Source: Microbacterium aurugineum
GTDB taxonomy: Bacteria; Actinomycetota; Actinomycetes; Actinomycetales; Microbacteriaceae
Assembly: GCF_023101205.1 (NCBI RefSeq)
Contig: NZ_CP078078.1
Location: forward strand, 1,860,001 to 1,924,000
Reading direction: 5' to 3'
Length of the DNA: 64,000 nucleotides
Shown here: positions 1 through 64,000 of the stretch, piece by piece
How the letters are laid out: each line of letters begins with the position of its first letter
Numbering within the stretch: position 1 is the first letter of the stretch
Program-made: the position numbers and the translations under genes
The notes under the pieces: generated by a model
The model's input: only the letters and a program-made list of their open reading frames with translations
Told to the model about the DNA's origin: nothing
Database searches by the model: none

Positions 1-468
1 CGTGAGTCGTCGCTCCGGATCGGCCTCCGCACTGTCCGCCAAGTGCTCCACGGCCTCGAGGAGCGTGCGCACGCGGGAGTTCGAGACGCGTGTGCGTCCA
101 CCGCCCGTCCGGCCCGCGATCTCCAGCGCCTCCACCGCTTGCGCGGAGAGCCGATACACCTCGACGTCGTCATCGATCTGCTGGACCAGCCAGCCCAGGC
201 GCACCCAGTTCCTCGAGACATCGCGTCCGGTCCCCGCCGGTGTCCGTCGCTCATCGTCATCGTCGTCCGCGCCCCTCAGCTCCTCGAGGATCTCGGAGAG
301 CTCGGCATGGGCATCCGCGATCGGGATCGACGGCCGGTCAGCCGTGAACAGCAGAGAAAGCGAGGCGACGACGAAGGGAGCGTACCGACCGTGGAGCAGA
401 TCGAGGGTCGGAGTGCGGAAGGCGGTGACAGCGCGGGAGTATGCCGATTCCGCTCGTGTTCCTGTCAC
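1..468 (-). CDS. jetA: DUF3375 protein, JetA/MksF subunit of a Wadjet-type system (N-terminal part)
   Basis: The first 156 codons of a gene that runs off the left edge of the window. Translating the minus strand from GTG at 468 gives a protein with the layout of DUF3375: an early segment of the form FRTPTLDLLHGRYAPF, a basic tryptophan region RNWVRLGWLVQ, then VYRLSAQAVEAL, and the closing SNSRVRTLLEAVEHLA...DPERRL. DUF3375 proteins are the kleisin-like JetA/MksF subunit of the SMC-type Wadjet (JetABCD, MksBEFG) complexes that restrict plasmids by cleaving small circular DNA. JetA is usually the first gene, so jetB, jetC and jetD would lie beyond the window. The start is inferred: there is no Shine-Dalgarno sequence, but a TAATGT -10 box ends 6 bases upstream, which fits a leaderless mRNA. 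Family assignment is from recalled family pattern and was not searched. Confidence 0.75.
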   Translation of the reverse strand, partial: MTGTRAESAYSRAVTAFRTPTLDLLHGRYAPFVVASLSLLFTADRPSIPIADAHAELSEILEELRGADDDDDERRTPAGTGRDVSRNWVRLGWLVQQIDDDVEVYRLSAQAVEALEIAGRTGGGRTRVSNSRVRTLLEAVEHLADSAEADPERRLT

Positions 469-474
469 ACATTC

Positions 475-480
475 ACATTA
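475..480 (-). promoter_or_regulatory. -10 box of the jetA-like gene
   Basis: TAATGT on the minus strand, 6 bases before the GTG at 468. The spacing would place the transcript start at or next to the start codon. No convincing -35 hexamer is visible. Confidence 0.45.
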
Positions 481-566
481 GTCGCGACGTCGGTCTTCCT
501 CGGACGCGACGCGGGAGGATGCCGCGCGACGACCGGCCAGCTGAGCACAACCGCCCGAACACGAAG

Positions 567-590
567 AAACCCCCGTCTGAGCGGGGGTTT
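567..590 (-). terminator. Terminator after tRNA-Gln
   Basis: An 8-bp stem (AAACCCCC with GGGGGTTT) around an 8-base loop, with a T-rich run on both sides. It sits 8 bases past the 3' end of the tRNA on the minus strand and also separates it from the jetA-like gene. Confidence 0.75.
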
Positions 591-598
591 TGATCTTG

Positions 599-670
599 CT
601 GGGGTACCTGGACTCGAACCAAGAATAACGGAACCAGAAACCGTCGTGTTGCCAATTACACCATACCCCA
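599..670 (-). tRNA. tRNA-Gln (CTG anticodon)
   Basis: The minus strand folds as a cloverleaf of 72 bases. The acceptor arm TGGGGTA pairs with TACCCCA, the D arm is GTGT...ACAC, the anticodon loop is TTCTGGT with anticodon CTG, and the T arm carries GGTTCGAGTCC. The leading U-G acceptor end is typical of bacterial glutamine tRNAs. CCA is not encoded. It lies upstream of gltX in the opposite sense of use: it is transcribed separately from its own promoter. Confidence 0.93.
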
Positions 671-702
671 AGGGCGAAACCAGGGCCTCGCACCGAGAAT
701 CA

Positions 703-731
703 AGCCTACCCGAGCGGCGGCGGAACACCAA
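703..731 (-). promoter_or_regulatory. tRNA-Gln promoter
   Basis: A -35 TTGGTG at 726-731 and a -10 TAGGCT at 703-708 are separated by exactly 17 bases on the minus strand. The expected transcript start lies about 25 bases before the mature tRNA end. Confidence 0.65.
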
Positions 732-769
732 AACCGGTGCCCTATGCCGCCGCCCGGGCGCGTCGCGGT

Positions 770-2275
770 TCAGCTCGCGAGGAACGTGGAGAGCGACCGC
801 AGGCGACGCAAGGACTCCTCTTTGCCCAGCAGCTCCATCGACTCGAACAGCGGTGGCGAGACCCGGCGGCCGGTGATGGCCACCCGCGGCGGGCCGTAGG
901 CGATGCGCGGCTTGAGCTCGAGCTTCTCGACGAGCTCGGCGGCGAGGGCCTCCTGGATCTTCTCCGGCGTGAAATCCGTCACCGGTTCGAGCGCGGTGAC
1001 GCAGGCGTCGAGAACCTCGGCCGCATTCGCCGGAAGGCCCTTGAGCGCGTCCTCGGCATACGAGACCTCATCCGTGAAGAGGAAGCCGACCATCCCCGGC
1101 ACCTCACCCAGCAGCTGCACACGTTCCTGCACGAGGGGCGCGACGCGGAACGCCATCACCAGTTGCTCATGCGTGGGCTCATCGAACAGACCCGCGGCGG
1201 CGAGGTACGGCACGGTCCGCTCGGCGAAGTCCTTCTCCCCCAGCATCCGGATGTGATCGCCGTTGATCGACTCGGCTTTCTTCTGATCGAAGCGCGCCGG
1301 GTTGGGGTTCACGTCGGTGATGTCGAACGCGGCGGTGAACTCATCGAGCGAGAAGACGTCGCGGTCGGGACCGATCGACCAGCCGAGCAGAGCCAGATAG
1401 TTGAGCAGCCCCTCGGGGATGAACCCGCGCTCCCGGTGCAGGAACAGGTCCGCCTGCGGGTCGCGCTTGGAGAGCTTCTTGTTGCCGGTCTCCCCCAGCA
1501 CCAGCGGCATGTGGGCGAAGCGCGGCACGAAGGTCGTCACACCTGCATCGATCAGTGCCGCGTACAGCGAGAGCTGGCGCGCGGTCGAGGGCATGAGGTC
1601 TTCGCCACGCAGCACGTGGGTGATGCCCATCAGCGCATCGTCGACCGGGTTCACGAACGTGTACAGCGGCACGCCGTTCGGACGCACCACCACGAAGTCG
1701 GGGAACGAACCGGCGGGGAAGGTGACCTCACCGCGGATCAGGTCGACGTACGTGAGGTCCTCATCCGGAACACGCAGGCGGAGAGCGGGCTGACGGCCCT
1801 CGGCACGGAACGCCTCCTTCTGCGCATCGGTGAGGTCGCGGTCGAAGTTGTCGTAGCCGAGCTGCTTGGCGCGACCGGCGGCCTCGTTGCGCGCATCGAT
1901 CTCCTCCGCCGTGGAGTAGCTCTCGTAGAGGGCTCCGGTGGCGATGAGCTTGTCGATCACCTCACGATAGATGTCGTGACGCTCCGACTGCCGGTAGGGC
2001 GCATGCGGACCGCCGACCTCGACGCCCTCATCCCAGTCGATCTTGAGCCAGGTCAGCGCGTCCACCAGCTGGCGGAAGCTCTCCTCGCTGTCACGCGCGG
2101 CGTCAGTGTCCTCGATGCGGAACACCATCTTCCCGCCGTTGTGACGGGCATAGGCCCAGTTGTAGAGAGCCGTGCGGACCATGCCGACATGCGGCAGACC
2201 GGTCGGCGAGGGGCAGAAGCGGACGCGGACGTCGGCACCACTGACAGTCGTGGTGAGAGGATGAGGGGTAGCCAT
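770..2275 (-). CDS. gltX: Glutamate--tRNA ligase
   Basis: Charges tRNA-Glu with glutamate in the cytoplasm. The protein has 501 residues, normal for bacterial GluRS. The class I signature appears as PTGLPHVG (residues 24-31, the HIGH motif) and KLSKR (267-271, the KMSKS motif), with the family hallmark FRIEDTDA near residue 52. In Actinobacteria this enzyme usually also misacylates tRNA-Gln for GatCAB amidation, so the neighbouring tRNA-Gln is a functional partner by inference. The ATG at 2275 directly precedes the conserved N-terminus. A TAGAAT box at 2285-2290 ends 9 bases upstream and there is no clear Shine-Dalgarno, so the leader is very short. Confidence 0.97.
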
Positions 2276-2328
2276 AGCCCTTCGATTCTACGGGGACAGC
2301 GCTGGGCGCCGTCGGCGGGTCGCGGCGC

Positions 2329-3093
2329 TCAGCGACCGGCGCTCACCGCGATCGCCGCACGATGCTCCAGCGGCAGCGATCCGCGCACGCTCCGCTCCTC
2401 CACGACGGTGTCGAACGCGGTTCGGAAGCGCTGCCGCTCGGCCTGGTCGAGACCGGCGTAGAGAGCACCCGCACCGGCCACTCCCCCGTCGACCGAGAGC
2501 CAGAGCGAATCCGGGTCCGCGTTCCAGATCCAGTCGATCTCGGTGACCGCGACGTGCGGGAGTCCCGCCTCGTGCAGCATCCGCCCGAATCCGTCAGACG
2601 TCCGCTCGAAGTCCTCCGCGTCCGAGAGCCGTGCGCCGACGAACGGCGCGATCCCGGCACGCTCGGTGATCTCGGCCCAGAGCCAGGAAGGCGAGAGGGT
2701 CCAGACCGTCGCCACGACGACACCCCTGCTGACTCGTCGCAATTCCGCGGCGGCAGAGCGCGGAGAGTCGACGTGATTGAGCACGAAGTTCGCGATGGCC
2801 ACGTCGAACTCTCCCTCCGCGAACGGCAGTGTGGGCAGGGCGCCGTCGATCGTCTCGATCCGAGGGTGCAACCGGCGGGACGCCGCGCGCATGGTGGGTT
2901 CCGGCTCACATGCCGTCACCGTCCATCCGTCGGCCGCCCACCTCGCTGCGAGCGTGCCGTCCCCCGCACCGACGTCGACCAGACTGCGACCGTTCCCTTC
3001 GCCCAGCACCTCCCGCATCGCCGAGAAGGTGCCCGCGCAGAGCGCGGCGTAGGAAGCCGAGTACGCGTCGCCGACGCCGGACCAGTCCTTCAC
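2329..3093 (-). CDS. Class I SAM-dependent methyltransferase
   Basis: A 254-residue Rossmann methyltransferase. Motif I is seen as VDVGAGDGT near residue 39, followed by the acidic ribose-binding end of strand 2 (ACEPEP) and the motif IV region FDVAIANFVLNHV, as in the UbiE/Methyltransf_11 group. The substrate cannot be told from the sequence. The start codon overlaps the stop of the MFS gene before it (ATGA at 3090-3093), so the two are translationally coupled. It is the last gene of a three-gene unit with a FAH-family hydrolase and the transporter, which suggests a small-molecule detoxification or catabolic role. Confidence 0.85.
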   Translation of the reverse strand: MKDWSGVGDAYSASYAALCAGTFSAMREVLGEGNGRSLVDVGAGDGTLAARWAADGWTVTACEPEPTMRAASRRLHPRIETIDGALPTLPFAEGEFDVAIANFVLNHVDSPRSAAAELRRVSRGVVVATVWTLSPSWLWAEITERAGIAPFVGARLSDAEDFERTSDGFGRMLHEAGLPHVAVTEIDWIWNADPDSLWLSVDGGVAGAGALYAGLDQAERQRFRTAFDTVVEERSVRGSLPLEHRAAIAVSAGR

Positions 3094-4349
3094 CGTGCTC
3101 CGGAACGAGCCAGCGGAGCCAGCGCCACGATCGCGATGACCAGCACGAAGGCCGCGACCCCGAGCCCCGCGTACTGGAAGTTCGCCAGCACCACTCCCGC
3201 GAGCACCGAACCCGCCGCAGCGGACAGGCTCATCAACGAGTCGCTGCGGCCCTGCCTGCGCGTGCGGAGCTCAGGCGCGGACGCCTCGGTGAGGAGCGCG
3301 GCACCGGCCACCGTCGCGGCGCTCCACCCCAGACCGAGCAGGATGAGGGCGACCATCACGCCCCAGGCCTCGGTGCCCGTGAAGACCGCGAAAGCCAGCG
3401 CCCCCGCGAGGAGCGCCTGACCGAGGAGGACGACCTGGAGCCGGCCCCACCGGTCGGCGAGCACCCCGAAGACGGGCGACAGCGCGTACATGCCGCCGAC
3501 ATGGAGCGCGATCGTGATACCGACCAGCGCGGAGACATCCGCCGGGCTCGGCGCCATCCCGCCGGCGCCATGCGCCATGTGGGACAGGTGGACGGGGGTC
3601 ATCGCCATGACCGATGCCATGACCACGTGAGACCCCGCGATCGCGAAGATCGCGTAGCGCGCGACCCGAGGCCGGTCCGCGACCGCGGTTCCCGTGACGG
3701 CGGCGGACGACTTCGCGAGACGCTGAGCGGCCAGCAGAGGATCGGGCCGCAGCGCGACGATGTAGAGCACGAGCGCCGCGCACTGCGCGACGAACGAGAA
3801 CAGATAGGAGCCCGTCTGCGGAGGCATCCCGACCGCCTGCCCGACGATCTCGCCCGGTCCGAGCAACAGCGGGCCGGCGACACCGCCGATGGTCGTCGAC
3901 CAGACGACGATCGACAGGTCGCGACCACGATGCTGCGGTGCGGCGAGATCGGTGGCGGCGAACCGCGACTGCAGGTTCCCCGCGTTGCCCGCCCCGATCA
4001 GCAGGATCCCGACGAGGAGCAGCGGGAAGACGCGCAGGGAGGCGGCGAGGATGACGACCGCGATACCGACAAGCGCGAAGAGGTTGCCGAGGGTGAGCGC
4101 GCGACGCCGTCCGACGCGCGCGGCGAGGCGGGCGAGCGGAATCGCGCATGCGGCCGCTCCGAGCGTCACGGAAGCCGTGGCCAGCCCGGAAAGCGCATCG
4201 TTGCCCGAGATGTCCGCGGCCAGGAGCGCGCCGAGGGAGACCGTCGCACCGAATGCGATGCCGCCGAGGACCTGTCCGAGCGACAGCACCAGGACGGTTC
4301 GCCGCTGGACCGCCGTCTGCTGCGCCGCCGTCAGGGCGACGGTCGTCAT
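3090..4349 (-). CDS. MFS transporter
   Basis: A 419-residue membrane protein with about 12 hydrophobic segments. The loop between segments 2 and 3 carries the major facilitator signature in the form RLAARVGRRRAL, and the second half repeats it as GVLADRWGRL. It probably exports or imports a small molecule across the cytoplasmic membrane; the direction and substrate are unknown. Both ends overlap neighbours by ATGA (with the FAH-family gene upstream and the methyltransferase downstream), so this is the middle gene of a tightly coupled trio. A His- and Met-rich loop (HLSHMAHGAGGMAP, about residue 245) is unusual and could touch a metal. Confidence 0.88.
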   Translation of the reverse strand: MTTVALTAAQQTAVQRRTVLVLSLGQVLGGIAFGATVSLGALLAADISGNDALSGLATASVTLGAAACAIPLARLAARVGRRRALTLGNLFALVGIAVVILAASLRVFPLLLVGILLIGAGNAGNLQSRFAATDLAAPQHRGRDLSIVVWSTTIGGVAGPLLLGPGEIVGQAVGMPPQTGSYLFSFVAQCAALVLYIVALRPDPLLAAQRLAKSSAAVTGTAVADRPRVARYAIFAIAGSHVVMASVMAMTPVHLSHMAHGAGGMAPSPADVSALVGITIALHVGGMYALSPVFGVLADRWGRLQVVLLGQALLAGALAFAVFTGTEAWGVMVALILLGLGWSAATVAGAALLTEASAPELRTRRQGRSDSLMSLSAAAGSVLAGVVLANFQYAGLGVAAFVLVIAIVALAPLARSGAR

Positions 4350-5122
4350 GGCACGGGAACGGCGTTGCGCGCGGTGTTGCGAAGGATGCCGAGTCCGGAG
4401 ATCTCGACCTCGACGACGTCACCCGCCTCGAACGTGCCGACCCCGGCCGGCGTGCCCGTCATGATCACATCGCCGGGGAGAAGGGTGAAGACGGCGGAGG
4501 CGTACTCGATGATCGCCGGCACCGAGTGGATCATGTCGGTGAGTGGGGCGTGCTGGCGCACCTCGCCGTTCACCCGCGTCTCGATCGTCGCGTTGGCCGG
4601 ATCGAAGTCCGTCTCGATCACCGGTCCCAGCGGGCAGAAGGTGTCGAATCCCTTGGCCCGCGACCACTGGCCGTCCTTGCGCTGCAGGTCCCGCGCGGTC
4701 ACGTCGTTGCCGATCGTGTAGCCGAGCACGTAGTCGAGCGCGTTCTCGGCCTTCACGTTCTTCGCGATCTTCCCGATCACCACGACGAGCTCACCCTCAT
4801 ACTCGGTGCGCTCCGAGAGCGAGGGACGCACGATCGCATCACCCGGTCCGATCACGGACGTGTTCGGCTTCAGGAACAGCAGCGGTTCCTCCGGGGCCAC
4901 TCCCCCCATCTCGGCGGCGTGATCGTGATAGTTCTTCCCGACGCAGACGACCTTCGACCGCGGGATCACCGGAGCGAGCAGCGCGGCGTCGGCGAGGGGC
5001 ACACGAGCGCCGGTCGTCTCGTACCCGGTGAACATCGGATCCCCCGCGAGGACGACGAGCTCGCGCTCGTCGATGATCCCGTACATGATGGCTTCGTCGT
5101 GGCTGAACCGGGCGATCTTCAT
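4346..5122 (-). CDS. Fumarylacetoacetate hydrolase family protein
   Basis: A 258-residue enzyme of the FAH/HpcE family, which cleaves or decarboxylates diketo acids with a Mg ion. Family motifs include CVGKNYHDHAAEMG near residue 60, EYEGELVVVIGK with the metal-binding Glu residues, YTIGNDVTARDLQ, and the closing VIMTGTPAGVG. The start is taken at ATG 5122 (MKIARF), the usual family N-terminus, and not at an upstream in-frame ATG. It lies 7 bases after a TAGGCT -10 box, consistent with a leaderless mRNA. It is the first gene of the trio that continues with the MFS transporter and methyltransferase. The exact substrate is open: no other aromatic-degradation genes are adjacent. Confidence 0.9.
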   Translation of the reverse strand: MKIARFSHDEAIMYGIIDERELVVLAGDPMFTGYETTGARVPLADAALLAPVIPRSKVVCVGKNYHDHAAEMGGVAPEEPLLFLKPNTSVIGPGDAIVRPSLSERTEYEGELVVVIGKIAKNVKAENALDYVLGYTIGNDVTARDLQRKDGQWSRAKGFDTFCPLGPVIETDFDPANATIETRVNGEVRQHAPLTDMIHSVPAIIEYASAVFTLLPGDVIMTGTPAGVGTFEAGDVVEVEISGLGILRNTARNAVPVP

Positions 5123-5129
5123 GGTGTCC

Positions 5130-5135
5130 AGCCTA
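5130..5135 (-). promoter_or_regulatory. -10 box of the FAH-MFS-methyltransferase operon
   Basis: TAGGCT on the minus strand ends 7 bases before ATG 5122. This fits a leaderless transcript. Confidence 0.45.
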
Positions 5136-5156
5136 GCGAGCACGGCACCCTGCACC

Positions 5157-5249
5157 GAGACCCCCCAACGCCGCCGAGACCCCGTCCTGCGTGCGCCGAG
5201 ACGACGGGGTCTCGGCGAGAGGACGGGGTCTCGGCGTCGGGGGTCCGGC
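5157..5249. repeat. Intergenic palindromic repeat
   Basis: The 128-base gap between ilvE and the FAH-family gene is filled by copies of one element. The 15-mer CGCCGAGACCCCGTC occurs at 5172-5186, and its reverse complement occurs twice, at 5203-5217 and 5222-5236. The match to the outer copy extends to about 28 bases on each side with few changes. The stem could end ilvE transcription, but the extra copy and the size look more like a REP/BIME-type dispersed element. Confidence 0.75.
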
Positions 5250-5250
5250 G

Positions 5251-6363
5251 TCAGGCGTCGAGGCGCAGGAGCCAGCCGTGCTTGTCCTCACGGCGTCCGT
5301 ACTGGATGTCGGTCAGCTCTTCGCGCAACGAGAGAGCGAGTTCTCCCAGCGGCTGCGGCTCGTCGAAGCCGTCGCCCACGAGCGCGCCGATCGGGGTGAC
5401 GACGGCGGCCGTGCCGCACGCGAACACCTCGACGATGTCGCCCGATGCCACGCCTTCACGCCACTCGTCGATCGAGATCGGACGCTTCTCGACCGTGTAC
5501 CCGCGGTCCTCCGCGAGCTGCAGCAGCGAGTCACGGGTGATGCCCTCGAGGATGCTGTCCGACTCGGGGGTGACGACGCGGCCGTCCTTGAACACGAAGA
5601 CCACGTTCATGCCACCGAGCTCCTCGACGTCGCGCTTCTCGTTCAGGAACACGACCTGGTCGCAGCCCTGAGCACTCGCCTCGCTCTGTGCGAGCAGGCT
5701 CGACGCGTAGTTGCCGCCGGTCTTGGCCTTGCCGGTGCCGCCCTTGCCCGCACGGGCGTATTCCTCGGAGAGCCAGATGCGCACCGGCTTCACACCGCCG
5801 GAGAAATAGGCGCCCGCGGGGCTGGCGATGACGTAGTAGGCGACCTTCTGCGCGGCGCGGACGCCGAGGAAGGCCTCCTTGGCGAACATGAACGGACGCA
5901 GGTAGAGGCTCTGGTCGGCCCCGCTGGGTACCCAGCGACCGTCGACCGCGATCAGCTCGCGCAGCGACTGGATGAAGTACTCGGTCGGAAGCTCGGGCAG
6001 CGCGAGGCGGCGGGCGCTGGCCTGCAGGCGCGCGGCATTGCGGTCGGGGCGGAAGGTGTGGATCGAGCCGTCGGCGTGGCGGTAGGCCTTGATGCCCTCG
6101 AAGATCTCCTGTGCGTAGTGCAGGACGGACGCCGCGGGGTCGAGCGGGATCGGTCCGTACGGCTGCACGCGGGGCCGGTGCCAGCCGCCCTTGACCGACC
6201 AGCAGATGTCGACCATGTGGTCGGTGAAGACCACACCGAAGCCCGGATTCTCCAGCACCTCGGCCAGCCGCGCGGGCGACGCGGCGGTCAGGTTCTTCGT
6301 GACGGCGAACTCCAGGGGAGCCACGGTCGCCTCGGCATCGATGGTCGTCATCTCATCATCCAT
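5251..6363 (-). CDS. ilvE: Branched-chain amino-acid aminotransferase
   Basis: Transfers the amino group between glutamate and the 2-oxo acids of leucine, isoleucine and valine; PLP-dependent, fold type IV. The 370-residue length matches the actinobacterial/eukaryotic-type BCAT. Motifs are [13 protein letters not shown], the PLP lysine region [11 protein letters not shown] (lysine in KTGGNYA near residue 210) and the phosphate-binding [12 protein letters not shown] near the C-terminus. An in-frame ATG at 6351 (MTTIDAEA) is a second possible start; GAGGA directly abuts the first ATG, which is too close for a normal ribosome site. It lies 48 bases after leuB on the same strand, so the two probably form one unit for leucine synthesis. 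Confidence 0.95.
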
Positions 6364-6411
6364 TCCTCGTGGGTGGGCGCATCCTCGCGCCCGTTCAGCC
6401 TACGCCTGCGG

Positions 6412-7455
6412 TCAGAGTCGTGCGGTGATCGCGGAACCGATCTCCGCGGTCGTGCGCGCCGCGCTGCGGGCGGCGATGTCGGCCTCGACCGCGGCGCTCA
6501 CCCGCGCGGATTCGGCGGAGAGGCCGAGGTGGTCGAGCAGCAGCGCGATCGAGAGGATCGCCGCCGTCGGATCGGCCTTCTGCTGACCGGCGATGTCGGG
6601 GGCGGAGCCGTGCACGGGCTCGAACATCGAGGGGAAAGCGCCATCGGGATTGATGTTGCCCGAGGCGGCGAGGCCGATGCCGCCCGTGACCGCTCCGGCG
6701 AGGTCGGTCAGGATGTCGCCGAACAGGTTGTCGGTGACGATGACGTCGAAGCGCGAGGGGTCGGTCACCAGGAAGATCGTGGCCGCGTCGACGTGCAGGT
6801 AGTCGACCGTGACCTCGGGGTGCTCGGCCGCGATCTCGTTCACGATGCGCTGCCAGATGGCTCCGGCGTGGACGAGCACATTGGTCTTGTGAACGAGCGT
6901 GAGCTTCTTGCGGCGACGCTCCGCGAGCTCGAAGGCGTAGCGCACGACCCGCTCGACACCGAATGCGGTGTTCACGGAGGTCTCGTTCGCGACCTCCTGC
7001 GGGGTGCCCTTGCGGATCGCCCCGCCGTTGCCGACGTACGGCCCCTCGGTCCCCTCGCGGACCACGACGAAGTCGATCTCCCCCGGCGCGGCCAGCGGTC
7101 CGGGAGCTCCGACGAAGAGCTTGGAGGGACGCAGGTTCACGTAGTGGTCGAGCGAGAAGCGCAACCGGAGCAGGAGTCCCCGCTCGATGTTCGCGTCTTT
7201 CAGTCGCGGGTCCCCCGGCGTTCCGCCGACGGCGCCCAGCAGGATCGCGTCGTGGGCGGCGATGGCGGCGAGGTCGTCATCGGTGAGCGTGTCGCCGGTC
7301 TCCAGGAAGCGGCCGGCGCCGAGCGAGAAGCGGGTCTTCTCGAACACGACGTCGCTCGCCGCGGTCACGGCGTCGAGCACCTTCTCCGCCTCGGCGATGA
7401 CCTCGGGACCGATGCCGTCACCGGGGATGACGGCCAGCTTCACGACACGCGACAT
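6412..7455 (-). CDS. leuB: 3-isopropylmalate dehydrogenase
   Basis: Oxidatively decarboxylates 3-isopropylmalate to 2-oxoisocaproate with NAD in leucine synthesis. The 347-residue protein begins [19 protein letters not shown], the standard family N-terminus, and contains [16 protein letters not shown] and the metal-binding [15 protein letters not shown] with the following GSAPDIAG. The start is ATG 7455, preceded by AGGAG at 5-base spacing; a longer in-frame version is less likely. It directly precedes ilvE, the last step of the same pathway. Confidence 0.96.
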
Positions 7456-7537
7456 GACACTCCTTGCGCACTGCACGGGGATGGACCGGCCCAGACCTGC
7501 CGCAGGGCGGGGCGGGCCGATTCTCCCAGCGTACTGG

Positions 7538-9073
7538 TCAGTGCGAGGGGGCTTTGCGCAGTGTGACGGCGGCGATCACCCCGGCGACCACGACGAGCCC
7601 GGCTCCGATCAGCGACGTCACCGTCACACCGGAACCGAATGCGTCGGCCGCCGCGTCCCACAGGGCCGTCCCCAGCTGCGCCGGGAGCTCCTGCGCTGCG
7701 GTATAGGCGCCGGCGAGGGTCTCCTCCGCCGCGTGTGCGACATCGGCGGGCAGACCTGCCGGAAGCACGAGAGCGCCGCGGTAGAACGCCGTGATGATGC
7801 CGCCGAGCACCGCGGTGCCGAGCACCGCCCCGAGCTCGTACGCCGTCTCCGAGACCGCACTCGCCGCGCCTGCCTTGGCTGCGGGAGCGCTCGAGAGGAT
7901 CAGCTCGTTGGAGATCGTCTCCGCCGCGCCGATGCCGATGCCCAGCACCACGAACGCCACCACGAGCGGCAGGACGCCGTGCTCATGCGTCGTGAACGCC
8001 ACGATGAGGTAGCCGGCCACCGAGAACGCGAGCCCGGCGGGGACCACGATGTGCGGCGGCACGCGGCGCGAGACCGGCACGACGGAGAGCCCCGCCACGA
8101 TCATCGCGAGCATGCCGGGGACCAGTGCGATGCCGGCCATCATCGGCGACAGGCCGAGGACCAGCTGCAGGTGCTGCGACACGAAGTACAGGAAGCCCAC
8201 CAATGCGACCACGCTGAGCAGGTTCACCAGGATCGCCCCGGAGAAGGAACCGCGCCGGAACAGCGCCATGTCGAGCATCGGGCTCTTGACCCGCAGCTGA
8301 CGACGGACGAACAGGTAGCCCATGCCGAAGCCGAGCAGAGCCCAGGCGCCGGCGGTGAGGCTCGGGCCGTCCACCGCGAGGGACTTGATCGCGTAGACCA
8401 CCGGGATCATGGTCGCCATCGACAGCGCGATGCTGATCAGATCGATGCGACCCGGGTTCGGATCACGACTCTCCGGCACCAGCAGCGGTGCGGCGATGAG
8501 CAGGGGGATGAGCACCGGAACGGCGATCAGGAAGACCGATCCCCAGGCGAAGTGCTCGAGCAGGATGCCGCCCACGATCGGACCCAACGCCGACCCGGCG
8601 GAGAACGCCGATGCCCAGACCGCGATCGCCATGCGGCGCTGATCACGGTTGCGGAAGATCGACCGGAGGAGGGAGAGCGTCGACGGCATCAGCATGGCGC
8701 CGAAGAGACCCAGGAGCGCACGGGCGGCGATCAGCAAGCCGGCCGTGGGCGCGAAGGCGGCGAGTGCGGATACGGCGGCGAAGCCGGTCGCCCCGATCAG
8801 CAGCATCTTCCGACGTCCGAACCGGTCACCCAGGGTACCCATCGTGACGAGGAGTCCCGCGAGCACCAGCGGGTACACATCGATGATCCACAGCTGCTCC
8901 GCACCGGTGGGCGCGAGCGCGATGGAGATCTCGGGGAGCGCGAAGCTCAGCACCGTGTTGTCCACCGACACCAGAAGCACCGGCAGCATGAGGACGACGA
9001 GCGCCGCCCAGCCACGGGCTCCGACACGGGGAGCATCCGTCTCTGTCGTCGGGATCGACGCAGTACGGGTCAT
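7538..9073 (-). CDS. DHA2-family MFS drug efflux transporter
   Basis: A 511-residue membrane protein with about 14 hydrophobic segments, the pattern of the DHA2 (EmrB/QacA/SmvA) subfamily. It shows [15 protein letters not shown] in segment 1 (the motif D1 Asp of QacA-like pumps), motif A as [13 protein letters not shown], and motif C-like [10 protein letters not shown]. These proteins export cationic drugs and biocides with proton antiport. It is divergent from a TetR regulator gene with a palindrome between them, the usual arrangement for a repressor controlling its own pump. Confidence 0.9.
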
Positions 9074-9097
9074 GGAACACCTCTCAGGATCGTGATC

Positions 9098-9115
9098 GAC
9101 GGTTAGTGAACCGTC
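9098..9115. promoter_or_regulatory. Candidate TetR operator
   Basis: A perfect inverted repeat, GACGGTT and AACCGTC around a 4-base centre, in the gap between the divergent pump and tetR genes. It lies just upstream of a TATAGT -10 box (9123-9128) facing the regulator gene, in a position to block both promoters. Confidence 0.65.
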
Positions 9116-9168
9116 CGGCTGGTATAGTAACAGAATTCCGACCGCTCCCCCTGTGCAGAGGACCCACG

Positions 9169-9711
9169 ATGCCCCGACCTCCCCTCGCTCGCGAGAAGGT
9201 GCTCGACGCCTTCGAAGCGATCCTGATCGAAGACGGCGAGCGTGCCGCGACCCTCGACGCGACAGCCAAGGCAGCAGGGGTCTCCAAGGGTGGTCTGCTG
9301 TACCACTTCGGCTCGAAGGAAGAGTTGGAGATCGGCCTGGTCGAGCGCCTCGACCGCCTCACGACAGCGGACCTCGAGCGGATGACGGCAGCCGAGGAAG
9401 GGCCCGTCGCTTACTACGTGCGCACCTCGGTGATGGAAGACGACGCCCTCGACCGTGTCCTGATCGCGACGACGAGGCTCGCGCAGGGCGGCTCGGTCGC
9501 TGCGGCCGACATGCTGCGCGAAACACGGCGACGTTGGGCTGAGACGATCCGTCCGCACGTGCGCGACAACGCGAGCCTCGACCTCGTGATGCTCGTCAGC
9601 GACGGCCTGTACTTCAACAACTCCCTCGACGTGCACGGACCCGAACGCCTGGTTCCCCGAAGCGACGAGCTCAAGGACCTGATCGCGCTGGTGCTCCGAG
9701 CCACGGCCTGA
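9169..9711 (+). CDS. TetR family transcriptional regulator
   Basis: A 180-residue one-domain repressor. The N-terminal helix-turn-helix is clear: TLDATAKAAGVSKGGLLYHF followed by GSKEEL, residues about 27-50, the TetR_N pattern. The C-terminal ligand domain is short and not diagnostic. The start is ATG 9169 (MPRPPLAREK), with AGAGGA upstream; the longer reading frame upstream crosses the promoter and is rejected. It is divergent from the DHA2 efflux gene and very likely represses it through the palindrome in the gap. Confidence 0.9.
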   Translation: MPRPPLAREKVLDAFEAILIEDGERAATLDATAKAAGVSKGGLLYHFGSKEELEIGLVERLDRLTTADLERMTAAEEGPVAYYVRTSVMEDDALDRVLIATTRLAQGGSVAAADMLRETRRRWAETIRPHVRDNASLDLVMLVSDGLYFNNSLDVHGPERLVPRSDELKDLIALVLRATA

Positions 9712-9730
9712 CGGTCAGAGAGACGGGTGC

Positions 9731-11335
9731 TCAGACCTCGGTGATCTCGATCTGCCGGAAGAGGTCGGCGTCGATCGCGGCGCTCACGTCTTCGAGCAGC
9801 TCCTCCGACACCGGCGAGTCGAGCGTCAGCACGCTGAGCGCCTGAGCGCCCGCCGCCTGACGCGCGATCTGCATGCCGGCGATGTTGATGCCTGCTTCGC
9901 CGAACTTCTGCCCGTACACCGCGACGATGCCGGGGCGGTCGGTGTAGAGCATCACGACGTGGTGCTGCTCGATCGGCAGTTCGAGCGCGTGATCGTTGAT
10001 CCCGACCAGCTTCTCCGTCTGCTTCGGCCCCGTCAGGGTTCCCGAGACCGACAGCTGGGTCCCGTCGGACAGTGCGCCCGTGAGCGTGATGACGTTGCGG
10101 TACTCGTCGCTCACGTCGTCCTTGATCAGACGCACGGCGATCCCGCGCTGTTCGGCGAGGAGCGGGGCGTTCACGTACGAGACGGTCTCACTCACGATGT
10201 TCGTGAACACGCCCTTGAGCGCGGCGAGCTTGAGAACGCTCACGTCGTAGGCGTTGAGCTCGCCGTGCACCTCGACGTCGAGACTCGTGAGAGGCGAGGT
10301 CGCCAGCGAGGCGAAGATCTGGCCGAGCTTCTCGACCAGGGAGATGCCGGGGCGCACGTACGGGTCGATCACGCCACCCGCGACGTTCACCGCGTCCGGC
10401 ACCAGGTCTCCGCCGAGGGCGAGACGCACCGAGCGGGCGACCGAGACGCCTGCCTTCTCCTGCGCCTCCTCGGTGCTCGCGCCGAGGTGCGGCGTGACGA
10501 CCACGTTGGGCAGGTCGAGCAGCGGGCGCGCGGTCCCGCCGTCCACGGGAGGCTCGGTCGTGAAGACATCGAGCCCGGCACCGGCGATCTCTCCTGCGAC
10601 GAGCGCCGCGTGGAGCGCTTCCTCATCGATCAGTCCGCCGCGGGCGACGTTGACCACGAACGCCGTCGGCTTCATGGCCTGGAACTGCGCGGCACCGATC
10701 ATGCCGGTGGTCTCCGGCGTCTTCGGCATGTGGATCGTCAGGAAGTCCGACTCGGCCACGAGCTCGTCGAGGGAGAGGAGCTGCACGCCGAGCTGCTGCG
10801 CGCGGGCGGACGTGACGTAGGGGTCGTAGGCGACAACACGCATGTCGAAGGCCGCGAGGCGCGCGGCGACGAGGGCGCCGATCCGGCCGAGGCCGACGAT
10901 GCCGACCGTCTTCTCGAACAGCTCGGCTCCGGTGAAGGAGCTGCGCTTCCACGCGCCACCGGAGAGCGACGCGTGTGCGGCGGGGATGCGGCGGGCGAGG
11001 CTCAGAATGTGGCCGACCGTGAGTTCCGCCGCGGAGACGATGTTGGACGTCGGCGCGTTCACGACCATGACGCCCGCTGCGGTGGCTGCCTTGATGTCGA
11101 CGTTGTCGAGACCGACGCCCGCACGGGCCACGACCTTGAGCTTCGGCGCGTGCGCCAGCGCCTCCTCGTCGATGCGCGTCGCCGAACGCACCAGCACGGC
11201 GTCAGCGTCGGCGAGTGCCGCGAAGAGCGCCTCGCGATCGGTACCGTCGACGTCGCGGACGTCGAAGTCGGGGCCGAGGGCCTCGATCGTGGCGGGAGAG
11301 AGAACTTCGGCGATGAGCACGACGGGCTTCGGCAC
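9731..11335 (-). CDS. serA: D-3-phosphoglycerate dehydrogenase
   Basis: Oxidises 3-phosphoglycerate to phosphohydroxypyruvate, the first step of serine synthesis. The 534-residue length and order match the long (type 1) actinobacterial enzyme: substrate and NAD domains (GLGRIGALVAARLAAF near residue 148; catalytic RAGVGLDN, EEAQEKAGVSVA), an intervening allosteric substrate-binding domain, and a C-terminal ACT domain (YTDRPGIVAVYGQKFGEAGINI) that usually senses serine. The start is GTG 11335 (VPKPVVLIAE), preceded by GAAGGA; the reading frame extending to 11692 is a chance extension. It is convergent with tetR. Confidence 0.96.
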   Translation of the reverse strand: MPKPVVLIAEVLSPATIEALGPDFDVRDVDGTDREALFAALADADAVLVRSATRIDEEALAHAPKLKVVARAGVGLDNVDIKAATAAGVMVVNAPTSNIVSAAELTVGHILSLARRIPAAHASLSGGAWKRSSFTGAELFEKTVGIVGLGRIGALVAARLAAFDMRVVAYDPYVTSARAQQLGVQLLSLDELVAESDFLTIHMPKTPETTGMIGAAQFQAMKPTAFVVNVARGGLIDEEALHAALVAGEIAGAGLDVFTTEPPVDGGTARPLLDLPNVVVTPHLGASTEEAQEKAGVSVARSVRLALGGDLVPDAVNVAGGVIDPYVRPGISLVEKLGQIFASLATSPLTSLDVEVHGELNAYDVSVLKLAALKGVFTNIVSETVSYVNAPLLAEQRGIAVRLIKDDVSDEYRNVITLTGALSDGTQLSVSGTLTGPKQTEKLVGINDHALELPIEQHHVVMLYTDRPGIVAVYGQKFGEAGINIAGMQIARQAAGAQALSVLTLDSPVSEELLEDVSAAIDADLFRQIEITEV

Positions 11336-11457
11336 AGTGGATCCTTCGGGGCAGCGCGGCAGGCGGGAGGGGCCGATGCGCCGCACACCATGGGGGCGCG
11401 ATCGCGTCAACTCTACCCGAGGGCTCGGGGCGCTCCGTGCCGTGTGACGCCCGCGAC

Positions 11458-11793
11458 TCAGGCGCTCGGCATCGTCAGGCTGAGCGCAATCAGGCTCATC
11501 CAGAACACCGCGACGACACCGAGTCCGGCCAGGAAGACAAGGAGGAGCTCCCCCACCCGCCGACGACGGCCGATCAGGTACGCGAAGACGAAGACGATCG
11601 CGGGGAACGCGACGCCGAAGAGCAAGGTCGCCCACCCGCCGGCGGTCAGTCCCGTCTGCGCCATCGTGATCAGATGCGCGACGGCGTTCCACACCGCGTA
11701 TGCGTAGAACAGTCCGGCCAGGCCGACGACCAGGCCGACGAGCCAGCGCGGCGAACCGGCGGACACCGGCTCCGTGGTCGGGGATGCGCTCAT
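11458..11793 (-). CDS. Small three-helix membrane protein of unknown function
   Basis: A 111-residue protein with three hydrophobic segments (about residues 16-40, 50-72 and 83-108) and a basic loop IGRRRR between the second and third. No family was recognised. The ATG at 11793 overlaps the stop of the gene before it (ATGA), so the two membrane proteins are coupled and may work together. A 122-base gap separates it from serA. Confidence 0.7.
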   Translation of the reverse strand: MSASPTTEPVSAGSPRWLVGLVVGLAGLFYAYAVWNAVAHLITMAQTGLTAGGWATLLFGVAFPAIVFVFAYLIGRRRRVGELLLVFLAGLGVVAVFWMSLIALSLTMPSA

Positions 11794-12254
11794 GATCCGA
11801 CCACCCCCACGGTGACGAAGGGCCAGGGAACCAGCAGGACGACTCCTGCGAGCAGCACGGCGACGCGGATCCACGAAGCCCTCCCCCTGGTCAGGACCCA
11901 GCTCGCGAGGAACCAGAGCGCCGGCGCAGCGATCGCCAGGACGAACCAGGGCAGGAACATCGCATCGGCGACCAGGAACGACGCCAGTGGCCGCAGACGC
12001 AGTCCGCCGACGATCCATCCGACCGTGTAGAGGAGATACACGCCGCCGACGATGCCGAGGATCAGCAGCATCGGCGTGCTCAGGCCGGCCTGTTCATCCG
12101 ACCGGGCGGGAGTGATCGTTCCGTCCCCCTCGATCGTGCCGACGTCGCGACTGCCTTTCCCGACGGCGTTCCAGCCAGGGGGCAACGCGGGATCCTTCGG
12201 CGCGGAAGCCTCGTCGCCATCCCAGGTGAGGGCGTCGTCGGAGTCGGAAGTCAT
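11790..12254 (-). CDS. Membrane protein of unknown function
   Basis: A 154-residue protein with an acidic, soluble N-terminal part of about 55 residues (it contains ALPPGWNAVGKGSRD) and three hydrophobic segments after residue 60. No family was recognised. A TACGCT -10 box ends 7 bases before ATG 12254, pointing to a leaderless mRNA. It is the first gene of a two-gene unit with the small membrane protein that follows, and is divergent from a third membrane protein gene. Confidence 0.7.
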   Translation of the reverse strand: MTSDSDDALTWDGDEASAPKDPALPPGWNAVGKGSRDVGTIEGDGTITPARSDEQAGLSTPMLLILGIVGGVYLLYTVGWIVGGLRLRPLASFLVADAMFLPWFVLAIAAPALWFLASWVLTRGRASWIRVAVLLAGVVLLVPWPFVTVGVVGS

Positions 12255-12261
12255 GCCCTCT

Positions 12262-12288
12262 AGCGTAGGACACCCGGTCCACTATGCT
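12262..12288. promoter_or_regulatory. Divergent -10 boxes between two membrane-protein genes
   Basis: TACGCT on the minus strand (12262-12267) faces the gene starting at 12254, and TATGCT on the plus strand (12283-12288) faces the gene starting at 12340. The two promoters are nearly back to back. Confidence 0.4.
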
Positions 12289-12339
12289 CAGGGTTGCCTT
12301 GAGCTGGAACGGCGGGCATCGGAGGGGAAAGGGAGCACC

Positions 12340-13278
12340 GTGGCCGAGAGTGACGACACCGACGCGCGGATCGAACCGTCCGCGACGAACGCGACTCCGG
12401 AGCCGCCCTCCGGCTGGACTCCCACTGCGGAAGCAAAGGCCAGGGCCACACGCTTCCGGTGGATCGCCGCGGTCCTCTGGGCGGTCGCGATCATCGGCGA
12501 GGGTGTCGGCATCTTCTGGCTCCTCCGCCAGCGCGAGTTCGTCGGCGAGGACGGCACTCTGCTCCGCGATCCCGACACCGGCCTGTTGGAGGAACAGGGC
12601 GTCACCGCGACGTTCCCGCAGTGGGCGTTCATCGCCCTGCTGGTGCTGCTGGTCGTCATCGCGGCGCTGTCCATCACCGGATCGGTGCTGTGGAAGAAGG
12701 CGAACCGCCTCGACCCCGCACGCAAGTCCGACAAGACGCGTTTCTTCGTGCAGAACCAGCTCGGCGCGATCATCGCAGTGGTCGCCTTCCTGCCCTTGGT
12801 CATCCTGATCTACCTGAACAAGGACATGGACAAGGGACAGAAGACCACGGCCGGCATCGTCGGCGTGGCTCTCGCGGCCCTTGCCGTGTTCATCGGCGTC
12901 GACTTCGATCCGCCGTCCGTCGAGCAGTACACGGCCGACCAGTCCGCCGTGATCCTGCTCCTCGGCAAGGACGAGGTCGTCTGGGTCGATGGCGGGAAGG
13001 TGTACCACGTGTGCGATGAGGTGTCGGCGATCCAGACCGGGAGCGAGATCCGCACGGGCACGACGGCGCAGGCGGTCGAAGCGGGGAAGATCCGGCTGAC
13101 GCTCCAGTTCACGTCCGAGCTCCGGGCGTGCGGGCTCCCCGTTCCCGAGAACGACGAGGAGATCACCGAGGCACTGCGCGCGATCCAGGCCGGCCAGACC
13201 GACACCGTGCTCCCCGCCCCGGAATGGACCGACCCCTCCGAGGCGCCGATCGTCGTGGAGGAAGCGCCGGCGGAGTGA
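12340..13278 (+). CDS. Membrane protein of unknown function with C-terminal soluble domain
   Basis: A 312-residue protein with an acidic N-terminal tail of about 35 residues, four hydrophobic segments (about residues 42-62, 95-118, 145-165 and 175-192) and a C-terminal domain of about 115 residues with two cysteines (YHVCDE, ELRACGLP). The segment QSAVILLLGKDEVVWVDGGKVYH looks like a small beta-rich fold outside or inside the membrane. No family was recognised. The start is GTG 12340, 4 bases after GGGAG. It is divergent from the two-gene membrane unit to its left and convergent with the GntR gene. Confidence 0.72.
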   Translation: MAESDDTDARIEPSATNATPEPPSGWTPTAEAKARATRFRWIAAVLWAVAIIGEGVGIFWLLRQREFVGEDGTLLRDPDTGLLEEQGVTATFPQWAFIALLVLLVVIAALSITGSVLWKKANRLDPARKSDKTRFFVQNQLGAIIAVVAFLPLVILIYLNKDMDKGQKTTAGIVGVALAALAVFIGVDFDPPSVEQYTADQSAVILLLGKDEVVWVDGGKVYHVCDEVSAIQTGSEIRTGTTAQAVEAGKIRLTLQFTSELRACGLPVPENDEEITEALRAIQAGQTDTVLPAPEWTDPSEAPIVVEEAPAE

Positions 13279-13292
13279 CGACGGGCGCGACG

Positions 13293-13955
13293 CTAGTCCG
13301 CGTCGAGCGCCTCCACCAGCCGCTCCTCGGCCGATGACAGGTGAGCGTCGAGGAGGATTGCTGCTCGCTCCCCGTCTCCCGAGGCGACCGCAGCCAGGAT
13401 ATCGCTGTGCTGCGCCGCGATCGCCGCCGCGTCGAGCAATCGTCGACCCTGCACCTGCGCCATGCACAAGCGCACTTCGTCGAGGACGCTGCGGTACATC
13501 CGAGCGGTGCGTTCACTGTCGAGCGCCTCGATGAGAGCGGTGTGGAATCGCAGGTCGGGCGCGACGGTCGCCGGGTCCGGCCCCGGCGGCATCGCGAGGA
13601 GCTCCGCGTTCGCCTCGACGGCCGCGCGTGGCACCGTCCGCGTCACCGCGAGGTCGCGAAGGGCGGCGCTCTCGAGCCGCGTCCTGGTGCGATAGACATC
13701 CCGCACCGTCGCAGAATCGATCCCGACCACGCGCGCGCTGCGATGCGCCGTGCGCACCAGGAGTCCGCTCGCGACGAGCTGCTCGATCGCCGCCTTCGCG
13801 CTGGGACGGGCCACTCCGAAGGACTGCGACACAGCCGCTTCCGTGATCGGATCCCCGGAACGGATCTCGGCACGGAGGATACGGCCGCGCAACTGAGCGG
13901 TGACAGCATCCACGACGCCGACGATCCCCAGCGTTGCGTCCGAAGCGGTGGTCAT
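13293..13955 (-). CDS. GntR family regulator, FadR/FCD subfamily
   Basis: A 220-residue regulator with an N-terminal winged helix (ITEAAVSQSFGVARPSAKAAIEQL, residues about 40-65) and a C-terminal FCD ligand domain with the metal-site pattern D...H (PDLRFHTALIEAL), QHSDILAAV and DAHLSSAEER. FCD regulators of this type often sense lactate or other carboxylates. ATG 13955 lies 7 bases after a TAGGCT -10 box (leaderless). It is divergent from the FAD/Fe-S dehydrogenase gene, with a perfect GntR-type operator between them, and most likely represses it (LldR-like role, inferred). Confidence 0.88.
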   Translation of the reverse strand: MTTASDATLGIVGVVDAVTAQLRGRILRAEIRSGDPITEAAVSQSFGVARPSAKAAIEQLVASGLLVRTAHRSARVVGIDSATVRDVYRTRTRLESAALRDLAVTRTVPRAAVEANAELLAMPPGPDPATVAPDLRFHTALIEALDSERTARMYRSVLDEVRLCMAQVQGRRLLDAAAIAAQHSDILAAVASGDGERAAILLDAHLSSAEERLVEALDAD

Positions 13956-13962
13956 GCGGGTC

Positions 13963-13968
13963 AGCCTA
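13963..13968 (-). promoter_or_regulatory. -10 box of the GntR gene
   Basis: TAGGCT on the minus strand ends 7 bases before ATG 13955. Confidence 0.45.
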
Positions 13969-13993
13969 TCGAAGCATCCAGGTATCGGTACAC

Positions 13994-14004
13994 TTGTCTG
14001 ACAA
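13994..14004. promoter_or_regulatory. Candidate GntR/FCD operator
   Basis: TTGTCTGACAA is a perfect odd palindrome matching the TNGTNNNACNA pattern of FadR/FCD regulators. It lies 26 bases before the dehydrogenase start and 39 bases before the regulator start, so one site could control both. Confidence 0.7.
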
Positions 14005-14029
14005 TCTTTCGACGGAGCAGAGGAGCACC

Positions 14030-16864
14030 GTGCCGACCACCCTCGCCGAACCCCTGGACACCGCATTGCTGGGTACCAGGACGCAGGTCCATTCCCGCTC
14101 CATCGACCGCTTCGCACGGGCCCACGACGCGTCCCACTATCTGCTCATCCCGGATGCCGTCCTCTCCCCCGCAGACGCCGAGGGCGTGGCGCGCGCCTTC
14201 GGCGCAGTCCGCGCCGCCGGGCGCACGATGACGTTCCGGTCCGGAGGCACCAGCCTCTCGGGGCAGAGCGTGAGCGGCGACATCCTCGTCGACACGCGCA
14301 GCAACTTCCGAGACATCCGGGTGGAGGACGACGGGGCCTCGGTGCGGGTGGGACCCGGTGCGACCGTACGTCAGGTCAACACACGCCTGTCGCGCTACCG
14401 CCGCAAGCTCGGCCCCGACCCCGCGAGCGAGATCGCGTGCACGATCGGTGGCGTCGTCGCGAACAACTCCAGCGGAATGGCCTGCGGGATCACCGAGAAC
14501 TCGTATCAGACGATCGAGTCGATGACCGTCGTGCTCCCGAGCGGGACGATCCTCGACACCGGCCGCCCGGATGCGGGCGAGGTGCTGCGCGCGGCGGAAC
14601 CCGAGATCGTCGCGGGCCTGCTCGACCTGAGAGCACGCCTGCTCGCCGCCCCCGAGCACGTCGCCTTCCTCCGCCAGCAGTTCTCGATGAAGAACACCAT
14701 GGGCTACGGGCTCAACGCGCTGCTGGACTTCGACGACCCGGTGCGCATCCTGGAGCATCTCATCATCGGGTCCGAAGGCACGCTCGCGTTCGTCGCGGAG
14801 GCTCGATTCCGCACGATCGAAGTGCGACCGTCGATCGCGACGGGACTTCTCGTGTTCGAGACGCTCTCGGCGGCGATGACGGCGCTCCCCCACCTGACCC
14901 GGCTCGGTCTGGCCACCATCGAGCTCCTGGACGCCGCATCCCTGCGGGTCGCTCAGGGACTGAGCGATGTCCCCTCTGCGATCGCCGAGATCGAGGTCCA
15001 GGGTCACGCCGCTCTCCTGGTCGAGGTCCATGCCGCCGACGCGGACGCTCTCACCGCGTCGAGCACGAAGGCGCAGTCGCACTTCGAGCAGCTCCCGCTG
15101 GCCGTGCCCCCGCGCCTCACCACGGATGCGAGTGAGCGCGCCGCTCTGTGGCATGTGCGCAAGGGGCTCTACACCGCGGTCGCCGGTGCGCGCCCGTCCG
15201 GTACGACGGCGCTGCTGGAAGACATCGTGGTACCCGTCCCCCGGCTCCTCGCCACCTGCGAACGCCTGATCGAGCTGTTCGCCGAGCACGGCTACGAAGG
15301 CTCTGTCATCTTCGGGCACGCCAAGGACGGCAACGTCCACTTCCTCCTCAACGAACGGTTCGACGACCCCGACAGCGTCGCGCGCTATCGGCGGTTCACG
15401 GACGACCTGGTCGAACTCGTCCTCGCGCAGCAGGGATCGCTCAAGGCCGAACACGGCACCGGTCGCATCATGGCGCCGTTCGTGCGTCGCCAATACGGCG
15501 ATGAGCTCACCGACATGATGTGGGAGATCAAGGCGCTGTTCGACCCCGACGGCATCCTGAATCCCGGAGTCGTCCTCTCCGATGACCCTGACTCGTACCT
15601 GCACGACCTCAAGCGGGTGCCGACGGTCGAGAACGAGGTCGACCGCTGCGTCGAGTGCGGCTACTGCGAACCGACCTGCCCGAGCAAGAGCATCACGCTC
15701 ACCCCACGCCAGCGCATCGTGATCCGCCGCGACATGGCATGGGCCGAGGAGCAGGGCGACACCGAGCTGCTGCGCGACCTGCAGAAGGACTACGACTACG
15801 ACGGCGTCCAGACCTGCGCGGTCGACGGCATGTGCGGCGTGGCCTGCCCGGTCGACATCAACACCGGTGATCTGGTACGTCGGCTTCGAGCGGAGCAGTC
15901 GAACTCCGTCGAAGGCGCGGTATGGGGCACCGCAGCCAAGCACTGGGGCACGGTCACGCGCGCCGGTGGAGTCGCGCTCACCGTCGCCGATGCCCTCCCT
16001 GCGCCGCTCGTGCGCGGGGTGACGCATCTCGGCCGCGCCGTCCTCGGTGCCGACACCGTGCCTCTGTACGACGGCGGGCTCCCGCACGGTGGTTCGAAGC
16101 CGCCGCGCCCGGAGTCGCCGGCCGACGCGCAGGCCGTCTTCTTCGGTGCCTGCATCGGGACGATGTTCGGCGCGGAAGGCGACGGCGAGGGCTCTCGAGA
16201 CGCACTCCGCGCCCTGCTGGACCGTGCGGGCATCGCCGTCGTGATCCCCGAGGAGAACGGAGGCCTGTGCTGCGGCACACCGTGGAAGTCGAAGGGGCAC
16301 CTGGACGGTTACGCCCTGATGTCGGACCGGGTGCTGGAGTCGCTGTGGGAAGCCAGCAGGCACGGGGAGCTTCCAGTGGTGTGCGACGCGGCGTCGTGCA
16401 CAGAGGGCCTGGACGTGATGCTCGCGCAGTCGGTCGCGAAGAACCCGCGCTACGCAGACCTGCGGATCGAGGACGCCACGACGTTCGTGGCACGCGAGGT
16501 GCTGCCGAAGGTCTCCGTGTCGGCCAAGCTCCCCACGGTGGCCGTGCATCCGACTTGTTCCACGACCGCGCTCGGCGCGACCGGAGCATTGACCGCGATC
16601 GCCGCGGCCGTCGCCGACGACGTGTTCGTCCCCGAGGGATGGGGCTGCTGCGCCTTCGCGGGCGACCGCGGCATGCTGCACCCGGAACTCACGGCCAGCG
16701 CGACCGCCCAGGAGTCCGCGGAGATCGCCGAAGCGGAGAGCACGCGCGGCGACTTCGACGCGTTCGTGTCGGCGAACCGTACCTGCGAGATCGGCATGAC
16801 GCGCGCCACCGGCCGGCCGTACCGCCACGTGATCGAAGTCCTCGAGGAGCTCACCCGGCCCTGA
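14030..16864 (+). CDS. FAD-binding and (Fe-S)-binding dehydrogenase, D-lactate dehydrogenase type
   Basis: A 944-residue flavoprotein that probably oxidises D-lactate or a related 2-hydroxy acid and passes electrons to the quinone pool. Domains in order: FAD_binding_4 (TFRSGGTSLSGQS, about residue 65; IGGVVANNSSG), an FAD-linked oxidase C-terminal domain ending at KALFDPDGILNPG, two cysteine clusters (CVECGYCEPTCPS near 540; CAVDGMCGVACPV near 596) able to hold Fe-S centres, and two CCG domains (LCCGTPW near 745; GWGCCAFAG near 870) as in heterodisulfide reductase. Start GTG 14030 follows AGAGGAG. The GntR/FCD gene and operator next to it support carboxylate-responsive control. Glycolate or 2-hydroxyglutarate are alternative substrates. 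Confidence 0.88.
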   Translation: MPTTLAEPLDTALLGTRTQVHSRSIDRFARAHDASHYLLIPDAVLSPADAEGVARAFGAVRAAGRTMTFRSGGTSLSGQSVSGDILVDTRSNFRDIRVEDDGASVRVGPGATVRQVNTRLSRYRRKLGPDPASEIACTIGGVVANNSSGMACGITENSYQTIESMTVVLPSGTILDTGRPDAGEVLRAAEPEIVAGLLDLRARLLAAPEHVAFLRQQFSMKNTMGYGLNALLDFDDPVRILEHLIIGSEGTLAFVAEARFRTIEVRPSIATGLLVFETLSAAMTALPHLTRLGLATIELLDAASLRVAQGLSDVPSAIAEIEVQGHAALLVEVHAADADALTASSTKAQSHFEQLPLAVPPRLTTDASERAALWHVRKGLYTAVAGARPSGTTALLEDIVVPVPRLLATCERLIELFAEHGYEGSVIFGHAKDGNVHFLLNERFDDPDSVARYRRFTDDLVELVLAQQGSLKAEHGTGRIMAPFVRRQYGDELTDMMWEIKALFDPDGILNPGVVLSDDPDSYLHDLKRVPTVENEVDRCVECGYCEPTCPSKSITLTPRQRIVIRRDMAWAEEQGDTELLRDLQKDYDYDGVQTCAVDGMCGVACPVDINTGDLVRRLRAEQSNSVEGAVWGTAAKHWGTVTRAGGVALTVADALPAPLVRGVTHLGRAVLGADTVPLYDGGLPHGGSKPPRPESPADAQAVFFGACIGTMFGAEGDGEGSRDALRALLDRAGIAVVIPEENGGLCCGTPWKSKGHLDGYALMSDRVLESLWEASRHGELPVVCDAASCTEGLDVMLAQSVAKNPRYADLRIEDATTFVAREVLPKVSVSAKLPTVAVHPTCSTTALGATGALTAIAAAVADDVFVPEGWGCCAFAGDRGMLHPELTASATAQESAEIAEAESTRGDFDAFVSANRTCEIGMTRATGRPYRHVIEVLEELTRP

Positions 16865-16879
16865 CACCCGGTGCACACA

Positions 16880-16918
16880 GCGAGGGCCCTCCCGAATCGA
16901 CATCGGGAGGGCCCTCGC
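16880..16918. terminator. Bidirectional terminator hairpin
   Basis: A perfect 16-bp stem (GCGAGGGCCCTCCCGA with its complement) around a 7-base loop between two convergent genes, the dehydrogenase and the first fucosidase. There is no U tract, as is common in Actinobacteria. Confidence 0.8.
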
Positions 16919-16939
16919 GTGGTCGCGATCCGGTCCGTC

Positions 16940-18280
16940 TCAGCCAGCGGACAGGACGGCGACAGCTTCCTCGCGCAGACCGGCCGGGATCACAGCGACC
17001 GTGCGGTCGTCCGTGGATCGCTCAGCGACGGAACCGTCGGCCCAACGCAAGTCGGAGCCCAGGAGCTCCGCGGGCAGCTCCAGCGTGCCGACGCTCGGGT
17101 CGAGCGCATGCACATGCACGGTCGAGCCCGTGGTCGTGTACCGCCGCGGCGCTCCGGTCCGCTCGCCCATTCGAACCCACGGACGGGTGCCGTAGATCGC
17201 CTCGCCGTTCGTCTCGAGCCACGTGCCCAGCTCGCGCATCGCGCGCCGCTGAAGTTCCGGGATCGACCCGTCGGCGGCGGGACCCACGTTGATCAGCAGG
17301 TTGCCGTTCTTGGCGACGACGTCGACGAGCAGCCGGATCAAGGCGGCTCCCGACAGCGAGTGACGCTCATCCTCGGCCTGGTTGAACCCGAAGGAGTAGC
17401 CCAGGCCTCGAGTCGACTCCCACGGCTCCGGGATGATCTCCGGGATGTCCGTGTACTCCCGCGTGAGGAAGCCGTGATACGGCACGCCCCACCGGTCGTT
17501 GACGACGCCGTCCGGGACGGCCTCGAAGTATCGCTCCAGCAGCGCGGCGACCGCATACTCGTCGCGCCCCTTGCCGCCGTCGGGCCACTCGATGTCGTTC
17601 CACAGCACGTCGGGTGAGAAGCGCGTGACCAACTCGTCGAGCTGAGCTGCCGAGTACCGCGCGAAATGGGCGTCGTTGCGGCGGAATCGGAACAGATCGG
17701 TGTCGGACTCGATCGGCGGGAAGTCGCTCACATGCCAGTCGAGCGCGCCCGAGTAGTACACGCCGAACTTCGCGCCCGCGCGCCGGGTGGCATCGTGGAA
17801 CTCGGAGATCAGGTCACGGCGCGGCCCGCGCGCGACCGCGTTGAAGCCGGTGGTCTCGGTGCCCCACAGACAGAAGCCCTCATGGTGCTTCGTGGTCGGG
17901 ATGATGTACCTGGCCCCTGCGCCGACGAGCTCGCCGACGAAGGCATCCGCGTCGAACGCCTCGGCGTCCCACCGATCGGCGAGGTCCTCGTAGGAGGTCC
18001 CCGGCCCGAACAGCTGCTGATGACGCTCCCAGGTCGGACTCCCCGCGATCCGCACGGTGTTGCCGTACCACTCGGCGTACTGATGCCAGGCGTACGCGTC
18101 CTCGGTCGGGATGTTCACGCCCTCGCCGTGCTGCACGGCCCACGCCGGCACCGAGTAGAGCCCCCAGTGCACGAAGAAGCCGAGCTTCGCGTCGCGGTAC
18201 CAGTCGGGCACGCTCTGCGTCGGGTACGTCGGAGCATCCGCGCCGAGGTCCGGCCCGGTGCGCTTCTCGAAGTTCATCAT
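16940..18280 (-). CDS. Alpha-L-fucosidase, GH29 (first copy)
   Basis: Releases L-fucose from oligosaccharides or glycoconjugates by a retaining mechanism. The 446-residue protein shows the GH29 hallmarks WYRDAKLGFFVHWGLYS near residue 27, IPTTKHHEGFCLW, YYSGALDW and the nucleophile region VLWNDIEWPDGG (Asp in WND). It has no signal peptide, so it should act inside the cell on imported sugars. The ATG at 18280 overlaps the stop of the M81 gene (ATGA); a second ATG follows immediately. It is the last gene of the ABC-ROK-M81 operon. It is clearly a different GH29 subtype from the second copy at 25.3-26.6 kb. Confidence 0.93.
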   Translation of the reverse strand: MMNFEKRTGPDLGADAPTYPTQSVPDWYRDAKLGFFVHWGLYSVPAWAVQHGEGVNIPTEDAYAWHQYAEWYGNTVRIAGSPTWERHQQLFGPGTSYEDLADRWDAEAFDADAFVGELVGAGARYIIPTTKHHEGFCLWGTETTGFNAVARGPRRDLISEFHDATRRAGAKFGVYYSGALDWHVSDFPPIESDTDLFRFRRNDAHFARYSAAQLDELVTRFSPDVLWNDIEWPDGGKGRDEYAVAALLERYFEAVPDGVVNDRWGVPYHGFLTREYTDIPEIIPEPWESTRGLGYSFGFNQAEDERHSLSGAALIRLLVDVVAKNGNLLINVGPAADGSIPELQRRAMRELGTWLETNGEAIYGTRPWVRMGERTGAPRRYTTTGSTVHVHALDPSVGTLELPAELLGSDLRWADGSVAERSTDDRTVAVIPAGLREEAVAVLSAG

Positions 18281-19854
18281 GCGGTCGGCTCCTCTGCGAC
18301 GCCGCGGCGGACGACCACGGCTTTCAGGTCGGGGTTTCCGTCGGGGTCGAAGGGGTAGACACCGGGGCGTAGACGGTGGTGACCGAGACGGAGGAGGTCC
18401 TGGTCGACACCTCCGGGAGTCAACGCGAGAGTCCAGCCCGCGGCGAGCTCGTACAGCTCGGGTTCGAGATAGCCGATCTTCACCACCACGATGTCCGCGG
18501 TCGTCGGCTCGAGGCCCAGCATCCGGAAGTCGGAGAGGTGATGGAACGGCTTGCGACGCTCCGTGATGATGGCGTGGAGTCCACCCGCCGCGATCACGAC
18601 CTGCGTGCCTGCGTCCGGATCTCCGTCGGTGATCGAGAAGACGGTCCCGGTGATCGTCACGGGGCCGTGCGGGCCATCGTCGACCCGGGCGCCCGCCACG
18701 ATCGTGATCGTCGCCCCGACGCCCGCTTCGACCGCCCGCGCGACCGCCTCGGGATCGAAGATCGACGCCACCAGGGTCGTGCGGTCGGGGCCGATGAGTT
18801 CGGAATGCGCGAGCAGGTGTGCAAGGGTCCACGTCACATCGCCCGCCCCGCCCGCCGTCGGATTGTCACCCGAGTCCGAGATGAGGTACGGGTGGGGCGC
18901 TCCCGGCGCGAGCGCCTTCTCGAGCGCCTCATCGAGCGTGCCCGTCTCAGCGACGAACACGAAGTCCTCGCGAGCCTCCCAGAACATGCGGGCCACCCGC
19001 TCGGCCTCACGCGCGATCAGCTCCCGATCGTCGCCGGTGACCACGACGTACGCCTGGCAACGGGGTTCGTCGGCCCAGGCGTAGCCGATCCAGACCGAGG
19101 CATCGACGACGCCCGGAAGCGCCTCGATCTCGGGCAGCTCGGCGTAGATGCTGCGTGCGGGCTCGAGCCGGGTGCTGGTCTTCTCGCCGGGGAGCAGGAC
19201 CGGGACCGGCACCCACGCCACGAACGGCCGACGGCCCAGCGGGTCGGCGCCGTGCGGCCCCCGCAGCCGGGCGAGGAGGTTCCACACCGCCCGTTCCTTG
19301 GTGTTCATCCAGTCCTCGTGCGGCGCCATCCGGTAGCACGTGAGCAGGTCGACCGCGTCGCGCAGCACCTCGGAGACGTTGCCGTGCAGATCCATCGATG
19401 TCGAGACCAGCGTGTCCGGCCCCAGTGCCGCCCGCACCGCGAGCGCGAGGTCGCCTTCGGCGTCGTCGAGCCCGACGACGCTCATCGCTCCGTGGATGTC
19501 GAAGAAGAAGCCGTCGAAGGGGCCCTGCTCGCGGATGCCCTCGACGATGGCGTCCTTCATCCGACGGTAGGTCTCGGGCGCGACGGCACCACCGGGCAGC
19601 GAGCGACCATGGGTGAGGGGCACCCAGTCGGCGGCCGCAGCGAGCTCGCGCCCGTCGTCGAGGAACGGGTAGTAGCTGCGCAGAGCCTCACCTGTGCGAA
19701 CCGTGAAGGCTTCGTCGCCCGAGATGTGCGGGGAGAACGTGCTCGACTCGATGGAGATCCCGGCGATACCGATCCGGGGCTGCGCGAGCCCCCCGTCGGC
19801 GACGGTCGGAAGCGGACCCATCCAGATCTCGTGGGCTTCGGGACGTACGGTCAC
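18277..19854 (-). CDS. M81 family metallopeptidase (MlrC-like)
   Basis: A 525-residue protein of the M81 family, named for microcystinase C. The DUF1485 N-terminal part carries the characteristic IGIAGISIESSTFSP, DIHGAMSV and SMDLHGNVS (Zn-binding Asp/His residues expected here) and the C-terminal MlrC domain holds ISDSGDNPTAGGAGD. Its substrate is unknown; the family is thought to cleave linear peptides or related amides. Start GTG 19854 follows AAGGAG at 8 bases. It sits between a ROK kinase and a fucosidase in a sugar operon, which suggests that it acts on a glycoconjugate or amidated sugar and not on a toxin. Confidence 0.9.
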   Translation of the reverse strand: MTVRPEAHEIWMGPLPTVADGGLAQPRIGIAGISIESSTFSPHISGDEAFTVRTGEALRSYYPFLDDGRELAAAADWVPLTHGRSLPGGAVAPETYRRMKDAIVEGIREQGPFDGFFFDIHGAMSVVGLDDAEGDLALAVRAALGPDTLVSTSMDLHGNVSEVLRDAVDLLTCYRMAPHEDWMNTKERAVWNLLARLRGPHGADPLGRRPFVAWVPVPVLLPGEKTSTRLEPARSIYAELPEIEALPGVVDASVWIGYAWADEPRCQAYVVVTGDDRELIAREAERVARMFWEAREDFVFVAETGTLDEALEKALAPGAPHPYLISDSGDNPTAGGAGDVTWTLAHLLAHSELIGPDRTTLVASIFDPEAVARAVEAGVGATITIVAGARVDDGPHGPVTITGTVFSITDGDPDAGTQVVIAAGGLHAIITERRKPFHHLSDFRMLGLEPTTADIVVVKIGYLEPELYELAAGWTLALTPGGVDQDLLRLGHHRLRPGVYPFDPDGNPDLKAVVVRRGVAEEPTA

Positions 19855-19888
19855 GTGATGTGCTCCTTGTCGGTGCGGGAGGTCGGGC

Positions 19889-20836
19889 TCAGTGTGCTCC
19901 CGCCGGGACCAGAGCCCGGCGGGCGGTCTCGATGGCGCCGAGAGCGACGGCATCGGAACCGAGGACGGCGGGGACGATGCGCAGAGGGATCCCGGACACC
20001 GGGGAATCCGTGTGCAGAGTACGCGTGATCGCGGGCTCCAGAAGATCCCAGGCCGACGTCACGCCTCCTCCGACGATGGCGCACGGCAGGTCGAGGATCG
20101 TCGCTGCGCTGGCGCAGGCGAGGGCGAGTGCGCGGCCGGCGGCGTCGAACACCGCGATCGCCTGCACATCACCCGCTCGTGCACGATCCGCGACGACTCT
20201 CGCGTCGCGGACGATGTCGCCGGTGCGCTCCTGGTACCGCATCGCGATCGACGTACCGGACGCCAATGTCTCGAGGTGCCCGACCTGCCCGCAGGTGCAG
20301 ACCAGCTCGCTGTAGCCGGGTGTGTGCCCGATCTCCCCCGCGGCACCGTGCGGTCCGTGGTGGAGCTCACCGTCGATGAGGAGCGCGCCTCCGACCCCGG
20401 TGCCGAGCATCACGCCCAGCACGTCGCGGTCCTCGCGGCCGGCGGCGGCGGCTTCGCCCAGGAGGAACGCGTTGACGTCGTTCTCCACACGCACCGGCAC
20501 CCCCAGTCGCGCTTCCAGCTCCTCGGCGAGCGGGAAGCCCGCCCACCCGACGAAGGTCGCCGAGGCTGCGCGGATCGTGCCGGTCTCGTGGTCGATGACA
20601 CCGGCAGCGCCGACACCGGCCGCCCCGAGCGGGACACCGGCCTCGGCAGCGAGAGAGGCGGCGAGACCCGCGGCTGCATCGGCCATCGCCGCACCGCCCT
20701 GCGCTGCGGGGGCGCCGACGCTCCCCCGTGCCAGCACCGTCCCCTCGCTGCTCACGAGGAGCGCAGCGATCTTGGTGCCTCCGATGTCGATACCGACGAC
20801 TCCCGATCCGGATGTGCTCGAACGCGTGACGGGCAT
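19889..20836 (-). CDS. ROK family sugar kinase
   Basis: A 315-residue ATP-dependent sugar kinase of the ROK family. The phosphate loop is VVGIDIGGTKIAALLV (residue 13 on), the catalytic base lies in VENDVNAFLLGE, and the second ATP motif in LGVMLGTGVGGALL. The ROK zinc site normally reads CxCGxxGCxE; here it is CTCGQVGHLE, with His in place of the third Cys, while the preceding His (EIGHTPG) is kept. A glucose, hexosamine or N-acetylmannosamine kinase role is possible. Start ATG 20836 follows AGGGGA. It is cotranscribed with the ABC importer upstream and the M81/GH29 genes downstream. Confidence 0.9.
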   Translation of the reverse strand: MPVTRSSTSGSGVVGIDIGGTKIAALLVSSEGTVLARGSVGAPAAQGGAAMADAAAGLAASLAAEAGVPLGAAGVGAAGVIDHETGTIRAASATFVGWAGFPLAEELEARLGVPVRVENDVNAFLLGEAAAAGREDRDVLGVMLGTGVGGALLIDGELHHGPHGAAGEIGHTPGYSELVCTCGQVGHLETLASGTSIAMRYQERTGDIVRDARVVADRARAGDVQAIAVFDAAGRALALACASAATILDLPCAIVGGGVTSAWDLLEPAITRTLHTDSPVSGIPLRIVPAVLGSDAVALGAIETARRALVPAGAH

Positions 20837-20865
20837 GGTGGTCCCCTGTTCCTGGCCGATCATGC

Positions 20866-21774
20866 TCAGCGGCCGCCCAGTCCTGCCATCGCGATGCCCT
20901 TGACCAGGTGCTTCTGCAGCACGATCACGAGAATCGTCGTCGGCACCATCGAGATGATCGCCGCAGCCATCTGCAGGTCCCAGCGCGTCCCGGTGAGTCC
21001 GGCGAAGCTCGCGAGACCCACGGGGAGGGTGCCGTGCGCGTTGTAGTCGACCGTCACGATGAGCGGCCACAGGTAACTGTTCCAGAAGGACAGGAAGGTG
21101 AACACGGCGAGCACCGCGACCGCCGACTTCGACAGCGGCAGGATGATCTGCAGGAACGAGCGCACGGGCCCGGCGCCGTCGACGCGCGCGGCCTCCTCCA
21201 GCTCATACGGGATGCCGCGGAAGAACTGCCGCATCAGGAACGTGCCGAACGCACCGAACGCGAACGGGAGCACGAGCGCCTGATAGGTGTCGACCCAGTT
21301 GAACCACTGCATCACCTGGAACATCGGGATCACGAGCACCTCGGCGGGCACCATGAGCGTCGCGAGGAACAGCACGAACACGGCGTCCCGTCCCTTCCAG
21401 CGCAACCGCCCGAAGGCGTACCCGGCCGTGGTCGACACGATCAGCACGACGAGCGTGCCGAGGATCGCGACGATGAACGAGTTCATGATGTAGGTGAGGA
21501 ACGGGCCGTAGGCGAAGACGTCGACGAAGTTGCTCCAGCGAAGCTCCGACCCGACCAGGGTCGGCGGCATGGAGAACATCTCCGAATTCGGCTTGAGCGC
21601 CGAGAAGAACGCGTAGACGAGCGGGGAGATGAAGATCAGCGCTGCGACGTAGATCGCGACGTGCGCGAGGATCAGCCGCACACGCGACGCCGGTGTGGTC
21701 GCGGCACCCCGTGCGCGCTCGCGGTCCGAGCGGCCGGCGCGGCCTGTCGGGCGGACGAGGGTCTCAGTGCTCAT
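20866..21774 (-). CDS. Carbohydrate ABC transporter permease, MalG type
   Basis: A 302-residue inner-membrane permease with six hydrophobic segments and the EAA loop EAARVDGAGPVRSFLQIILPL shape (about residue 197), which docks to the ATPase. A long basic N-terminal tail precedes the first segment. It forms the membrane channel of a CUT1 sugar importer with the permease gene just upstream, whose reading frame overlaps it by 11 bases. No ATPase gene is present in the locus, so it probably uses a shared MsiK-like ATPase encoded elsewhere. Confidence 0.93.
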   Translation of the reverse strand: MSTETLVRPTGRAGRSDRERARGAATTPASRVRLILAHVAIYVAALIFISPLVYAFFSALKPNSEMFSMPPTLVGSELRWSNFVDVFAYGPFLTYIMNSFIVAILGTLVVLIVSTTAGYAFGRLRWKGRDAVFVLFLATLMVPAEVLVIPMFQVMQWFNWVDTYQALVLPFAFGAFGTFLMRQFFRGIPYELEEAARVDGAGPVRSFLQIILPLSKSAVAVLAVFTFLSFWNSYLWPLIVTVDYNAHGTLPVGLASFAGLTGTRWDLQMAAAIISMVPTTILVIVLQKHLVKGIAMAGLGGR

Positions 21775-22669
21775 AGTGCACCCACTTCTTCTGCGCGGCG
21801 AACTGGAGACCGGTGATCGCGATGATGATCGCGAAGAGGATCCAGGCTGCCGCGGCGGCGAGGCCGAGGTCGCCGAAGGTGAATCCCTGCTCCCAGATGT
21901 ACATGACGAGCGGCTTGGTGGCGTTGCCGGGGCCGCCGCCGGTGAGCATCTGCGGCTGGACGAACACCTGCAGGGACGTGATCATCGTCATGATGGTGGC
22001 GAAGAAGATCGAGGGCGAGATCATCGGGATGATGATGCTCCACACCCGTCGGAGTCCTCGGGCGCCGTCGATGCTCGCCGCCTCCAGCACGCTCTCGGGG
22101 AGCTGCTCGAGTGCGGCCGAGAAGATCAGCATGTTGTAGCCGAGCCCCTGCCAGACGCTCATCACGACGACCATGATCATCGCCCACGACGGGTCGGCCA
22201 GGAAGTTTGGCAGCTCGATGCCGAACCACGTCTGCGAGAGGCCGTTGAAGAGCCCCTGTGGCTGCAGCATCATCTTCCACACCAGCACGTTCGCGACCAT
22301 CGGGGTCACGACCGGGATGAAGAAGAGGACGCGCAGGGCACCTCGCCCGCGGATCCGCGACCCGAGGCCGAGAGCGAGCACGAGCGAGAGAGCGACACTC
22401 AACGGCACGTACAGCAGCGTGTACACCGCCGAGTTGCGCAGCGCAGGCCAGAAGTCCGGGCTGCTGGTGAACAGCTTGACGTAGTTGTCCACCCCGTTGA
22501 AGTTCCGCTCGCCGAAGGTCGGCCAGTCGAAGACGCTCATCACGATCGAAAGGCCCACGGGCACGATCGTGAACAGGGCGAGCCCGATCAGGGCGGGGCT
22601 TGCGAACCCCAGCGCCTGACCGGCCTCGACCTTGGCGAGCGATCGTCGACGTCTCGTCGTGATCGTCAT
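21764..22669 (-). CDS. Carbohydrate ABC transporter permease, MalF/UgpA type
   Basis: A 301-residue permease with six hydrophobic segments. It has the CUT1 features FASPALIGLALFTIVPV in segment 1, FFIPVVTPMVANVLVW, and the EAA loop EAASIDGARGLRRVWSIIIP near residue 200, followed by LTGGGPGNAT. It pairs with the MalG-type permease. It is preceded at 42 bases by the binding-protein gene in the same operon. Confidence 0.93.
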   Translation of the reverse strand: MTITTRRRRSLAKVEAGQALGFASPALIGLALFTIVPVGLSIVMSVFDWPTFGERNFNGVDNYVKLFTSSPDFWPALRNSAVYTLLYVPLSVALSLVLALGLGSRIRGRGALRVLFFIPVVTPMVANVLVWKMMLQPQGLFNGLSQTWFGIELPNFLADPSWAMIMVVVMSVWQGLGYNMLIFSAALEQLPESVLEAASIDGARGLRRVWSIIIPMISPSIFFATIMTMITSLQVFVQPQMLTGGGPGNATKPLVMYIWEQGFTFGDLGLAAAAAWILFAIIIAITGLQFAAQKKWVHYEH

Positions 22670-22711
22670 CTCATATTTCTTTCTTTGTCACCACTGACGG
22701 CCGAAGCCGGA

Positions 22712-23971
22712 TCACTCGCCGAACTGGGCCTGGGCGTTCGACAGCAGCTCGTCCATCGTCATCTGGCCGTTGTAGACGCTGACGAGGTTGGGCTGGATGT
22801 AGCTGTCGAGCTTCTGCCAGTTCTTGGTCATGTACAGCGGGACGGTGTCACCGAAGGCCGCCTCGAAGACCGACTGCACCTGCTCGCGGTACTCCTCATC
22901 GATGGACTCGAAGTACAGCGGCTGCGACGACGTGCGTGCCGGGTACGAGCGGCCGGACGATGCGATGTAGTCCTGAGCGTCCTCGCCGAGCAGCGAGCCC
23001 ATGACCTTGAGCGCCGCCTCCGGGTTCTCGCAGTTCGCCGAGATGCCGTAGCCGGAGCCGAGGATCGGGCCGGGGTTGCCGTCGACACCAGCGGGCAGCG
23101 GGACCATACCGGCCGCGAAGCCGGACTCGTTGTTCAGGTAGCTGACGGCGTTCCACGTGCCGTCGACCGCCATGGCGGCGTTGCCACCCGTGTACTGGTT
23201 CTCGCCCCAGCCGGTGTCGGAGGCGGATGCCACGGGGGCGGCGACCTTCTTCTCCGTCACGAGCTCGGCGTACCACGTGGACGCGTCGACGAACGCCTTG
23301 TCGTCGATGTGCAGGGTGCCGTCCTCGGAGGCCGGCTGCGTCGCGGAGTACGCGATCGGCATCGACATCCACTGGTATCCGCCCATGCCCATGCCGAAGC
23401 CGTACTTGCCGTCCTTCGTCGCGTCGGCGGCGATGGCGTCGAAGTCGTCGAACGTCCACCCGATCTCCGGCGTCGCTGCGCCGGCAGCGGTGAGCATGTC
23501 CTGGTTGTAGTAGACGAGCATCGTGGCCACGTCGAACGGCACGCCGTAGACCTTGCCTTCGAAGCTGAGGATGCCGTCGGCGCTCGGGTTGAAGTCCGCC
23601 CAATCGATGCCGGCCGTCTTGAGGTCCGCGTCGCTCAGCTCACGGAAGGCACCGGTGTAGCCACCGAGCTGTGCGCCGCTCATACCGGTGACGCAGGCCA
23701 TGTTGCCGCTGGCCATGTTCGTGGTCAGCTTCGTGAAGAAGTCGCTCCACGGCGAGGTCTGCAGCTTGATCTTGATGTCGGGGTTCTGCTCCTGGGCGAA
23801 TGCGACCTGCGCCTCGAGGGCATCCACGTCGGACTCGCTGCCTGCCCACATGTCGACGACGATCGTGTCGCCGTCGGCGGAACCACCGTTGCCGCTGCTG
23901 CTCGCGCAGCCGGTCATCGCGACTGCGACGCCGGTGACGGCGACGACAGCCCCTACACGCAACTTCTTCAT
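22712..23971 (-). CDS. Sugar-binding lipoprotein of the ABC importer (family 1)
   Basis: A 419-residue extracellular solute-binding protein. The N-terminus MKKLRVGAV...[12 protein letters not shown] is a lipoprotein signal with the lipobox Cys at residue 22, so the mature protein is tethered outside the membrane. The rest has the SBP_bac_1 layout ([37 protein letters not shown]). It binds an oligosaccharide, probably fucosylated given the two GH29 genes. A perfect Shine-Dalgarno CAGGAGG precedes the ATG. It is the first gene of the operon, with a candidate ROK operator about 105 bases upstream. Confidence 0.94.
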
Positions 23972-24074
23972 TGAATGCCTCCTGGAAGGGAACTAGTTGC
24001 TTCGCGGGTCGAAACAACCTAGTAGGATTTCGTATGAAGTTACCGTTTCACACTTCGCAAGAGGCCGCAAGCTG

Positions 24075-24087
24075 AACATCCGATGTT
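24075..24087. promoter_or_regulatory. Candidate ROK repressor operator, copy 1
   Basis: AACATCCGATGTT is a perfect odd palindrome in the 202-base gap between the divergent binding-protein and ROK regulator genes. It overlaps a second palindrome, TCCGAT-GTTT-ATCGGA (24079-24094). The core ACATCCGATGT recurs before the second fucosidase gene. Confidence 0.65.
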
Positions 24088-24173
24088 TATCGGAGCTTGA
24101 TAATTCGTAACTCCCGGGAAACATGACCATCCCCTACTACGCTGACGAATGCTCCGACCAGGAAAGTGCTCCC

Positions 24174-25325
24174 ATGCCAAACCCCGCTGACACCGCCGTC
24201 GACGACCCGCACACCCGCCGCATCCTCGACCTCGTCGCCCGCGGCGAGGCCCGCTCCCGCACCGAGCTCGCCGCCGCACTCGGCGTGGCCGCCTCGACCG
24301 TGGGCCTCCGCGTGCAGTCCCTTCTCGACGCCGGCGTGCTGCGCGAGGCCGGCGACGGCACGTCACGTGGGGGACGCCGCCCGCGGGTGCTGCAGATCTC
24401 CGCGGACGGTGTCGTGCTCACCGCCGACCTCGGCGGCGGCCACGCGCGTATCGGCAGGCACTCCCTCAGCGGTGCTCTCCTGGACAGTCGCTCGATCACA
24501 GTCGATGTGACCGAGGGGCCGGAAGCCACGCTCGACCGCATCGGCGAGGTCTTCGACCGACTCGCCTCCGAGTCGCGGGTCCACGCGATCGGCATCAGCC
24601 TGCCCGGTCCCGTCGACATCGCCACCGGCACGGTCGACCAGCCGTCGCGCATGCCGGGATGGCCGGGCTTCCGTGTCGGCACCCATCTCGCGACGCGCTA
24701 CGGCGTGCCGGTCGCGGTCGACAACGACGCCAACCTCGCCGCACTCGGCGAGCATCGCGAACGCTTCGGGCACACCGGGCACAGCATCACGGTGAAGGCC
24801 GGCACCGCCATCGGAAGCGGCATCATCGTCGATGGACACGTCCACCGTGGGGCGACGGCCGCGGCAGGAGACATCACCCACACGCGGATCGACGGCAGCG
24901 GCGACATCCCGTGCTCCTGCGGCAACACCGGCTGCCTCGAGACGGTGGCCAGTGGGGCGAGCCTCGTGCGCCAGATGCGCGAGCGCGGCAACGAGGTGGT
25001 CCGCACCACGACCGACGTGCTGAGCCTGGCGCGCGACGCCGATCCCCTCGCGACCACCCTGGTCCGCACGGCGGGAACCCATCTCGGGCAGGCGCTGTCA
25101 GGCGTGGTGAACTTCTTCAACCCGCACGCGGTGTTCCTGACCGGCAGCATGAGCGCCTCGGAACCGTTCATCGCCGCCGTCCGCAGCCGCGTCTACGAGG
25201 CATGCCACCCCCTCGCGACCCAGCGACTGCGCATCGAAGCGGCGACGACCGGCGCCGACGCGATCCTCCACGGCGCCGCACGCCTTGCGCTCGAAGGCAT
25301 GGAGATACCGGTGACGACGGCCTGA
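24174..25325 (+). CDS. ROK family transcriptional repressor
   Basis: A 383-residue regulator with an N-terminal winged helix (SRTELAAALGVAASTVGLRVQSLLDAGVL, split over residues 28-58) and a C-terminal ROK sugar-sensing domain. The zinc motif CSCGNTGCLE is intact, unlike in the kinase of this locus, and the phosphate loop is degenerate (LTADLGGGHARIG), which fits a sensor without kinase activity. Start ATG 24174 follows AGGAAAG at 8 bases. It is divergent from the sugar operon and convergent with the second fucosidase gene. It probably represses both units through the shared palindrome. Confidence 0.9.
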   Translation: MPNPADTAVDDPHTRRILDLVARGEARSRTELAAALGVAASTVGLRVQSLLDAGVLREAGDGTSRGGRRPRVLQISADGVVLTADLGGGHARIGRHSLSGALLDSRSITVDVTEGPEATLDRIGEVFDRLASESRVHAIGISLPGPVDIATGTVDQPSRMPGWPGFRVGTHLATRYGVPVAVDNDANLAALGEHRERFGHTGHSITVKAGTAIGSGIIVDGHVHRGATAAAGDITHTRIDGSGDIPCSCGNTGCLETVASGASLVRQMRERGNEVVRTTTDVLSLARDADPLATTLVRTAGTHLGQALSGVVNFFNPHAVFLTGSMSASEPFIAAVRSRVYEACHPLATQRLRIEAATTGADAILHGAARLALEGMEIPVTTA

Positions 25326-25344
25326 GCCGTCGCCACCGTGTGGA

Positions 25345-26610
25345 TCATTCGTCGATGAGCGTCAGCTCGACCACCGGCACCAGCACCTCGGGACGCCGCA
25401 CCGGCAGATGCACGGTGAGCGTCCCCTCCGCCTCCCCCGCGGGCGTCATCAGATCAGCCTGACGGTCCGGGTCGGACACACTGGTCTGCAGCCAGGATCC
25501 GTCGTTCAGCAGCCGCGCGTAGGAGACCTTTCCGGCGAGCTCCGGAAGGTGCACGAAGCCCATCGGCCAGCTGAACAGGCTCAGGTAGAGCTTGTTCGCG
25601 CGCCGGGTGTAGACGCCCTCGCGCGGCGGGGTGAGCGGCGCATGCCCGGCCCCGATCACGGCATGACGGTGCAGACGCATCCACTCGCCGATCTCCGCCA
25701 GGGTGCCGGCATCCCGGGGCGCGATCGCACCACGACCGTCAGGGCCGATGTTGAGCAGCATGTTCCCGCCCATCGACACCGAGTCGACGAGCATCTGCAC
25801 GAGCAGTGTGGCGGACTTCTGGTCCATGTTGTCCCGGTGATAGCCCCAGGAGCCGTTGAGCGTCTGGCATGCCTCCCAGGTCAGCGGTACGCCGTCGCGC
25901 ACGATCGGTGCGGTGGGCTGATACTGCTCCGGCGTGACGAAGTCGGCGGGGATCCCGAGCCGATCGTTGACCAGCATGTCGGGCTGGAGCTCACGGCACA
26001 GCGCGAGCAGGGTGGTCGCATCCCAGTCCTCGGGCCCCTTGCCCGCCCACCCCTCCTTGCTCTCGGGGTAGGTGAAGTCGAAGAAGAGGTAATCGATCTC
26101 CCCGTACTCCGTCAGGAGCTCTCGCACCTGACCGTGGAGGTAGGCGCGGTATCGGGCCATGTCACGCCCGACGTTGAGTTCGTGGGCGTTCTCGTCGTCG
26201 CGGCGCGGGTGGTTCCAGTCGACGGTGAAGTCGGGGTGATGCCAGTCGATGACCGAGTGGTACAGGCCGACCTTGATCCCCTCCGCGCGCAACGCCTCGA
26301 CGTACTCACGCACGAGGTCGCGTCCGACGTTCACCACGGAAGTGAAGTCGGTGAGCTTCGAATCCCACAGGCAGAAGCCGTCATGGTGCTTCGTCGTGAG
26401 GACGACATAGCCCATGCCCGTCTCCTTCGCGGTGCGTGCGAGGGATGCGGCGTCGAAGAGATCCGGATCGAAGTGCTCGAAGTACGGACGGTAGTCCTCG
26501 TCCGTCAAACGCTCGTAGTTCTGCACCCATTCATGACGGGCTGCCCCGCTGTAGAGGCCGAAGTGGACGAACATCCCGAACCGGGCCCGGTCAAACCATT
26601 CCTGTCGCAT
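25345..26610 (-). CDS. Alpha-L-fucosidase, GH29 (second copy)
   Basis: A 421-residue GH29 enzyme without a signal peptide. Motifs are WFDRARFGMFVHFGLYS near the N-terminus, LTTKHHDGFCLWDSK, LYHSVIDWHHPDF, the nucleophile region YLFFDFTYPES and the late MGGNMLLNIGPDGRG. It differs strongly from the first copy, so the pair probably cleaves different fucosyl linkages. The start is taken at ATG 26610, behind GGGAG; an ATG 9 bases upstream in frame is an alternative. It is a one-gene unit with its own copy of the palindrome 17 bases before the start, and ends 19 bases from the convergent repressor gene. Confidence 0.92.
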   Translation of the reverse strand: MRQEWFDRARFGMFVHFGLYSGAARHEWVQNYERLTDEDYRPYFEHFDPDLFDAASLARTAKETGMGYVVLTTKHHDGFCLWDSKLTDFTSVVNVGRDLVREYVEALRAEGIKVGLYHSVIDWHHPDFTVDWNHPRRDDENAHELNVGRDMARYRAYLHGQVRELLTEYGEIDYLFFDFTYPESKEGWAGKGPEDWDATTLLALCRELQPDMLVNDRLGIPADFVTPEQYQPTAPIVRDGVPLTWEACQTLNGSWGYHRDNMDQKSATLLVQMLVDSVSMGGNMLLNIGPDGRGAIAPRDAGTLAEIGEWMRLHRHAVIGAGHAPLTPPREGVYTRRANKLYLSLFSWPMGFVHLPELAGKVSYARLLNDGSWLQTSVSDPDRQADLMTPAGEAEGTLTVHLPVRRPEVLVPVVELTLIDE

Positions 26611-26626
26611 GGCTCCCATCCTGACA

Positions 26627-26643
26627 CAGACATCCGATGTCTG
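26627..26643. promoter_or_regulatory. Candidate ROK repressor operator, copy 2
   Basis: CAGACATCCGATGTCTG is a 17-base perfect odd palindrome just upstream of the second fucosidase. Its 11-base core is identical to copy 1 at 24076-24086. Confidence 0.7.
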
Positions 26644-26666
26644 GCGTGATTTGGCGCAGACCACAC

Positions 26667-26702
26667 AAAGAACGGGCGCCCCTGGAGGGACGCCCGTTCT
26701 TT
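26667..26702 (-). terminator. Terminator of the ilv operon
   Basis: A 12-bp perfect stem (AAAGAACGGGCG with its complement) around a 12-base loop, 11 bases after the ilvC stop. The descending arm ends in TTCTTT. Confidence 0.85.
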
Positions 26703-26713
26703 CGAGAATCGAA

Positions 26714-28337
<1,624 letters not shown>

Positions 28338-28340
28338 GGC

Positions 28341-30143
28341 TCAGTCCTCCTCGTCGAATGCGGGCGCGTGCTCGCGGGCGTACTGGACATAGCTGTTGCT
28401 GACTCCCTGGGGGACCATCGGCCACACCATCGAGTCGGCGCTCACGACGAAGTCGATCACCACGGGGCGGTCGTTCGTCTCGAGTGCGAGCTGGATGGCG
28501 GCATCCACCTCTTCTTCCTTCTCCACGCGGATCGCGAGGCAGCCGTAGGCCTCGGCGAGCTTCACGAAGTCGGGGATGCGGATCGTGCCGTGCCCGGTGT
28601 TGAGGTCGGTGTTGGAGTGGCGACCGTCGTAGAACAGCGTCTGCCACTGGCGGACCATGCCCAGCGAGGAGTTGTTGATGATCGCGACCTTGATCGGGAT
28701 GTTGTTGATCGCGCAGGTCGCGAGTTCCTGGTTGGTCATCTGGAAGCAGCCGTCACCGTCGATCGCCCAGACGGCGCGGTCGGGTTCGGCGACCTTCGCG
28801 CCCATCGCCGCGGGGACCGAGTAGCCCATCGTCCCGGCACCGCCGGAATTCAGCCAGGCGTTCGGGCGCTCGTACTTGATGAACTGCGCGGCCCACATCT
28901 GGTGCTGTCCGACGCCGGACGCGTAGATGCCCTCGGGTCCCGTGAGCTCACCGATCCGCTGGATGATGTGCTGCGGGGCCAGGAGCCCGTCGGTCGTCGG
29001 AGCGTAGCCGAGCGGGAACTCGGTGCGCAGGCCGTCGAGGTATGACCACCACTCCGCGATGTCGGGCTTCACGCCCGCGGTCGCTCCGCGGAAAGCCGTG
29101 TCGAGATCGGTGAGCACATCGCGCACATCACCGACGATCGGCACGTCGGCGGTTCGGATCTTGGAGATCTCCGCGGGATCGATGTCGACGTGCACGACCT
29201 TGGCGTTGGGGGCGAAGAGCGCAGCCTTGCCCGTCACGCGATCGTCGAACCGTGCACCGAGGGACACCAGGAGGTCGGCCTCCTGCAGCGCCAGCACAGC
29301 GGGAACCGTGCCGTGCATGCCCGGCATCCCGAGGTGCTGCGGGTGCGAGTCGGGGAACGCGCCGCGCGCCATCAGCGTGGTGACGACCGGAGCGCCCGTG
29401 GACTCCGCGAGTTCGAGCAGCTCGGCTGCCGCCCGGCCGCGGATCACTCCGCCGCCGACGTACAGGACGGGCTTCTTGGCCTCGGCGAGGAGGCTCGCAG
29501 CCGCTTGGATCTGCTTGCCGTGCGCCTTGGTGACCGGGCGGTAGCCGGGGAGGTCGATCTTGGGCGGCCACACGAACGGTGCCGTGGCCTGCTGCGCATC
29601 CTTCGTGATGTCGACGAGGACGGGTCCGGGACGACCGGTGCCCGCGATCTCGTAGGCCGCGGCGATCGCACCCGGGATGTCGGCGGCGTCCTTCACCAGG
29701 AAGGAGTGCTTCGTGATCGGCATCGTGATGCCCACGATGTCGGCCTCCTGGAACGCGTCGGTTCCCATCAACGTCGAGAACACCTGACCGGTGATGGCCA
29801 GCAGCGGCACCGAGTCCATGTAGGCGTCGGCGATCGCCGTGACCAGGTTCGTCGCTCCGGGACCGGACGTCGCGATGCACACGCCCACCTTCCCGGAGGC
29901 CGAGGCATAGCCCTCGGCGGCGTGACCGGCGCCCTGCTCGTGCCGCACCAGGATGTGGCGGAGCTCGGAGGCGTCCATGAGCGGGTCGTACACCGGGAGG
30001 ATCGCTCCTCCCGGAAGCCCGAACACGTCGGTGACACCGAGCAGCTCGAGCGAGCGCACCACGGCCTCGGCGCCGGTGATCTCCGGCGCAGACGTTGGAC
30101 GAGCGGGCGGCCTCGGCACGGCCGGGGCGGAATCAGCAGTCAT
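28341..30143 (-). CDS. ilvB: Acetolactate synthase large (catalytic) subunit
   Basis: Makes acetolactate from two pyruvates using TPP, Mg and FAD. The 600-residue protein has the catalytic Glu in [15 protein letters not shown] near residue 66, a central FAD domain, and the TPP motif from [16 protein letters not shown] near residue 455 to [12 protein letters not shown]. An N-terminal extension of about 25 proline-rich residues precedes the domain. It lies 51 bases after ilvD in the same operon. Confidence 0.97.
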
Positions 30144-30194
30144 GAGTTTCCTTCTGATGATCTCTGGAGGACGCCGGATGCCGGAGCGTCCGGG

Positions 30195-31913
30195 TCAGCC
30201 GGTGGTCGCTCCCTCGGCGGCGGACCGCACGAGGCGCGAGTACTTGGCAAGAACGCCTCGGGTGTAGCGCGGGGGAAGCGGCTCCCAGCCGGAACGGCGG
30301 GAGGCGAGCTCTGCGTCATCGACGAGTAGATCGAGAGTGCGAGCTGCGATATCGACCCGTATCAGATCACCATCGCGCACGAAGGCGATAGGACCTGCGT
30401 CCACCGCTTCGGGTGCTATGTGGCCGATGCACAGGCCGGTTGTGCCGCCTGAGAATCGTCCGTCCGTCAAGAGTAGTACATCTTTTCCGAGCCCCGCGCC
30501 CTTGATGGCCGCGGTGATGGCGAGCATCTCCCGCATACCCGGTCCGCCCTTGGGGCCTTCGTAGCGGATGACGATGACGGTGCCGGGCTCGATCTCCCCG
30601 TCGGCGACCGCATCCATCGCGGCGCGCTCGCGCTCGAACACACGGGCGGGCCCCTCGAACACCGCGGCGTCGAAGCCCGCGGTCTTCACGACAGCGCCCT
30701 CCGGTGCGAGCGAGCCGTGAAGGATCGTCAGGCCGCCGGTCGCGTGGATCGGGTTGTCGAACGTGTGGATGACCTCGCCGTCGATCGGCATGGGGTCGAG
30801 GTCCGCGAGGTTCTCGGCCAGCGTCTTGCCGGTGACGGTGAGAGCGTCGCCGTGCAGCAGCCCCTCATCGAGCATCGCCTTCATGATCACCGGAATGCCG
30901 CCGTGACGGTCAACGTCGTTCATGACGTACTTGCCGAACGGCTTCATGTCGGCGACGTGCGGGACCTTGTCCCCGATGCGGTTGAAGTCGTGCAGGCTCA
31001 GCTCGACGTCGGCCTCGCGGGCGATCGCGAGCAGGTGGAGCACAACGTTGGTGGAGCCGCCGAGAGCCATCGCCAGCGCGATCGCGTTCTCGAACGACTC
31101 CTTGGTCAGGATGTCGCGGGTCGTGATGCCCTGGCGGAGCAGGTTGACCACGGCCTCGCCCGAGCGGTGCGCGAAGTAGTCGCGACGACGGTCCGCGGCG
31201 GGCGGCGCGGCGGATCCGGGAAGGCTGAGACCGAGGGCTTCGGCGACCGAGGCCATCGTGTTCGCCGTGTACATGCCACCACAGGCTCCTTCACCGGGAG
31301 CGATCGCGCACTCGATGCGCTTGAGGTCCTCTTCGCTCATGAGACCGGCACGGCACGCCCCGACCGCTTCGAACGAGTCGATGATCGTGACGTCCTTCTC
31401 GGTGCCGTCGGAGAGCTTGACCCACCCCGGGGCGATCGAACCGGCATAGAGGAAGACACTGGAGAGATCGAGGCGCGCACTGGCCATGAGCATGCCCGGG
31501 ATCGACTTGTCGCAGCCGGCGAGCAGGACGGAGCCGTCCAGACGCTCGGCCATCATGACCGTCTCGACCGAGTCGGCGATGACCTCGCGGGACACGAGCG
31601 AGAAGTGCATGCCCTCGTGGCCCATCGAGATGCCGTCCGAGACGGAGATCGTGCCGAACTGCAGCGGGTACCCGCCGCCGGAGTGCACGCCTTCCTTCGC
31701 TCCCTGAGCGAGCCTGTCGAGGCTCAGGTTGCAGGGCGTGATCTCGTTCCAGCTCGAGGCGATGCCGATCTGCGGCTTGTCCCAGTCCGCGTCCCCCATG
31801 CCGACGGCACGGAGCATGCCGCGGGAGGTCGTGGCCTCGATGCCGTCGGTGACGACGCGGCTGCGGGGCTTGATGTCGATGGGCGCGCTGCTGGCAGGAT
31901 CATGCGAGGACAT
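30195..31913 (-). CDS. ilvD: Dihydroxy-acid dehydratase
   Basis: Dehydrates 2,3-dihydroxy acids to 2-oxo acids, the third common step to valine and isoleucine. The 572-residue protein has the Fe-S ligands in [12 protein letters not shown] and [12 protein letters not shown], and NPIHATGG and the closing [23 protein letters not shown] C-terminus split over the last 35 residues. No Shine-Dalgarno is present. A TAGACT box (31920-31925) overlapping the otsB stop codon ends 6 bases before ATG 31913, so ilvD probably has its own leaderless promoter although it follows otsB by only 9 bases. Confidence 0.97.
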
Positions 31914-31919
31914 GACGGA

Positions 31920-31925
31920 AGTCTA
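31920..31925 (-). promoter_or_regulatory. -10 box of the ilvDBNC operon inside the end of otsB
   Basis: TAGACT on the minus strand ends 6 bases before ATG 31913 and includes the TAG stop codon of otsB. No good -35 is seen. Confidence 0.45.
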
Positions 31926-32720
31926 TTGCCGCGCGGCGGTGCGTTCGTCCGCCAACGCCTCCAGAAGCTCGGCGATCTGTTGTGGAGTGTCCACACGCAG
32001 GGTCGCAGCGCTCTCCCCCGGGCCCACCCGCACACCGAGATCACCCGGTCCCAGCACGCGCATCGCGTCCTCATCGGTCACGTCGTCGCCCGCGAACAGG
32101 ATGCCGGTGGCGTCGAAGCGCTCCCGCAAAGCGGTCATCGCGGCGTCCTTGCCCTCCGTGCGCGAGGAGAACTCCAGCACACGGTGTCCTGCCCGACGGC
32201 GCCAGTGCGGGAAGCGCTCGGCGACCAGCGCATCGATCTCGGCGAAGACGCGCTCCTCCGTCTCGCGATCGGCGCGTCGGGTGTGCACACCCATACCGAA
32301 CGTCTTCGGCTCGAACTCGGCACCCTCGTAGCGCGCGATGATCGGCTTCGCGGCGGCCCAGAGCTCTTCCCGGGTGCCGTCCTCGTCGAAGGCGTCATGG
32401 ACGGCGTCGGGGTCATCGCCGGGGAACCAGTACTGGGCACCGTGCGAGCCCGCCAGTGCGATCGCGGAGTCATCCGTGTGCTCGGTGATCACGCGCAGAT
32501 CGTGCATGCTGCGTCCGGAGACGTAGGCGACGACCGTGTCGGGCAGCGCCGCGAGTCGCTCGACCTGGACGGCGACTTCGGGGAGCGCACGCGCGGCCAT
32601 CGGGTCGGGCACCAGGGGTGATGCGGTGCCGTCGAAGTCGAGGGCGACGACCAGCCGAGGCGTCGCCGCCAGCGCGCTCAGGTCTTCGTCGGCGGTTCCG
32701 GGGGTCCAGGGGCGCGTCAC
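31923..32720 (-). CDS. otsB: Trehalose-6-phosphate phosphatase
   Basis: Removes the phosphate from trehalose 6-phosphate. The 265-residue HAD-superfamily protein starts its core with VVALDFDGTASPLV (nucleophile Asp in DFDGT, about residue 25) and carries YVSGRS, GSHGAQYW and the Mg-binding FAGDDVTDEDAM near the C-terminus. Start GTG 32720 follows GGAG at 5 bases; a longer in-frame reading to 32843 overlaps otsA and is rejected. It lies 49 bases after otsA, giving the complete OtsAB route to trehalose, a compatible solute. Confidence 0.95.
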   Translation of the reverse strand: MTRPWTPGTADEDLSALAATPRLVVALDFDGTASPLVPDPMAARALPEVAVQVERLAALPDTVVAYVSGRSMHDLRVITEHTDDSAIALAGSHGAQYWFPGDDPDAVHDAFDEDGTREELWAAAKPIIARYEGAEFEPKTFGMGVHTRRADRETEERVFAEIDALVAERFPHWRRRAGHRVLEFSSRTEGKDAAMTALRERFDATGILFAGDDVTDEDAMRVLGPGDLGVRVGPGESAATLRVDTPQQIAELLEALADERTAARQ

Positions 32721-32769
32721 AGCTTCTCCAATCCGCGGGGCGTACCCCGTGTCTCCATTGCGAGGTCGA

Positions 32770-34176
32770 TCAGCGCGCACGCACTTCGGCGAGCGCTGCC
32801 AGGAACGAGGAGGACCAGGCGTTGACGTCGTTGTCCAGAACACGCCGGCGAAGTGATCTCATGCGCCGTCCCTGGTCGGCAGGGGACATCTCCACCGCGG
32901 TCATGATCGCGTCCTTGAGGCCCTCGATGTCGTGCGGATTGACCCGCACGGCCTGTCGGAGCTCGTCCGCGGCACCGGTGAACTCGCTCAGCACCAGCAC
33001 ACCGCGGTCGTCCACACGGGTCGCGACGTACTCCTTCGCGACGAGGTTCATGCCGTCACGGAGAGCGGTGACCAGCATCACGTCCGCGGCGAGGTAGAGC
33101 GCCACCATCTCTTCGCGCGGGTACCCCTGGTGCAGATAGCGGATGGCGGAATGCCCGACCGTGTCGGTGTCGCCGTTGATGCGGCTGACCGCGAGCTCGA
33201 TCTCGTCTCGCAGGTGCACGTATGCGTCCACGCGCTCCCTGCTGGGGCTCGCGACCTGGACCAGCGTCACGTCCTCGATCTTGAGACGCCCTTCCGCGAG
33301 CAGCTCCCCGTAGGCCTTGATGCGGTGGCGGATGCCCTTGGTGTAATCGAGGCGGTCGACGCCGAGCAGGATGCGCTTCGGGTTGCCGAGGCTGGCGCGG
33401 ATCTCCGCTGCACGGGCCCGGATGTCCGCGCGCCCCGCGAGTTCGAGGTAGGGCGCGGTGTCGATCGAGATCGGGAAGGCCTTGGCCAGAGCCGGCCTCA
33501 CGCCGTCGCCTTCGGGGACGGAGACGTTGGGCCCCTTCACCTCGTAGCGGAGCCGGCGGCGGACGGCCGTCAGGAAGTAGGTGGCGTCCTGAGCGCGTTG
33601 GAACCCGATCACGTCGGCACCGAGCAGCCCACGGAGCACCTGGTCACGCCACGGCAGCTGCGCGTACAGCCCGTGAGCGGGGAAGGGGATGTGGTGGAAG
33701 TACCCGATCGTCACGTCGGGCCGGATCTCGCGCACCATCTGCGGGACGAGCTGCAGCTGGTAGTCGTGCACCCAGACCGTGCCGCCCTCGGCCACCGCGG
33801 ACGCCGCCGCCTGGGCGAATCGACGGTTGACGGTGACGTAGGCCTCCCACCATTCACGGTGATACTGCGGGGGCGCGATCACGTCATGGTAGAGCGGCCA
33901 GATCGTGTCGTTCGCGAAGCCCTCGTAGTACTCCGCGACCTCCTGCGCGCTCAGCGGGACCGGGACCAGTTCGATGCCACCGGCTTCGAACGGGGCCAAC
34001 TCGACATCGGCCTGACCGGCCCAGCCGACCCAGGCACCGTGCACGTTGCGCATCATCGGCTCGAGAGCGGCAACGAGTCCTCCCGGCGACGTCCGCCAGA
34101 CCTCCTCGCCGTCAGGCCCCTCCACCCGATCGACGGGCAGCCGGTTGGCGACGACGACGAAATCTGCAGCTGCCAA
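32770..34176 (-). CDS. otsA: Alpha,alpha-trehalose-phosphate synthase (UDP-forming)
   Basis: Joins UDP-glucose and glucose 6-phosphate into trehalose 6-phosphate. The 468-residue GT20 protein has VVVANRLPVDR at the start, the substrate loop TSPGGLVAAL near residue 29, VWVHDYQLQLVP, GYFHHIPFP, VDRLDYTKGI and the late TALRDGMNLVAKEYVA. The start is a TTG at 34176, 5 bases after AGGAG. A TAAGTT -10 box lies at 34207-34212. It is followed by otsB. Confidence 0.96.
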   Translation of the reverse strand: MAAADFVVVANRLPVDRVEGPDGEEVWRTSPGGLVAALEPMMRNVHGAWVGWAGQADVELAPFEAGGIELVPVPLSAQEVAEYYEGFANDTIWPLYHDVIAPPQYHREWWEAYVTVNRRFAQAAASAVAEGGTVWVHDYQLQLVPQMVREIRPDVTIGYFHHIPFPAHGLYAQLPWRDQVLRGLLGADVIGFQRAQDATYFLTAVRRRLRYEVKGPNVSVPEGDGVRPALAKAFPISIDTAPYLELAGRADIRARAAEIRASLGNPKRILLGVDRLDYTKGIRHRIKAYGELLAEGRLKIEDVTLVQVASPSRERVDAYVHLRDEIELAVSRINGDTDTVGHSAIRYLHQGYPREEMVALYLAADVMLVTALRDGMNLVAKEYVATRVDDRGVLVLSEFTGAADELRQAVRVNPHDIEGLKDAIMTAVEMSPADQGRRMRSLRRRVLDNDVNAWSSSFLAALAEVRAR

Positions 34177-34242
34177 GGGGGCTCCTCACACCAGGGGGTT
34201 GAGTCCAACTTACCCAGGTTGGCGTGACTCTGCCGCGCGGTG

Positions 34243-35502
34243 TCAGACCGTCACGGACAGACGACGCCGCTCACCGCTGAGAACCCAGTTGGCGGCCCCG
34301 GCCGCGAACGTGATGAAAGCGGCGACCATCGGCAGGAGGAGAGCGGCGGAGGTGCCGATGCTCTCGGCGATCTCTCCGGTGACGGCTGCGCCGATGGACT
34401 GCCCCACGACGACGCCGGAGCCCAGCATCGTCATGACGGTCGCGGAGCGACCGAGCGGGCTGCGGGCGGCACCGAAGCTGTACTGGGTCACGAGGGTCGG
34501 GCCGATGCCGATGCCCATGATCGCGAGAGCCAGGACCATCGCGCCCGGCGAATCGACGACGCTCAGCAGGAGCGTGCCGACGAACAGGATTCCGGAGAAG
34601 ACCAGCCAGCGCGCGCGCAGCGAGAACGCGGGCGGCAGCCAGGCCACGCCCAGGGCGAGCAGGGCGGAGCCGACCCCCATCACGCCGTAGAGAAGGCCGG
34701 CCTGCTCCGGAGCACCCCGATCCGCCATGAACGAGGTGAGCGAGGTGAGCATGGCTCCGAAGAACATCCCGACGCCGAGGATGCCGACGACGACGATCAG
34801 CAGCCGCGGGCGGAACAGCTCCGAGACGGCCGAGGGCGCTCTCCCGTCGGCGTCACGGTCCTGCGAGACATGGCGGCCGCTCGGGTGGAGGGCGAATGCC
34901 CCGACGAACACGACGGTGAGAACGGCGGCACCGACCAGCGGCGCCCACGGCGAGATCGCCGACGCCAGGATGCCGACCAGGAACGGGCCGAACACGAAGA
35001 CGGTCTCGTCGGCGGCGGACTCGTACGCCATCGTGCCGGACACCGTGCGATCACGTCGGGCCTCCGGCATCCGGTCCCGGATGATCGTGACCAGTCGTGA
35101 GCGCGAGAGCGGAGCGACCTGCGGCGCCGTCGCACCGATGCCGACCGCGGCGAGCAGTACGAAGCCGTCCGCGGCCGTGCCGTAGACCACGAACGTGAAG
35201 AGCAGGAGCATCGCTCCGTTGGCCAGCGCGAGGATGACCAGCACCGCACGCTGGCCGAATCGGTCGGCGGCAGCGCCGAGCAGAGGCCCGAAGCACGCTG
35301 TGCCCAATCCGACGGCAGCCGACGTCAGGCCTCCGAGCGAGAGGGATCCGCGCGCGGAGACGACGACCGTCAGCACGCCGACGACCATCATCGCGAAGGG
35401 CAGACGTGCGATGAAGGCGATGAGGAAGTACGGGAGGCCCGCGATGCGGAGGAGGCTCGGGCTCTGCGAGGCGGATTTCGGTGATGCGGGTGCGTGTGTC
35501 AT
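34243..35502 (-). CDS. MFS transporter
   Basis: A 419-residue membrane protein with about 12 hydrophobic segments. The loop after segment 2 is GAAADRFGQRAVLV, matching the major facilitator signature, and segment 5 has the motif-C-like FGPFLVGILASAISP. Substrate unknown; the layout resembles actinobacterial drug or sugar exporters. It is divergent from the aminotransferase gene across a 213-base gap and ends 66 bases from the otsA start. No regulator is adjacent. Confidence 0.87.
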   Translation of the reverse strand: MTHAPASPKSASQSPSLLRIAGLPYFLIAFIARLPFAMMVVGVLTVVVSARGSLSLGGLTSAAVGLGTACFGPLLGAAADRFGQRAVLVILALANGAMLLLFTFVVYGTAADGFVLLAAVGIGATAPQVAPLSRSRLVTIIRDRMPEARRDRTVSGTMAYESAADETVFVFGPFLVGILASAISPWAPLVGAAVLTVVFVGAFALHPSGRHVSQDRDADGRAPSAVSELFRPRLLIVVVGILGVGMFFGAMLTSLTSFMADRGAPEQAGLLYGVMGVGSALLALGVAWLPPAFSLRARWLVFSGILFVGTLLLSVVDSPGAMVLALAIMGIGIGPTLVTQYSFGAARSPLGRSATVMTMLGSGVVVGQSIGAAVTGEIAESIGTSAALLLPMVAAFITFAAGAANWVLSGERRRLSVTV

Positions 35503-35715
35503 GGCTCTCGCGCGTCGATGACGCGATGTCGGGTGCCGCCGCTGTCCGCCGGATTGCCGGCGGCCGGTAGATACACGGTGTGTGCGGCCGCGGGCGAGCC
35601 GCGACGCACCCAGGATAGCGGATGTGGACGAGGAAAGCCCGGGAATCCGCCGGTGCAGGGAGGGTCTATCCTGGGCGGCACCCGTCTCACGCTGCCGCTC
35701 CCGAGGAGGATTCCG

Positions 35716-36921
35716 TTGCCCACCACCGCCCCTGTCGCCGCGGCGACCGTCCCGCTTCCCTCACGCTCGCAGCGGGCCGGAACGGCCAAGACTTCCCCGG
35801 TGCGTGACCTGCTCGCACTGACCGAGCGGCCGGAGGTCATCTCGTTCGCCGGGGGTCTCCCCGCCCCCGAGCTCTTCGACGTGGACGGCATCCGTGCTGC
35901 GTTCGACGCCGTCCTGGCCTCTCCCGGTGTGCTGCAGTACTCCACGTCGGAAGGCGACCCGCGGTTGCGGGAAGAGGTCGCGCGGCGCTATTCGATCGAC
36001 GGACTGCCCACCGCCGCATCCGATCTGATCATCACGACGGGTTCGCAGCAGGGTCTCGGACTGCTCGCGACGACACTGCTCGACCCCGGAGACACGATCC
36101 TCGTGGAAGAGCCCTGCTATCTCGCCGCCCTGCAGACGTTCGCGCTGGCGGGAGCGCACGTGGTGGGCGTTCCCGCGAACGGTGATGACCTGGATCTCGA
36201 AGCGCTGGACCGACTGGCGTCGACGCACGGCCCGAAGTTCTTCTACACGGTGCCCACGTTCCAGAATCCGACGGGCCGAACACACGGGCTCGAGGCCCGC
36301 AGACGCATCGCGGAGATCGCGAGGAGCCGAGGATTCCGCATCATCGAAGACGAGCCGTACCGCCAACTGAGGTACTCGGGCGACCCCCTCCCCTCGCTGG
36401 CCGAGCTGGCACCCGAGCATGTCGTCAGCCTCGGCAGCTTCTCGAAGGTGATCGCTCCCGGCCTGCGGATCGGGTGGATCCGCACGACGGCCGACATCCG
36501 CTCGACCGTGACGATCGCCAAGCAGGCAGCCGATCTGCACACCTCGACCATCGATCAAGCGGCGGCCGCCCACTACCTCGTCTCCGGTCGCAGTGAGCCC
36601 GCGCTCGACCGGATCCGCGACGCGTACGCCGCCCGCCGCGACGCGATGCTCGAGGCGCTGCCGACCGTGCTGCCCGAGGGCAGCACGTGGACTCGACCAG
36701 ACGGCGGCATGTTCGTCTGGGTCCGCCTCCCGGAGGGCTCCGACGCCACGACAGCGCTCAGGAGAGCGCTGTCTCGGGACGTCGCGTTCGTCCCCGGCAC
36801 GTCGTTCTCCTCCGGCACCCCGGATCCACGGACGTTGCGCCTGTCCTTCACGACCTACTCCCCTGCCAGGATCCGGGAGGGCTTGTCAAGGCTCGGTGCG
36901 ACATGGGGTGCGGACGGGTAG
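35716..36921 (+). CDS. PLP-dependent aminotransferase (2-aminoadipate/LysN type)
   Basis: A 401-residue fold type I aminotransferase like the catalytic half of MocR regulators but without a DNA-binding domain. It has ISFAGGLPAPELF near residue 36, YSTSEGDPRLREEVARRY, TTGSQQGLGLL, the PLP-contact TVPTFQNPTG and the Schiff-base lysine in SLGSFSKVIAPGLRIGW near residue 246. It probably acts on 2-aminoadipate, aromatic or branched-chain amino acids. The start is TTG 35716, 5 bases behind GAGGAGGA. The 213-base gap to the divergent MFS gene holds a TATCCT -10 box (35667-35672) facing this gene and nothing else recognisable. Confidence 0.9.
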   Translation: MPTTAPVAAATVPLPSRSQRAGTAKTSPVRDLLALTERPEVISFAGGLPAPELFDVDGIRAAFDAVLASPGVLQYSTSEGDPRLREEVARRYSIDGLPTAASDLIITTGSQQGLGLLATTLLDPGDTILVEEPCYLAALQTFALAGAHVVGVPANGDDLDLEALDRLASTHGPKFFYTVPTFQNPTGRTHGLEARRRIAEIARSRGFRIIEDEPYRQLRYSGDPLPSLAELAPEHVVSLGSFSKVIAPGLRIGWIRTTADIRSTVTIAKQAADLHTSTIDQAAAAHYLVSGRSEPALDRIRDAYAARRDAMLEALPTVLPEGSTWTRPDGGMFVWVRLPEGSDATTALRRALSRDVAFVPGTSFSSGTPDPRTLRLSFTTYSPARIREGLSRLGATWGADG

Positions 36922-36924
36922 CGT
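36919..36924 (+). promoter_or_regulatory. -10 box of the small membrane protein gene
   Basis: TAGCGT overlaps the stop codon of the aminotransferase gene and ends 6 bases before ATG 36931. Confidence 0.4.
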
Positions 36925-36930
36925 AAAGGG

Positions 36931-37230
36931 ATGCGCTACCTCTTCAGCACCGGACTCGTCGCTGCGATCTCCGCGGGTGTCTCCCTGCTGCGCGGCACCC
37001 GTGAACAGCCCATCACCTGGCGCGCCCTTCTGTCGTGGCTGAGCTGGGGCATCACGATGGCTCTGGCGATCGGAGCCGTCGTCGACATGAACCGTGAACG
37101 TCGCGGTGTGCTCGTCGACGCCGACTCGCCGCAGTCGGTCAAGAAGGCGAAGAAGGCCCAGCGGCTCCAGTTCCGTTCGCAGAAGGCTCTCGCCGACACG
37201 CAGGACCACGCCCAGGACGCACGGCGCTGA
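36931..37230 (+). CDS. Small membrane protein of unknown function
   Basis: A 99-residue protein with two hydrophobic stretches (about residues 3-20 and 34-50), then a basic soluble tail rich in Lys, Arg and Gln (SVKKAKKAQRLQFRSQKA). No family was recognised. It starts 9 bases after the aminotransferase stop, with a possible leaderless promoter overlapping that stop, and is convergent with the thiolase gene. Confidence 0.65.
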   Translation: MRYLFSTGLVAAISAGVSLLRGTREQPITWRALLSWLSWGITMALAIGAVVDMNRERRGVLVDADSPQSVKKAKKAQRLQFRSQKALADTQDHAQDARR

Positions 37231-37254
37231 GTCCGAGCGCCCTGGACGGACACA

Positions 37255-38442
37255 TCAGCGTGTGAGGATCAGCGCTTCGCCCTGACCGCCTCCCCCGCAG
37301 AGTCCGACGGCAGCAGTTCCTCCGCCTCGACGCACGAGTTCGTGCACCGCATGGACCACGAGACGGTTACCGGAGGCCCCGATCGGGTGGCCGATAGCGA
37401 TGCCCCCTCCGTGGATGTTCACGATGCCCTCATCCAGTCCGAGCTCGGTCTGCGAGCGTGCCACGACAGCGCCGAAGGCCTCATTGATCTCCACGACATC
37501 GAGATCTGCGGGCGTGATGCCCTGCTTCTGACAGGCGCGCTCGATCGCGCGCGCCGGCTGCGCCTGCAGCGAGTTGTCCGGTCCGGCGGTCTGACCGCTC
37601 GCCCCCACCCGGGCCAGGACGGGCCAGCCCTTCGCCTCCGCCGTGCGCCGCGTGGTGACGATCACGGCCGATGCGCCGTCGGAGATCTGGGACGAGTTCC
37701 CCGCGGTGATCGAACCGCCCTCGGCGAAGGCGGCACGCAGTCCGGCCAGGGTGTCGACCGTGGTGTCGGGACGGACCCCCTCATCTTTCGTGAGCAGCGG
37801 CTCTCCCCGGCGCTGCGGCACCTCCACCGTCACGATCTCCGCATCGAAGACTCCCGCTTCCTGCGCGGCGGCCGCGCGCTGGTGCGACAGCGCGGCGACG
37901 CGATCCTGCGCCTCCCGGGTGAGCTCGAAACGGGCGTTGTGGCGTTCCGTGGACGCGCCCATGCTCTCGCGGTCGTACGCATCGGTGAGACCGTCGTAGG
38001 CCATGTGGTCGAGGACCTCGACGCTCCCGTACGTCCAGCCGTCGCGCGAGCCCATGAGCATGTGCGGCGCCCGCGTCATCGATTCCATCCCCGCTGCCAC
38101 GACCACGTCCGCGTCGCCCGTGGCGATCATCCGCGCCGCGTCGATGATGGCCGTCAATCCGGACAGACACACCTTGTTGACCGAGTGGGCCGGCACATCC
38201 CAGCCGATGCCCGCGCCGATCGCCGCCTGGCGCGCCGCGTTCTGCCCCGAGCCCGCGGCCAGCACCTGCCCCACGATCACCGCGTCGATGTCGGCCGGAT
38301 CGACCGAAGCCTGCGCGAGCGCGCCACGGATCGCGAAGGATCCGAGCTGCGGCGCCGTGAAGGCGGCCAGTTGTCCCTTCAGCCGCCCCTGCGGCGTACG
38401 GGCCGCGGAGACGATGACGATGTCGTTCTCGGTGTCGTTCAT
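37255..38442 (-). CDS. Acetyl-CoA C-acetyltransferase (thiolase)
   Basis: Cleaves acetoacetyl-CoA with CoA, or runs in reverse. The 395-residue thiolase has the active-site Cys in [14 protein letters not shown] (about residue 90), the conserved NEAFGAV, the His in [14 protein letters not shown] and the second Cys in [15 protein letters not shown]. The start is ATG 38442 ([11 protein letters not shown]), overlapping the stop of the CoA-transferase B gene (ATGA). With the two transferase subunits it makes a route from acetoacetate to two acetyl-CoA. A 3-oxoadipyl-CoA thiolase role is less likely because no other protocatechuate genes are present. Confidence 0.93.
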
Positions 38443-39104
38443 GGTGCAGGGGTCCTTCCCTCGAGGAGATCCGGGTGGATGGTGAGCGGGGGCTGTGTCG
38501 CGTCGACGACCTCGTCGACGGTGATGCCGGGCGCCGTCTCGACGAGGACGAGCCCCTCCTCCGTGACGTCGATCACGGCCAGGTCGGTGATGATCCGATC
38601 GACCACCGCACGACCGGTCAACGGGAGCGTGCATTCGTCGACGATCTTGGCCGAGCCGTCCTTCGCGACGTGCTCCATGAGCACGATGACGCGCGCTGCG
38701 CCGTGAACGAGATCCATGGCGCCACCCGGCCCCTTGACCATCTTGCCCGGGATCATCCAGTTCGCGAGATCACCGGCGGCAGACACCTGCATGGCGCCGA
38801 GGACGGCGGCGTCGATCTTCCCGCCGCGGATCATGCCGAAGCTCGTGGCCGAGTCGAAGAAGGCGGCGCCCGGGAGGGTCGTGACGGTCTCCTTGCCGGC
38901 GTTGATCAGGTCGGGGTCGACGGCCTCTTCCCGGGGGTAGGGCCCGACGCCGAGGATGCCGTTCTCCGACTGCAGCACGACGGTGGTCCCGGCAGGCACA
39001 TGGTTGGGCACGAGCGTGGGCAGACCGATCCCGAGGTTCACGTAGGCACCGTCCGGGAGCTCGGCCGCGGCTCGGGCAGCCATCTGGTCTCGCGACAGTG
39101 CCAT
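38439..39104 (-). CDS. 3-oxoacid CoA-transferase, subunit B
   Basis: A 221-residue beta subunit with the catalytic Glu in the family motif [15 protein letters not shown] (about residue 48) and the conserved [23 protein letters not shown] region before PGGAMDLV. It transfers CoA from succinyl-CoA (or another donor) to acetoacetate together with subunit A, whose stop lies 1 base upstream. The downstream thiolase gene overlaps it by ATGA. Confidence 0.93.
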
Positions 39105-39105
39105 C

Positions 39106-39879
39106 TCAGGCTCCTTCCACGGCGACGGTCCGCCGTTCGATGCGCTTGGGGATATCGGTGCCGACCTCGACGATGCGGTGCACGAAGACTCCGGGGAGGT
39201 GGATGCTGTCGGGGTCGAGCTCGCCCGGCTCCACGAGTCGTTCGACCTGCGCGATGCAGATCCGGCCCGCCATCGCGGCGAGGGGATTGAAGTTGCGTGC
39301 GGCCTTGTTGAAGACGAGGTTGCCGTGGCGATCGCCTTGCGCCGCGTGCACGAGCGCGAAGTCGGTGACGATGGCCTCTTCCAGGACGAACTCCTGGGGC
39401 ACGCCGTCCACGTCGAACGCGCGGACGTCCTTGACGGGAGAGGCGACGGCGATCGAGCCGTCCGCGTTGTATCGACGAGGCAGACCGCCCTCCGCGACCT
39501 GGGTGCCCACGCCGGTCTGCGTGTAGAAGGCCGCGATGCCCGAGCCGCCTGCCCGCAGCTTCTCAGCCAGGGTCCCTTGAGGCGTGAGCTCGAGTTCGAG
39601 CTCGCCGCTCAAGAACTGGCGCTCGAACTCTTTGTTCTCCCCCACATAGGACGACGTCATCTTCCGGATGCGCTGCGCGGCCAGCAGGACCCCGAGCCCC
39701 CAGTCGTCGACGCCGCAGTTGTTGCTCACGACGCTGAGGTCCTTCGTCCCCTGTGCCAGCAGTGCCTCGATCAAGGCGATCGGATTACCGGACAGGCCGA
39801 AGCCGCCGACGGCCAGCGAGGCGCCGTCCGGGATGTCGGAGACGGCTTCGGCCGGTGACTCCCATTGTTTGTCGATCAC
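39106..39879 (-). CDS. 3-oxoacid CoA-transferase, subunit A
   Basis: A 257-residue alpha subunit with the glycine-rich CoA-binding segment [19 protein letters not shown] near residue 23, [28 protein letters not shown] and [13 protein letters not shown]. Start GTG 39879 follows AAGGAG at 6 bases. It is the first gene of the A-B-thiolase operon and is divergent from an IclR regulator gene, whose likely operator lies in the 105-base gap. Confidence 0.93.
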
Positions 39880-39951
39880 GTCTGCTCCTTCGAAAGCGTG
39901 CGTGTCTCCAGCTTCCCCCTCTCCCGGCGCCCGGGGGCAGTCCGTTCTTGT

Positions 39952-39965
39952 GATGTGGCCACATC
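39952..39965. promoter_or_regulatory. Candidate IclR operator
   Basis: GATGTGGCCACATC is a perfect 14-base palindrome in the gap between the CoA-transferase operon and the IclR gene, 20 bases before the regulator start. Confidence 0.6.
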
Positions 39966-39984
39966 CGGAGGTAGCGTCCACAAT

Positions 39985-40773
39985 ATGGAATCCCCCGACC
40001 GTTCCGTCCCCGGCGCACAGGCGATCGCCCGAGCGGCACGCCTCCTCCGCCTCGTGACGTCTTCCGGCGTGGACGGCGCGAGCCTGCACGACCTCGCCCG
40101 CGCCGCCGACCTGTCCCGCTCGACCGCGCACCGTCTCCTGAGCGCACTGCGGGCCGAGGGGCTCGTCGATCGAGACGAGGACAGCACGCTCTGGATGCCC
40201 GGCCCTGAACTGTTCCTCATGGGGTCCGTGGCGGCGGCGCGCTACGACGTGACCGCGCTCGCACGGGACATCGTGCGCTCACTGGCCGTCAAGACCGAGG
40301 AGAGCGCGTTCTTCTCGGTGCGCCGTGCGGACGAGACGGTGTGCCTGCTGCGCGAGGAAGGCTCGTTCCCGATCCGCTCCTTCGTCCTGAGCGAAGGAGT
40401 GCGGTTCCCCCTCGGTGTGGCGAGTGCAGGGCTCGCGATCCTGGCTTTCCTTCCTGACCACGATGTGGACGCGTATCTCGGCCGGCACCCCGAGCTCGAG
40501 AGCGGGTGGGGGCGGGCACACGGCCCCTCCGCTCTGCGCACCCGCCTGACCGAGACGAAGGAGCGCGGATACTCGGTGAACCCCGGCCTGATCGTCGAGG
40601 GCAGCTGGGGCATCGGCGCGGCCGTCTTCGATCGCAGCGGGCGACCGGAGTGGGCATTGAGCCTGACGGGCGTGGAGTTCCGATTCGGCCCCGATCGTCT
40701 GGCCGAGCTCGGACGAACCCTTCTCGCGCACGCCCACCAGCTCTCCGCCCGGATCGCCGGCGCTCGACGCTAG
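39985..40773 (+). CDS. IclR family transcriptional regulator
   Basis: A 262-residue regulator with an N-terminal winged helix (GASLHDLARAADLSRSTAHR, about residues 31-50, then LLSALRAEGLVDRD) and a C-terminal GAF-like effector domain (FPLGVASAGLAILAF; GYSVNPGLIVEGSWGIGAAVFD). Members of the family control acetate, acetoacetate and aromatic acid pathways. The start ATG 39985 is 10 bases after GGAGG. It probably controls the divergent CoA-transferase/thiolase operon and itself through the palindrome just upstream. Confidence 0.92.
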   Translation: MESPDRSVPGAQAIARAARLLRLVTSSGVDGASLHDLARAADLSRSTAHRLLSALRAEGLVDRDEDSTLWMPGPELFLMGSVAAARYDVTALARDIVRSLAVKTEESAFFSVRRADETVCLLREEGSFPIRSFVLSEGVRFPLGVASAGLAILAFLPDHDVDAYLGRHPELESGWGRAHGPSALRTRLTETKERGYSVNPGLIVEGSWGIGAAVFDRSGRPEWALSLTGVEFRFGPDRLAELGRTLLAHAHQLSARIAGARR

Positions 40774-40782
40774 ATCCGGTTA

Positions 40783-40812
40783 CATACCACCGGGTATATA
40801 CTCTCTGGTATG
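40783..40812 (+). promoter_or_regulatory. Promoter and self-operator of the MarR gene
   Basis: A TATACT -10 box (40797-40802) ends 7 bases before ATG 40810. CATACCA (40783-40789) and its complement TGGTATG (40806-40812) flank it, and a nested ATACC-ACCG-GGTAT repeat lies at 40784-40797. The right arm contains the start codon itself, so bound repressor would cover the -10 box and the start. Confidence 0.6.
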
Positions 40813-41247
40813 AATCGCTCGGATGTCATCCCCTCACTGGTGCTCTCGGGATATGCCCTCGGACGCATCGCCGCTCAGGATGCCGGCAACGAGGCACCCG
40901 CTGCACAGTGGCGAGTGCTGAGCCTTCTGGAGCAGTCAGGATCGCGACGTGTGGGAGAGCTCGCCGCTGCCGCCCGCACGACCCAGCCCGGGATGACCCG
41001 GCTCATCGGGGGCCTGGAACGCGAGGGACTCGTCCTCCGCTCCCCCGACGCCGACGATTCCCGCGCGACCGTCGTCGACATCACGCCGCAGGGCGCCGCC
41101 GCCATCGATGCGTGGCGTGCGGAGTTCCGGGAGACGCTGGCGCCTCGATTCGCGGCGTTGAGCGAGGAGGACTGGTCGGCTCTCACTCGTGCGGCGGAGA
41201 TCCTCGCCGCACACACCGCCACAGAACGAACAGGAGAATCTCGGTGA
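40810..41247 (+). CDS. MarR family transcriptional regulator
   Basis: A 145-residue winged-helix regulator. The DNA-binding part runs over residues about 35-100: WRVLSLLEQSGSRRVGELAA, TTQPGMTRLIGGLEREGLV, then the wing SPDADDSRATVVDITPQG. The start codon lies 7 bases after a TATACT box, so the mRNA is probably leaderless. The stop overlaps the start of the MFS gene (GTGA at 41244-41247), so the regulator is made with the transporter it presumably controls. Confidence 0.92.
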   Translation: MNRSDVIPSLVLSGYALGRIAAQDAGNEAPAAQWRVLSLLEQSGSRRVGELAAAARTTQPGMTRLIGGLEREGLVLRSPDADDSRATVVDITPQGAAAIDAWRAEFRETLAPRFAALSEEDWSALTRAAEILAAHTATERTGESR

Positions 41248-42473
41248 ACACCCCCACCACCTCATCGGTGTGGAAGCAGCCCGCGCAGGTCTGGGCGGTC
41301 GCGTTCGCGTGCGTGGTCGCTTTCATGGGCATCGGCCTCGTCGATCCCATCCTTCCCGCGATCGCCGATTCGCTCCAGGCGTCTCCGGTCGAGACGGAAC
41401 TGCTGTTCACCAGCTATCTCCTCGTCACCGGGCTCGCGATGCTCGTCACCAGCTGGATCTCCAGCCGGATCGGCGCAAAAGCGACCCTGCTGATCGGGCT
41501 CGCGCTGATCGTGATCTTCGCGCTCCTCTGCGCCGTGAGCGGCAGCGTCGACGCGGTCATCGGCTTCCGTGCCGGATGGGGGCTCGGAAACGCGCTGTTC
41601 ATCTCGACGGCGCTCGCGACCATCGTGGGCGCGGCGTCCGGCGGGAGCAGCGCGGCGATCATCCTGTACGAAGCGGCGCTCGGCCTCGGCATCGCCGTGG
41701 GCCCTCTGCTCGGCGGCATCCTCGGCGAGCAGAGCTGGAGGGGACCGTTCTTCGGCGTCGTCGTGCTGATGGCGATCGCCTTCGTCGCCGTGCTCGTGTT
41801 GCTCCGCGGTCCGGGTGAGAAGAGGGTGCCGGTGCCGTTCTCCGCTCCGTTCACCGCACTGCGTCGCCCGGCACTCGCGACCCTCGCGATCGCTGCGCTG
41901 TTCTACAACATCGGCTTCTTCGTGCTGCTGGCCTTCTCACCGTTCCCCCTCGGCTTCGGCGCGCTCGGCATCGGTCTCACTTTCTTCGGATGGGGAGTCG
42001 CCCTCGCCGTCACGAGTGTGTGGGTGGCCCCCGTGCTGATGCGTCGGATACCGCGCACCCGCATCATCCTTCTCGTCCTCCCCTTGCTCGCGGCCGATCT
42101 GGTCGTCGCCGGGCTCGTCGTCGGGAGCGCACCGGCCCTGGTGGCGTGCATCGTCATCGGCGGCCTGCTGCTCGGTGTGATGAACACCGTGCTCACCGAG
42201 GCTGTGATGGAGGCCACCGATCTCCCGCGCTCGGTCGCGTCCTCCGCGTACTCGGCCGTGCGCTTCCTCGGAGGTGCGATGGCGCCTCCGATCGCCGCCC
42301 TGCTGTGGCACGCGTTCAACGCGACGGTGCCGTACCTCTTCGCGGCGGTGTCCGTGTTGCTCGCCGCGCTGACCGTATTCCTCGGTCGACGCGTTCTCGC
42401 ACACATCGACGACGAGCCGCAGGACACCGCCACCGAGGATGCGGCCGCGATCCTCGTCGGCGACGCCGGCTGA
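41244..42473 (+). CDS. MFS efflux transporter
   Basis: A 409-residue membrane protein with about 12 hydrophobic segments. It opens with FMGIGLVDPILPAIADSL, like DHA1 drug exporters, and has the signature loop SWISSRIGAKATLLIG and motif C as EAALGLGIAVGPLLGG. Start GTG 41244 overlaps the MarR stop. The pairing with a MarR regulator supports a role in drug or toxic-compound export. The acidic C-terminal tail (about 20 residues) is not conserved in the family as far as can be told. Confidence 0.9.
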   Translation: MNTPTTSSVWKQPAQVWAVAFACVVAFMGIGLVDPILPAIADSLQASPVETELLFTSYLLVTGLAMLVTSWISSRIGAKATLLIGLALIVIFALLCAVSGSVDAVIGFRAGWGLGNALFISTALATIVGAASGGSSAAIILYEAALGLGIAVGPLLGGILGEQSWRGPFFGVVVLMAIAFVAVLVLLRGPGEKRVPVPFSAPFTALRRPALATLAIAALFYNIGFFVLLAFSPFPLGFGALGIGLTFFGWGVALAVTSVWVAPVLMRRIPRTRIILLVLPLLAADLVVAGLVVGSAPALVACIVIGGLLLGVMNTVLTEAVMEATDLPRSVASSAYSAVRFLGGAMAPPIAALLWHAFNATVPYLFAAVSVLLAALTVFLGRRVLAHIDDEPQDTATEDAAAILVGDAG

Positions 42474-42504
42474 CCAGGAGGACAGGCGGCGGAGCAGCAT
42501 TGGA

Positions 42505-42510
42505 TATCGT
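42505..42510 (+). promoter_or_regulatory. -10 box of the YbaK-like gene
   Basis: TATCGT ends 6 bases before ATG 42517. Confidence 0.4.
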
Positions 42511-42516
42511 GGGGCG

Positions 42517-42999
42517 ATGAGCGAAGGCACCCTCCTCCCGGAACGCAGCAGGCTCGTGCAGCAGCACCTGGTCGATGCGGGCGTGGACACCACGATCCGC
42601 GTCCTTCCCGACTCGGCGCGCACGGCGGCCGAAGCGGCGGCCGCGATCGGATGTGACGTCGCGGCGATCGCGAACAGCCTGGTGTTCCTCGCCGATGGCG
42701 AACCCGTCCTCATCATGACCAGCGGCGGACACCGCGCAGACTTCGCCGTCCTGACCGAGAGCATCGGGGCGGTGGAGATCTCGATGGCACCGGCGTCCGT
42801 GGTCCGCGCCGCTACCGGCCAGGCGATCGGCGGCGTGGCGCCCGTCGGACACCCCGCGCCGCTGCGCACCTTCCTCGACGAGGCGCTCCAGGATCACGAT
42901 GAGCTCTGGGCTGCGGCCGGCCACCCGCACACCGTGATGCCCCTCACCTTCGAGCAGCTTCGGGTGATCACGAACGGGGCCGTCATCCCCGTCGCGTAG
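42517..42999 (+). CDS. YbaK/EbsC-type aminoacyl-tRNA deacylase
   Basis: A 160-residue YbaK/ProX-like domain protein. It shows the family pattern ARTAAEAAAAIGCDVAAIANSLVF, the conserved Lys/His region at the middle (SGGHRADF) and the late GGVAPVGHPAPLRTFLDEAL. Members hydrolyse mischarged tRNAs such as Cys-tRNA-Pro or Ala-tRNA-Pro. The start is ATG 42517 behind a TATCGT box (leaderless). It stands alone between the MFS gene and a convergent surface-protein gene. Confidence 0.9.
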   Translation: MSEGTLLPERSRLVQQHLVDAGVDTTIRVLPDSARTAAEAAAAIGCDVAAIANSLVFLADGEPVLIMTSGGHRADFAVLTESIGAVEISMAPASVVRAATGQAIGGVAPVGHPAPLRTFLDEALQDHDELWAAAGHPHTVMPLTFEQLRVITNGAVIPVA

Positions 43000-43021
43000 C
43001 ACGGGTCGACCGAGCTGCGTC

Positions 43022-44554
43022 TCACTCCTGACGTCGGCGGGCGCGTGCCCCAGCGAACACCGTCAGAGCGATGCCGAGCAGGAGCGCTGCTCCACCGCCC
43101 CAGAGGTACCCCGCCGGCACGTCTCCACCGGTTGTGGCCAGTGATCCCTGCCCCGTCAGCGGAAGCTCGTTCGGCGGGGTGACCGCGTCGGGCGGGGTGA
43201 CCGTGTCGGGCGTGGTCGGCGGAACCACCGGAGGCGCCACCGTGGCGGTGTTCGTGAGCGTGATCGCGATGGTCGCGCCCCCGCCGATTGTGAACTGGGC
43301 TGACCCCTCAGCACGCCCGCTGACGCCGCTGCCGGAGAACACAGGCGTACCCCACTCGACCCCCTCGACGGCTGGAGGCGTGAGTTCCACGAGGGTGACG
43401 ACGGTACCCGCAGGCAGCGAAATTCGAGACGTGGCCTCTCCGGCAGCCACCGTGAGCGTCCGCTCCACCGCCGGTTCGCCGTAGCTGTAGCGGACCGTGT
43501 AGACCGCGTCGGCCGGAACCTCCGACGAGCCCGATCCTTCGAGAACCTTGGTCAGCGTGAAGTCACCCGACGCGCTGCCGTCGCCTGCGCCCCCACCCGT
43601 GACGCGCCAGGCCAGGTCATTCCGCAGCGTGAGACCGTTCACGTCGGCCACGTTCCCGTAGGTGGCGCCGGCGGCCTGCGAACTCGGCACGGTGAAGTAC
43701 TTGACGAAGTAGGTGCGCGTCGGGTCGATCGGCCCGGGGATCACGAGATCGAACCCCGTTCCCTCCGCGTTCCAGCCGCCGGTCCAGTTCGACACGTCTT
43801 TGGCGTCCTGGTCGAGTCCGTCCGTGCTCCAGACGACGAGCGCCCCATCTTCGTTGTGATGCTCGGCGAACTGGTCGCCAGCCGTGGTCAGCATGTCGTG
43901 GATGACGAGGGAATCGACGTTCTGGAACTGTGCGCCGGGAAGGACCAGCTGCCATGCGATCCTGCCGTCGGCCGTCTGCCATGACCACTTCTGCGGTTCT
44001 GTGGGCAAGGGCGACGCCGGACCGATCCCGCCACCGGGGACCTCGACGGGCGTGATCTTGCCGTCGACGACGAACTCCACCGTGCTCTCGGTCGTCTGTT
44101 CGTCAGCGCTGGCTGCGAACCACAGCGATCCGTTGACCCCCGTGCGTCCGTCCACGAAGTCTGTGAGCGTGCAGGTGACGACGGGGGCGGCGTCGGCGCT
44201 CACGGTGCATTCGGCGACGGTCTGACTCGGATCCTCGACGGACGGCACCGAGAACGTCATCCCGGCGCGTCCGAACTGGCTCGGCAGCGTGAATCCGAAC
44301 GTCTGCCCGCCGACGGCGCCGTCCGGCACCGCCCACTCGGCATCGACACGGATCTGCTGGTACTGCGTGACCGATGATCCACCGTTCGTCGTCGTGACGG
44401 TGATCGATGCCGCGTCGATGGCCGCGGGATAGTCGTACTCCGCGGCTGTCGCCGCTCCGGCGCCCACGAACGTCATGAAAACAGTGAGCGCTGTCGCGGC
44501 GATGGCCGTGATGGTCGTTCGGCGTGCGCGTGCACGTCCAGGATGTGTGTTCAC
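43022..44554 (-). CDS. Sortase-anchored surface protein with DUF5979 domain
   Basis: A 510-residue secreted wall protein. Residues 1-38 form a signal peptide ending ATAA. The next 270 residues look like an adhesin-type beta-sandwich (bacterial Ig/collagen-binding fold; WNAEGTGFDLVIPGPID). A DUF5979-like domain follows (FTLTKVLEGSG to LVELTPPAVEGVEW, about residues 330-420). A Pro/Thr/Val-rich spacer then leads to two sorting motifs, LPLTG and LATTG, 4 residues apart, a hydrophobic segment and the tail ARARRRQE. Sortase would link it to peptidoglycan. Start GTG 44554 lies 4 bases after GGGGAG. The ligand is unknown. Confidence 0.88.
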   Translation of the reverse strand: MNTHPGRARARRTTITAIAATALTVFMTFVGAGAATAAEYDYPAAIDAASITVTTTNGGSSVTQYQQIRVDAEWAVPDGAVGGQTFGFTLPSQFGRAGMTFSVPSVEDPSQTVAECTVSADAAPVVTCTLTDFVDGRTGVNGSLWFAASADEQTTESTVEFVVDGKITPVEVPGGGIGPASPLPTEPQKWSWQTADGRIAWQLVLPGAQFQNVDSLVIHDMLTTAGDQFAEHHNEDGALVVWSTDGLDQDAKDVSNWTGGWNAEGTGFDLVIPGPIDPTRTYFVKYFTVPSSQAAGATYGNVADVNGLTLRNDLAWRVTGGGAGDGSASGDFTLTKVLEGSGSSEVPADAVYTVRYSYGEPAVERTLTVAAGEATSRISLPAGTVVTLVELTPPAVEGVEWGTPVFSGSGVSGRAEGSAQFTIGGGATIAITLTNTATVAPPVVPPTTPDTVTPPDAVTPPNELPLTGQGSLATTGGDVPAGYLWGGGAALLLGIALTVFAGARARRRQE

Positions 44555-44592
44555 GTTTCTCCCCAGTTTTCTTGACACGCCACACCCGGATC

Positions 44593-44609
44593 CTGCTGTC
44601 ATACAGCAG
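44593..44609. promoter_or_regulatory. Inverted repeat upstream of the surface-protein gene
   Basis: CTGCTGT and ACAGCAG around a 3-base centre, about 40 bases before the start codon. It could be an operator; no regulator is adjacent. The remaining 100 bases up to the tRNA-Lys terminator show nothing recognisable. Confidence 0.4.
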
Positions 44610-44713
44610 CGCATCCGTACGAGGTGCGGCGTATCCCCACGGGGAGAGACGACGTCCTGCCGATTCCGTTACGCGAGTTCCCGGAAATCCGTCGGGAGAT
44701 CTCCATGAACGAC

Positions 44714-44751
44714 GAAAGGTCCTGAAACTGGCGAGAGTTTCAAGACCTTTC
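44714..44751 (-). terminator. Terminator after tRNA-Lys
   Basis: A 16-bp stem with one mismatch (GAAAGGTC...GACCTTTC) around a 6-base loop, beginning directly at the tRNA 3' end on the minus strand. Confidence 0.8.
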
Positions 44752-44827
44752 TGGTGCACCCCCTGGGACTTGAACCCAGAACCCACTGATTAAGAGTCAG
44801 TTGCTCTGCCGATTGAGCTAGAGGTGC
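44752..44827 (-). tRNA. tRNA-Lys (CTT anticodon)
   Basis: A 76-base cloverleaf on the minus strand. The acceptor arm GCACCTC pairs with GGGGTGC, the D arm has AGCTCAATCGGCAGAGC, the anticodon arm is ACTGACTCTTAATCAGT with anticodon CTT, and the T arm is CTGGGTTCAAGTCCCAG. A is the discriminator and CCA is encoded. Confidence 0.95.
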
Positions 44828-44857
44828 GTGGCCCGGGAGAACCCCGACCGAGGAATT

Positions 44858-44886
44858 ACATTACCAGCCGACGGACCCCATGTGAA
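44858..44886 (-). promoter_or_regulatory. tRNA-Lys promoter
   Basis: A -35 TTCACA (44881-44886) and -10 TAATGT (44858-44863) are 17 bases apart on the minus strand, about 30 bases before the tRNA. Confidence 0.65.
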
Positions 44887-44968
44887 ATCGAGGTGGACTC
44901 GGGCGCGCCGCCGCCGACTCACGCGGAAACCTGGCCGTTCGACACTCTGGCCACGCCGTCGTGACGAC

Positions 44969-44974
44969 TATTCT
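44969..44974 (+). promoter_or_regulatory. -10 box of hisN
   Basis: TATTCT ends 6 bases before GTG 44981. Confidence 0.45.
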
Positions 44975-44980
44975 GAGACC

Positions 44981-45778
44981 GTGACCGACTCCCCCCTCAC
45001 CGACTCCCTTCGCAGCGATCTCGAACTCGCACTCCGCCTCGCCGATGCCGCCGACGCCCAGTCGCTCCCCCGCTTCGACGCCGCCGATCTGAAGATCTCG
45101 ACCAAGGCTGACAACTCCCACGTGACGGATGCCGACCTCGCCACCGAGCGCGCCATCCGCCGCGTCCTGGAAGCCGAGCGCCCCGAAGACGGCATCTTCG
45201 GTGAGGAGTTCGGCGCACAGGGAAGCACCCACCGCCAGTGGATCATCGATCCGATCGACGGCACAGCGAATTTCCTCCGTGGCGTCCCGCTGTGGGGCAC
45301 GATGATCGCGCTCGCGATCGACGGAGTGCCGCAGGTCGGCGTCGTGAGTATGCCCGCTCTCGGTCGCCGCTGGTGGGCGGCCACGGGTGGCGGAGCCTGG
45401 ACTGCCACCGAAGGCGAGCCCCGACGGCTGCAGACCTCGGCGGTGGACTCCCTCGACGACGCCAGCGTCAGTTTCCAGAGCATCGCGCAGTGGGCGGACG
45501 CCGGTCGTCTCGACACCCTGCTGAGCATCGGCGCACGGGTCTGGCGTGACCGCGCCTACGGTGACGTCTACGCGTACATGCTCCTCGCCGAGGGCCGCAT
45601 CGACATGGTCGCGGAATTCGGCGTCAAGGAGTACGACATCGCCGCCGCCGTGCCGATCGTCCGAGAAGCGGGTGGCCGGATGACCGCCGTCGACGGAGAC
45701 GAGACGATCTCGGCGCGCTCGACACTCGCAACCAACGGCCGTCTCCACGAAGACTTCCTGACACTCATCAACGACTGA
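44981..45778 (+). CDS. hisN: Histidinol-phosphatase, inositol monophosphatase family
   Basis: A 265-residue Mg-dependent phosphatase. Metal ligands are seen in IFGEEFG (Glu), WIIDPIDGTANFLRG (Asp and the signature DPIDGT, about residue 87) and EYDIAAAVPIVREAGG. The sequence resembles the actinobacterial HisN that removes phosphate from histidinol phosphate; inositol or other sugar phosphates are alternatives, since no histidine genes are nearby. GTG 44981 is chosen because a TATTCT -10 box ends 6 bases before it; the frame extends upstream into the tRNA-Lys promoter. Confidence 0.87.
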   Translation: MTDSPLTDSLRSDLELALRLADAADAQSLPRFDAADLKISTKADNSHVTDADLATERAIRRVLEAERPEDGIFGEEFGAQGSTHRQWIIDPIDGTANFLRGVPLWGTMIALAIDGVPQVGVVSMPALGRRWWAATGGGAWTATEGEPRRLQTSAVDSLDDASVSFQSIAQWADAGRLDTLLSIGARVWRDRAYGDVYAYMLLAEGRIDMVAEFGVKEYDIAAAVPIVREAGGRMTAVDGDETISARSTLATNGRLHEDFLTLIND

Positions 45779-45799
45779 TCCGGACGAAAGGGGCCCGCG

Positions 45800-46369
45800 A
45801 TGAAGACGCGCATCATGTCCGCCACCGCGGGCGTCGTGCTGCTCATCGCTGCTCTGACCGCGTGCGCGGCACCGGAGGCCTCGCCGGCCACGCCCACTCC
45901 GGATCGAGTGACCCCGAGTCCCGTGGCGACTCCCGAGCCGGCAGCATCGACGGCGCCCGAGCCTCCTGCCGAGGAGCTCACGTGCGAGTCCATGATCTCG
46001 GCGGGGACGGTCACCGCTCTCACGGACGCCGGATGGACCGCACAGTCCAAAGAGTTCGTCGTGGGCGGCGTCGAACTCACCGAAGGCCTGCTGTGCTTCT
46101 GGGCCGACTACAGCGTCGGTTCCGATCACGGTCAGCTCTACGGCTGGTCGCCGACGACATCCGAAGAAGCCGCCGACGCGCAGGCCGGTCTCCTCGCCGA
46201 AGGGTGGAAGCGTGAGGACGACGCCGCGGGCGTCTACTTCACCGAGGACCCTCAGTACTCGATGGGAACCGATGCGGACGGGTATGGGATGACCTACCTG
46301 TTCGGCGACGGATGGGTGAAGTTCGCCGACACCAGGCAGGGCCTGATCCTCGTCGAGTGGACGGGCTGA
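45800..46369 (+). CDS. Lipoprotein of unknown function
   Basis: A 189-residue secreted lipoprotein. The signal peptide ends in LTAC with the lipid-bearing Cys at residue 22. A Pro/Thr/Ser-rich linker (about residues 25-60) leads to a domain of about 125 residues with two cysteines (LTCESMI, LLCFWAD), probably disulfide-bonded, and many aromatic residues. No family was recognised. It starts 21 bases after hisN on the same strand and ends 8 bases from the convergent P-type ATPase gene. Confidence 0.75.
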   Translation: MKTRIMSATAGVVLLIAALTACAAPEASPATPTPDRVTPSPVATPEPAASTAPEPPAEELTCESMISAGTVTALTDAGWTAQSKEFVVGGVELTEGLLCFWADYSVGSDHGQLYGWSPTTSEEAADAQAGLLAEGWKREDDAAGVYFTEDPQYSMGTDADGYGMTYLFGDGWVKFADTRQGLILVEWTG

Positions 46370-46377
46370 AGACGTCG

Positions 46378-49248
46378 CTACGGCCGCGCGGCGCCCATCG
46401 AGCTCTCTCTGATGCGTCCGAATCCCCGCGCGACCGGGGGTGACCACATCAGCGTGATGAGGGTCGCAGCCACCAGCACCGTCACCGCCGCACCCCAGTC
46501 CCACCGCTCGCCGAAGACGATGACGACGGCGTTGAGCGCGATGGCGACCCCGAGGAAGATCGTGAGCATGAGCCGCGAGAGTCCACTGCCACGACGTATT
46601 CCGGCAGCGACCGCGAGCACCAGAAGGCCGAACAAGGCGATCGCCGCACCGGCGAGGGAGAACGCCGACGTGCTCACATCCGGGTCGTAGCGACCGAGGA
46701 AGACGAGGATGCCGAAGCCCGTCGCGAGGACACCGAACGCATACGCGAGCACCACGACCACCGTCGTGATGATGCCCGCAACGACGCGAGCCGGAGGGGT
46801 CGTCGCCGTCGATGGCCGCGCGCCGACCCGCGTGGTCGCGGCCGTCTTCGGGCTCAGGACGAGGCGACGGTGAAGCAGACGCACCACCTCTATCGCGGCG
46901 ACCATCACGATCATGATACCCGTGAGCGCGATGGCGAGGTCTTCACCCGGGTCGACCAGCACGAAGAACTCTCGGGCGAGCGGGATGGTGAAGACCGCGA
47001 TCAGCAGGACGAACATCGCCCCCACGACGATCACCTTGAACCGGTTGAGCGGACGTGCGAGCACCGCCAAGATCCAGATCCCGACCACTGCGAGGATCAC
47101 GGTGGCCCCCGTCCGCAGCTGTTCCTCGTGGACTCCGAGGCCTCGCGCGACGAACGTGTACCAGGTCAGGCCCAGGGCGACGACGACTCCCGAAGGGATC
47201 GCGAAGCTCAGCGAACGTCGCAGGAACCCCGGCACGTACCGGGCCGCGTTGGGCATGAGGGCGAGGAAGAAGGCGGGAATGCCGATCGTCAGGCCATCGG
47301 TGATCGACAGTTGGCGCGGCAGGAAGGGGAACTCGAGCACGAGCACCCCGAACATGATCGCGAGCAGTGTCGCGTACACGGTCTTGTTCAGGAAGAGCAT
47401 CGACACGCGTTCGATGTTCGCGATCACCTGACGCCCTTCCGCGACGACATCGGGCAGGTGCGAGAACTGTCCGTCGAGGAGGACGAGCCTGGCGACCGCC
47501 TTGGTGGCGGGCGATCCGGAGTTCATGGCGATGCCGATGTCCGCAGCCTTGATCGCCAGGGCGTCGTTGACGCCGTCGCCCGTCATCGCGACCGTGTGCC
47601 CGTGGCTCTGCAACGCGGTGACCATGCGCTTCTTCTGCTCGGGGGTGACGCGTCCGAAGACCGCGTGCCGATCGAGGACGTCGGCGAGTTCGGCATCGCC
47701 TTCCGGCAGCCGCCGTGCGTCGTAGCCCTCCGCGACGTCGAGGCCGACTTCACGGGCGATCGCAGCCACCGTGCGCGGGTTGTCGCCGGAGATGATCCGG
47801 ATGCCGACCTCCTGGCGTGTGAAGTACTCGAGGGTCTGGGCCGCGTCGGGCCTGACCTGCTCTCGGAAAGTGAGGACGAGGACGGCCGTCAGCTCACTCG
47901 GAAGCTGCTCGGACTCGATGTCCGCCTCGGACAGCGGAGTCTCCGAACGACCGAGGACCAGAGTGCGCCGACCGGTCTCGGCGAGGGTGGTGACCATGCG
48001 TCCGAGTTCGGTCGCGTCCGACGTCGCCGCGTCTCCGAAGACCATCTCGGGTGCCCCCATCACCCAGGCCCCGGGGATCTCCGAGAACGTCACCGCGCTC
48101 CACTTGCGCGCCGAGGAGAACGGAACGTAGCCGCGCACGACGAGAGGCTGCGTGACCGGATACGCCGTGGCCATCGATCGCGCCGTCGCGTTCGCATCCG
48201 GCGAGGCGGCGAACCAGGACAGGACCGCCGCGGCGGTGCCGGAGAGCTCCGTCGTGCTTCCGGCGAGGGGATGCGCCACGTCGAAACCGATCTCCCCGAC
48301 CGTCAGGGTGCCGGTCTTGTCGAGGCACACGACATCGACGCGCGCGAGGCCCTCGACGGCGGGGAGCTCATTGACCAGCACCTGTCGACGCGCGAGTCTC
48401 GATGCCCCGACGGCGAAGGCGATGCTCGTCATCAGCACCAGGCCGAGCGGGATCATCGCAGTCAGCGCCGCGATCGTGTTCACGACCGCCTGCACCCATG
48501 CGCCGCTCGAGAACACCGTGGCGTATCCTCCACCGACGATGATCTGAGCGTTCAGCACCAGCAGCCCGACCGGGCCGATCACCCAGCTCACCCATTTCAG
48601 AACGCGGTCGACCGAAGCGCGGAGCTCGCTCGAGACGAGGGAGAAGCGCTTGGCCTCGCCGGCGAAGCGGTTCGCGTACGAGTCCGCCCCCACTCGGGTC
48701 GCCTGAGCAGTCCCTTCGCCGCCGACGACGACAGCACCCGAGAGAGCATCGTCGCCCGGTTGCTTCTCCACCGGATCCGACTCGCCCGTGAGCATCGACT
48801 CGTCGATCTGGAGTCCATGCGACGTGAGGATGCGGGCATCAGCCGGCACCTGTTCGCCGGCGCGCAGGATGAGCACATCGTCCAGGACCACTTCGCCGGG
48901 TGCGACCTCGGCTTGCACGCCCTCTCGGAGCACCAATGCTCGTGGCGCATTCATCAGCGCGAGGCGGTCGAGCGCGGACTTCGCGCGGAACTCCTGCACG
49001 CATCCGATGATCGCGTTCGCGAAGGCAGCGAGTCCGAACAGCGCATCCTGCCAGCGCCCCACGAGGAACAGCACGAGGAAACAGGCGAAGACGATGCCGT
49101 TGAAGAGCGTGAACACATTCGCCCGCACGATGCTCCACGCGCTTCGGCTCGTGTCCGCCGAGAACGCGTTCGTCTTCCCGGACGCGACACGCTCTGCGAC
49201 CTCCGTGCGCGTCAGACCGTTCGTGTCGGTTTCGGTCGTCGACTCCAC
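46378..49248 (-). CDS. Cation-transporting P-type ATPase, CtpE-like
   Basis: A 956-residue membrane pump. Numbered from GTG 49248, it has TGES at 154-157, the phosphorylated Asp in DKTGTLT at 310-316, and the hinge MTGDGVNDALAIKAADIGIAM near 560. The metal-site helix reads AMIPLGL in place of PEGL, as in mycobacterial CtpE, a calcium-uptake pump, so Ca is the likely ion. After the usual C-terminal helices (to about 790) there is an extra region of about 160 residues with some four more hydrophobic segments. A TTG 9 bases upstream is an alternative start; the GTG lies 7 bases after a TATATT box. Confidence 0.9.
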   Translation of the reverse strand: MESTTETDTNGLTRTEVAERVASGKTNAFSADTSRSAWSIVRANVFTLFNGIVFACFLVLFLVGRWQDALFGLAAFANAIIGCVQEFRAKSALDRLALMNAPRALVLREGVQAEVAPGEVVLDDVLILRAGEQVPADARILTSHGLQIDESMLTGESDPVEKQPGDDALSGAVVVGGEGTAQATRVGADSYANRFAGEAKRFSLVSSELRASVDRVLKWVSWVIGPVGLLVLNAQIIVGGGYATVFSSGAWVQAVVNTIAALTAMIPLGLVLMTSIAFAVGASRLARRQVLVNELPAVEGLARVDVVCLDKTGTLTVGEIGFDVAHPLAGSTTELSGTAAAVLSWFAASPDANATARSMATAYPVTQPLVVRGYVPFSSARKWSAVTFSEIPGAWVMGAPEMVFGDAATSDATELGRMVTTLAETGRRTLVLGRSETPLSEADIESEQLPSELTAVLVLTFREQVRPDAAQTLEYFTRQEVGIRIISGDNPRTVAAIAREVGLDVAEGYDARRLPEGDAELADVLDRHAVFGRVTPEQKKRMVTALQSHGHTVAMTGDGVNDALAIKAADIGIAMNSGSPATKAVARLVLLDGQFSHLPDVVAEGRQVIANIERVSMLFLNKTVYATLLAIMFGVLVLEFPFLPRQLSITDGLTIGIPAFFLALMPNAARYVPGFLRRSLSFAIPSGVVVALGLTWYTFVARGLGVHEEQLRTGATVILAVVGIWILAVLARPLNRFKVIVVGAMFVLLIAVFTIPLAREFFVLVDPGEDLAIALTGIMIVMVAAIEVVRLLHRRLVLSPKTAATTRVGARPSTATTPPARVVAGIITTVVVVLAYAFGVLATGFGILVFLGRYDPDVSTSAFSLAGAAIALFGLLVLAVAAGIRRGSGLSRLMLTIFLGVAIALNAVVIVFGERWDWGAAVTVLVAATLITLMWSPPVARGFGRIRESSMGAARP

Positions 49249-49255
49249 AGACCTC

Positions 49256-49280
49256 AATATAGGCCCCTGTAAAGGGGGCC
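49256..49280 (-). promoter_or_regulatory. Promoter of the P-type ATPase with adjoining inverted repeat
   Basis: A TATATT -10 box (49256-49261) ends 7 bases before GTG 49248. Directly upstream lies GGCCCC...GGGGCC (49262-49280) with a 7-base centre, a possible operator in the promoter spacer. Confidence 0.45.
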
Positions 49281-49345
49281 CGTCGGATGGCTTTTGTTCT
49301 CCCCGGCCCCGACCGCGCTGGCGGATGAGAAGCCGGACACACAGC

Positions 49346-49385
49346 GAAGCCCGCCTCCCTCGTGGCTACGAGGGAGGCGGGCTTC
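49346..49385 (-). terminator. Terminator after ssrA
   Basis: A 17-bp perfect stem (GAAGCCCGCCTCCCTCG with its complement) and 6-base loop, 19 bases after the tmRNA 3' end. Confidence 0.85.
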
Positions 49386-49404
49386 AATTCCTGTGACAAC
49401 GACG

Positions 49405-49774
49405 TGGTGGAGCTGGGGGGAATCGAACCCCCGTCCAACGCTGAGTCTCCACGCCTTCTCCGGGCGCAGTCTGTGAAGACGTTCTGCTCGGCTCCGACCT
49501 TTGTCACAGACACCTAAGTCGACGAGCCCAGCCTGGGAAGAGTCCCACGTGACGTCCAGACGCCATCACGCAGCAAGATTCCTAGATGACGCCAGGATCC
49601 GTATCGGAATCACATACGGCCTGACGGACTATCGGGCTCGCTTATGCAGCGAGGGCGAAGTCGTTGCGCTTGGTTTCGGCAACTATTTTTTTGCAGAGAG
49701 CGTTTACGAGATAACTCTGCATCCTCGGCCCGCTTCTCGTGGATTCACAGGCGCTGTCGAAACCGATCAGCCCC
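49405..49774 (-). ncRNA. ssrA: Transfer-messenger RNA (tmRNA)
   Basis: Rescues stalled ribosomes and tags their products for proteolysis. The 370-base RNA has the tRNA-like ends: 5' GGGGCTGATCGGTTTCGACAG and 3' GGGGGTTCGATTCCCCCCAG followed by CTCC and an encoded ACCA, with GGGGCTG pairing to CAGCTCC. The tag reading frame runs from 49680 to 49642, just after ATAGTT, and encodes AETKRNDFALAA before TAA, with the ALAA degron. Pseudoknot regions lie on both sides. The 5' end is taken as the first paired base. A strong terminator follows. Confidence 0.95.
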
Positions 49775-49902
49775 GTGGTCCTTCTCTCGAAGGAGCCGTT
49801 GTCACACTATGGAATTGCCAACCCGGATGACGAACACCCGAGCATCTCAGACTACAACGTTCGACGGCTCTCCGCCATTCCGCAGGGCGTGATGAGCTGG
49901 CG

Positions 49903-49908
49903 TAGAGT
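49903..49908 (+). promoter_or_regulatory. -10 box of the SIMPL gene
   Basis: TAGAGT ends 6 bases before ATG 49915. The rest of the 140-base gap to ssrA must hold the ssrA promoter, which was not recognised with confidence. Confidence 0.4.
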
Positions 49909-49914
49909 CGGCCC

Positions 49915-50580
49915 ATGAGTGAAGTCACCGTCACCGTCCGCGGCGAGCACGAGAGGCGCGTCGCACCGGAGAGAGCAACCATCCGCGTGAGCGTCCGCAG
50001 CGAGGGGCCGGAGCGGACGGTCGTCCTCGAACATGTGATGCGACTGGCCGACCCTGTGCGAACCAGCATCACCGAGCGAGCCGACGCGGGCAGCATCGTG
50101 GACTGGACCAGCACTCGTCTCTCGGTGCGTGCGGAGCGGCCGTGGAGCAACGACGGCAAGCGCCTCGCACCCGTGTTCTACGCCAGCGTCGACTTCACCG
50201 CGACCTTCGCGGAAGCTCCCGAGCTTTCGATCTGGACCTCCGACATCTCGCCGTGGGACGGCGTCGAGGTGGGCGGGGTCGAGTGGCATCTGACCCCCGA
50301 AACCCGGACGCAGGTCGAACAAGAGGTCGCTGCGGAAGCTGTCGGCGTCGCCGTCACACGGGCTCAGGCGTACGCCGGGGCGCTCGGACTGGAGCAGGTC
50401 ACCCCCATCGAGATCGCCGACGCGGGCTTGATCTCGAAGGCTCAGGGCTCCGCAGAGGCGCCGCTGATGAAGGCGCGCGGAGGTATCGCTTTCGCTGCCG
50501 ACGCCGGCCCCGTGATGGAGTACGAACCGGACGAGATCGTCATCTCGGCGACCGTCGAGGCCCGCTTCCTCGCCCGCTGA
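49915..50580 (+). CDS. SIMPL (DUF541) domain protein
   Basis: A 221-residue SIMPL/DUF541 protein. It starts with VTVRGEHERRVAPERATIRVSV, the usual opening of the family, and contains the central VTRAQAYAGALGLEQVTPIEIADAG region with the conserved helix and strand, and ends YEPDEIVISATVEARF. There is no signal peptide, so it is cytoplasmic, unlike many family members, which are periplasmic. Function is unknown. The mRNA looks leaderless. It is convergent with hflX, with 6 bases between stops. Confidence 0.85.
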   Translation: MSEVTVTVRGEHERRVAPERATIRVSVRSEGPERTVVLEHVMRLADPVRTSITERADAGSIVDWTSTRLSVRAERPWSNDGKRLAPVFYASVDFTATFAEAPELSIWTSDISPWDGVEVGGVEWHLTPETRTQVEQEVAAEAVGVAVTRAQAYAGALGLEQVTPIEIADAGLISKAQGSAEAPLMKARGGIAFAADAGPVMEYEPDEIVISATVEARFLAR

Positions 50581-50586
50581 CCCGGA

Positions 50587-52098
50587 TCACTCCGGCGTCG
50601 CGAAGGGAGCGAGCTCCGCCGCGAGCCGCTCGGACACCCGAGCATGAACGGCGGTTCCCTCCTCCCGATGATCCACGGCGAGCAACATCCCGGACTCGTG
50701 GATCGCGGCGACCAGGTCGCCGCGATCGTAGGGGATCACCGCGTGGACCTCGACTGCCGGCTTCGGGAGTGCGTCCTCGATGGCGGCACGCAGCTCCGCG
50801 ATTCCCTCGCCGGACCGTGAAGACACGAAGTGCGCCTGCGGCTGAAGTCCGCGAAGCACCAGACGCTCGTCCTCGTCGATCAGATCCGCCTTGTTGAAGA
50901 CCACGATCTCGGGCAGATCCCGTGCCCCGACATCACCGAGCACGTCGCGCACGGTCTGAAGCTGACCTGCCGGGTCGGGGTGCGAGCCGTCGACGACGTG
51001 GAGCACGACGTCGGCTTCGCCGACCTCTTCCAGCGTCGAACGGAAGGCCTCGACGAGCTGATGCGGCAGGTCACGGACGAATCCGACGGTGTCGGTCAAC
51101 GTGTACACGCGTCCGTCCTCCGTCTCGGATCGGCGCACCGTGGCATCGAGCGTCGCGAACAGCGCGTTCTCGACCAGCACCCCGGCGCTCGTGAGCGCAT
51201 TGAGCAGACTCGACTTGCCGGCGTTCGTGTACCCCGCGATCGCGACCGACGGAATCGCGTTGCGCTTGCGCTCGGCGCGCTTCGCCTCACGAGCCGGGCC
51301 GAAGTCTCGGATCTGGCGCCGCAGCAGAGCCATCTTGGTCCGGATCCGCCGACGGTCGAGTTCGATCTTGGTCTCACCGGGACCGCGCGAGCCCATGCCC
51401 GCGCCGCCGGCACCCACCTGCCCACCGGCCTGACGACTCATCGAGTCACCCCATCCGCGCAGACGCGGAAGCAGGTATTCCAGCTGCGCGAGCTCGACCT
51501 GGGCCTTGCCCTCACGGCTCTTCGCGTGCTGGCTGAAGATGTCGAGGATCACCGTGGTGCGGTCGATGACCTTGACCTTGACGACGTCTTCGAGTGCACG
51601 ACGCTGGCTCGGCGCGAGCTCCGTGTCGGCGATCACGGTGTCAGCGCCCACGGCGGCGACGATGTCTTTGAGTTCCTGCGCCTTGCCGCGACCGAGATAC
51701 GTGGCGGCATCGGGATGCGGCCGGCGCTGAAGCACGCCATCGAGCACCACGGCACCGGCGGTCTCCGCCAACGCCGCGAGTTCACGGAGAGAGTTCTCCG
51801 CGTCCTCCTGCGCGCCCTGCGGGTACACACCGACGAGGACGACGTTCTCCAGACGCAGCTGCCGGTACTCGACCTCGGTGACGTCCTCGAGTTCTGTCGA
51901 AAGCCCGCCGACGCGACGAAGCGCGTGACGGTCTTCGAGGTCCCACTGCGCACCATCGGTGCTGCCGTGGGAGGCCGTCGATTCATCCTGCAGCGCCTGT
52001 GCTGCGCCGAACACGTGCACGTCGGAACGCTTCTCTGCGCCCGCGAGTACGCGATCGACGGTGTGGTCGTCGGTGGAGGGGGTGGTGGTCTCCGTCAT
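50587..52098 (-). CDS. hflX: Ribosome-associated GTPase HflX
   Basis: A 503-residue GTPase that splits and rescues stalled ribosomes under stress. It has an N-terminal HflX domain (GTDTVIADTELAPSQRRALE-like region near 150-170), the Gly-rich linker GGQVGAGGAGMGSRGPGETK, then the G domain: GYTNAGKSSLLNAL near residue 291, DTVGFVRDLPH, FNKADL. A C-terminal domain of about 60 residues follows. An acidic 60-residue N-terminal extension is typical of actinobacterial members. AAGGAA precedes the ATG. Confidence 0.96.
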   Translation of the reverse strand: MTETTTPSTDDHTVDRVLAGAEKRSDVHVFGAAQALQDESTASHGSTDGAQWDLEDRHALRRVGGLSTELEDVTEVEYRQLRLENVVLVGVYPQGAQEDAENSLRELAALAETAGAVVLDGVLQRRPHPDAATYLGRGKAQELKDIVAAVGADTVIADTELAPSQRRALEDVVKVKVIDRTTVILDIFSQHAKSREGKAQVELAQLEYLLPRLRGWGDSMSRQAGGQVGAGGAGMGSRGPGETKIELDRRRIRTKMALLRRQIRDFGPAREAKRAERKRNAIPSVAIAGYTNAGKSSLLNALTSAGVLVENALFATLDATVRRSETEDGRVYTLTDTVGFVRDLPHQLVEAFRSTLEEVGEADVVLHVVDGSHPDPAGQLQTVRDVLGDVGARDLPEIVVFNKADLIDEDERLVLRGLQPQAHFVSSRSGEGIAELRAAIEDALPKPAVEVHAVIPYDRGDLVAAIHESGMLLAVDHREEGTAVHARVSERLAAELAPFATPE

Positions 52099-52153
52099 CC
52101 GTTCCTTGTCTCTGGGTTCGTAGCAAGCCTTAACCTTAGCCCGCGCTGTCCGG

Positions 52154-52159
52154 TACGCT
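52154..52159 (+). promoter_or_regulatory. -10 box of the methyltransferase gene
   Basis: TACGCT ends 6 bases before ATG 52166. Confidence 0.4.
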
Positions 52160-52165
52160 CGCCCT

Positions 52166-52813
52166 ATGGGGTCCGATCACTACTTCACTGCGGCCCCGGC
52201 AAGCCCCGAGAACCTTCGTAAGATCCGCGTATCGCTCGCAGGTCGAGAGCTCGAACTCACCACCGCCGGTGGTGTCTTCAGCCCGGATCGTCTCGACGCC
52301 GGCACTGCAGTGCTCCTCGCCAACACGCCTCCGGTTCCTCCGGGCGGCGACCTTCTCGACCTCGGGAGCGGTTGGGGTCCTGTCACGATCTCGATGGCCC
52401 TCGCCTCTCCCCATGCGACAGTGTGGGCCGTCGACGTGAATGAGCGCGCCCTGGATCTCGTCCGCCGCAACGCGGCTGCTCTCGGGCTCACCAATGTCAA
52501 CGCATCTCTGCCCGACGATGTTCCCGCGCACGTGTCGTTCCGCACGATCCGCTCGAACCCGCCCATCCGCGTCGGCAAGAACGAGCTCCACGGGCTGTTG
52601 GAACGGTGGATCCCGCGACTCGACGAGCGCAGCGACGCGTGGCTCGTGGTGCAGCGGAACCTCGGGGCCGACTCGCTGCAACGCTGGATCGGCGCGACGT
52701 TCCATCCGGGCTACAGCGTCTTCCGGACCGCCACCGGCAAGGGGTACCGGATCCTGAAGGTCCGTAAGCACGGCACGCCCCCGACGGAGCCGATCGCACT
52801 CTCCGAGTTGTGA
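52166..52813 (+). CDS. Class I SAM-dependent methyltransferase, RsmC-like
   Basis: A 215-residue MTS-domain methyltransferase. It has the phrase GGVFSPDRLDAGTAVLL, SAM motif I in LLDLGSGWGPVTI (about residue 64) and motif IV as SNPPIRVGK, close to the NPPF of 16S rRNA guanine-N2 methyltransferases such as RsmC. It therefore probably modifies rRNA, but the amino-terminal half of RsmC is absent. The mRNA looks leaderless. It is divergent from hflX and convergent with dapF. Confidence 0.87.
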   Translation: MGSDHYFTAAPASPENLRKIRVSLAGRELELTTAGGVFSPDRLDAGTAVLLANTPPVPPGGDLLDLGSGWGPVTISMALASPHATVWAVDVNERALDLVRRNAAALGLTNVNASLPDDVPAHVSFRTIRSNPPIRVGKNELHGLLERWIPRLDERSDAWLVVQRNLGADSLQRWIGATFHPGYSVFRTATGKGYRILKVRKHGTPPTEPIALSEL

Positions 52814-52819
52814 CCGTCG

Positions 52820-52838
52820 CCGTCGTCTTGGACGACGG
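52820..52838. terminator. Hairpin between convergent genes
   Basis: CCGTCGTC and GACGACGG around TTG fill the 25-base gap between the methyltransferase and dapF stops, able to end both transcripts. Confidence 0.6.
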
Positions 52839-53711
52839 TCAGACGAGGTCGACCTCGCCCTGGAACACCAGCTGGGCCGGGCCTGAGAGCGCGACGTGCT
52901 CCCCGTCCTCGGCCGGGAACATGCGTACGCCGAGGGTGCCGCCCGGCACTTCCACCTGCCAGTTGTTCGGCGCCTTCTCCCCCGCCCAGTAGCGCACGGC
53001 CAGCGCTGTCGCGGCGACGCCGGTACCGCAGCTGAGGGTCTCGCCCACACCCCGCTCATGGACGCGCATGCTCACGTGCCCGACGCCATCGCGCACGAGC
53101 GGCTCCCCTGGCACGACGAACTCGACGTTCGCCCCCTCGGGAAGCGAAGGATCGAGATCAGGTGCGCGGTGCAGCTCGAGGCCGGCGAGCTCGGCTTCCG
53201 AGGCGAGCGCCACGACGACGTGCGGATTGCCGACATCGATCCCGAGGCCGGGACGCGTGACGGGGAGCCCGTCGACACGCACGAGCGGGTCGTCGCCCGA
53301 GAGCTTCCAGCGGCCGAGGTCGACCTGGTATCCGGTCGCGCTTCGAGTCACGTCGCGCACACCGGCCCGCGTAGCGATGGGCAGGGTGGATCCGGGCTCG
53401 ATGGTCGCGAGACCGGAGCGAACCAGGTAGTGCGCGAACACCCGGATGCCGTTGCCGCACATCTCGGCGAGCGAACCGTCGGCGTTCCGGTAGTCCATGA
53501 ACCACTCGGCAGCAGGTTCCTCCGCCAGCGCGGCCTCGCCATCGGGGATCGCCTCGGATCGGACAACGCGGAGGATGCCGTCCGCACCGATTCCGAAGTG
53601 GCGGTCGCAGAGGACGGTGACCTGTTCCACCGTCAGATCGAGTGCCCCGTCAGGGTCAGCGATGATGATGAAGTCGTTGCCCGTGCCGTGCCCTTTGGTG
53701 AATGCGACCAT
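52839..53711 (-). CDS. dapF: Diaminopimelate epimerase
   Basis: Converts LL- to meso-diaminopimelate for lysine and peptidoglycan. The 290-residue protein has the two catalytic cysteines in [14 protein letters not shown] (about residue 85) and [14 protein letters not shown] (about residue 230), and starts [16 protein letters not shown] 53711 lies 6 bases after a TAGACT box, so the mRNA is probably leaderless. It is the last of the housekeeping block in gene order from ftsK, though transcribed from its own promoter. Confidence 0.96.
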
Positions 53712-53717
53712 GCCCCC

Positions 53718-53723
53718 AGTCTA
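53718..53723 (-). promoter_or_regulatory. -10 box of dapF
   Basis: TAGACT on the minus strand ends 6 bases before ATG 53711. Confidence 0.45.
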
Positions 53724-53733
53724 GAGAGCGGGG

Positions 53734-54198
53734 CTAGGCGTCGGAGACGAGACGCTTTCCCGTGTTGGCCACGGTGAACCGCTCGTACCCGAGGGCATCG
53801 TAGAAGCCGAGGACGTGTTCATTGCCCTCTCGGACCATCAGTTGCACCTTCGGGCATCCCATCGCTTCGAGCACGCGCTCGGCCTCCGCCACCAGTGCTC
53901 GCGCGATTCCGAGGCCACGGTGAGACGCTGCCGTCGCGAGGTAGTAGAGCCACCCTCGATGACCGTCATACCCGGCCATCACCGATCCGATCACCTCGTC
54001 GTCCTTCGTCACCGCGACGAGGAACCCTTCGGGCTGCACGGCGAGCTTGCGCTCGATGTCGACACGAGGATCATTCCACGGCCGCGTGAGCCCGGCTTCT
54101 TCCCAGAGAGCGACGACGGCGTCCGTATCAACGCGTTCGAACCGACGGACGGCCCAGTCCGCCGCACCGTCGGTCGGCGACTCGTTCGACACGCTCAC
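53734..54198 (-). CDS. GNAT family acetyltransferase, YpeA-like
   Basis: A 154-residue acetyltransferase. The acetyl-CoA binding motif A is ATAASHRGLGIARALVAEAE near residue 90, followed by GCPKVQLMVREGNEHVLGFYDALGY, typical of YpeA proteins. The substrate is unknown. The start is GTG 54198, which overlaps the stop of the reductase-like gene before it (GTGA); a GTG 6 bases further in is an alternative. The two are thus coupled. Confidence 0.85.
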   Translation of the reverse strand: MSVSNESPTDGAADWAVRRFERVDTDAVVALWEEAGLTRPWNDPRVDIERKLAVQPEGFLVAVTKDDEVIGSVMAGYDGHRGWLYYLATAASHRGLGIARALVAEAERVLEAMGCPKVQLMVREGNEHVLGFYDALGYERFTVANTGKRLVSDA

Positions 54199-54722
54199 GT
54201 CGACACCACGGAATAGCGTCCACACAGGAAGTTCCGATTGCGCGCGACCTCCAGGAGCTCGAGGTCGAGCCTGCGCGGGAGCAAAGGTGCGCCGGAGCCC
54301 AGCGTCACGGGCGCATACTGCACCCAGACCTCGTCCAGCAGCCCCGCATCGGCGAACTGACCCGCGAGGTCTCCCCCGCCGACGATCCAGATGTCCTGAT
54401 CGCCCGCCGCCGCCGACATCTCGGCATGAATGCTCTGCACGTCCTGCTGGGTCAGCCGCACATCGGCGTTCTCCGGGAGTTCGAGCTCACGGTGGGAGAA
54501 CACCCAGGTCGGCTGGCTGTATCCCCATCGACCCTCTTCATGTCGCATGACCCACTCGTAGGTCGATGACCCCATGGCCAGGGCGCCGATGTTCTTCTCG
54601 AACGCGTTGTACCCCATCGGACCATCGGGATCGACATCCTGCGTCAGCAACCAAACGAGCGAATGCTCGTCTGTCGCGATGAACCCGTCGAGGCTGGAAG
54701 CGGTGAAGAAATGGGTGACCAT
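54195..54722 (-). CDS. Dihydrofolate reductase / RibD C-terminal family protein
   Basis: A 175-residue RibD_C-type protein: FFTASSLDGFIAT at the start, GSSTYEWVM, WVFSHRELELPE and the NADPH-binding IWIVGGGDLAGQFADAGLLDEVW near residue 113. These proteins are often annotated as dihydrofolate reductases but their substrate is mostly unknown. It is the first gene of a two-gene unit with the acetyltransferase and lies 42 bases after miaA. Confidence 0.87.
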   Translation of the reverse strand: MVTHFFTASSLDGFIATDEHSLVWLLTQDVDPDGPMGYNAFEKNIGALAMGSSTYEWVMRHEEGRWGYSQPTWVFSHRELELPENADVRLTQQDVQSIHAEMSAAAGDQDIWIVGGGDLAGQFADAGLLDEVWVQYAPVTLGSGAPLLPRRLDLELLEVARNRNFLCGRYSVVST

Positions 54723-54764
54723 GCCCTCAGCCTCCCACCACTCACCGACATCGAAGGCGGTCGG

Positions 54765-55691
54765 TCACGACGACGCGGTCTCGGCTCCGAGGAGCGCCTC
54801 CGCGTCCGCGGGTGCGGTCCACCACTCCAGCTCCGGGTACCGCTTGAACCACGAGACCTGCCGACGTGCGTAACGGCGGGTCAGGGCTTGCGTCTGAGCG
54901 ATGGCGGCGGCTTCATTCAGACTCCCGTCGAGCTGGGCGAGAGCCTGCGCATAGCCGATGGCTCGCGGAGCAGTGACACCACGCTCGAGGCCGTGCTCCC
55001 GCAGGCCTGCGACCTCTGCGACGAGACCGGCCTCCCACATCCGCTCGACGCGGGCATCGAGGCGAGAAACCAGGTCGGCTCGATCGACGTGCAGGCCGAT
55101 CACCCGGGTTCGCGGGTGCCACAGCACGGGGCTTTCCGGCAAGGCGGCGCCGTGTGTACTGCTCCCCTGCTCGAGGACTTCGAGGGCTCGGATGACGCGG
55201 CGGCTGTTTCGCGGGTCGACCTTCGCCGCCGCCGCAGGATCCTGGGAACGCAGACGCTCGAGCAGTCCGGCGAGGCCTGCGGACTCCAACTCGCGCTCGA
55301 GGCGCTCACGGATCGCAGGGTCTCGTGGCGGGAAGTGGAACTCGTAGACGACGCTCGACACGTACAAGCCGGATCCACCCACGAGGATCGCGTCCCCGCC
55401 GCGCCGGTGGATCGCACCGATCGCCTCTCGCGCCACCGGCTGATACCAGGCCACCGCCGCTTCGTCGGCGACCTCACGCACGTCGAACAGGTGGTGCGGG
55501 ATGCCGCGCCGCGCTGCCACGGGCAGCTTCGCGGTTCCGATGTCCATGCCACGGTAAAGCTGCATGGCGTCGGCGTTCACGATCTCGGCCGGGTTGCCCC
55601 GAGCACGCAACGCCTCCGCGAGATCGAGCGCAAGCTCGCTCTTCCCGGTGCCGGTCGCCCCGACGATCGCCCAGAGGCGCGGGTCGCTCAC
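54765..55691 (-). CDS. miaA: tRNA dimethylallyltransferase
   Basis: Adds an isopentenyl group to A37 of tRNAs reading UNN codons. The 308-residue protein has the P-loop [19 protein letters not shown] near residue 9, [17 protein letters not shown], and [12 protein letters not shown]. Start GTG 55691 overlaps the stop of miaB (GTGA), so the two successive steps of the ms2i6A modification are coupled. Confidence 0.95.
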
Positions 55692-57235
55692 ACTCCGACG
55701 CGCAGCGTGGGAAGGCCGAGCGAGACCGGTCGCGGGCCGCCCTCTGCCGCGGGCGTCGGGACCGCGCAGGACTCGGCCTGCCCGCGATCCCACGCGTCGC
55801 CGCCGCGGGTCCGACGGATGCGCAGCGGAGCGCTGGTCGGGTCATCCGCGAGCAGGTGGAACGGTGCGGCATGGGTCACCGTGACCGTCACGACGTCGCC
55901 CGGCCGCGGGAGAGCCGAGCCGTCGGTCACCTCGAAATGCACCAGCCGGTTGTCTTCGGCGCGGCCAGTGAGCCGGTGGGTCTCCGCGTCCTTCTTTCCT
56001 TCGCCGGTCGAGACCAGCACCTCGACCTCGCGACCGACCTGCTTCTGGTTCTCTTCCAGGGAGATACGCTCCTGCAGGGCGATCAGTCGGTTGTACCGCT
56101 CCTGCACGATCTCCTTGGGCACCTGGTCCTCCATCGTGGCGGCAGGAGTGCCCTCGCGGATCGAATACTGGAAGGTGAACGCGGCGGAGAATCGTGCCTG
56201 TTCGACGACGCGCAGGGTGTCTTCGAAGTCCTCGTCCGTCTCGCCCGGGAATCCGACGATGATGTCGGTGGTGATCGCCGCGTTCGGGATTCGTTCGCGG
56301 ACCCGATCGAGGATTCCGAGGAAACGCTCGCTGCGGTACGAACGACGCATGGCTTTGAGGATGCGATCGCTTCCGGACTGGAGCGGCATGTGCAGCTGCG
56401 GCATCACGTTCGGCGTCTCGGCCATCGCATCGATCACGTCGTCGGTGAATGCCGCGGGGTGCGGACTGGTGAACCGGATCCGCTCGAGTCCGTCGATCTC
56501 GCCCGCCGCGCGGAGAAGCTTGCCGAACGCCTGACGATCGCCGAACTCGACCCCGTAGGAGTTCACGTTCTGCCCGAGCAGAGTGACCTCGATCGCGCCG
56601 TCATCCACGAGGAGACGGATCTCGTTCAAGATGTCGCCAGGACGACGATCCTTCTCCTTGCCGCGCAGGCTGGGGACGATGCAGAAGGTGCAGGTGTTGT
56701 TGCAGCCCACGGAGATGGATACCCAGCCGCTGTGCGCGGAGTCGCGCTTCGTCGGCAGCGTGGACGGGAAGACCTCGAGCGACTCGAGGATCTCGAGCTC
56801 GGCATCACCGTTGTGGCGTGCGCGCTCGAGGAGGCCGGGCAATGAGCCCATGTTGTGGGTTCCGAACACGACGTCGACCCACGGAGCCTTGTCGAGGACG
56901 GCCTGCTTGTCCATCTGTGCCAGACACCCGCCCACCGCGATCTGCATGCCGTGCTTGCGTCGCTTCACCGAGGCGAGGTGCCCCAGCGTGCCATACAGCT
57001 TGCCGGCGGCGTTGTCTCGCACGGCACAGGTGTTGATGATCACCACATCGGCTTCGGCGCCGTCGAGCGCACGCACATAGCCGGCGCTCTCCAACGAGCC
57101 GGAGAGCCGTTCGGAGTCATGCACGTTCATCTGACACCCGAAGGTGCGGACTTCGTAGGATCGCTGTCGCCCGTCGTCGTCGACGGCCGCCGACGACGCA
57201 CTGATGATCGTCGGTTCACTGCGCGGAATAGTCAT
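55688..57235 (-). CDS. miaB: tRNA-2-methylthio-N6-dimethylallyladenosine synthase
   Basis: A radical-SAM enzyme that methylthiolates the i6A37 made by MiaA. The 515-residue protein has the N-terminal cluster cysteines in TFGCQMN, NTCAVRD and GGCLAQ, the radical-SAM motif CNNTCTFC (about residue 165), the signature [14 protein letters not shown] and a C-terminal TRAM domain. ATG 57235 (MTIPRSE) is chosen; a TTG 6 bases upstream is possible. A TACAAT box ends 9 bases before the start. It lies downstream of recX across 43 bases. Confidence 0.95.
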
Positions 57236-57244
57236 GATCAACCC

Positions 57245-57250
57245 ATTGTA
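57245..57250 (-). promoter_or_regulatory. -10 box of miaB
   Basis: TACAAT on the minus strand, 9 bases before ATG 57235, giving a leader of a few bases at most. Confidence 0.45.
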
Positions 57251-57284
57251 CGAGCCGATTCCACGCGTGTGCCGCGTCGGGATC

Positions 57285-58148
57285 TCAGTCCGAGTCGACG
57301 AATCGGACGCCCGAGGTCGCCCTGCCGAACGTCGCCTCCTGCAATGCCGTCTTCGCCGCCTTCATCGCTGTCGATCCGTTGTAGCCGCGACGCGAGAGCT
57401 GCCCCATCAGACGCCGAAGCGCCGTGTCGTGGTCCAACCGGGCGAGCGAACGAGCCTTGCTCCGAGCGAACTCGAGAGCGCGTTCGTCGTCATCGTCGGG
57501 TAGCTCATCGAGCGCGACGTCGATAACCTCGCGCGGGATGCCCCGCTGGGCCAGCGCCCGGGAGAGTGCGACGCGCCCCTGCCCCTTCCGCTCTACTCCC
57601 GACGTCACCAGAACCTCGGCGAGAGCGGCATCGTCGAGGTAGCCTCTGCGTCCGAAGTCTTCGATCACCTCGTCGATCGAGGCGCTGTCGAGCTCGTGTC
57701 CCCGCAACATCTGACGCGCTTCGGAAACCGACAGCGAGCGGGATCGCAGCTTCCGTACGAGCGACTCCTCGGCCGCGGTACGGGCCTCGTCCGGATCAAC
57801 CTCGTCGCCACCCGACACCTCGTTGGATGTGTCGAGCGCATGGAGACGGGAGCCGGAGCTCGCCTCGCCTGCTCGCCCGGCTCCCGGTCTCGCAGATGCT
57901 CCTCGGGCGGGATGGCGGTCACTGGGCGTGCGCGCATCGGACGTCGTACCGAGCGCGGATCCGCGAGGCGGAGTGTCCCACGTCGATCGCCACGCTCCGG
58001 CGTCGTTCGTGTGACCGGGCTCGGCTTCCGAGACGACGTCGCTTCCTGCCGCAGCGCTCCGGCCGGGGTCCCCCTGAGGGCGAGCACCGCCGAAGAGAGG
58101 AATGATGGGGGCGATCCGCTCGGAATCGCCCCCACGTGTGTCATTCAT
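57285..58148 (-). CDS. recX: Regulatory protein RecX with a long N-terminal extension
   Basis: RecX binds RecA filaments and limits their activity. The RecX domain is residues about 125-280 ([77 protein letters not shown]). Before it lie about 125 residues of low-complexity Gly/Ser/Ala/Arg-rich sequence with no recognised fold. The ATG shares its A with the recA stop codon (TGATG), so it is coupled to recA. The reading frame stays open and the extension begins at the coupled start, so the extension is probably real. Confidence 0.92.
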
Positions 58149-59197
58149 CAGGCCGGACGACGCTCGGCGAGCTCGTCAGCGGCGTCAGGAGCGACGAGCT
58201 GCGCACCGATACCGAGCTTCTGCTTGATCTGCGTCTCGATCGCGAGAGCGATATCGGGGTTGTTCAGCAGGAACGTACGGGCGTTCTCCTTGCCCTGCCC
58301 GAGCTGGTCGCCGTCGTAGGTGTACCACGAGCCCGACTTCTTGACGATGGCATGCTCGACGCCGAAATCGATCAGGCTGCCTTCGCGTGAGATGCCGACG
58401 CCGTAGAGGATGTCGAACTCCGCCTGCTTGAAAGGCGGAGCCATCTTGTTCTTCACGACCTTGACCCTGGTGCGGTTACCGACAGCGTCGGTCCCGTCCT
58501 TCAACGTCTCGATACGACGGATGTCCATCCGGACGGACGCGTAGAACTTCAATGCCTTACCACCGGCCGTGGTCTCGGGCGAGCCGAAGAAGACACCGAT
58601 CTTCTCGCGGAGCTGGTTGATGAAGATCATCGTGGTGTTCGTCTGGTTCAGGCCACCGGTCAGCTTGCGAAGCGCCTGCGACATGAGTCGAGCCTGCAGC
58701 CCCACATGCGAGTCACCCATCTCTCCCTCGATCTCGGCGCGCGGCACGAGCGCGGCGACGGAGTCGATGACGATCAGGTCGATCGCCCCGGATCGAACGA
58801 GCATGTCGGCGATCTCGAGCGCCTGCTCACCGGTGTCGGGCTGCGACACCAGGAGCGCGTCGATGTCGACACCGAGCTTCGCTGCGTAGTCGGGGTCGAG
58901 AGCGTGCTCCGCGTCGATGAAGGCCGCGATACCGCCGGCGCGCTGTGCGTTCGCGATCGCATGCAGCGTCAGCGTGGTCTTACCCGAGGACTCCGGTCCG
59001 TAGATCTCGACGATTCGACCACGCGGGAGTCCGCCGACGCCGAGGGCGACGTCGAGCGCGATGGAGCCGGTCGGGATGACCGCAACGGGGGCGCGCTCAT
59101 CACTGCCCAGCCGCATGACCGAGCCCTTTCCGAACTGACGGTCGATCTGGGCGAGGGCGGTCTCGAGGGACTTCTCGCGGTCTGCGGGTGATGGCAT
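58148..59197 (-). CDS. recA: Recombinase RecA
   Basis: Forms the strand-exchange filament on single-stranded DNA and triggers LexA self-cleavage. The 349-residue protein has Walker A in [17 protein letters not shown] (about residue 67), [15 protein letters not shown], Walker [20 protein letters not shown] and the L2 loop region [24 protein letters not shown] 59197 (MPSPADREK) follows AAGGAG at 7 bases; a longer frame upstream is part of the 268-base leader. A near-consensus LexA box lies about 200 bases upstream. No intein is present. Confidence 0.98.
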
Positions 59198-59393
59198 GAT
59201 GTGCTCCTTCTGCGCGCGTGGTGCCGCCTGTAGGCTGTCGCGGCCCTCCCGGTTGGGAGTGACTCTCCGACAAGGCGTATGGCTCTTCGGCTTGTTCTCC
59301 ACCGTACGAGGGGCCACCGACATCGTCTCGGCAAACTCACGTTCGGTGGACAATCACAGCTCTGAACCACCTGTGCAGAAGACTACGCTCTCT

Positions 59394-59409
59394 TCGAACG
59401 AATATTCGA
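59394..59409. promoter_or_regulatory. Candidate SOS (LexA) box of recA
   Basis: TCGAACGAATATTCGA matches the actinobacterial LexA box TCGAAC-N4-GTTCGA with one mismatch. It lies in the 268-base gap before recA, near a TAGTCT -10-like box on the minus strand. The rest of the gap shows no further element. Confidence 0.65.
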
Positions 59410-59465
59410 CGACACGCCGCCGATCGCACACCGTGTGCCGTAACCCGCGGACATCTCCGACGGAA

Positions 59466-59690
59466 TCAGTGCCCGCGCGGCTCCAGACGGCCGACACCGT
59501 GACGCCGGTTCTCCGGGACGTCCATCTCCACGCACAGTGCGAGCCAGATCTCACGGGGCGGCGTCCCGTCGGCCAACGCCTCGAGCGCCGTGCGACCACG
59601 AAGAGCCGAGAGTCCAAGATCGTTCACCAATGACGATGCTCGCGCCTGGAATTCGGTGTCGACCGCGCGCAGAAACTCGCTACGACGCAT
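59466..59690 (-). CDS. DUF3046 family protein
   Basis: A 74-residue protein that begins MRRSEFLRAVDTEFQARAS and continues VNDLGLSALRGRTALEALADG, then VPPREIW-like TPPREIWLALCVEMDVPENR: the DUF3046 pattern. This family is almost always found just upstream of recA in Actinobacteria, as here, between clgR and recA. Function is unknown. ATG 59690 is 19 bases after the clgR stop. Confidence 0.92.
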   Translation of the reverse strand: MRRSEFLRAVDTEFQARASSLVNDLGLSALRGRTALEALADGTPPREIWLALCVEMDVPENRRHGVGRLEPRGH

Positions 59691-59709
59691 CGTCACTCCA
59701 GCACCCTGC

Positions 59710-60018
59710 TCAGTGCAACGAGAGCTGAGGCTCGATCGACGCCACGAGGTCGTCCGGAACGACATCCGGGAAGACCTGGATACCCTCGAGAACCGAGATG
59801 CGGTCTCCGACCTCGCGCATGATCGTCGAGATGGGCACATCGAGAGCATCGGCGACGGATGCGAGGATCTCGCTCGAGGCTTCCTTCTGCCCACGCTCAA
59901 CCTCACTGAGGTAGCCGAGCGCAACCGACGCCTTGCTTGCAACCTGCCGGAGCGTGCGCCCCTTCTGCAGGCGGAAGTCCCTCAGCACATCGCCGATTTC
60001 CTGTCGTACAAGAATCAT
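59710..60018 (-). CDS. clgR: ClgR-type transcriptional regulator
   Basis: A 102-residue helix-turn-helix (Cro/C1) activator. The DNA-binding domain is residues about 8-65 (IGDVLRDFRLQKGRTLRQVA, SKASVALGYLSEVERGQKEAS, ILASVADALDVPIS). ClgR activates clp protease, and in some species recX and other stress genes, and is itself turned over by ClpP. The C-terminus ending LSLH is short. A strong GGGGAGGAGG precedes ATG 60018. The 141-base gap upstream must hold its promoter (TAGACT about 55 bases before the start); no ClgR box was recognised with confidence. Confidence 0.9.
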   Translation of the reverse strand: MILVRQEIGDVLRDFRLQKGRTLRQVASKASVALGYLSEVERGQKEASSEILASVADALDVPISTIMREVGDRISVLEGIQVFPDVVPDDLVASIEPQLSLH

Positions 60019-60159
60019 CGGAACCTCCTCCCCGTGTGATCGTTCGGGGTCTCCCCCGATAGGACAGCCAGTCTAGTACGCCTGGCCTGCACGAAATCTA
60101 CCCCTGCACTCTGTGGTTTGAATGTGAGCACATCATTGATAACCCGACCGGGGCGGACA

Positions 60160-60648
60160 CTATTCCGCGACCAGGTCGAGCAGTGCTTCGAGCGCCGCAG
60201 CCACCGTCTGCGCCCGGATCGAATCCCGGTCGCCGCGGAAGCGGAATTCTCTCGCCTGCGCTCCGTTCGGCGTCACGATACCGATGTGCACGGTACCGAC
60301 GGGCTGTCCGTCCGGCGAATCCGGTCCCGCGATGCCGGTGGTGGACACGCCGACATCCGCGGGCCGATCGTCTACGCTCACCACTCGCCGCACACCCCCG
60401 GCCATCTCCAGCGCGACCTGGGGGTGCACCGGACCGCGCCGGGCGAGAAGCTCGGCGTCGACGCCGAGCACCGTCGCCTTCACGGAGGTCGCATAGGCCA
60501 CGACACCGCCGAGGAGAACGGCGGAGGCTCCGGGGACGGAGACGACCTCTGCGCACAGCGCCCCGCCGGTGAGGGACTCCGCCACTCCCAGTGTCCACCC
60601 GCGTTCGTCGAGCGCCGACAGAACGGCGGCGGCGCTCGTCTCGCTCAT
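60160..60648 (-). CDS. cinA: CinA C-terminal domain protein, nicotinamide-nucleotide amidase
   Basis: Deamidates nicotinamide mononucleotide in the pyridine nucleotide salvage cycle. The 162-residue protein is the CinA C-terminal (PncC) domain alone: LGVAESLTGGALCAEVVSVPGAS near residue 20, GGVVAYATSVKATVLGV, and STTGIAGPDSPDGQPVGTVHIG. The N-terminal MoeA-like half of full-length CinA is absent, as in many Actinobacteria. ATG 60648 overlaps the stop of pgsA (ATGA). Confidence 0.92.
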   Translation of the reverse strand: MSETSAAAVLSALDERGWTLGVAESLTGGALCAEVVSVPGASAVLLGGVVAYATSVKATVLGVDAELLARRGPVHPQVALEMAGGVRRVVSVDDRPADVGVSTTGIAGPDSPDGQPVGTVHIGIVTPNGAQAREFRFRGDRDSIRAQTVAAALEALLDLVAE

Positions 60649-61223
60649 GCCCTCTTCTGCCGCGATCCGCGCACCTGCGCCACGATGTAGTCGATCCCAC
60701 TCGCCACGGTCAGCAGCAAGACGATGATCATCAGGATGAACGTCACCAGTGTCCATGCTTCGAGACCGATGAGGACGTGCAGGGGAAGCAACGCCCATCC
60801 CAGGGCCACACCCTGGAACGCCGTCTTGATCTTGCCCATCCACGCGGCCGCGACCACATGCTCGCTCGCGACCATCAGGCGATGGATGGTGATCCCCCAC
60901 TCGCGCACGAGAATGATCGCGACGATCCACCAGCTGACCTCGTCGAGGATCGCGAGACCGATGAATCCCGCCCCGGTGAGGAGCTTGTCGGCGATCGGGT
61001 CCCAGAGCTTCCCGAAATCGCTGACGATGTCGTACTTGCGAGCGAGGTAGCCGTCGACCCAGTCGGTGGAGATGCCGACGATGAAGATGATCGCAGCGGC
61101 CCAGCGCAGTCCGGGCTCAGCCAGGCCGTAGGTTCCTCCGAGCAGCAGCAGGACGAAGAACACGACGGCGAGCGGGATCCGCGCGACCGTGATGGCATTG
61201 GGCAGCTGCCGCGGGATGGCCAT
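60645..61223 (-). CDS. pgsA: CDP-diacylglycerol--glycerol-3-phosphate 3-phosphatidyltransferase
   Basis: A membrane enzyme of phosphatidylglycerol synthesis. The 192-residue protein has several hydrophobic segments and the CDP-alcohol transferase motif DG-x2-AR-x8-G-x3-D-x3-D, starting at DGYLARKYD near residue 53. The start codon shares its A with the ftsK stop (TGATG). In this position phosphatidylinositol-phosphate synthase is an alternative of the same superfamily, but the neighbour order supports pgsA. Confidence 0.92.
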   Translation of the reverse strand: MAIPRQLPNAITVARIPLAVVFFVLLLLGGTYGLAEPGLRWAAAIIFIVGISTDWVDGYLARKYDIVSDFGKLWDPIADKLLTGAGFIGLAILDEVSWWIVAIILVREWGITIHRLMVASEHVVAAAWMGKIKTAFQGVALGWALLPLHVLIGLEAWTLVTFILMIIVLLLTVASGIDYIVAQVRGSRQKRA

Positions 61224-63937
61224 CAGTCACGCCCCGTCAGGCCCCAGGCGTCTTCGTCGCCCTCGGCCTCCACCTCGGGAAGACCGTCGTACTGGGCCGC
61301 GATCGGATCATGGGCCGGAGGCATCGGTGGGACCGGCGGGGCGGCAGGTGCCGTCGGCGCGGCGGAGGCGGCAGGAACGTCCTCGCCGCGCAGCTTCGCC
61401 ATCACCTGCGGCAGCTGCTCAGCCGTGGCCAGCACGTCCCGCGCCTTCGAACCCTCCGAAGGCCCGACGATCTCGCGGGATTCCAGCAGGTCCATCAGGC
61501 GACCGGCCTTCGCGAAACCGACACGCAACTTGCGCTGGAGCATCGACGTCGACCCGAACTGCGACGAAACGATGAGCTCGGCCGCGGCGAGCAACAGCTC
61601 CAGATCGTCGCCGATGTCCTCGTCGACCTCTTTCTTCTTGGTCGGCTCCATCGCCTCCTGCACGTCGGCACGATAGTCCGGGCGCGCTTGGCGGGTGACG
61701 TGCTTGACGACGGCGTCGATCTCCTTCTCGTCGACCCACGCGCCCTGCAGTCGGAACGGCTTGGAAGAACCCATCGGCGAGAACAGCGCGTCACCCTGAC
61801 CGATGAGTTTGTCGGCTCCCGGGCTGTCGAGGATGACCCGGCTGTCGGTGACGCTGGTGACCGCGAACGCGAGACGCGACGGCACGTTGGCCTTGATCAG
61901 ACCGGTGACGACGTCGACGCTCGGACGCTGGGTCGCGAGGACGAGGTGGATACCGGAAGCGCGCGCGAGCTGAGTGATGCGGACGATCGAGTCCTCCACG
62001 TCGCGCGGGGCGACCATCATGAGGTCTGCGAGCTCATCCACCACAACCAGGAGGTACGGGTACGGCTTGAGAACGCGTTCACTGCCCACCGGCAGCTCGA
62101 CCTCACCGGCCCTGACGGCACGGTTGAAGTCATCGATGTGGCGGAAGCCGAACGACGCGAGGTCGTCGTACCGCATGTCCATCTCCTTCACGACCCACTG
62201 CAGCGCTTCGGCCGCCTTCTTCGGGTTCGTGATGATGGGCGTGATCAGATGCGGAACGCCGGCATAGCTGGTGAGCTCCACACGCTTCGGGTCGATCAGG
62301 ACCATGCGCACGTCGGCGGGACGCGCCCGCATGAGCAGACTGGTGATCATGGAGTTCACGAAGCTGGACTTACCGGAGCCGGTCGAGCCGGCGACCAAGA
62401 GGTGCGGCATCTTGGCGAGATTCGCGATCACGATGTTGCCGCCGACGTCCTTGCCGACGCCGATCGTCATCGGGTGCGTGCTCTTCTGCGCGGCGGGCGA
62501 GCGCAGAACGTCGCCGAGCGCGACCATCTCCTTGTCGGCGTTCGGGATCTCGATCCCGATCGCGCTCTTGCCCGGGATCGGCGAGAGGATGCGGACGTCG
62601 TTCGAGGCGACCGCATAGGCGAAGTTGTTGCTCAGCTGCAGGATCTTCTCGACCTTGACGCCGTGCCCGACCTCGACCTCGTACTGCGTGACCGTCGGGC
62701 CGCGCGAGAATCCGGTGACCTTCGCGTCGACCTTGAACTGCGACAGCACGCTCGTGATCTGCTCGATCACCTTGTCGGTCGCCTCGGAGCGCATCACGGG
62801 CGGCGGCCCTTCGACCAGCAGTCCCGGAGACGGCAGGACGTACGGGGTGACGGGAGCCTGAGGACCACGATCCCCCGGGCCCGCGGTCCCGAATCCGTCC
62901 AGGCCGGGGAGCTCGGGGACCTCGCCGGTGTCGGACGCGTCATCCAGCAGCGCTGTGTTCTGCTGCTCGGCGAGGGAATCCGCAACGGAGCGCACGTCCG
63001 AGAGAACCTCGGTGGCGGCGTCATAAGGATTCTCGACGACGACCGCCTGGTCGTACGCCGGGGTCGGCTCGGACGTCGTCAGCAGCGCGGTGATGTCGTC
63101 GGAACCGAGGGTGCCCTCGTCGGGGTCTTCTTCGCGCCCGGACTTGTTCCGCCGCCACCAGGGCAGCACGTCGGGGTCGTCGACCTTGTCGGCGTCGTCG
63201 ATCGCCGCATCCTTCGCCGGCTTCTCCGGGCGCTCGGCGTCGAACATCCACGCGTAGAGGTCGCCGAGTCGGGAGCCGATGCGGTTGGGAGGGGTCTTGG
63301 TGAGGATCAGGATGCTCAGCGCGGCGAGCAGCGACAGGACGATGTAGGCGGGAATGTCGGTGAGGTAGCTGAGCGGCTGACCGAGCATCCAGCCGAAGAG
63401 GCCGCCGGATTCGCTCAGGGCGAGCATTCCCTCCCTGGGCTGAGGACCGTCGCCGGCCACGTGGCAGAAGCCGGCTAGCGTCAGGATGAAGAGCCCGAAC
63501 CCGATACCGATGCGACCGTTGTCATGCACGGACGACGGGTGGCGGAACAGCCATCCGGCCAGCAGAAGCAGAAGCACGGGCATCACGAAGGCGACGCGTC
63601 CGATCAGCCCGCCGACGGAGTACGCGCTGATGTTCGCGGCGACCTCGTTGCCGATGAAGAACCACTCGTTGACCGCTCCGAGGACGGCGAGCACGACCAG
63701 GAAGAACGGGAATCCGTCGCGGCGATCGTCTTTCTCGAGCGTCTCCGGCCCGAACGCGCGGAAGAGTCCGCCGACACCGTGTGCCAATCCGACCCAGGCA
63801 CGGACGACGATCGGAGGCTTCTCGGCCTCGTCGATGTACTTCTTCGGAGCGGGCTGGGCCTTGGGAGCCGTCTGCCGCTTGGGGCGCGACGGTGCGCTGG
63901 TCGACGCGCGCTCTGTCTTCGTGGAACTCCTGGCCAT
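61223..63937 (-). CDS. ftsK: DNA translocase FtsK/SpoIIIE
   Basis: Pumps chromosomal DNA across the division septum. The 904-residue protein has a basic N-terminal tail, four hydrophobic segments (about residues 80-230), an acidic linker of about 200 residues, the alpha/beta motor domain with Walker A in [11 protein letters not shown] and Walker B in [11 protein letters not shown], and the C-terminal gamma winged helix ([19 protein letters not shown]) that reads KOPS/SRS-type sequences. A Pro/Ala tail of about 60 residues follows. ATG 63937 lies 6 bases after a TAACGT box (leaderless). Confidence 0.96.
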
Positions 63938-63943
63938 GCTCTC

Positions 63944-63949
63944 ACGTTA
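63944..63949 (-). promoter_or_regulatory. -10 box of ftsK
   Basis: TAACGT on the minus strand ends 6 bases before ATG 63937. The last 50 bases of the window show nothing else. Confidence 0.4.
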
Positions 63950-64000
63950 CGTCCAACAGCCGACATCACCGCGTAATGACGCGGCTTTCCGCGGATCCGG

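Follow-up and report, generated by a model that had tools for sequence, protein, structure and literature searches.

Wadjet type I systems are composed of JetA, JetB, JetC and JetD, and correspond to MksBEFG of Corynebacterium glutamicum and EptABCD of Mycobacterium smegmatis. According to the accessible parts of the reports on the characterised Wadjet, JetABC extrudes DNA and then activates JetD (PMC12647877; PMC10586767), which is the nuclease of the system (PMC10586767). All four genes have been reported from Brevibacterium (PMC6579920), and the sections available on C. glutamicum treat MksBEFG together with MksG (PMC10123090; PMC7083940). Relatives without the nuclease are also described. 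MksBEF of Pseudomonas aeruginosa, which has no JetD, is stated to organise the chromosome (PMC10586767), and Smc5/6, an SMC complex with KITE subunits, to silence extrachromosomal viral DNA (PMC10586767; for the KITE subunits also PMC10512200). Among the actinobacteria, Paenarthrobacter lasiusi S21 has a locus listed as 'Wadjet' with JetA, JetB and JetC only (PMC11719660, Table 6) and a second, complete Wadjet type I (PMC11719660). According to the accessible text of that paper, defence requires the full set of four genes; the missing JetD of S21 is left undiscussed there (PMC11719660). One JetD-less actinobacterial locus has already been published, as an entry in a table (PMC11719660). In the literature searched, with most subscription papers outside its scope, no account of a conserved JetD-less actinobacterial lineage was found.

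The stretch of DNA analysed here (the window) comprises 64,000 nucleotides of Microbacterium aurugineum, G000:C1:1860001-1924000, in a genome (G000) of one contig of 3,626,995 bases that is rated 100% complete. At the left edge of the window, an open frame on the minus strand starts from a GTG at position 468 and runs off the edge at position 1, giving the first 156 codons of jetA (mksF, the DUF3375 kleisin; 1..468). The initial annotation had taken this frame for the N-terminus of a DUF3375 protein, JetA, and a Pfam search of the 156 residues bore this out, with an E-value of 2e-34 and 119.7 bits (cut-off 28.6). The match, which is far above chance, places jetA residues 16-155 on profile positions 3-140, and the same part of the gene matched PADLOC JetA1 at E 2.1e-64. 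The full jetA, of 487 aa, extends on the minus strand to G000:C1:1859005 and matched DUF3375 with 362.9 bits (E 3.5e-108) and PADLOC JetA1 at E 2.5e-211. That jetA would be the first operon gene, followed by jetB (DUF4194) and jetC (SMC), also proved correct in the adjoining genome sequence. The jetB gene (G000:C1:1858350-1859048, minus strand; 232 aa as the frame reads) matched DUF4194 with 129.4 bits and PADLOC JetB1 at E 2.7e-113. The jetC gene (G000:C1:1854982-1858383, minus strand; 1,133 aa as the frame reads) carries AAA_29 and SbcC Walker B domains, matched PADLOC JetC1 with 1681.8 bits over 1,117 positions, and encodes a Walker A, a signature and a Walker B motif. The three genes abut on one strand in the order jetA-jetB-jetC, and the real starts of jetB and jetC may lie slightly downstream of the frame starts. 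JetC is 100% identical in Microbacterium sp. CBA3102 and 94% identical in M. paraoxydans.

On the 3' side of jetC stand genes for a 164-aa putative membrane protein, which starts 9 bases past jetC and was read as such from a sequence with no family match, a topoisomerase IB and an M1 aminopeptidase (pepN). Just outside the window, at L002:11972-11982, jetC runs almost straight into the 164-aa membrane protein gene, and likewise in M. paraoxydans; an MFS gene separates the two in G002, G077, G127 and G040. Further into the window, a tRNA-Lys (44752-44827) and a tmRNA with the tag AETKRNDFALAA (49405-49774) were noted, both on the minus strand.

The fourth gene is absent. A profile search for JetD (DUF3322 and the JetD_C Toprim nuclease) found none in the operon. 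Over the whole genome, JetD_C gave a single match under the cut-off (10.5 bits, E 0.547) and DUF3322 gave zero matches; one control genome scored above cut-off in each of these Pfam searches, and C. glutamicum was among the controls that matched. The initial annotation had expected a complete Wadjet/MksBEFG operon with jetD as its fourth gene. This part of it fell, as no Toprim-type gene follows jetC and no jetD was detected in the genome; with jetD absent, the cleavage of small circular DNA does not follow for this operon. The operon is a JetD-less variant of Wadjet type I, and not a complete plasmid-cleaving system.

The same state was found across the genus. JetC matched at E 1e-20 in 69 of 149 Microbacterium genomes, and a JetC of the window's type (at least 60% identity, fragments included) was present in 58 of the 149 by table count. 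JetD_C occurred in 19 of the 149, in a search where C. glutamicum was the control above cut-off, and stood beside a window-type jetC in two of them, G101 and G042, as judged by comparison of coordinates. Loci were obtained, in full or in part, for 55 of the 58 genomes (G044, G055 and G103 left out), and their downstream sides were scanned with a JetD profile built from Microbacterium's own JetDs. In a JetC tree of 71 rows, drawn without L107, L114, L120 and L128, the window's clade held 53 rows, and 51 of these were without JetD, counting L101, whose sequence stops about 0.8 kb past jetC and cannot be judged. The genus profile was also run over 30 whole genomes. JetD was recovered in G101 and G042, the positive controls, and a 36-residue relic in G106; the remaining 27, the window genome included, gave nothing. 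The absence of JetD is not a matter of one broken copy peculiar to the window genome.

A wider scan took the best 80 of 134 related stretches, from Microbacterium, Leucobacter, Gulosibacter, a Herbiconiux MAG, Tessaracoccus, Corynebacterium, Actinomadura, Actinoplanes, Nocardia, Lentzea and others. Within the family Microbacteriaceae, JetC matched at E 1e-100 in 57 of 398 genomes, and JetD was adjacent to jetC in seven (G250, G289, G487, G319, G269, G322 and G346; coordinates compared). Rows at least 92% identical were collapsed, from 186 to 121 overall and from 117 to 61 in the clade of the window (clade 1). Broken, truncated or fragmentary loci (L106, L107, L114, L120, L128, L170, L171 and L179) were dropped before the counts, as was L121, where a second, truncated jetC had been picked; counts of 61 given below are collapsed, and counts of 109 and 147 include some genomes from two collections. 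The 121-row JetC tree was made by a quick method and carries long-branch warnings. Clade 1, from Microbacterium, other Microbacteriaceae, Tessaracoccus and Corynebacterium, has 56 of 61 rows without JetD and five with it, or four of 61 if an intact JetD is asked for, since L145 (M. helvum) was scored as JetD-bearing with its JetD in two pieces. The sister clade (Actinomadura, Actinoplanes, Nocardia, Lentzea, Microbispora and others) carries JetD in 18 of 22 rows and lacks it in four. A more distant clade 2, at 34-39% identity to the window's JetC, comprises 27 rows, of which 21 are without JetD, five with it and one undecided.

These distributions were compared with the history of the nuclease itself. 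Placing the JetD label on the 121-row JetC tree needs 12 changes, 10 of them forced by well-supported branches. The main clades of the JetC tree reappear in a tree of 44 JetD proteins: clade-1 JetDs group with sister-clade JetDs (support 100/99), without forming a resolved group of their own there, and the JetDs of clade 2 group together (support 98/98). Because the two trees agree in this way, JetD seems to be ancestral, to have accompanied JetC and to have disappeared on repeated occasions. The relics fit this picture. In G052, about 115 residues of a JetD N-terminus remain beside a truncated JetC, and in M. helvum JetD is in two pieces. A search of 147 JetD-less downstream stretches (up to 6 kb each, three of them shorter than 1.5 kb) with JetD-only queries recovered residual JetD only at two G052 loci and in M. 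helvum. Partial 'JetD' remnants reported by tblastn were mostly artefacts, with query frames overlapping the end of jetC in another frame, and were rejected. G101, which has JetD, and its sister G068, which lacks it, are homologous from just before jetA to about 46 bases past the jetC stop, and these limits define the shared unit as jetABC.

Some individual loci deserve a separate record. L107 and L128 of G052 are both degraded jet operons with JetD relics, and the two differ from each other. L106 of G042 inverts the usual pattern, with an intact JetD and a JetC broken across two frames; this genome also carries, on another contig, a second jet operon that includes JetD. In clade 2, L209-L228 and L246-L248 form a second, distant JetD-less jetABC lineage; they come from several genomes in each of the Microbacteriaceae genera g18, g32, g51, g64 and g79. 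Over the 27 clade-2 loci, none of the 22 largest flanking families listed extends beyond a single genus, which suggests vertical inheritance; this JetD-less jetABC is possibly inherited vertically with a host function.

The genes that remain are intact in the window's lineage. Walker A, signature and Walker B motifs are complete in 109 of 109 JetD-less clade-1 JetC proteins, JetA, JetB and JetC are near full length at 107 of these 109 loci, and JetC proteins without a JetD occur at identities as low as about 60%. In 12 pairs, Ka/Ks was 0.044-0.099 for jetA, 0.015-0.140 for jetB and 0.053-0.122 for jetC. Where measurable, the flanks gave 0.021-0.040 (gltX), 0.045-0.082 (topo IB) and 0.090-0.115 (pepN), so that the jet genes fall within the range of topo IB and pepN and above gltX. 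Judged by sequence, jetABC is functional and under strong purifying selection. The cassette also appears to have a promoter of its own. A putative -10 element, TAATGT (TANNNT class), lies on the minus strand at window positions 475..480, 6 nt before the jetA GTG start. TANNNT occurs within 16 nt upstream of the jetA start in 52 of 61 clade-1 loci (47 of the 56 JetD-less ones), ending 6-9 bases before the start codon, and in 0-3 of 61 loci in each of 17 control windows further upstream. Leaderless promoters are common in actinobacteria, and we read the element as a putative leaderless-type promoter belonging to the cassette.

The cassette lies directly 3' of a tRNA-Gln (anticodon CTG; window 598-670, minus strand), which is on the same strand as jetA, with its 3' end towards jetA and about 130 bases from the jetA start. 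Beyond it, gltX (770..2275, minus strand; named glutamyl-tRNA synthetase by reading of the sequence) is common to relatives with and without the cassette. Four relatives (G029, G022, G021 and G001) have the same tRNA-Gln locus with no jetABC, in the order gltX, tRNA-Gln, 0.9-3.7 kb of other sequence, an MFS gene and topo IB; the 164-aa membrane protein was matched at this locus in one of the four. In G029 (L260, ~10.1-11.1 kb), fragments between tRNA-Gln and the MFS gene were read as a tyrosine recombinase. Microbacterium seems to have an integration site at the tRNA-Gln next to gltX, and the initial suggestion that it serves as a landing site gains support from the four jetABC-free relatives and the integrase-like fragments in one of them. 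No repeat of 14 bases of the tRNA was found elsewhere in 11 clade-1 loci scanned, and there is no room for an integrase of the cassette's own in the ~130 bases between tRNA-Gln and jetA or between the abutting jet genes.

Over the whole of clade 1, the sites are diverse. By shared flanks, the 61 loci fall into 33 site clusters; JetD, counted as flank, joins four JetD-bearing loci, and the sites are if anything more than 33. A tRNA (Gln, Ser, Thr, Met or Ala) stands less than 350 bp upstream of the jetA frame in 8 of 61 loci, always on the same strand; at four clade-2 loci checked, nearby tRNAs are mostly on the opposite strand. Some candidates were tried and set aside. A plasmid-borne origin was rejected: of 72,556 plasmid records, one (from Mycolicibacterium fortuitum) gave a match, partial and at 35%. 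Topo IB was rejected as a substitute fourth component, being present in 11 of 12 tested genomes without jetABC and, in four jetABC-free genomes, in the same place after gltX and tRNA-Gln. A conserved neighbour as a new partner was also discarded, since none of the 22 largest flanking families listed for the 27 clade-2 loci spans genera.

The sequences support three intact genes, no JetD, a deeply conserved JetD-less state, repeated JetD loss and a self-contained cassette at many sites. The explanation that we tentatively place first, at somewhat under an even chance, is that an intact Wadjet type I motor has lost JetD and is kept under selection, most likely for a non-cleaving action on extrachromosomal circular DNA. 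Put more specifically, the disarmed motor could be an immune (or selfish) module, widespread in actinobacteria, that neutralises circular extrachromosomal DNA uncut, possibly through a new effector on the conserved JetB tail; this narrower form is held with less confidence. The JetA kleisin, the JetB KITE and the JetC SMC ATPase would form the motor of a lineage that lost the JetD nuclease. As in the characterised Wadjet, JetABC without JetD would presumably still load on DNA and extrude loops using ATP. It may then compact, silence or mis-segregate extrachromosomal circular DNA instead of cutting it, in a mode that would resemble the silencing of episomes by eukaryotic Smc5/6 without a nuclease. 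An accessory cassette scattered over many sites resembles a defence module, so that extrachromosomal circular DNA most likely remains its target; the patchiness and many sites of clade 1 favour such non-cleaving action over a chromosomal role, with an effector in trans as the third option. Several points count against this explanation. The flanking families of clade 2, confined to single genera, point to a stable role in the host more than to mobile defence; the retained JetB tail fits a substitute effector or a role within the complex at least as well; the sole JetD-less relative with a known role, MksBEF of P. aeruginosa, organises the chromosome; and a few members of clade 1 still have an intact JetD.

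An accessory chromosomal condensin is the strongest of the rivals, though on balance unlikely. In this case, JetABC would have been recruited after JetD loss to work beside Smc-ScpAB, in parallel to MksBEF of P. aeruginosa. The flanking genes shared within genera in clade 2 and the chromosomal location, seen in the near absence of matches among the plasmid records, speak for such a role. The patchy presence of the cassette, in little more than a third of the Microbacterium genomes, its many different sites and its tRNA-adjacent location speak against it. ScpA, which marks Smc-ScpAB, was found in 24 of 24 chosen genomes; JetABC is therefore not the only condensin, and the presence of ScpA anyway weakens this rival too.

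Somewhat less likely still is that another effector, encoded elsewhere, has taken the former place of JetD on the JetB tail, which is conserved and disordered. In the characterised Wadjet, an IFDR motif at the JetB N-terminus is described as contacting JetD (PMC10586767). The N-terminal tail of the window's JetB reads FIxPVxMExDxxExFxGDxGxL. A loose FIxPVxME is kept in 54 of 56 JetD-less and 5 of 5 JetD-bearing clade-1 rows (58 of 60 in a pooled clade-1 tally), as well as in all 22 sister rows, of which 18 bear JetD and four lack it (23 of 23 in a pooled tally), and the rest of the tail around it is freely variable. Eight tail residues (F28, M34, E35, D37, F42, G44, D45 and G47) are invariant in 24 JetBs, in a stretch where the AlphaFold block-mean pLDDT is 31-44. 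JetB gave a weak AlphaFold model (mean pLDDT 58.9, with residues 1-50 mostly unfolded), which was used solely for the lack of predicted fold in the tail. The long retention of FIxPVxME without JetD suggests some other partner or a role inside the complex. The motif is missing, however, in 25 of 25 clade-2 rows, where FxGDxGxL alone is kept; four of these rows bear JetD, so that FIxPVxME is not a general JetD-docking motif. Among the neighbours, none of the 22 largest flanking families listed for clade 2 spans genera, and topo IB, common in genomes without jetABC, is not linked to it; in 27 of 30 genomes, moreover, the genus profile detected nothing JetD-like at any other place.

The two remaining explanations are far weaker. 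A decaying Wadjet, with recent JetD loss and the remainder on its way out, would agree with the JetD N-terminal part beside a truncated JetC in G052, the two-piece JetD of M. helvum and the split JetC of G042, but is strongly disfavoured by the three intact genes and low Ka/Ks of the window's lineage and by JetD-less JetC proteins that diverge to about 60% identity with every ATPase motif complete. A complete Wadjet with its JetD elsewhere or too divergent to detect has a precedent of sorts in the family genomes G282, G244, G384, G310 and G473, which have a window-type jetC and JetD at another place (coordinates compared), but is largely refuted by Pfam and genus-profile searches in which the controls matched, while the window genome gave nothing above cut-off and the genus profile nothing in 27 of its 30 genomes.

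Work on Wadjet has cast JetABC as sensor and motor and JetD as executor, and the question is whether the motor has any use on its own. The loci described here provide a large natural bacterial set in which the nuclease was dropped repeatedly and the motor kept, with JetD-bearing sister copies for comparison (G101 beside G068). The set makes it testable whether plasmid restriction by an SMC motor can do without cleavage, and how a defence SMC turns into a chromosome condensin. If the favoured explanation is true, non-cleaving JetABC would be a bacterial counterpart of episome silencing by Smc5/6. The set also calls for caution in annotation, as a nuclease-less, JetABC-only locus has been listed simply as Wadjet in the table available (PMC11719660).

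Among known systems, the operon of the window is closest to Wadjet type I, with which it shares the jetA-jetB-jetC order, the DUF3375 kleisin, the DUF4194 KITE and an SMC of 1,133 aa with full ATPase motifs, and its sister clade bears JetD; it differs in having no JetD in the window genome or in 56 of 61 non-redundant clade-1 loci. The JetABC-only locus of P. lasiusi S21, set alongside by its table entry, is alike in being an actinobacterial JetABC without JetD. MukBEF has the SMC, kleisin and KITE architecture in common at a distance, but the MukB N-terminal profile stays under its cut-off on the window operon (20.3 against 23 bits). With eukaryotic Smc5/6, the proposed likeness would be an analogy in mode of action, the subunit make-up being different. 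MksBEF of P. aeruginosa, as far as it is described in the accessible text, resembles the operon as a three-subunit SMC-kleisin-KITE complex without JetD beside Smc-ScpAB. The JetB of the window, however, matches DUF4194 (129.4 bits) far better than the MksE family PF21980 (37.5 bits, cut-off 27), and its JetD was lost inside an actinomycete Wadjet-I clade. On these two grounds, judged by family profiles and trees, the loss of JetD was probably independent of that in P. aeruginosa MksBEF.
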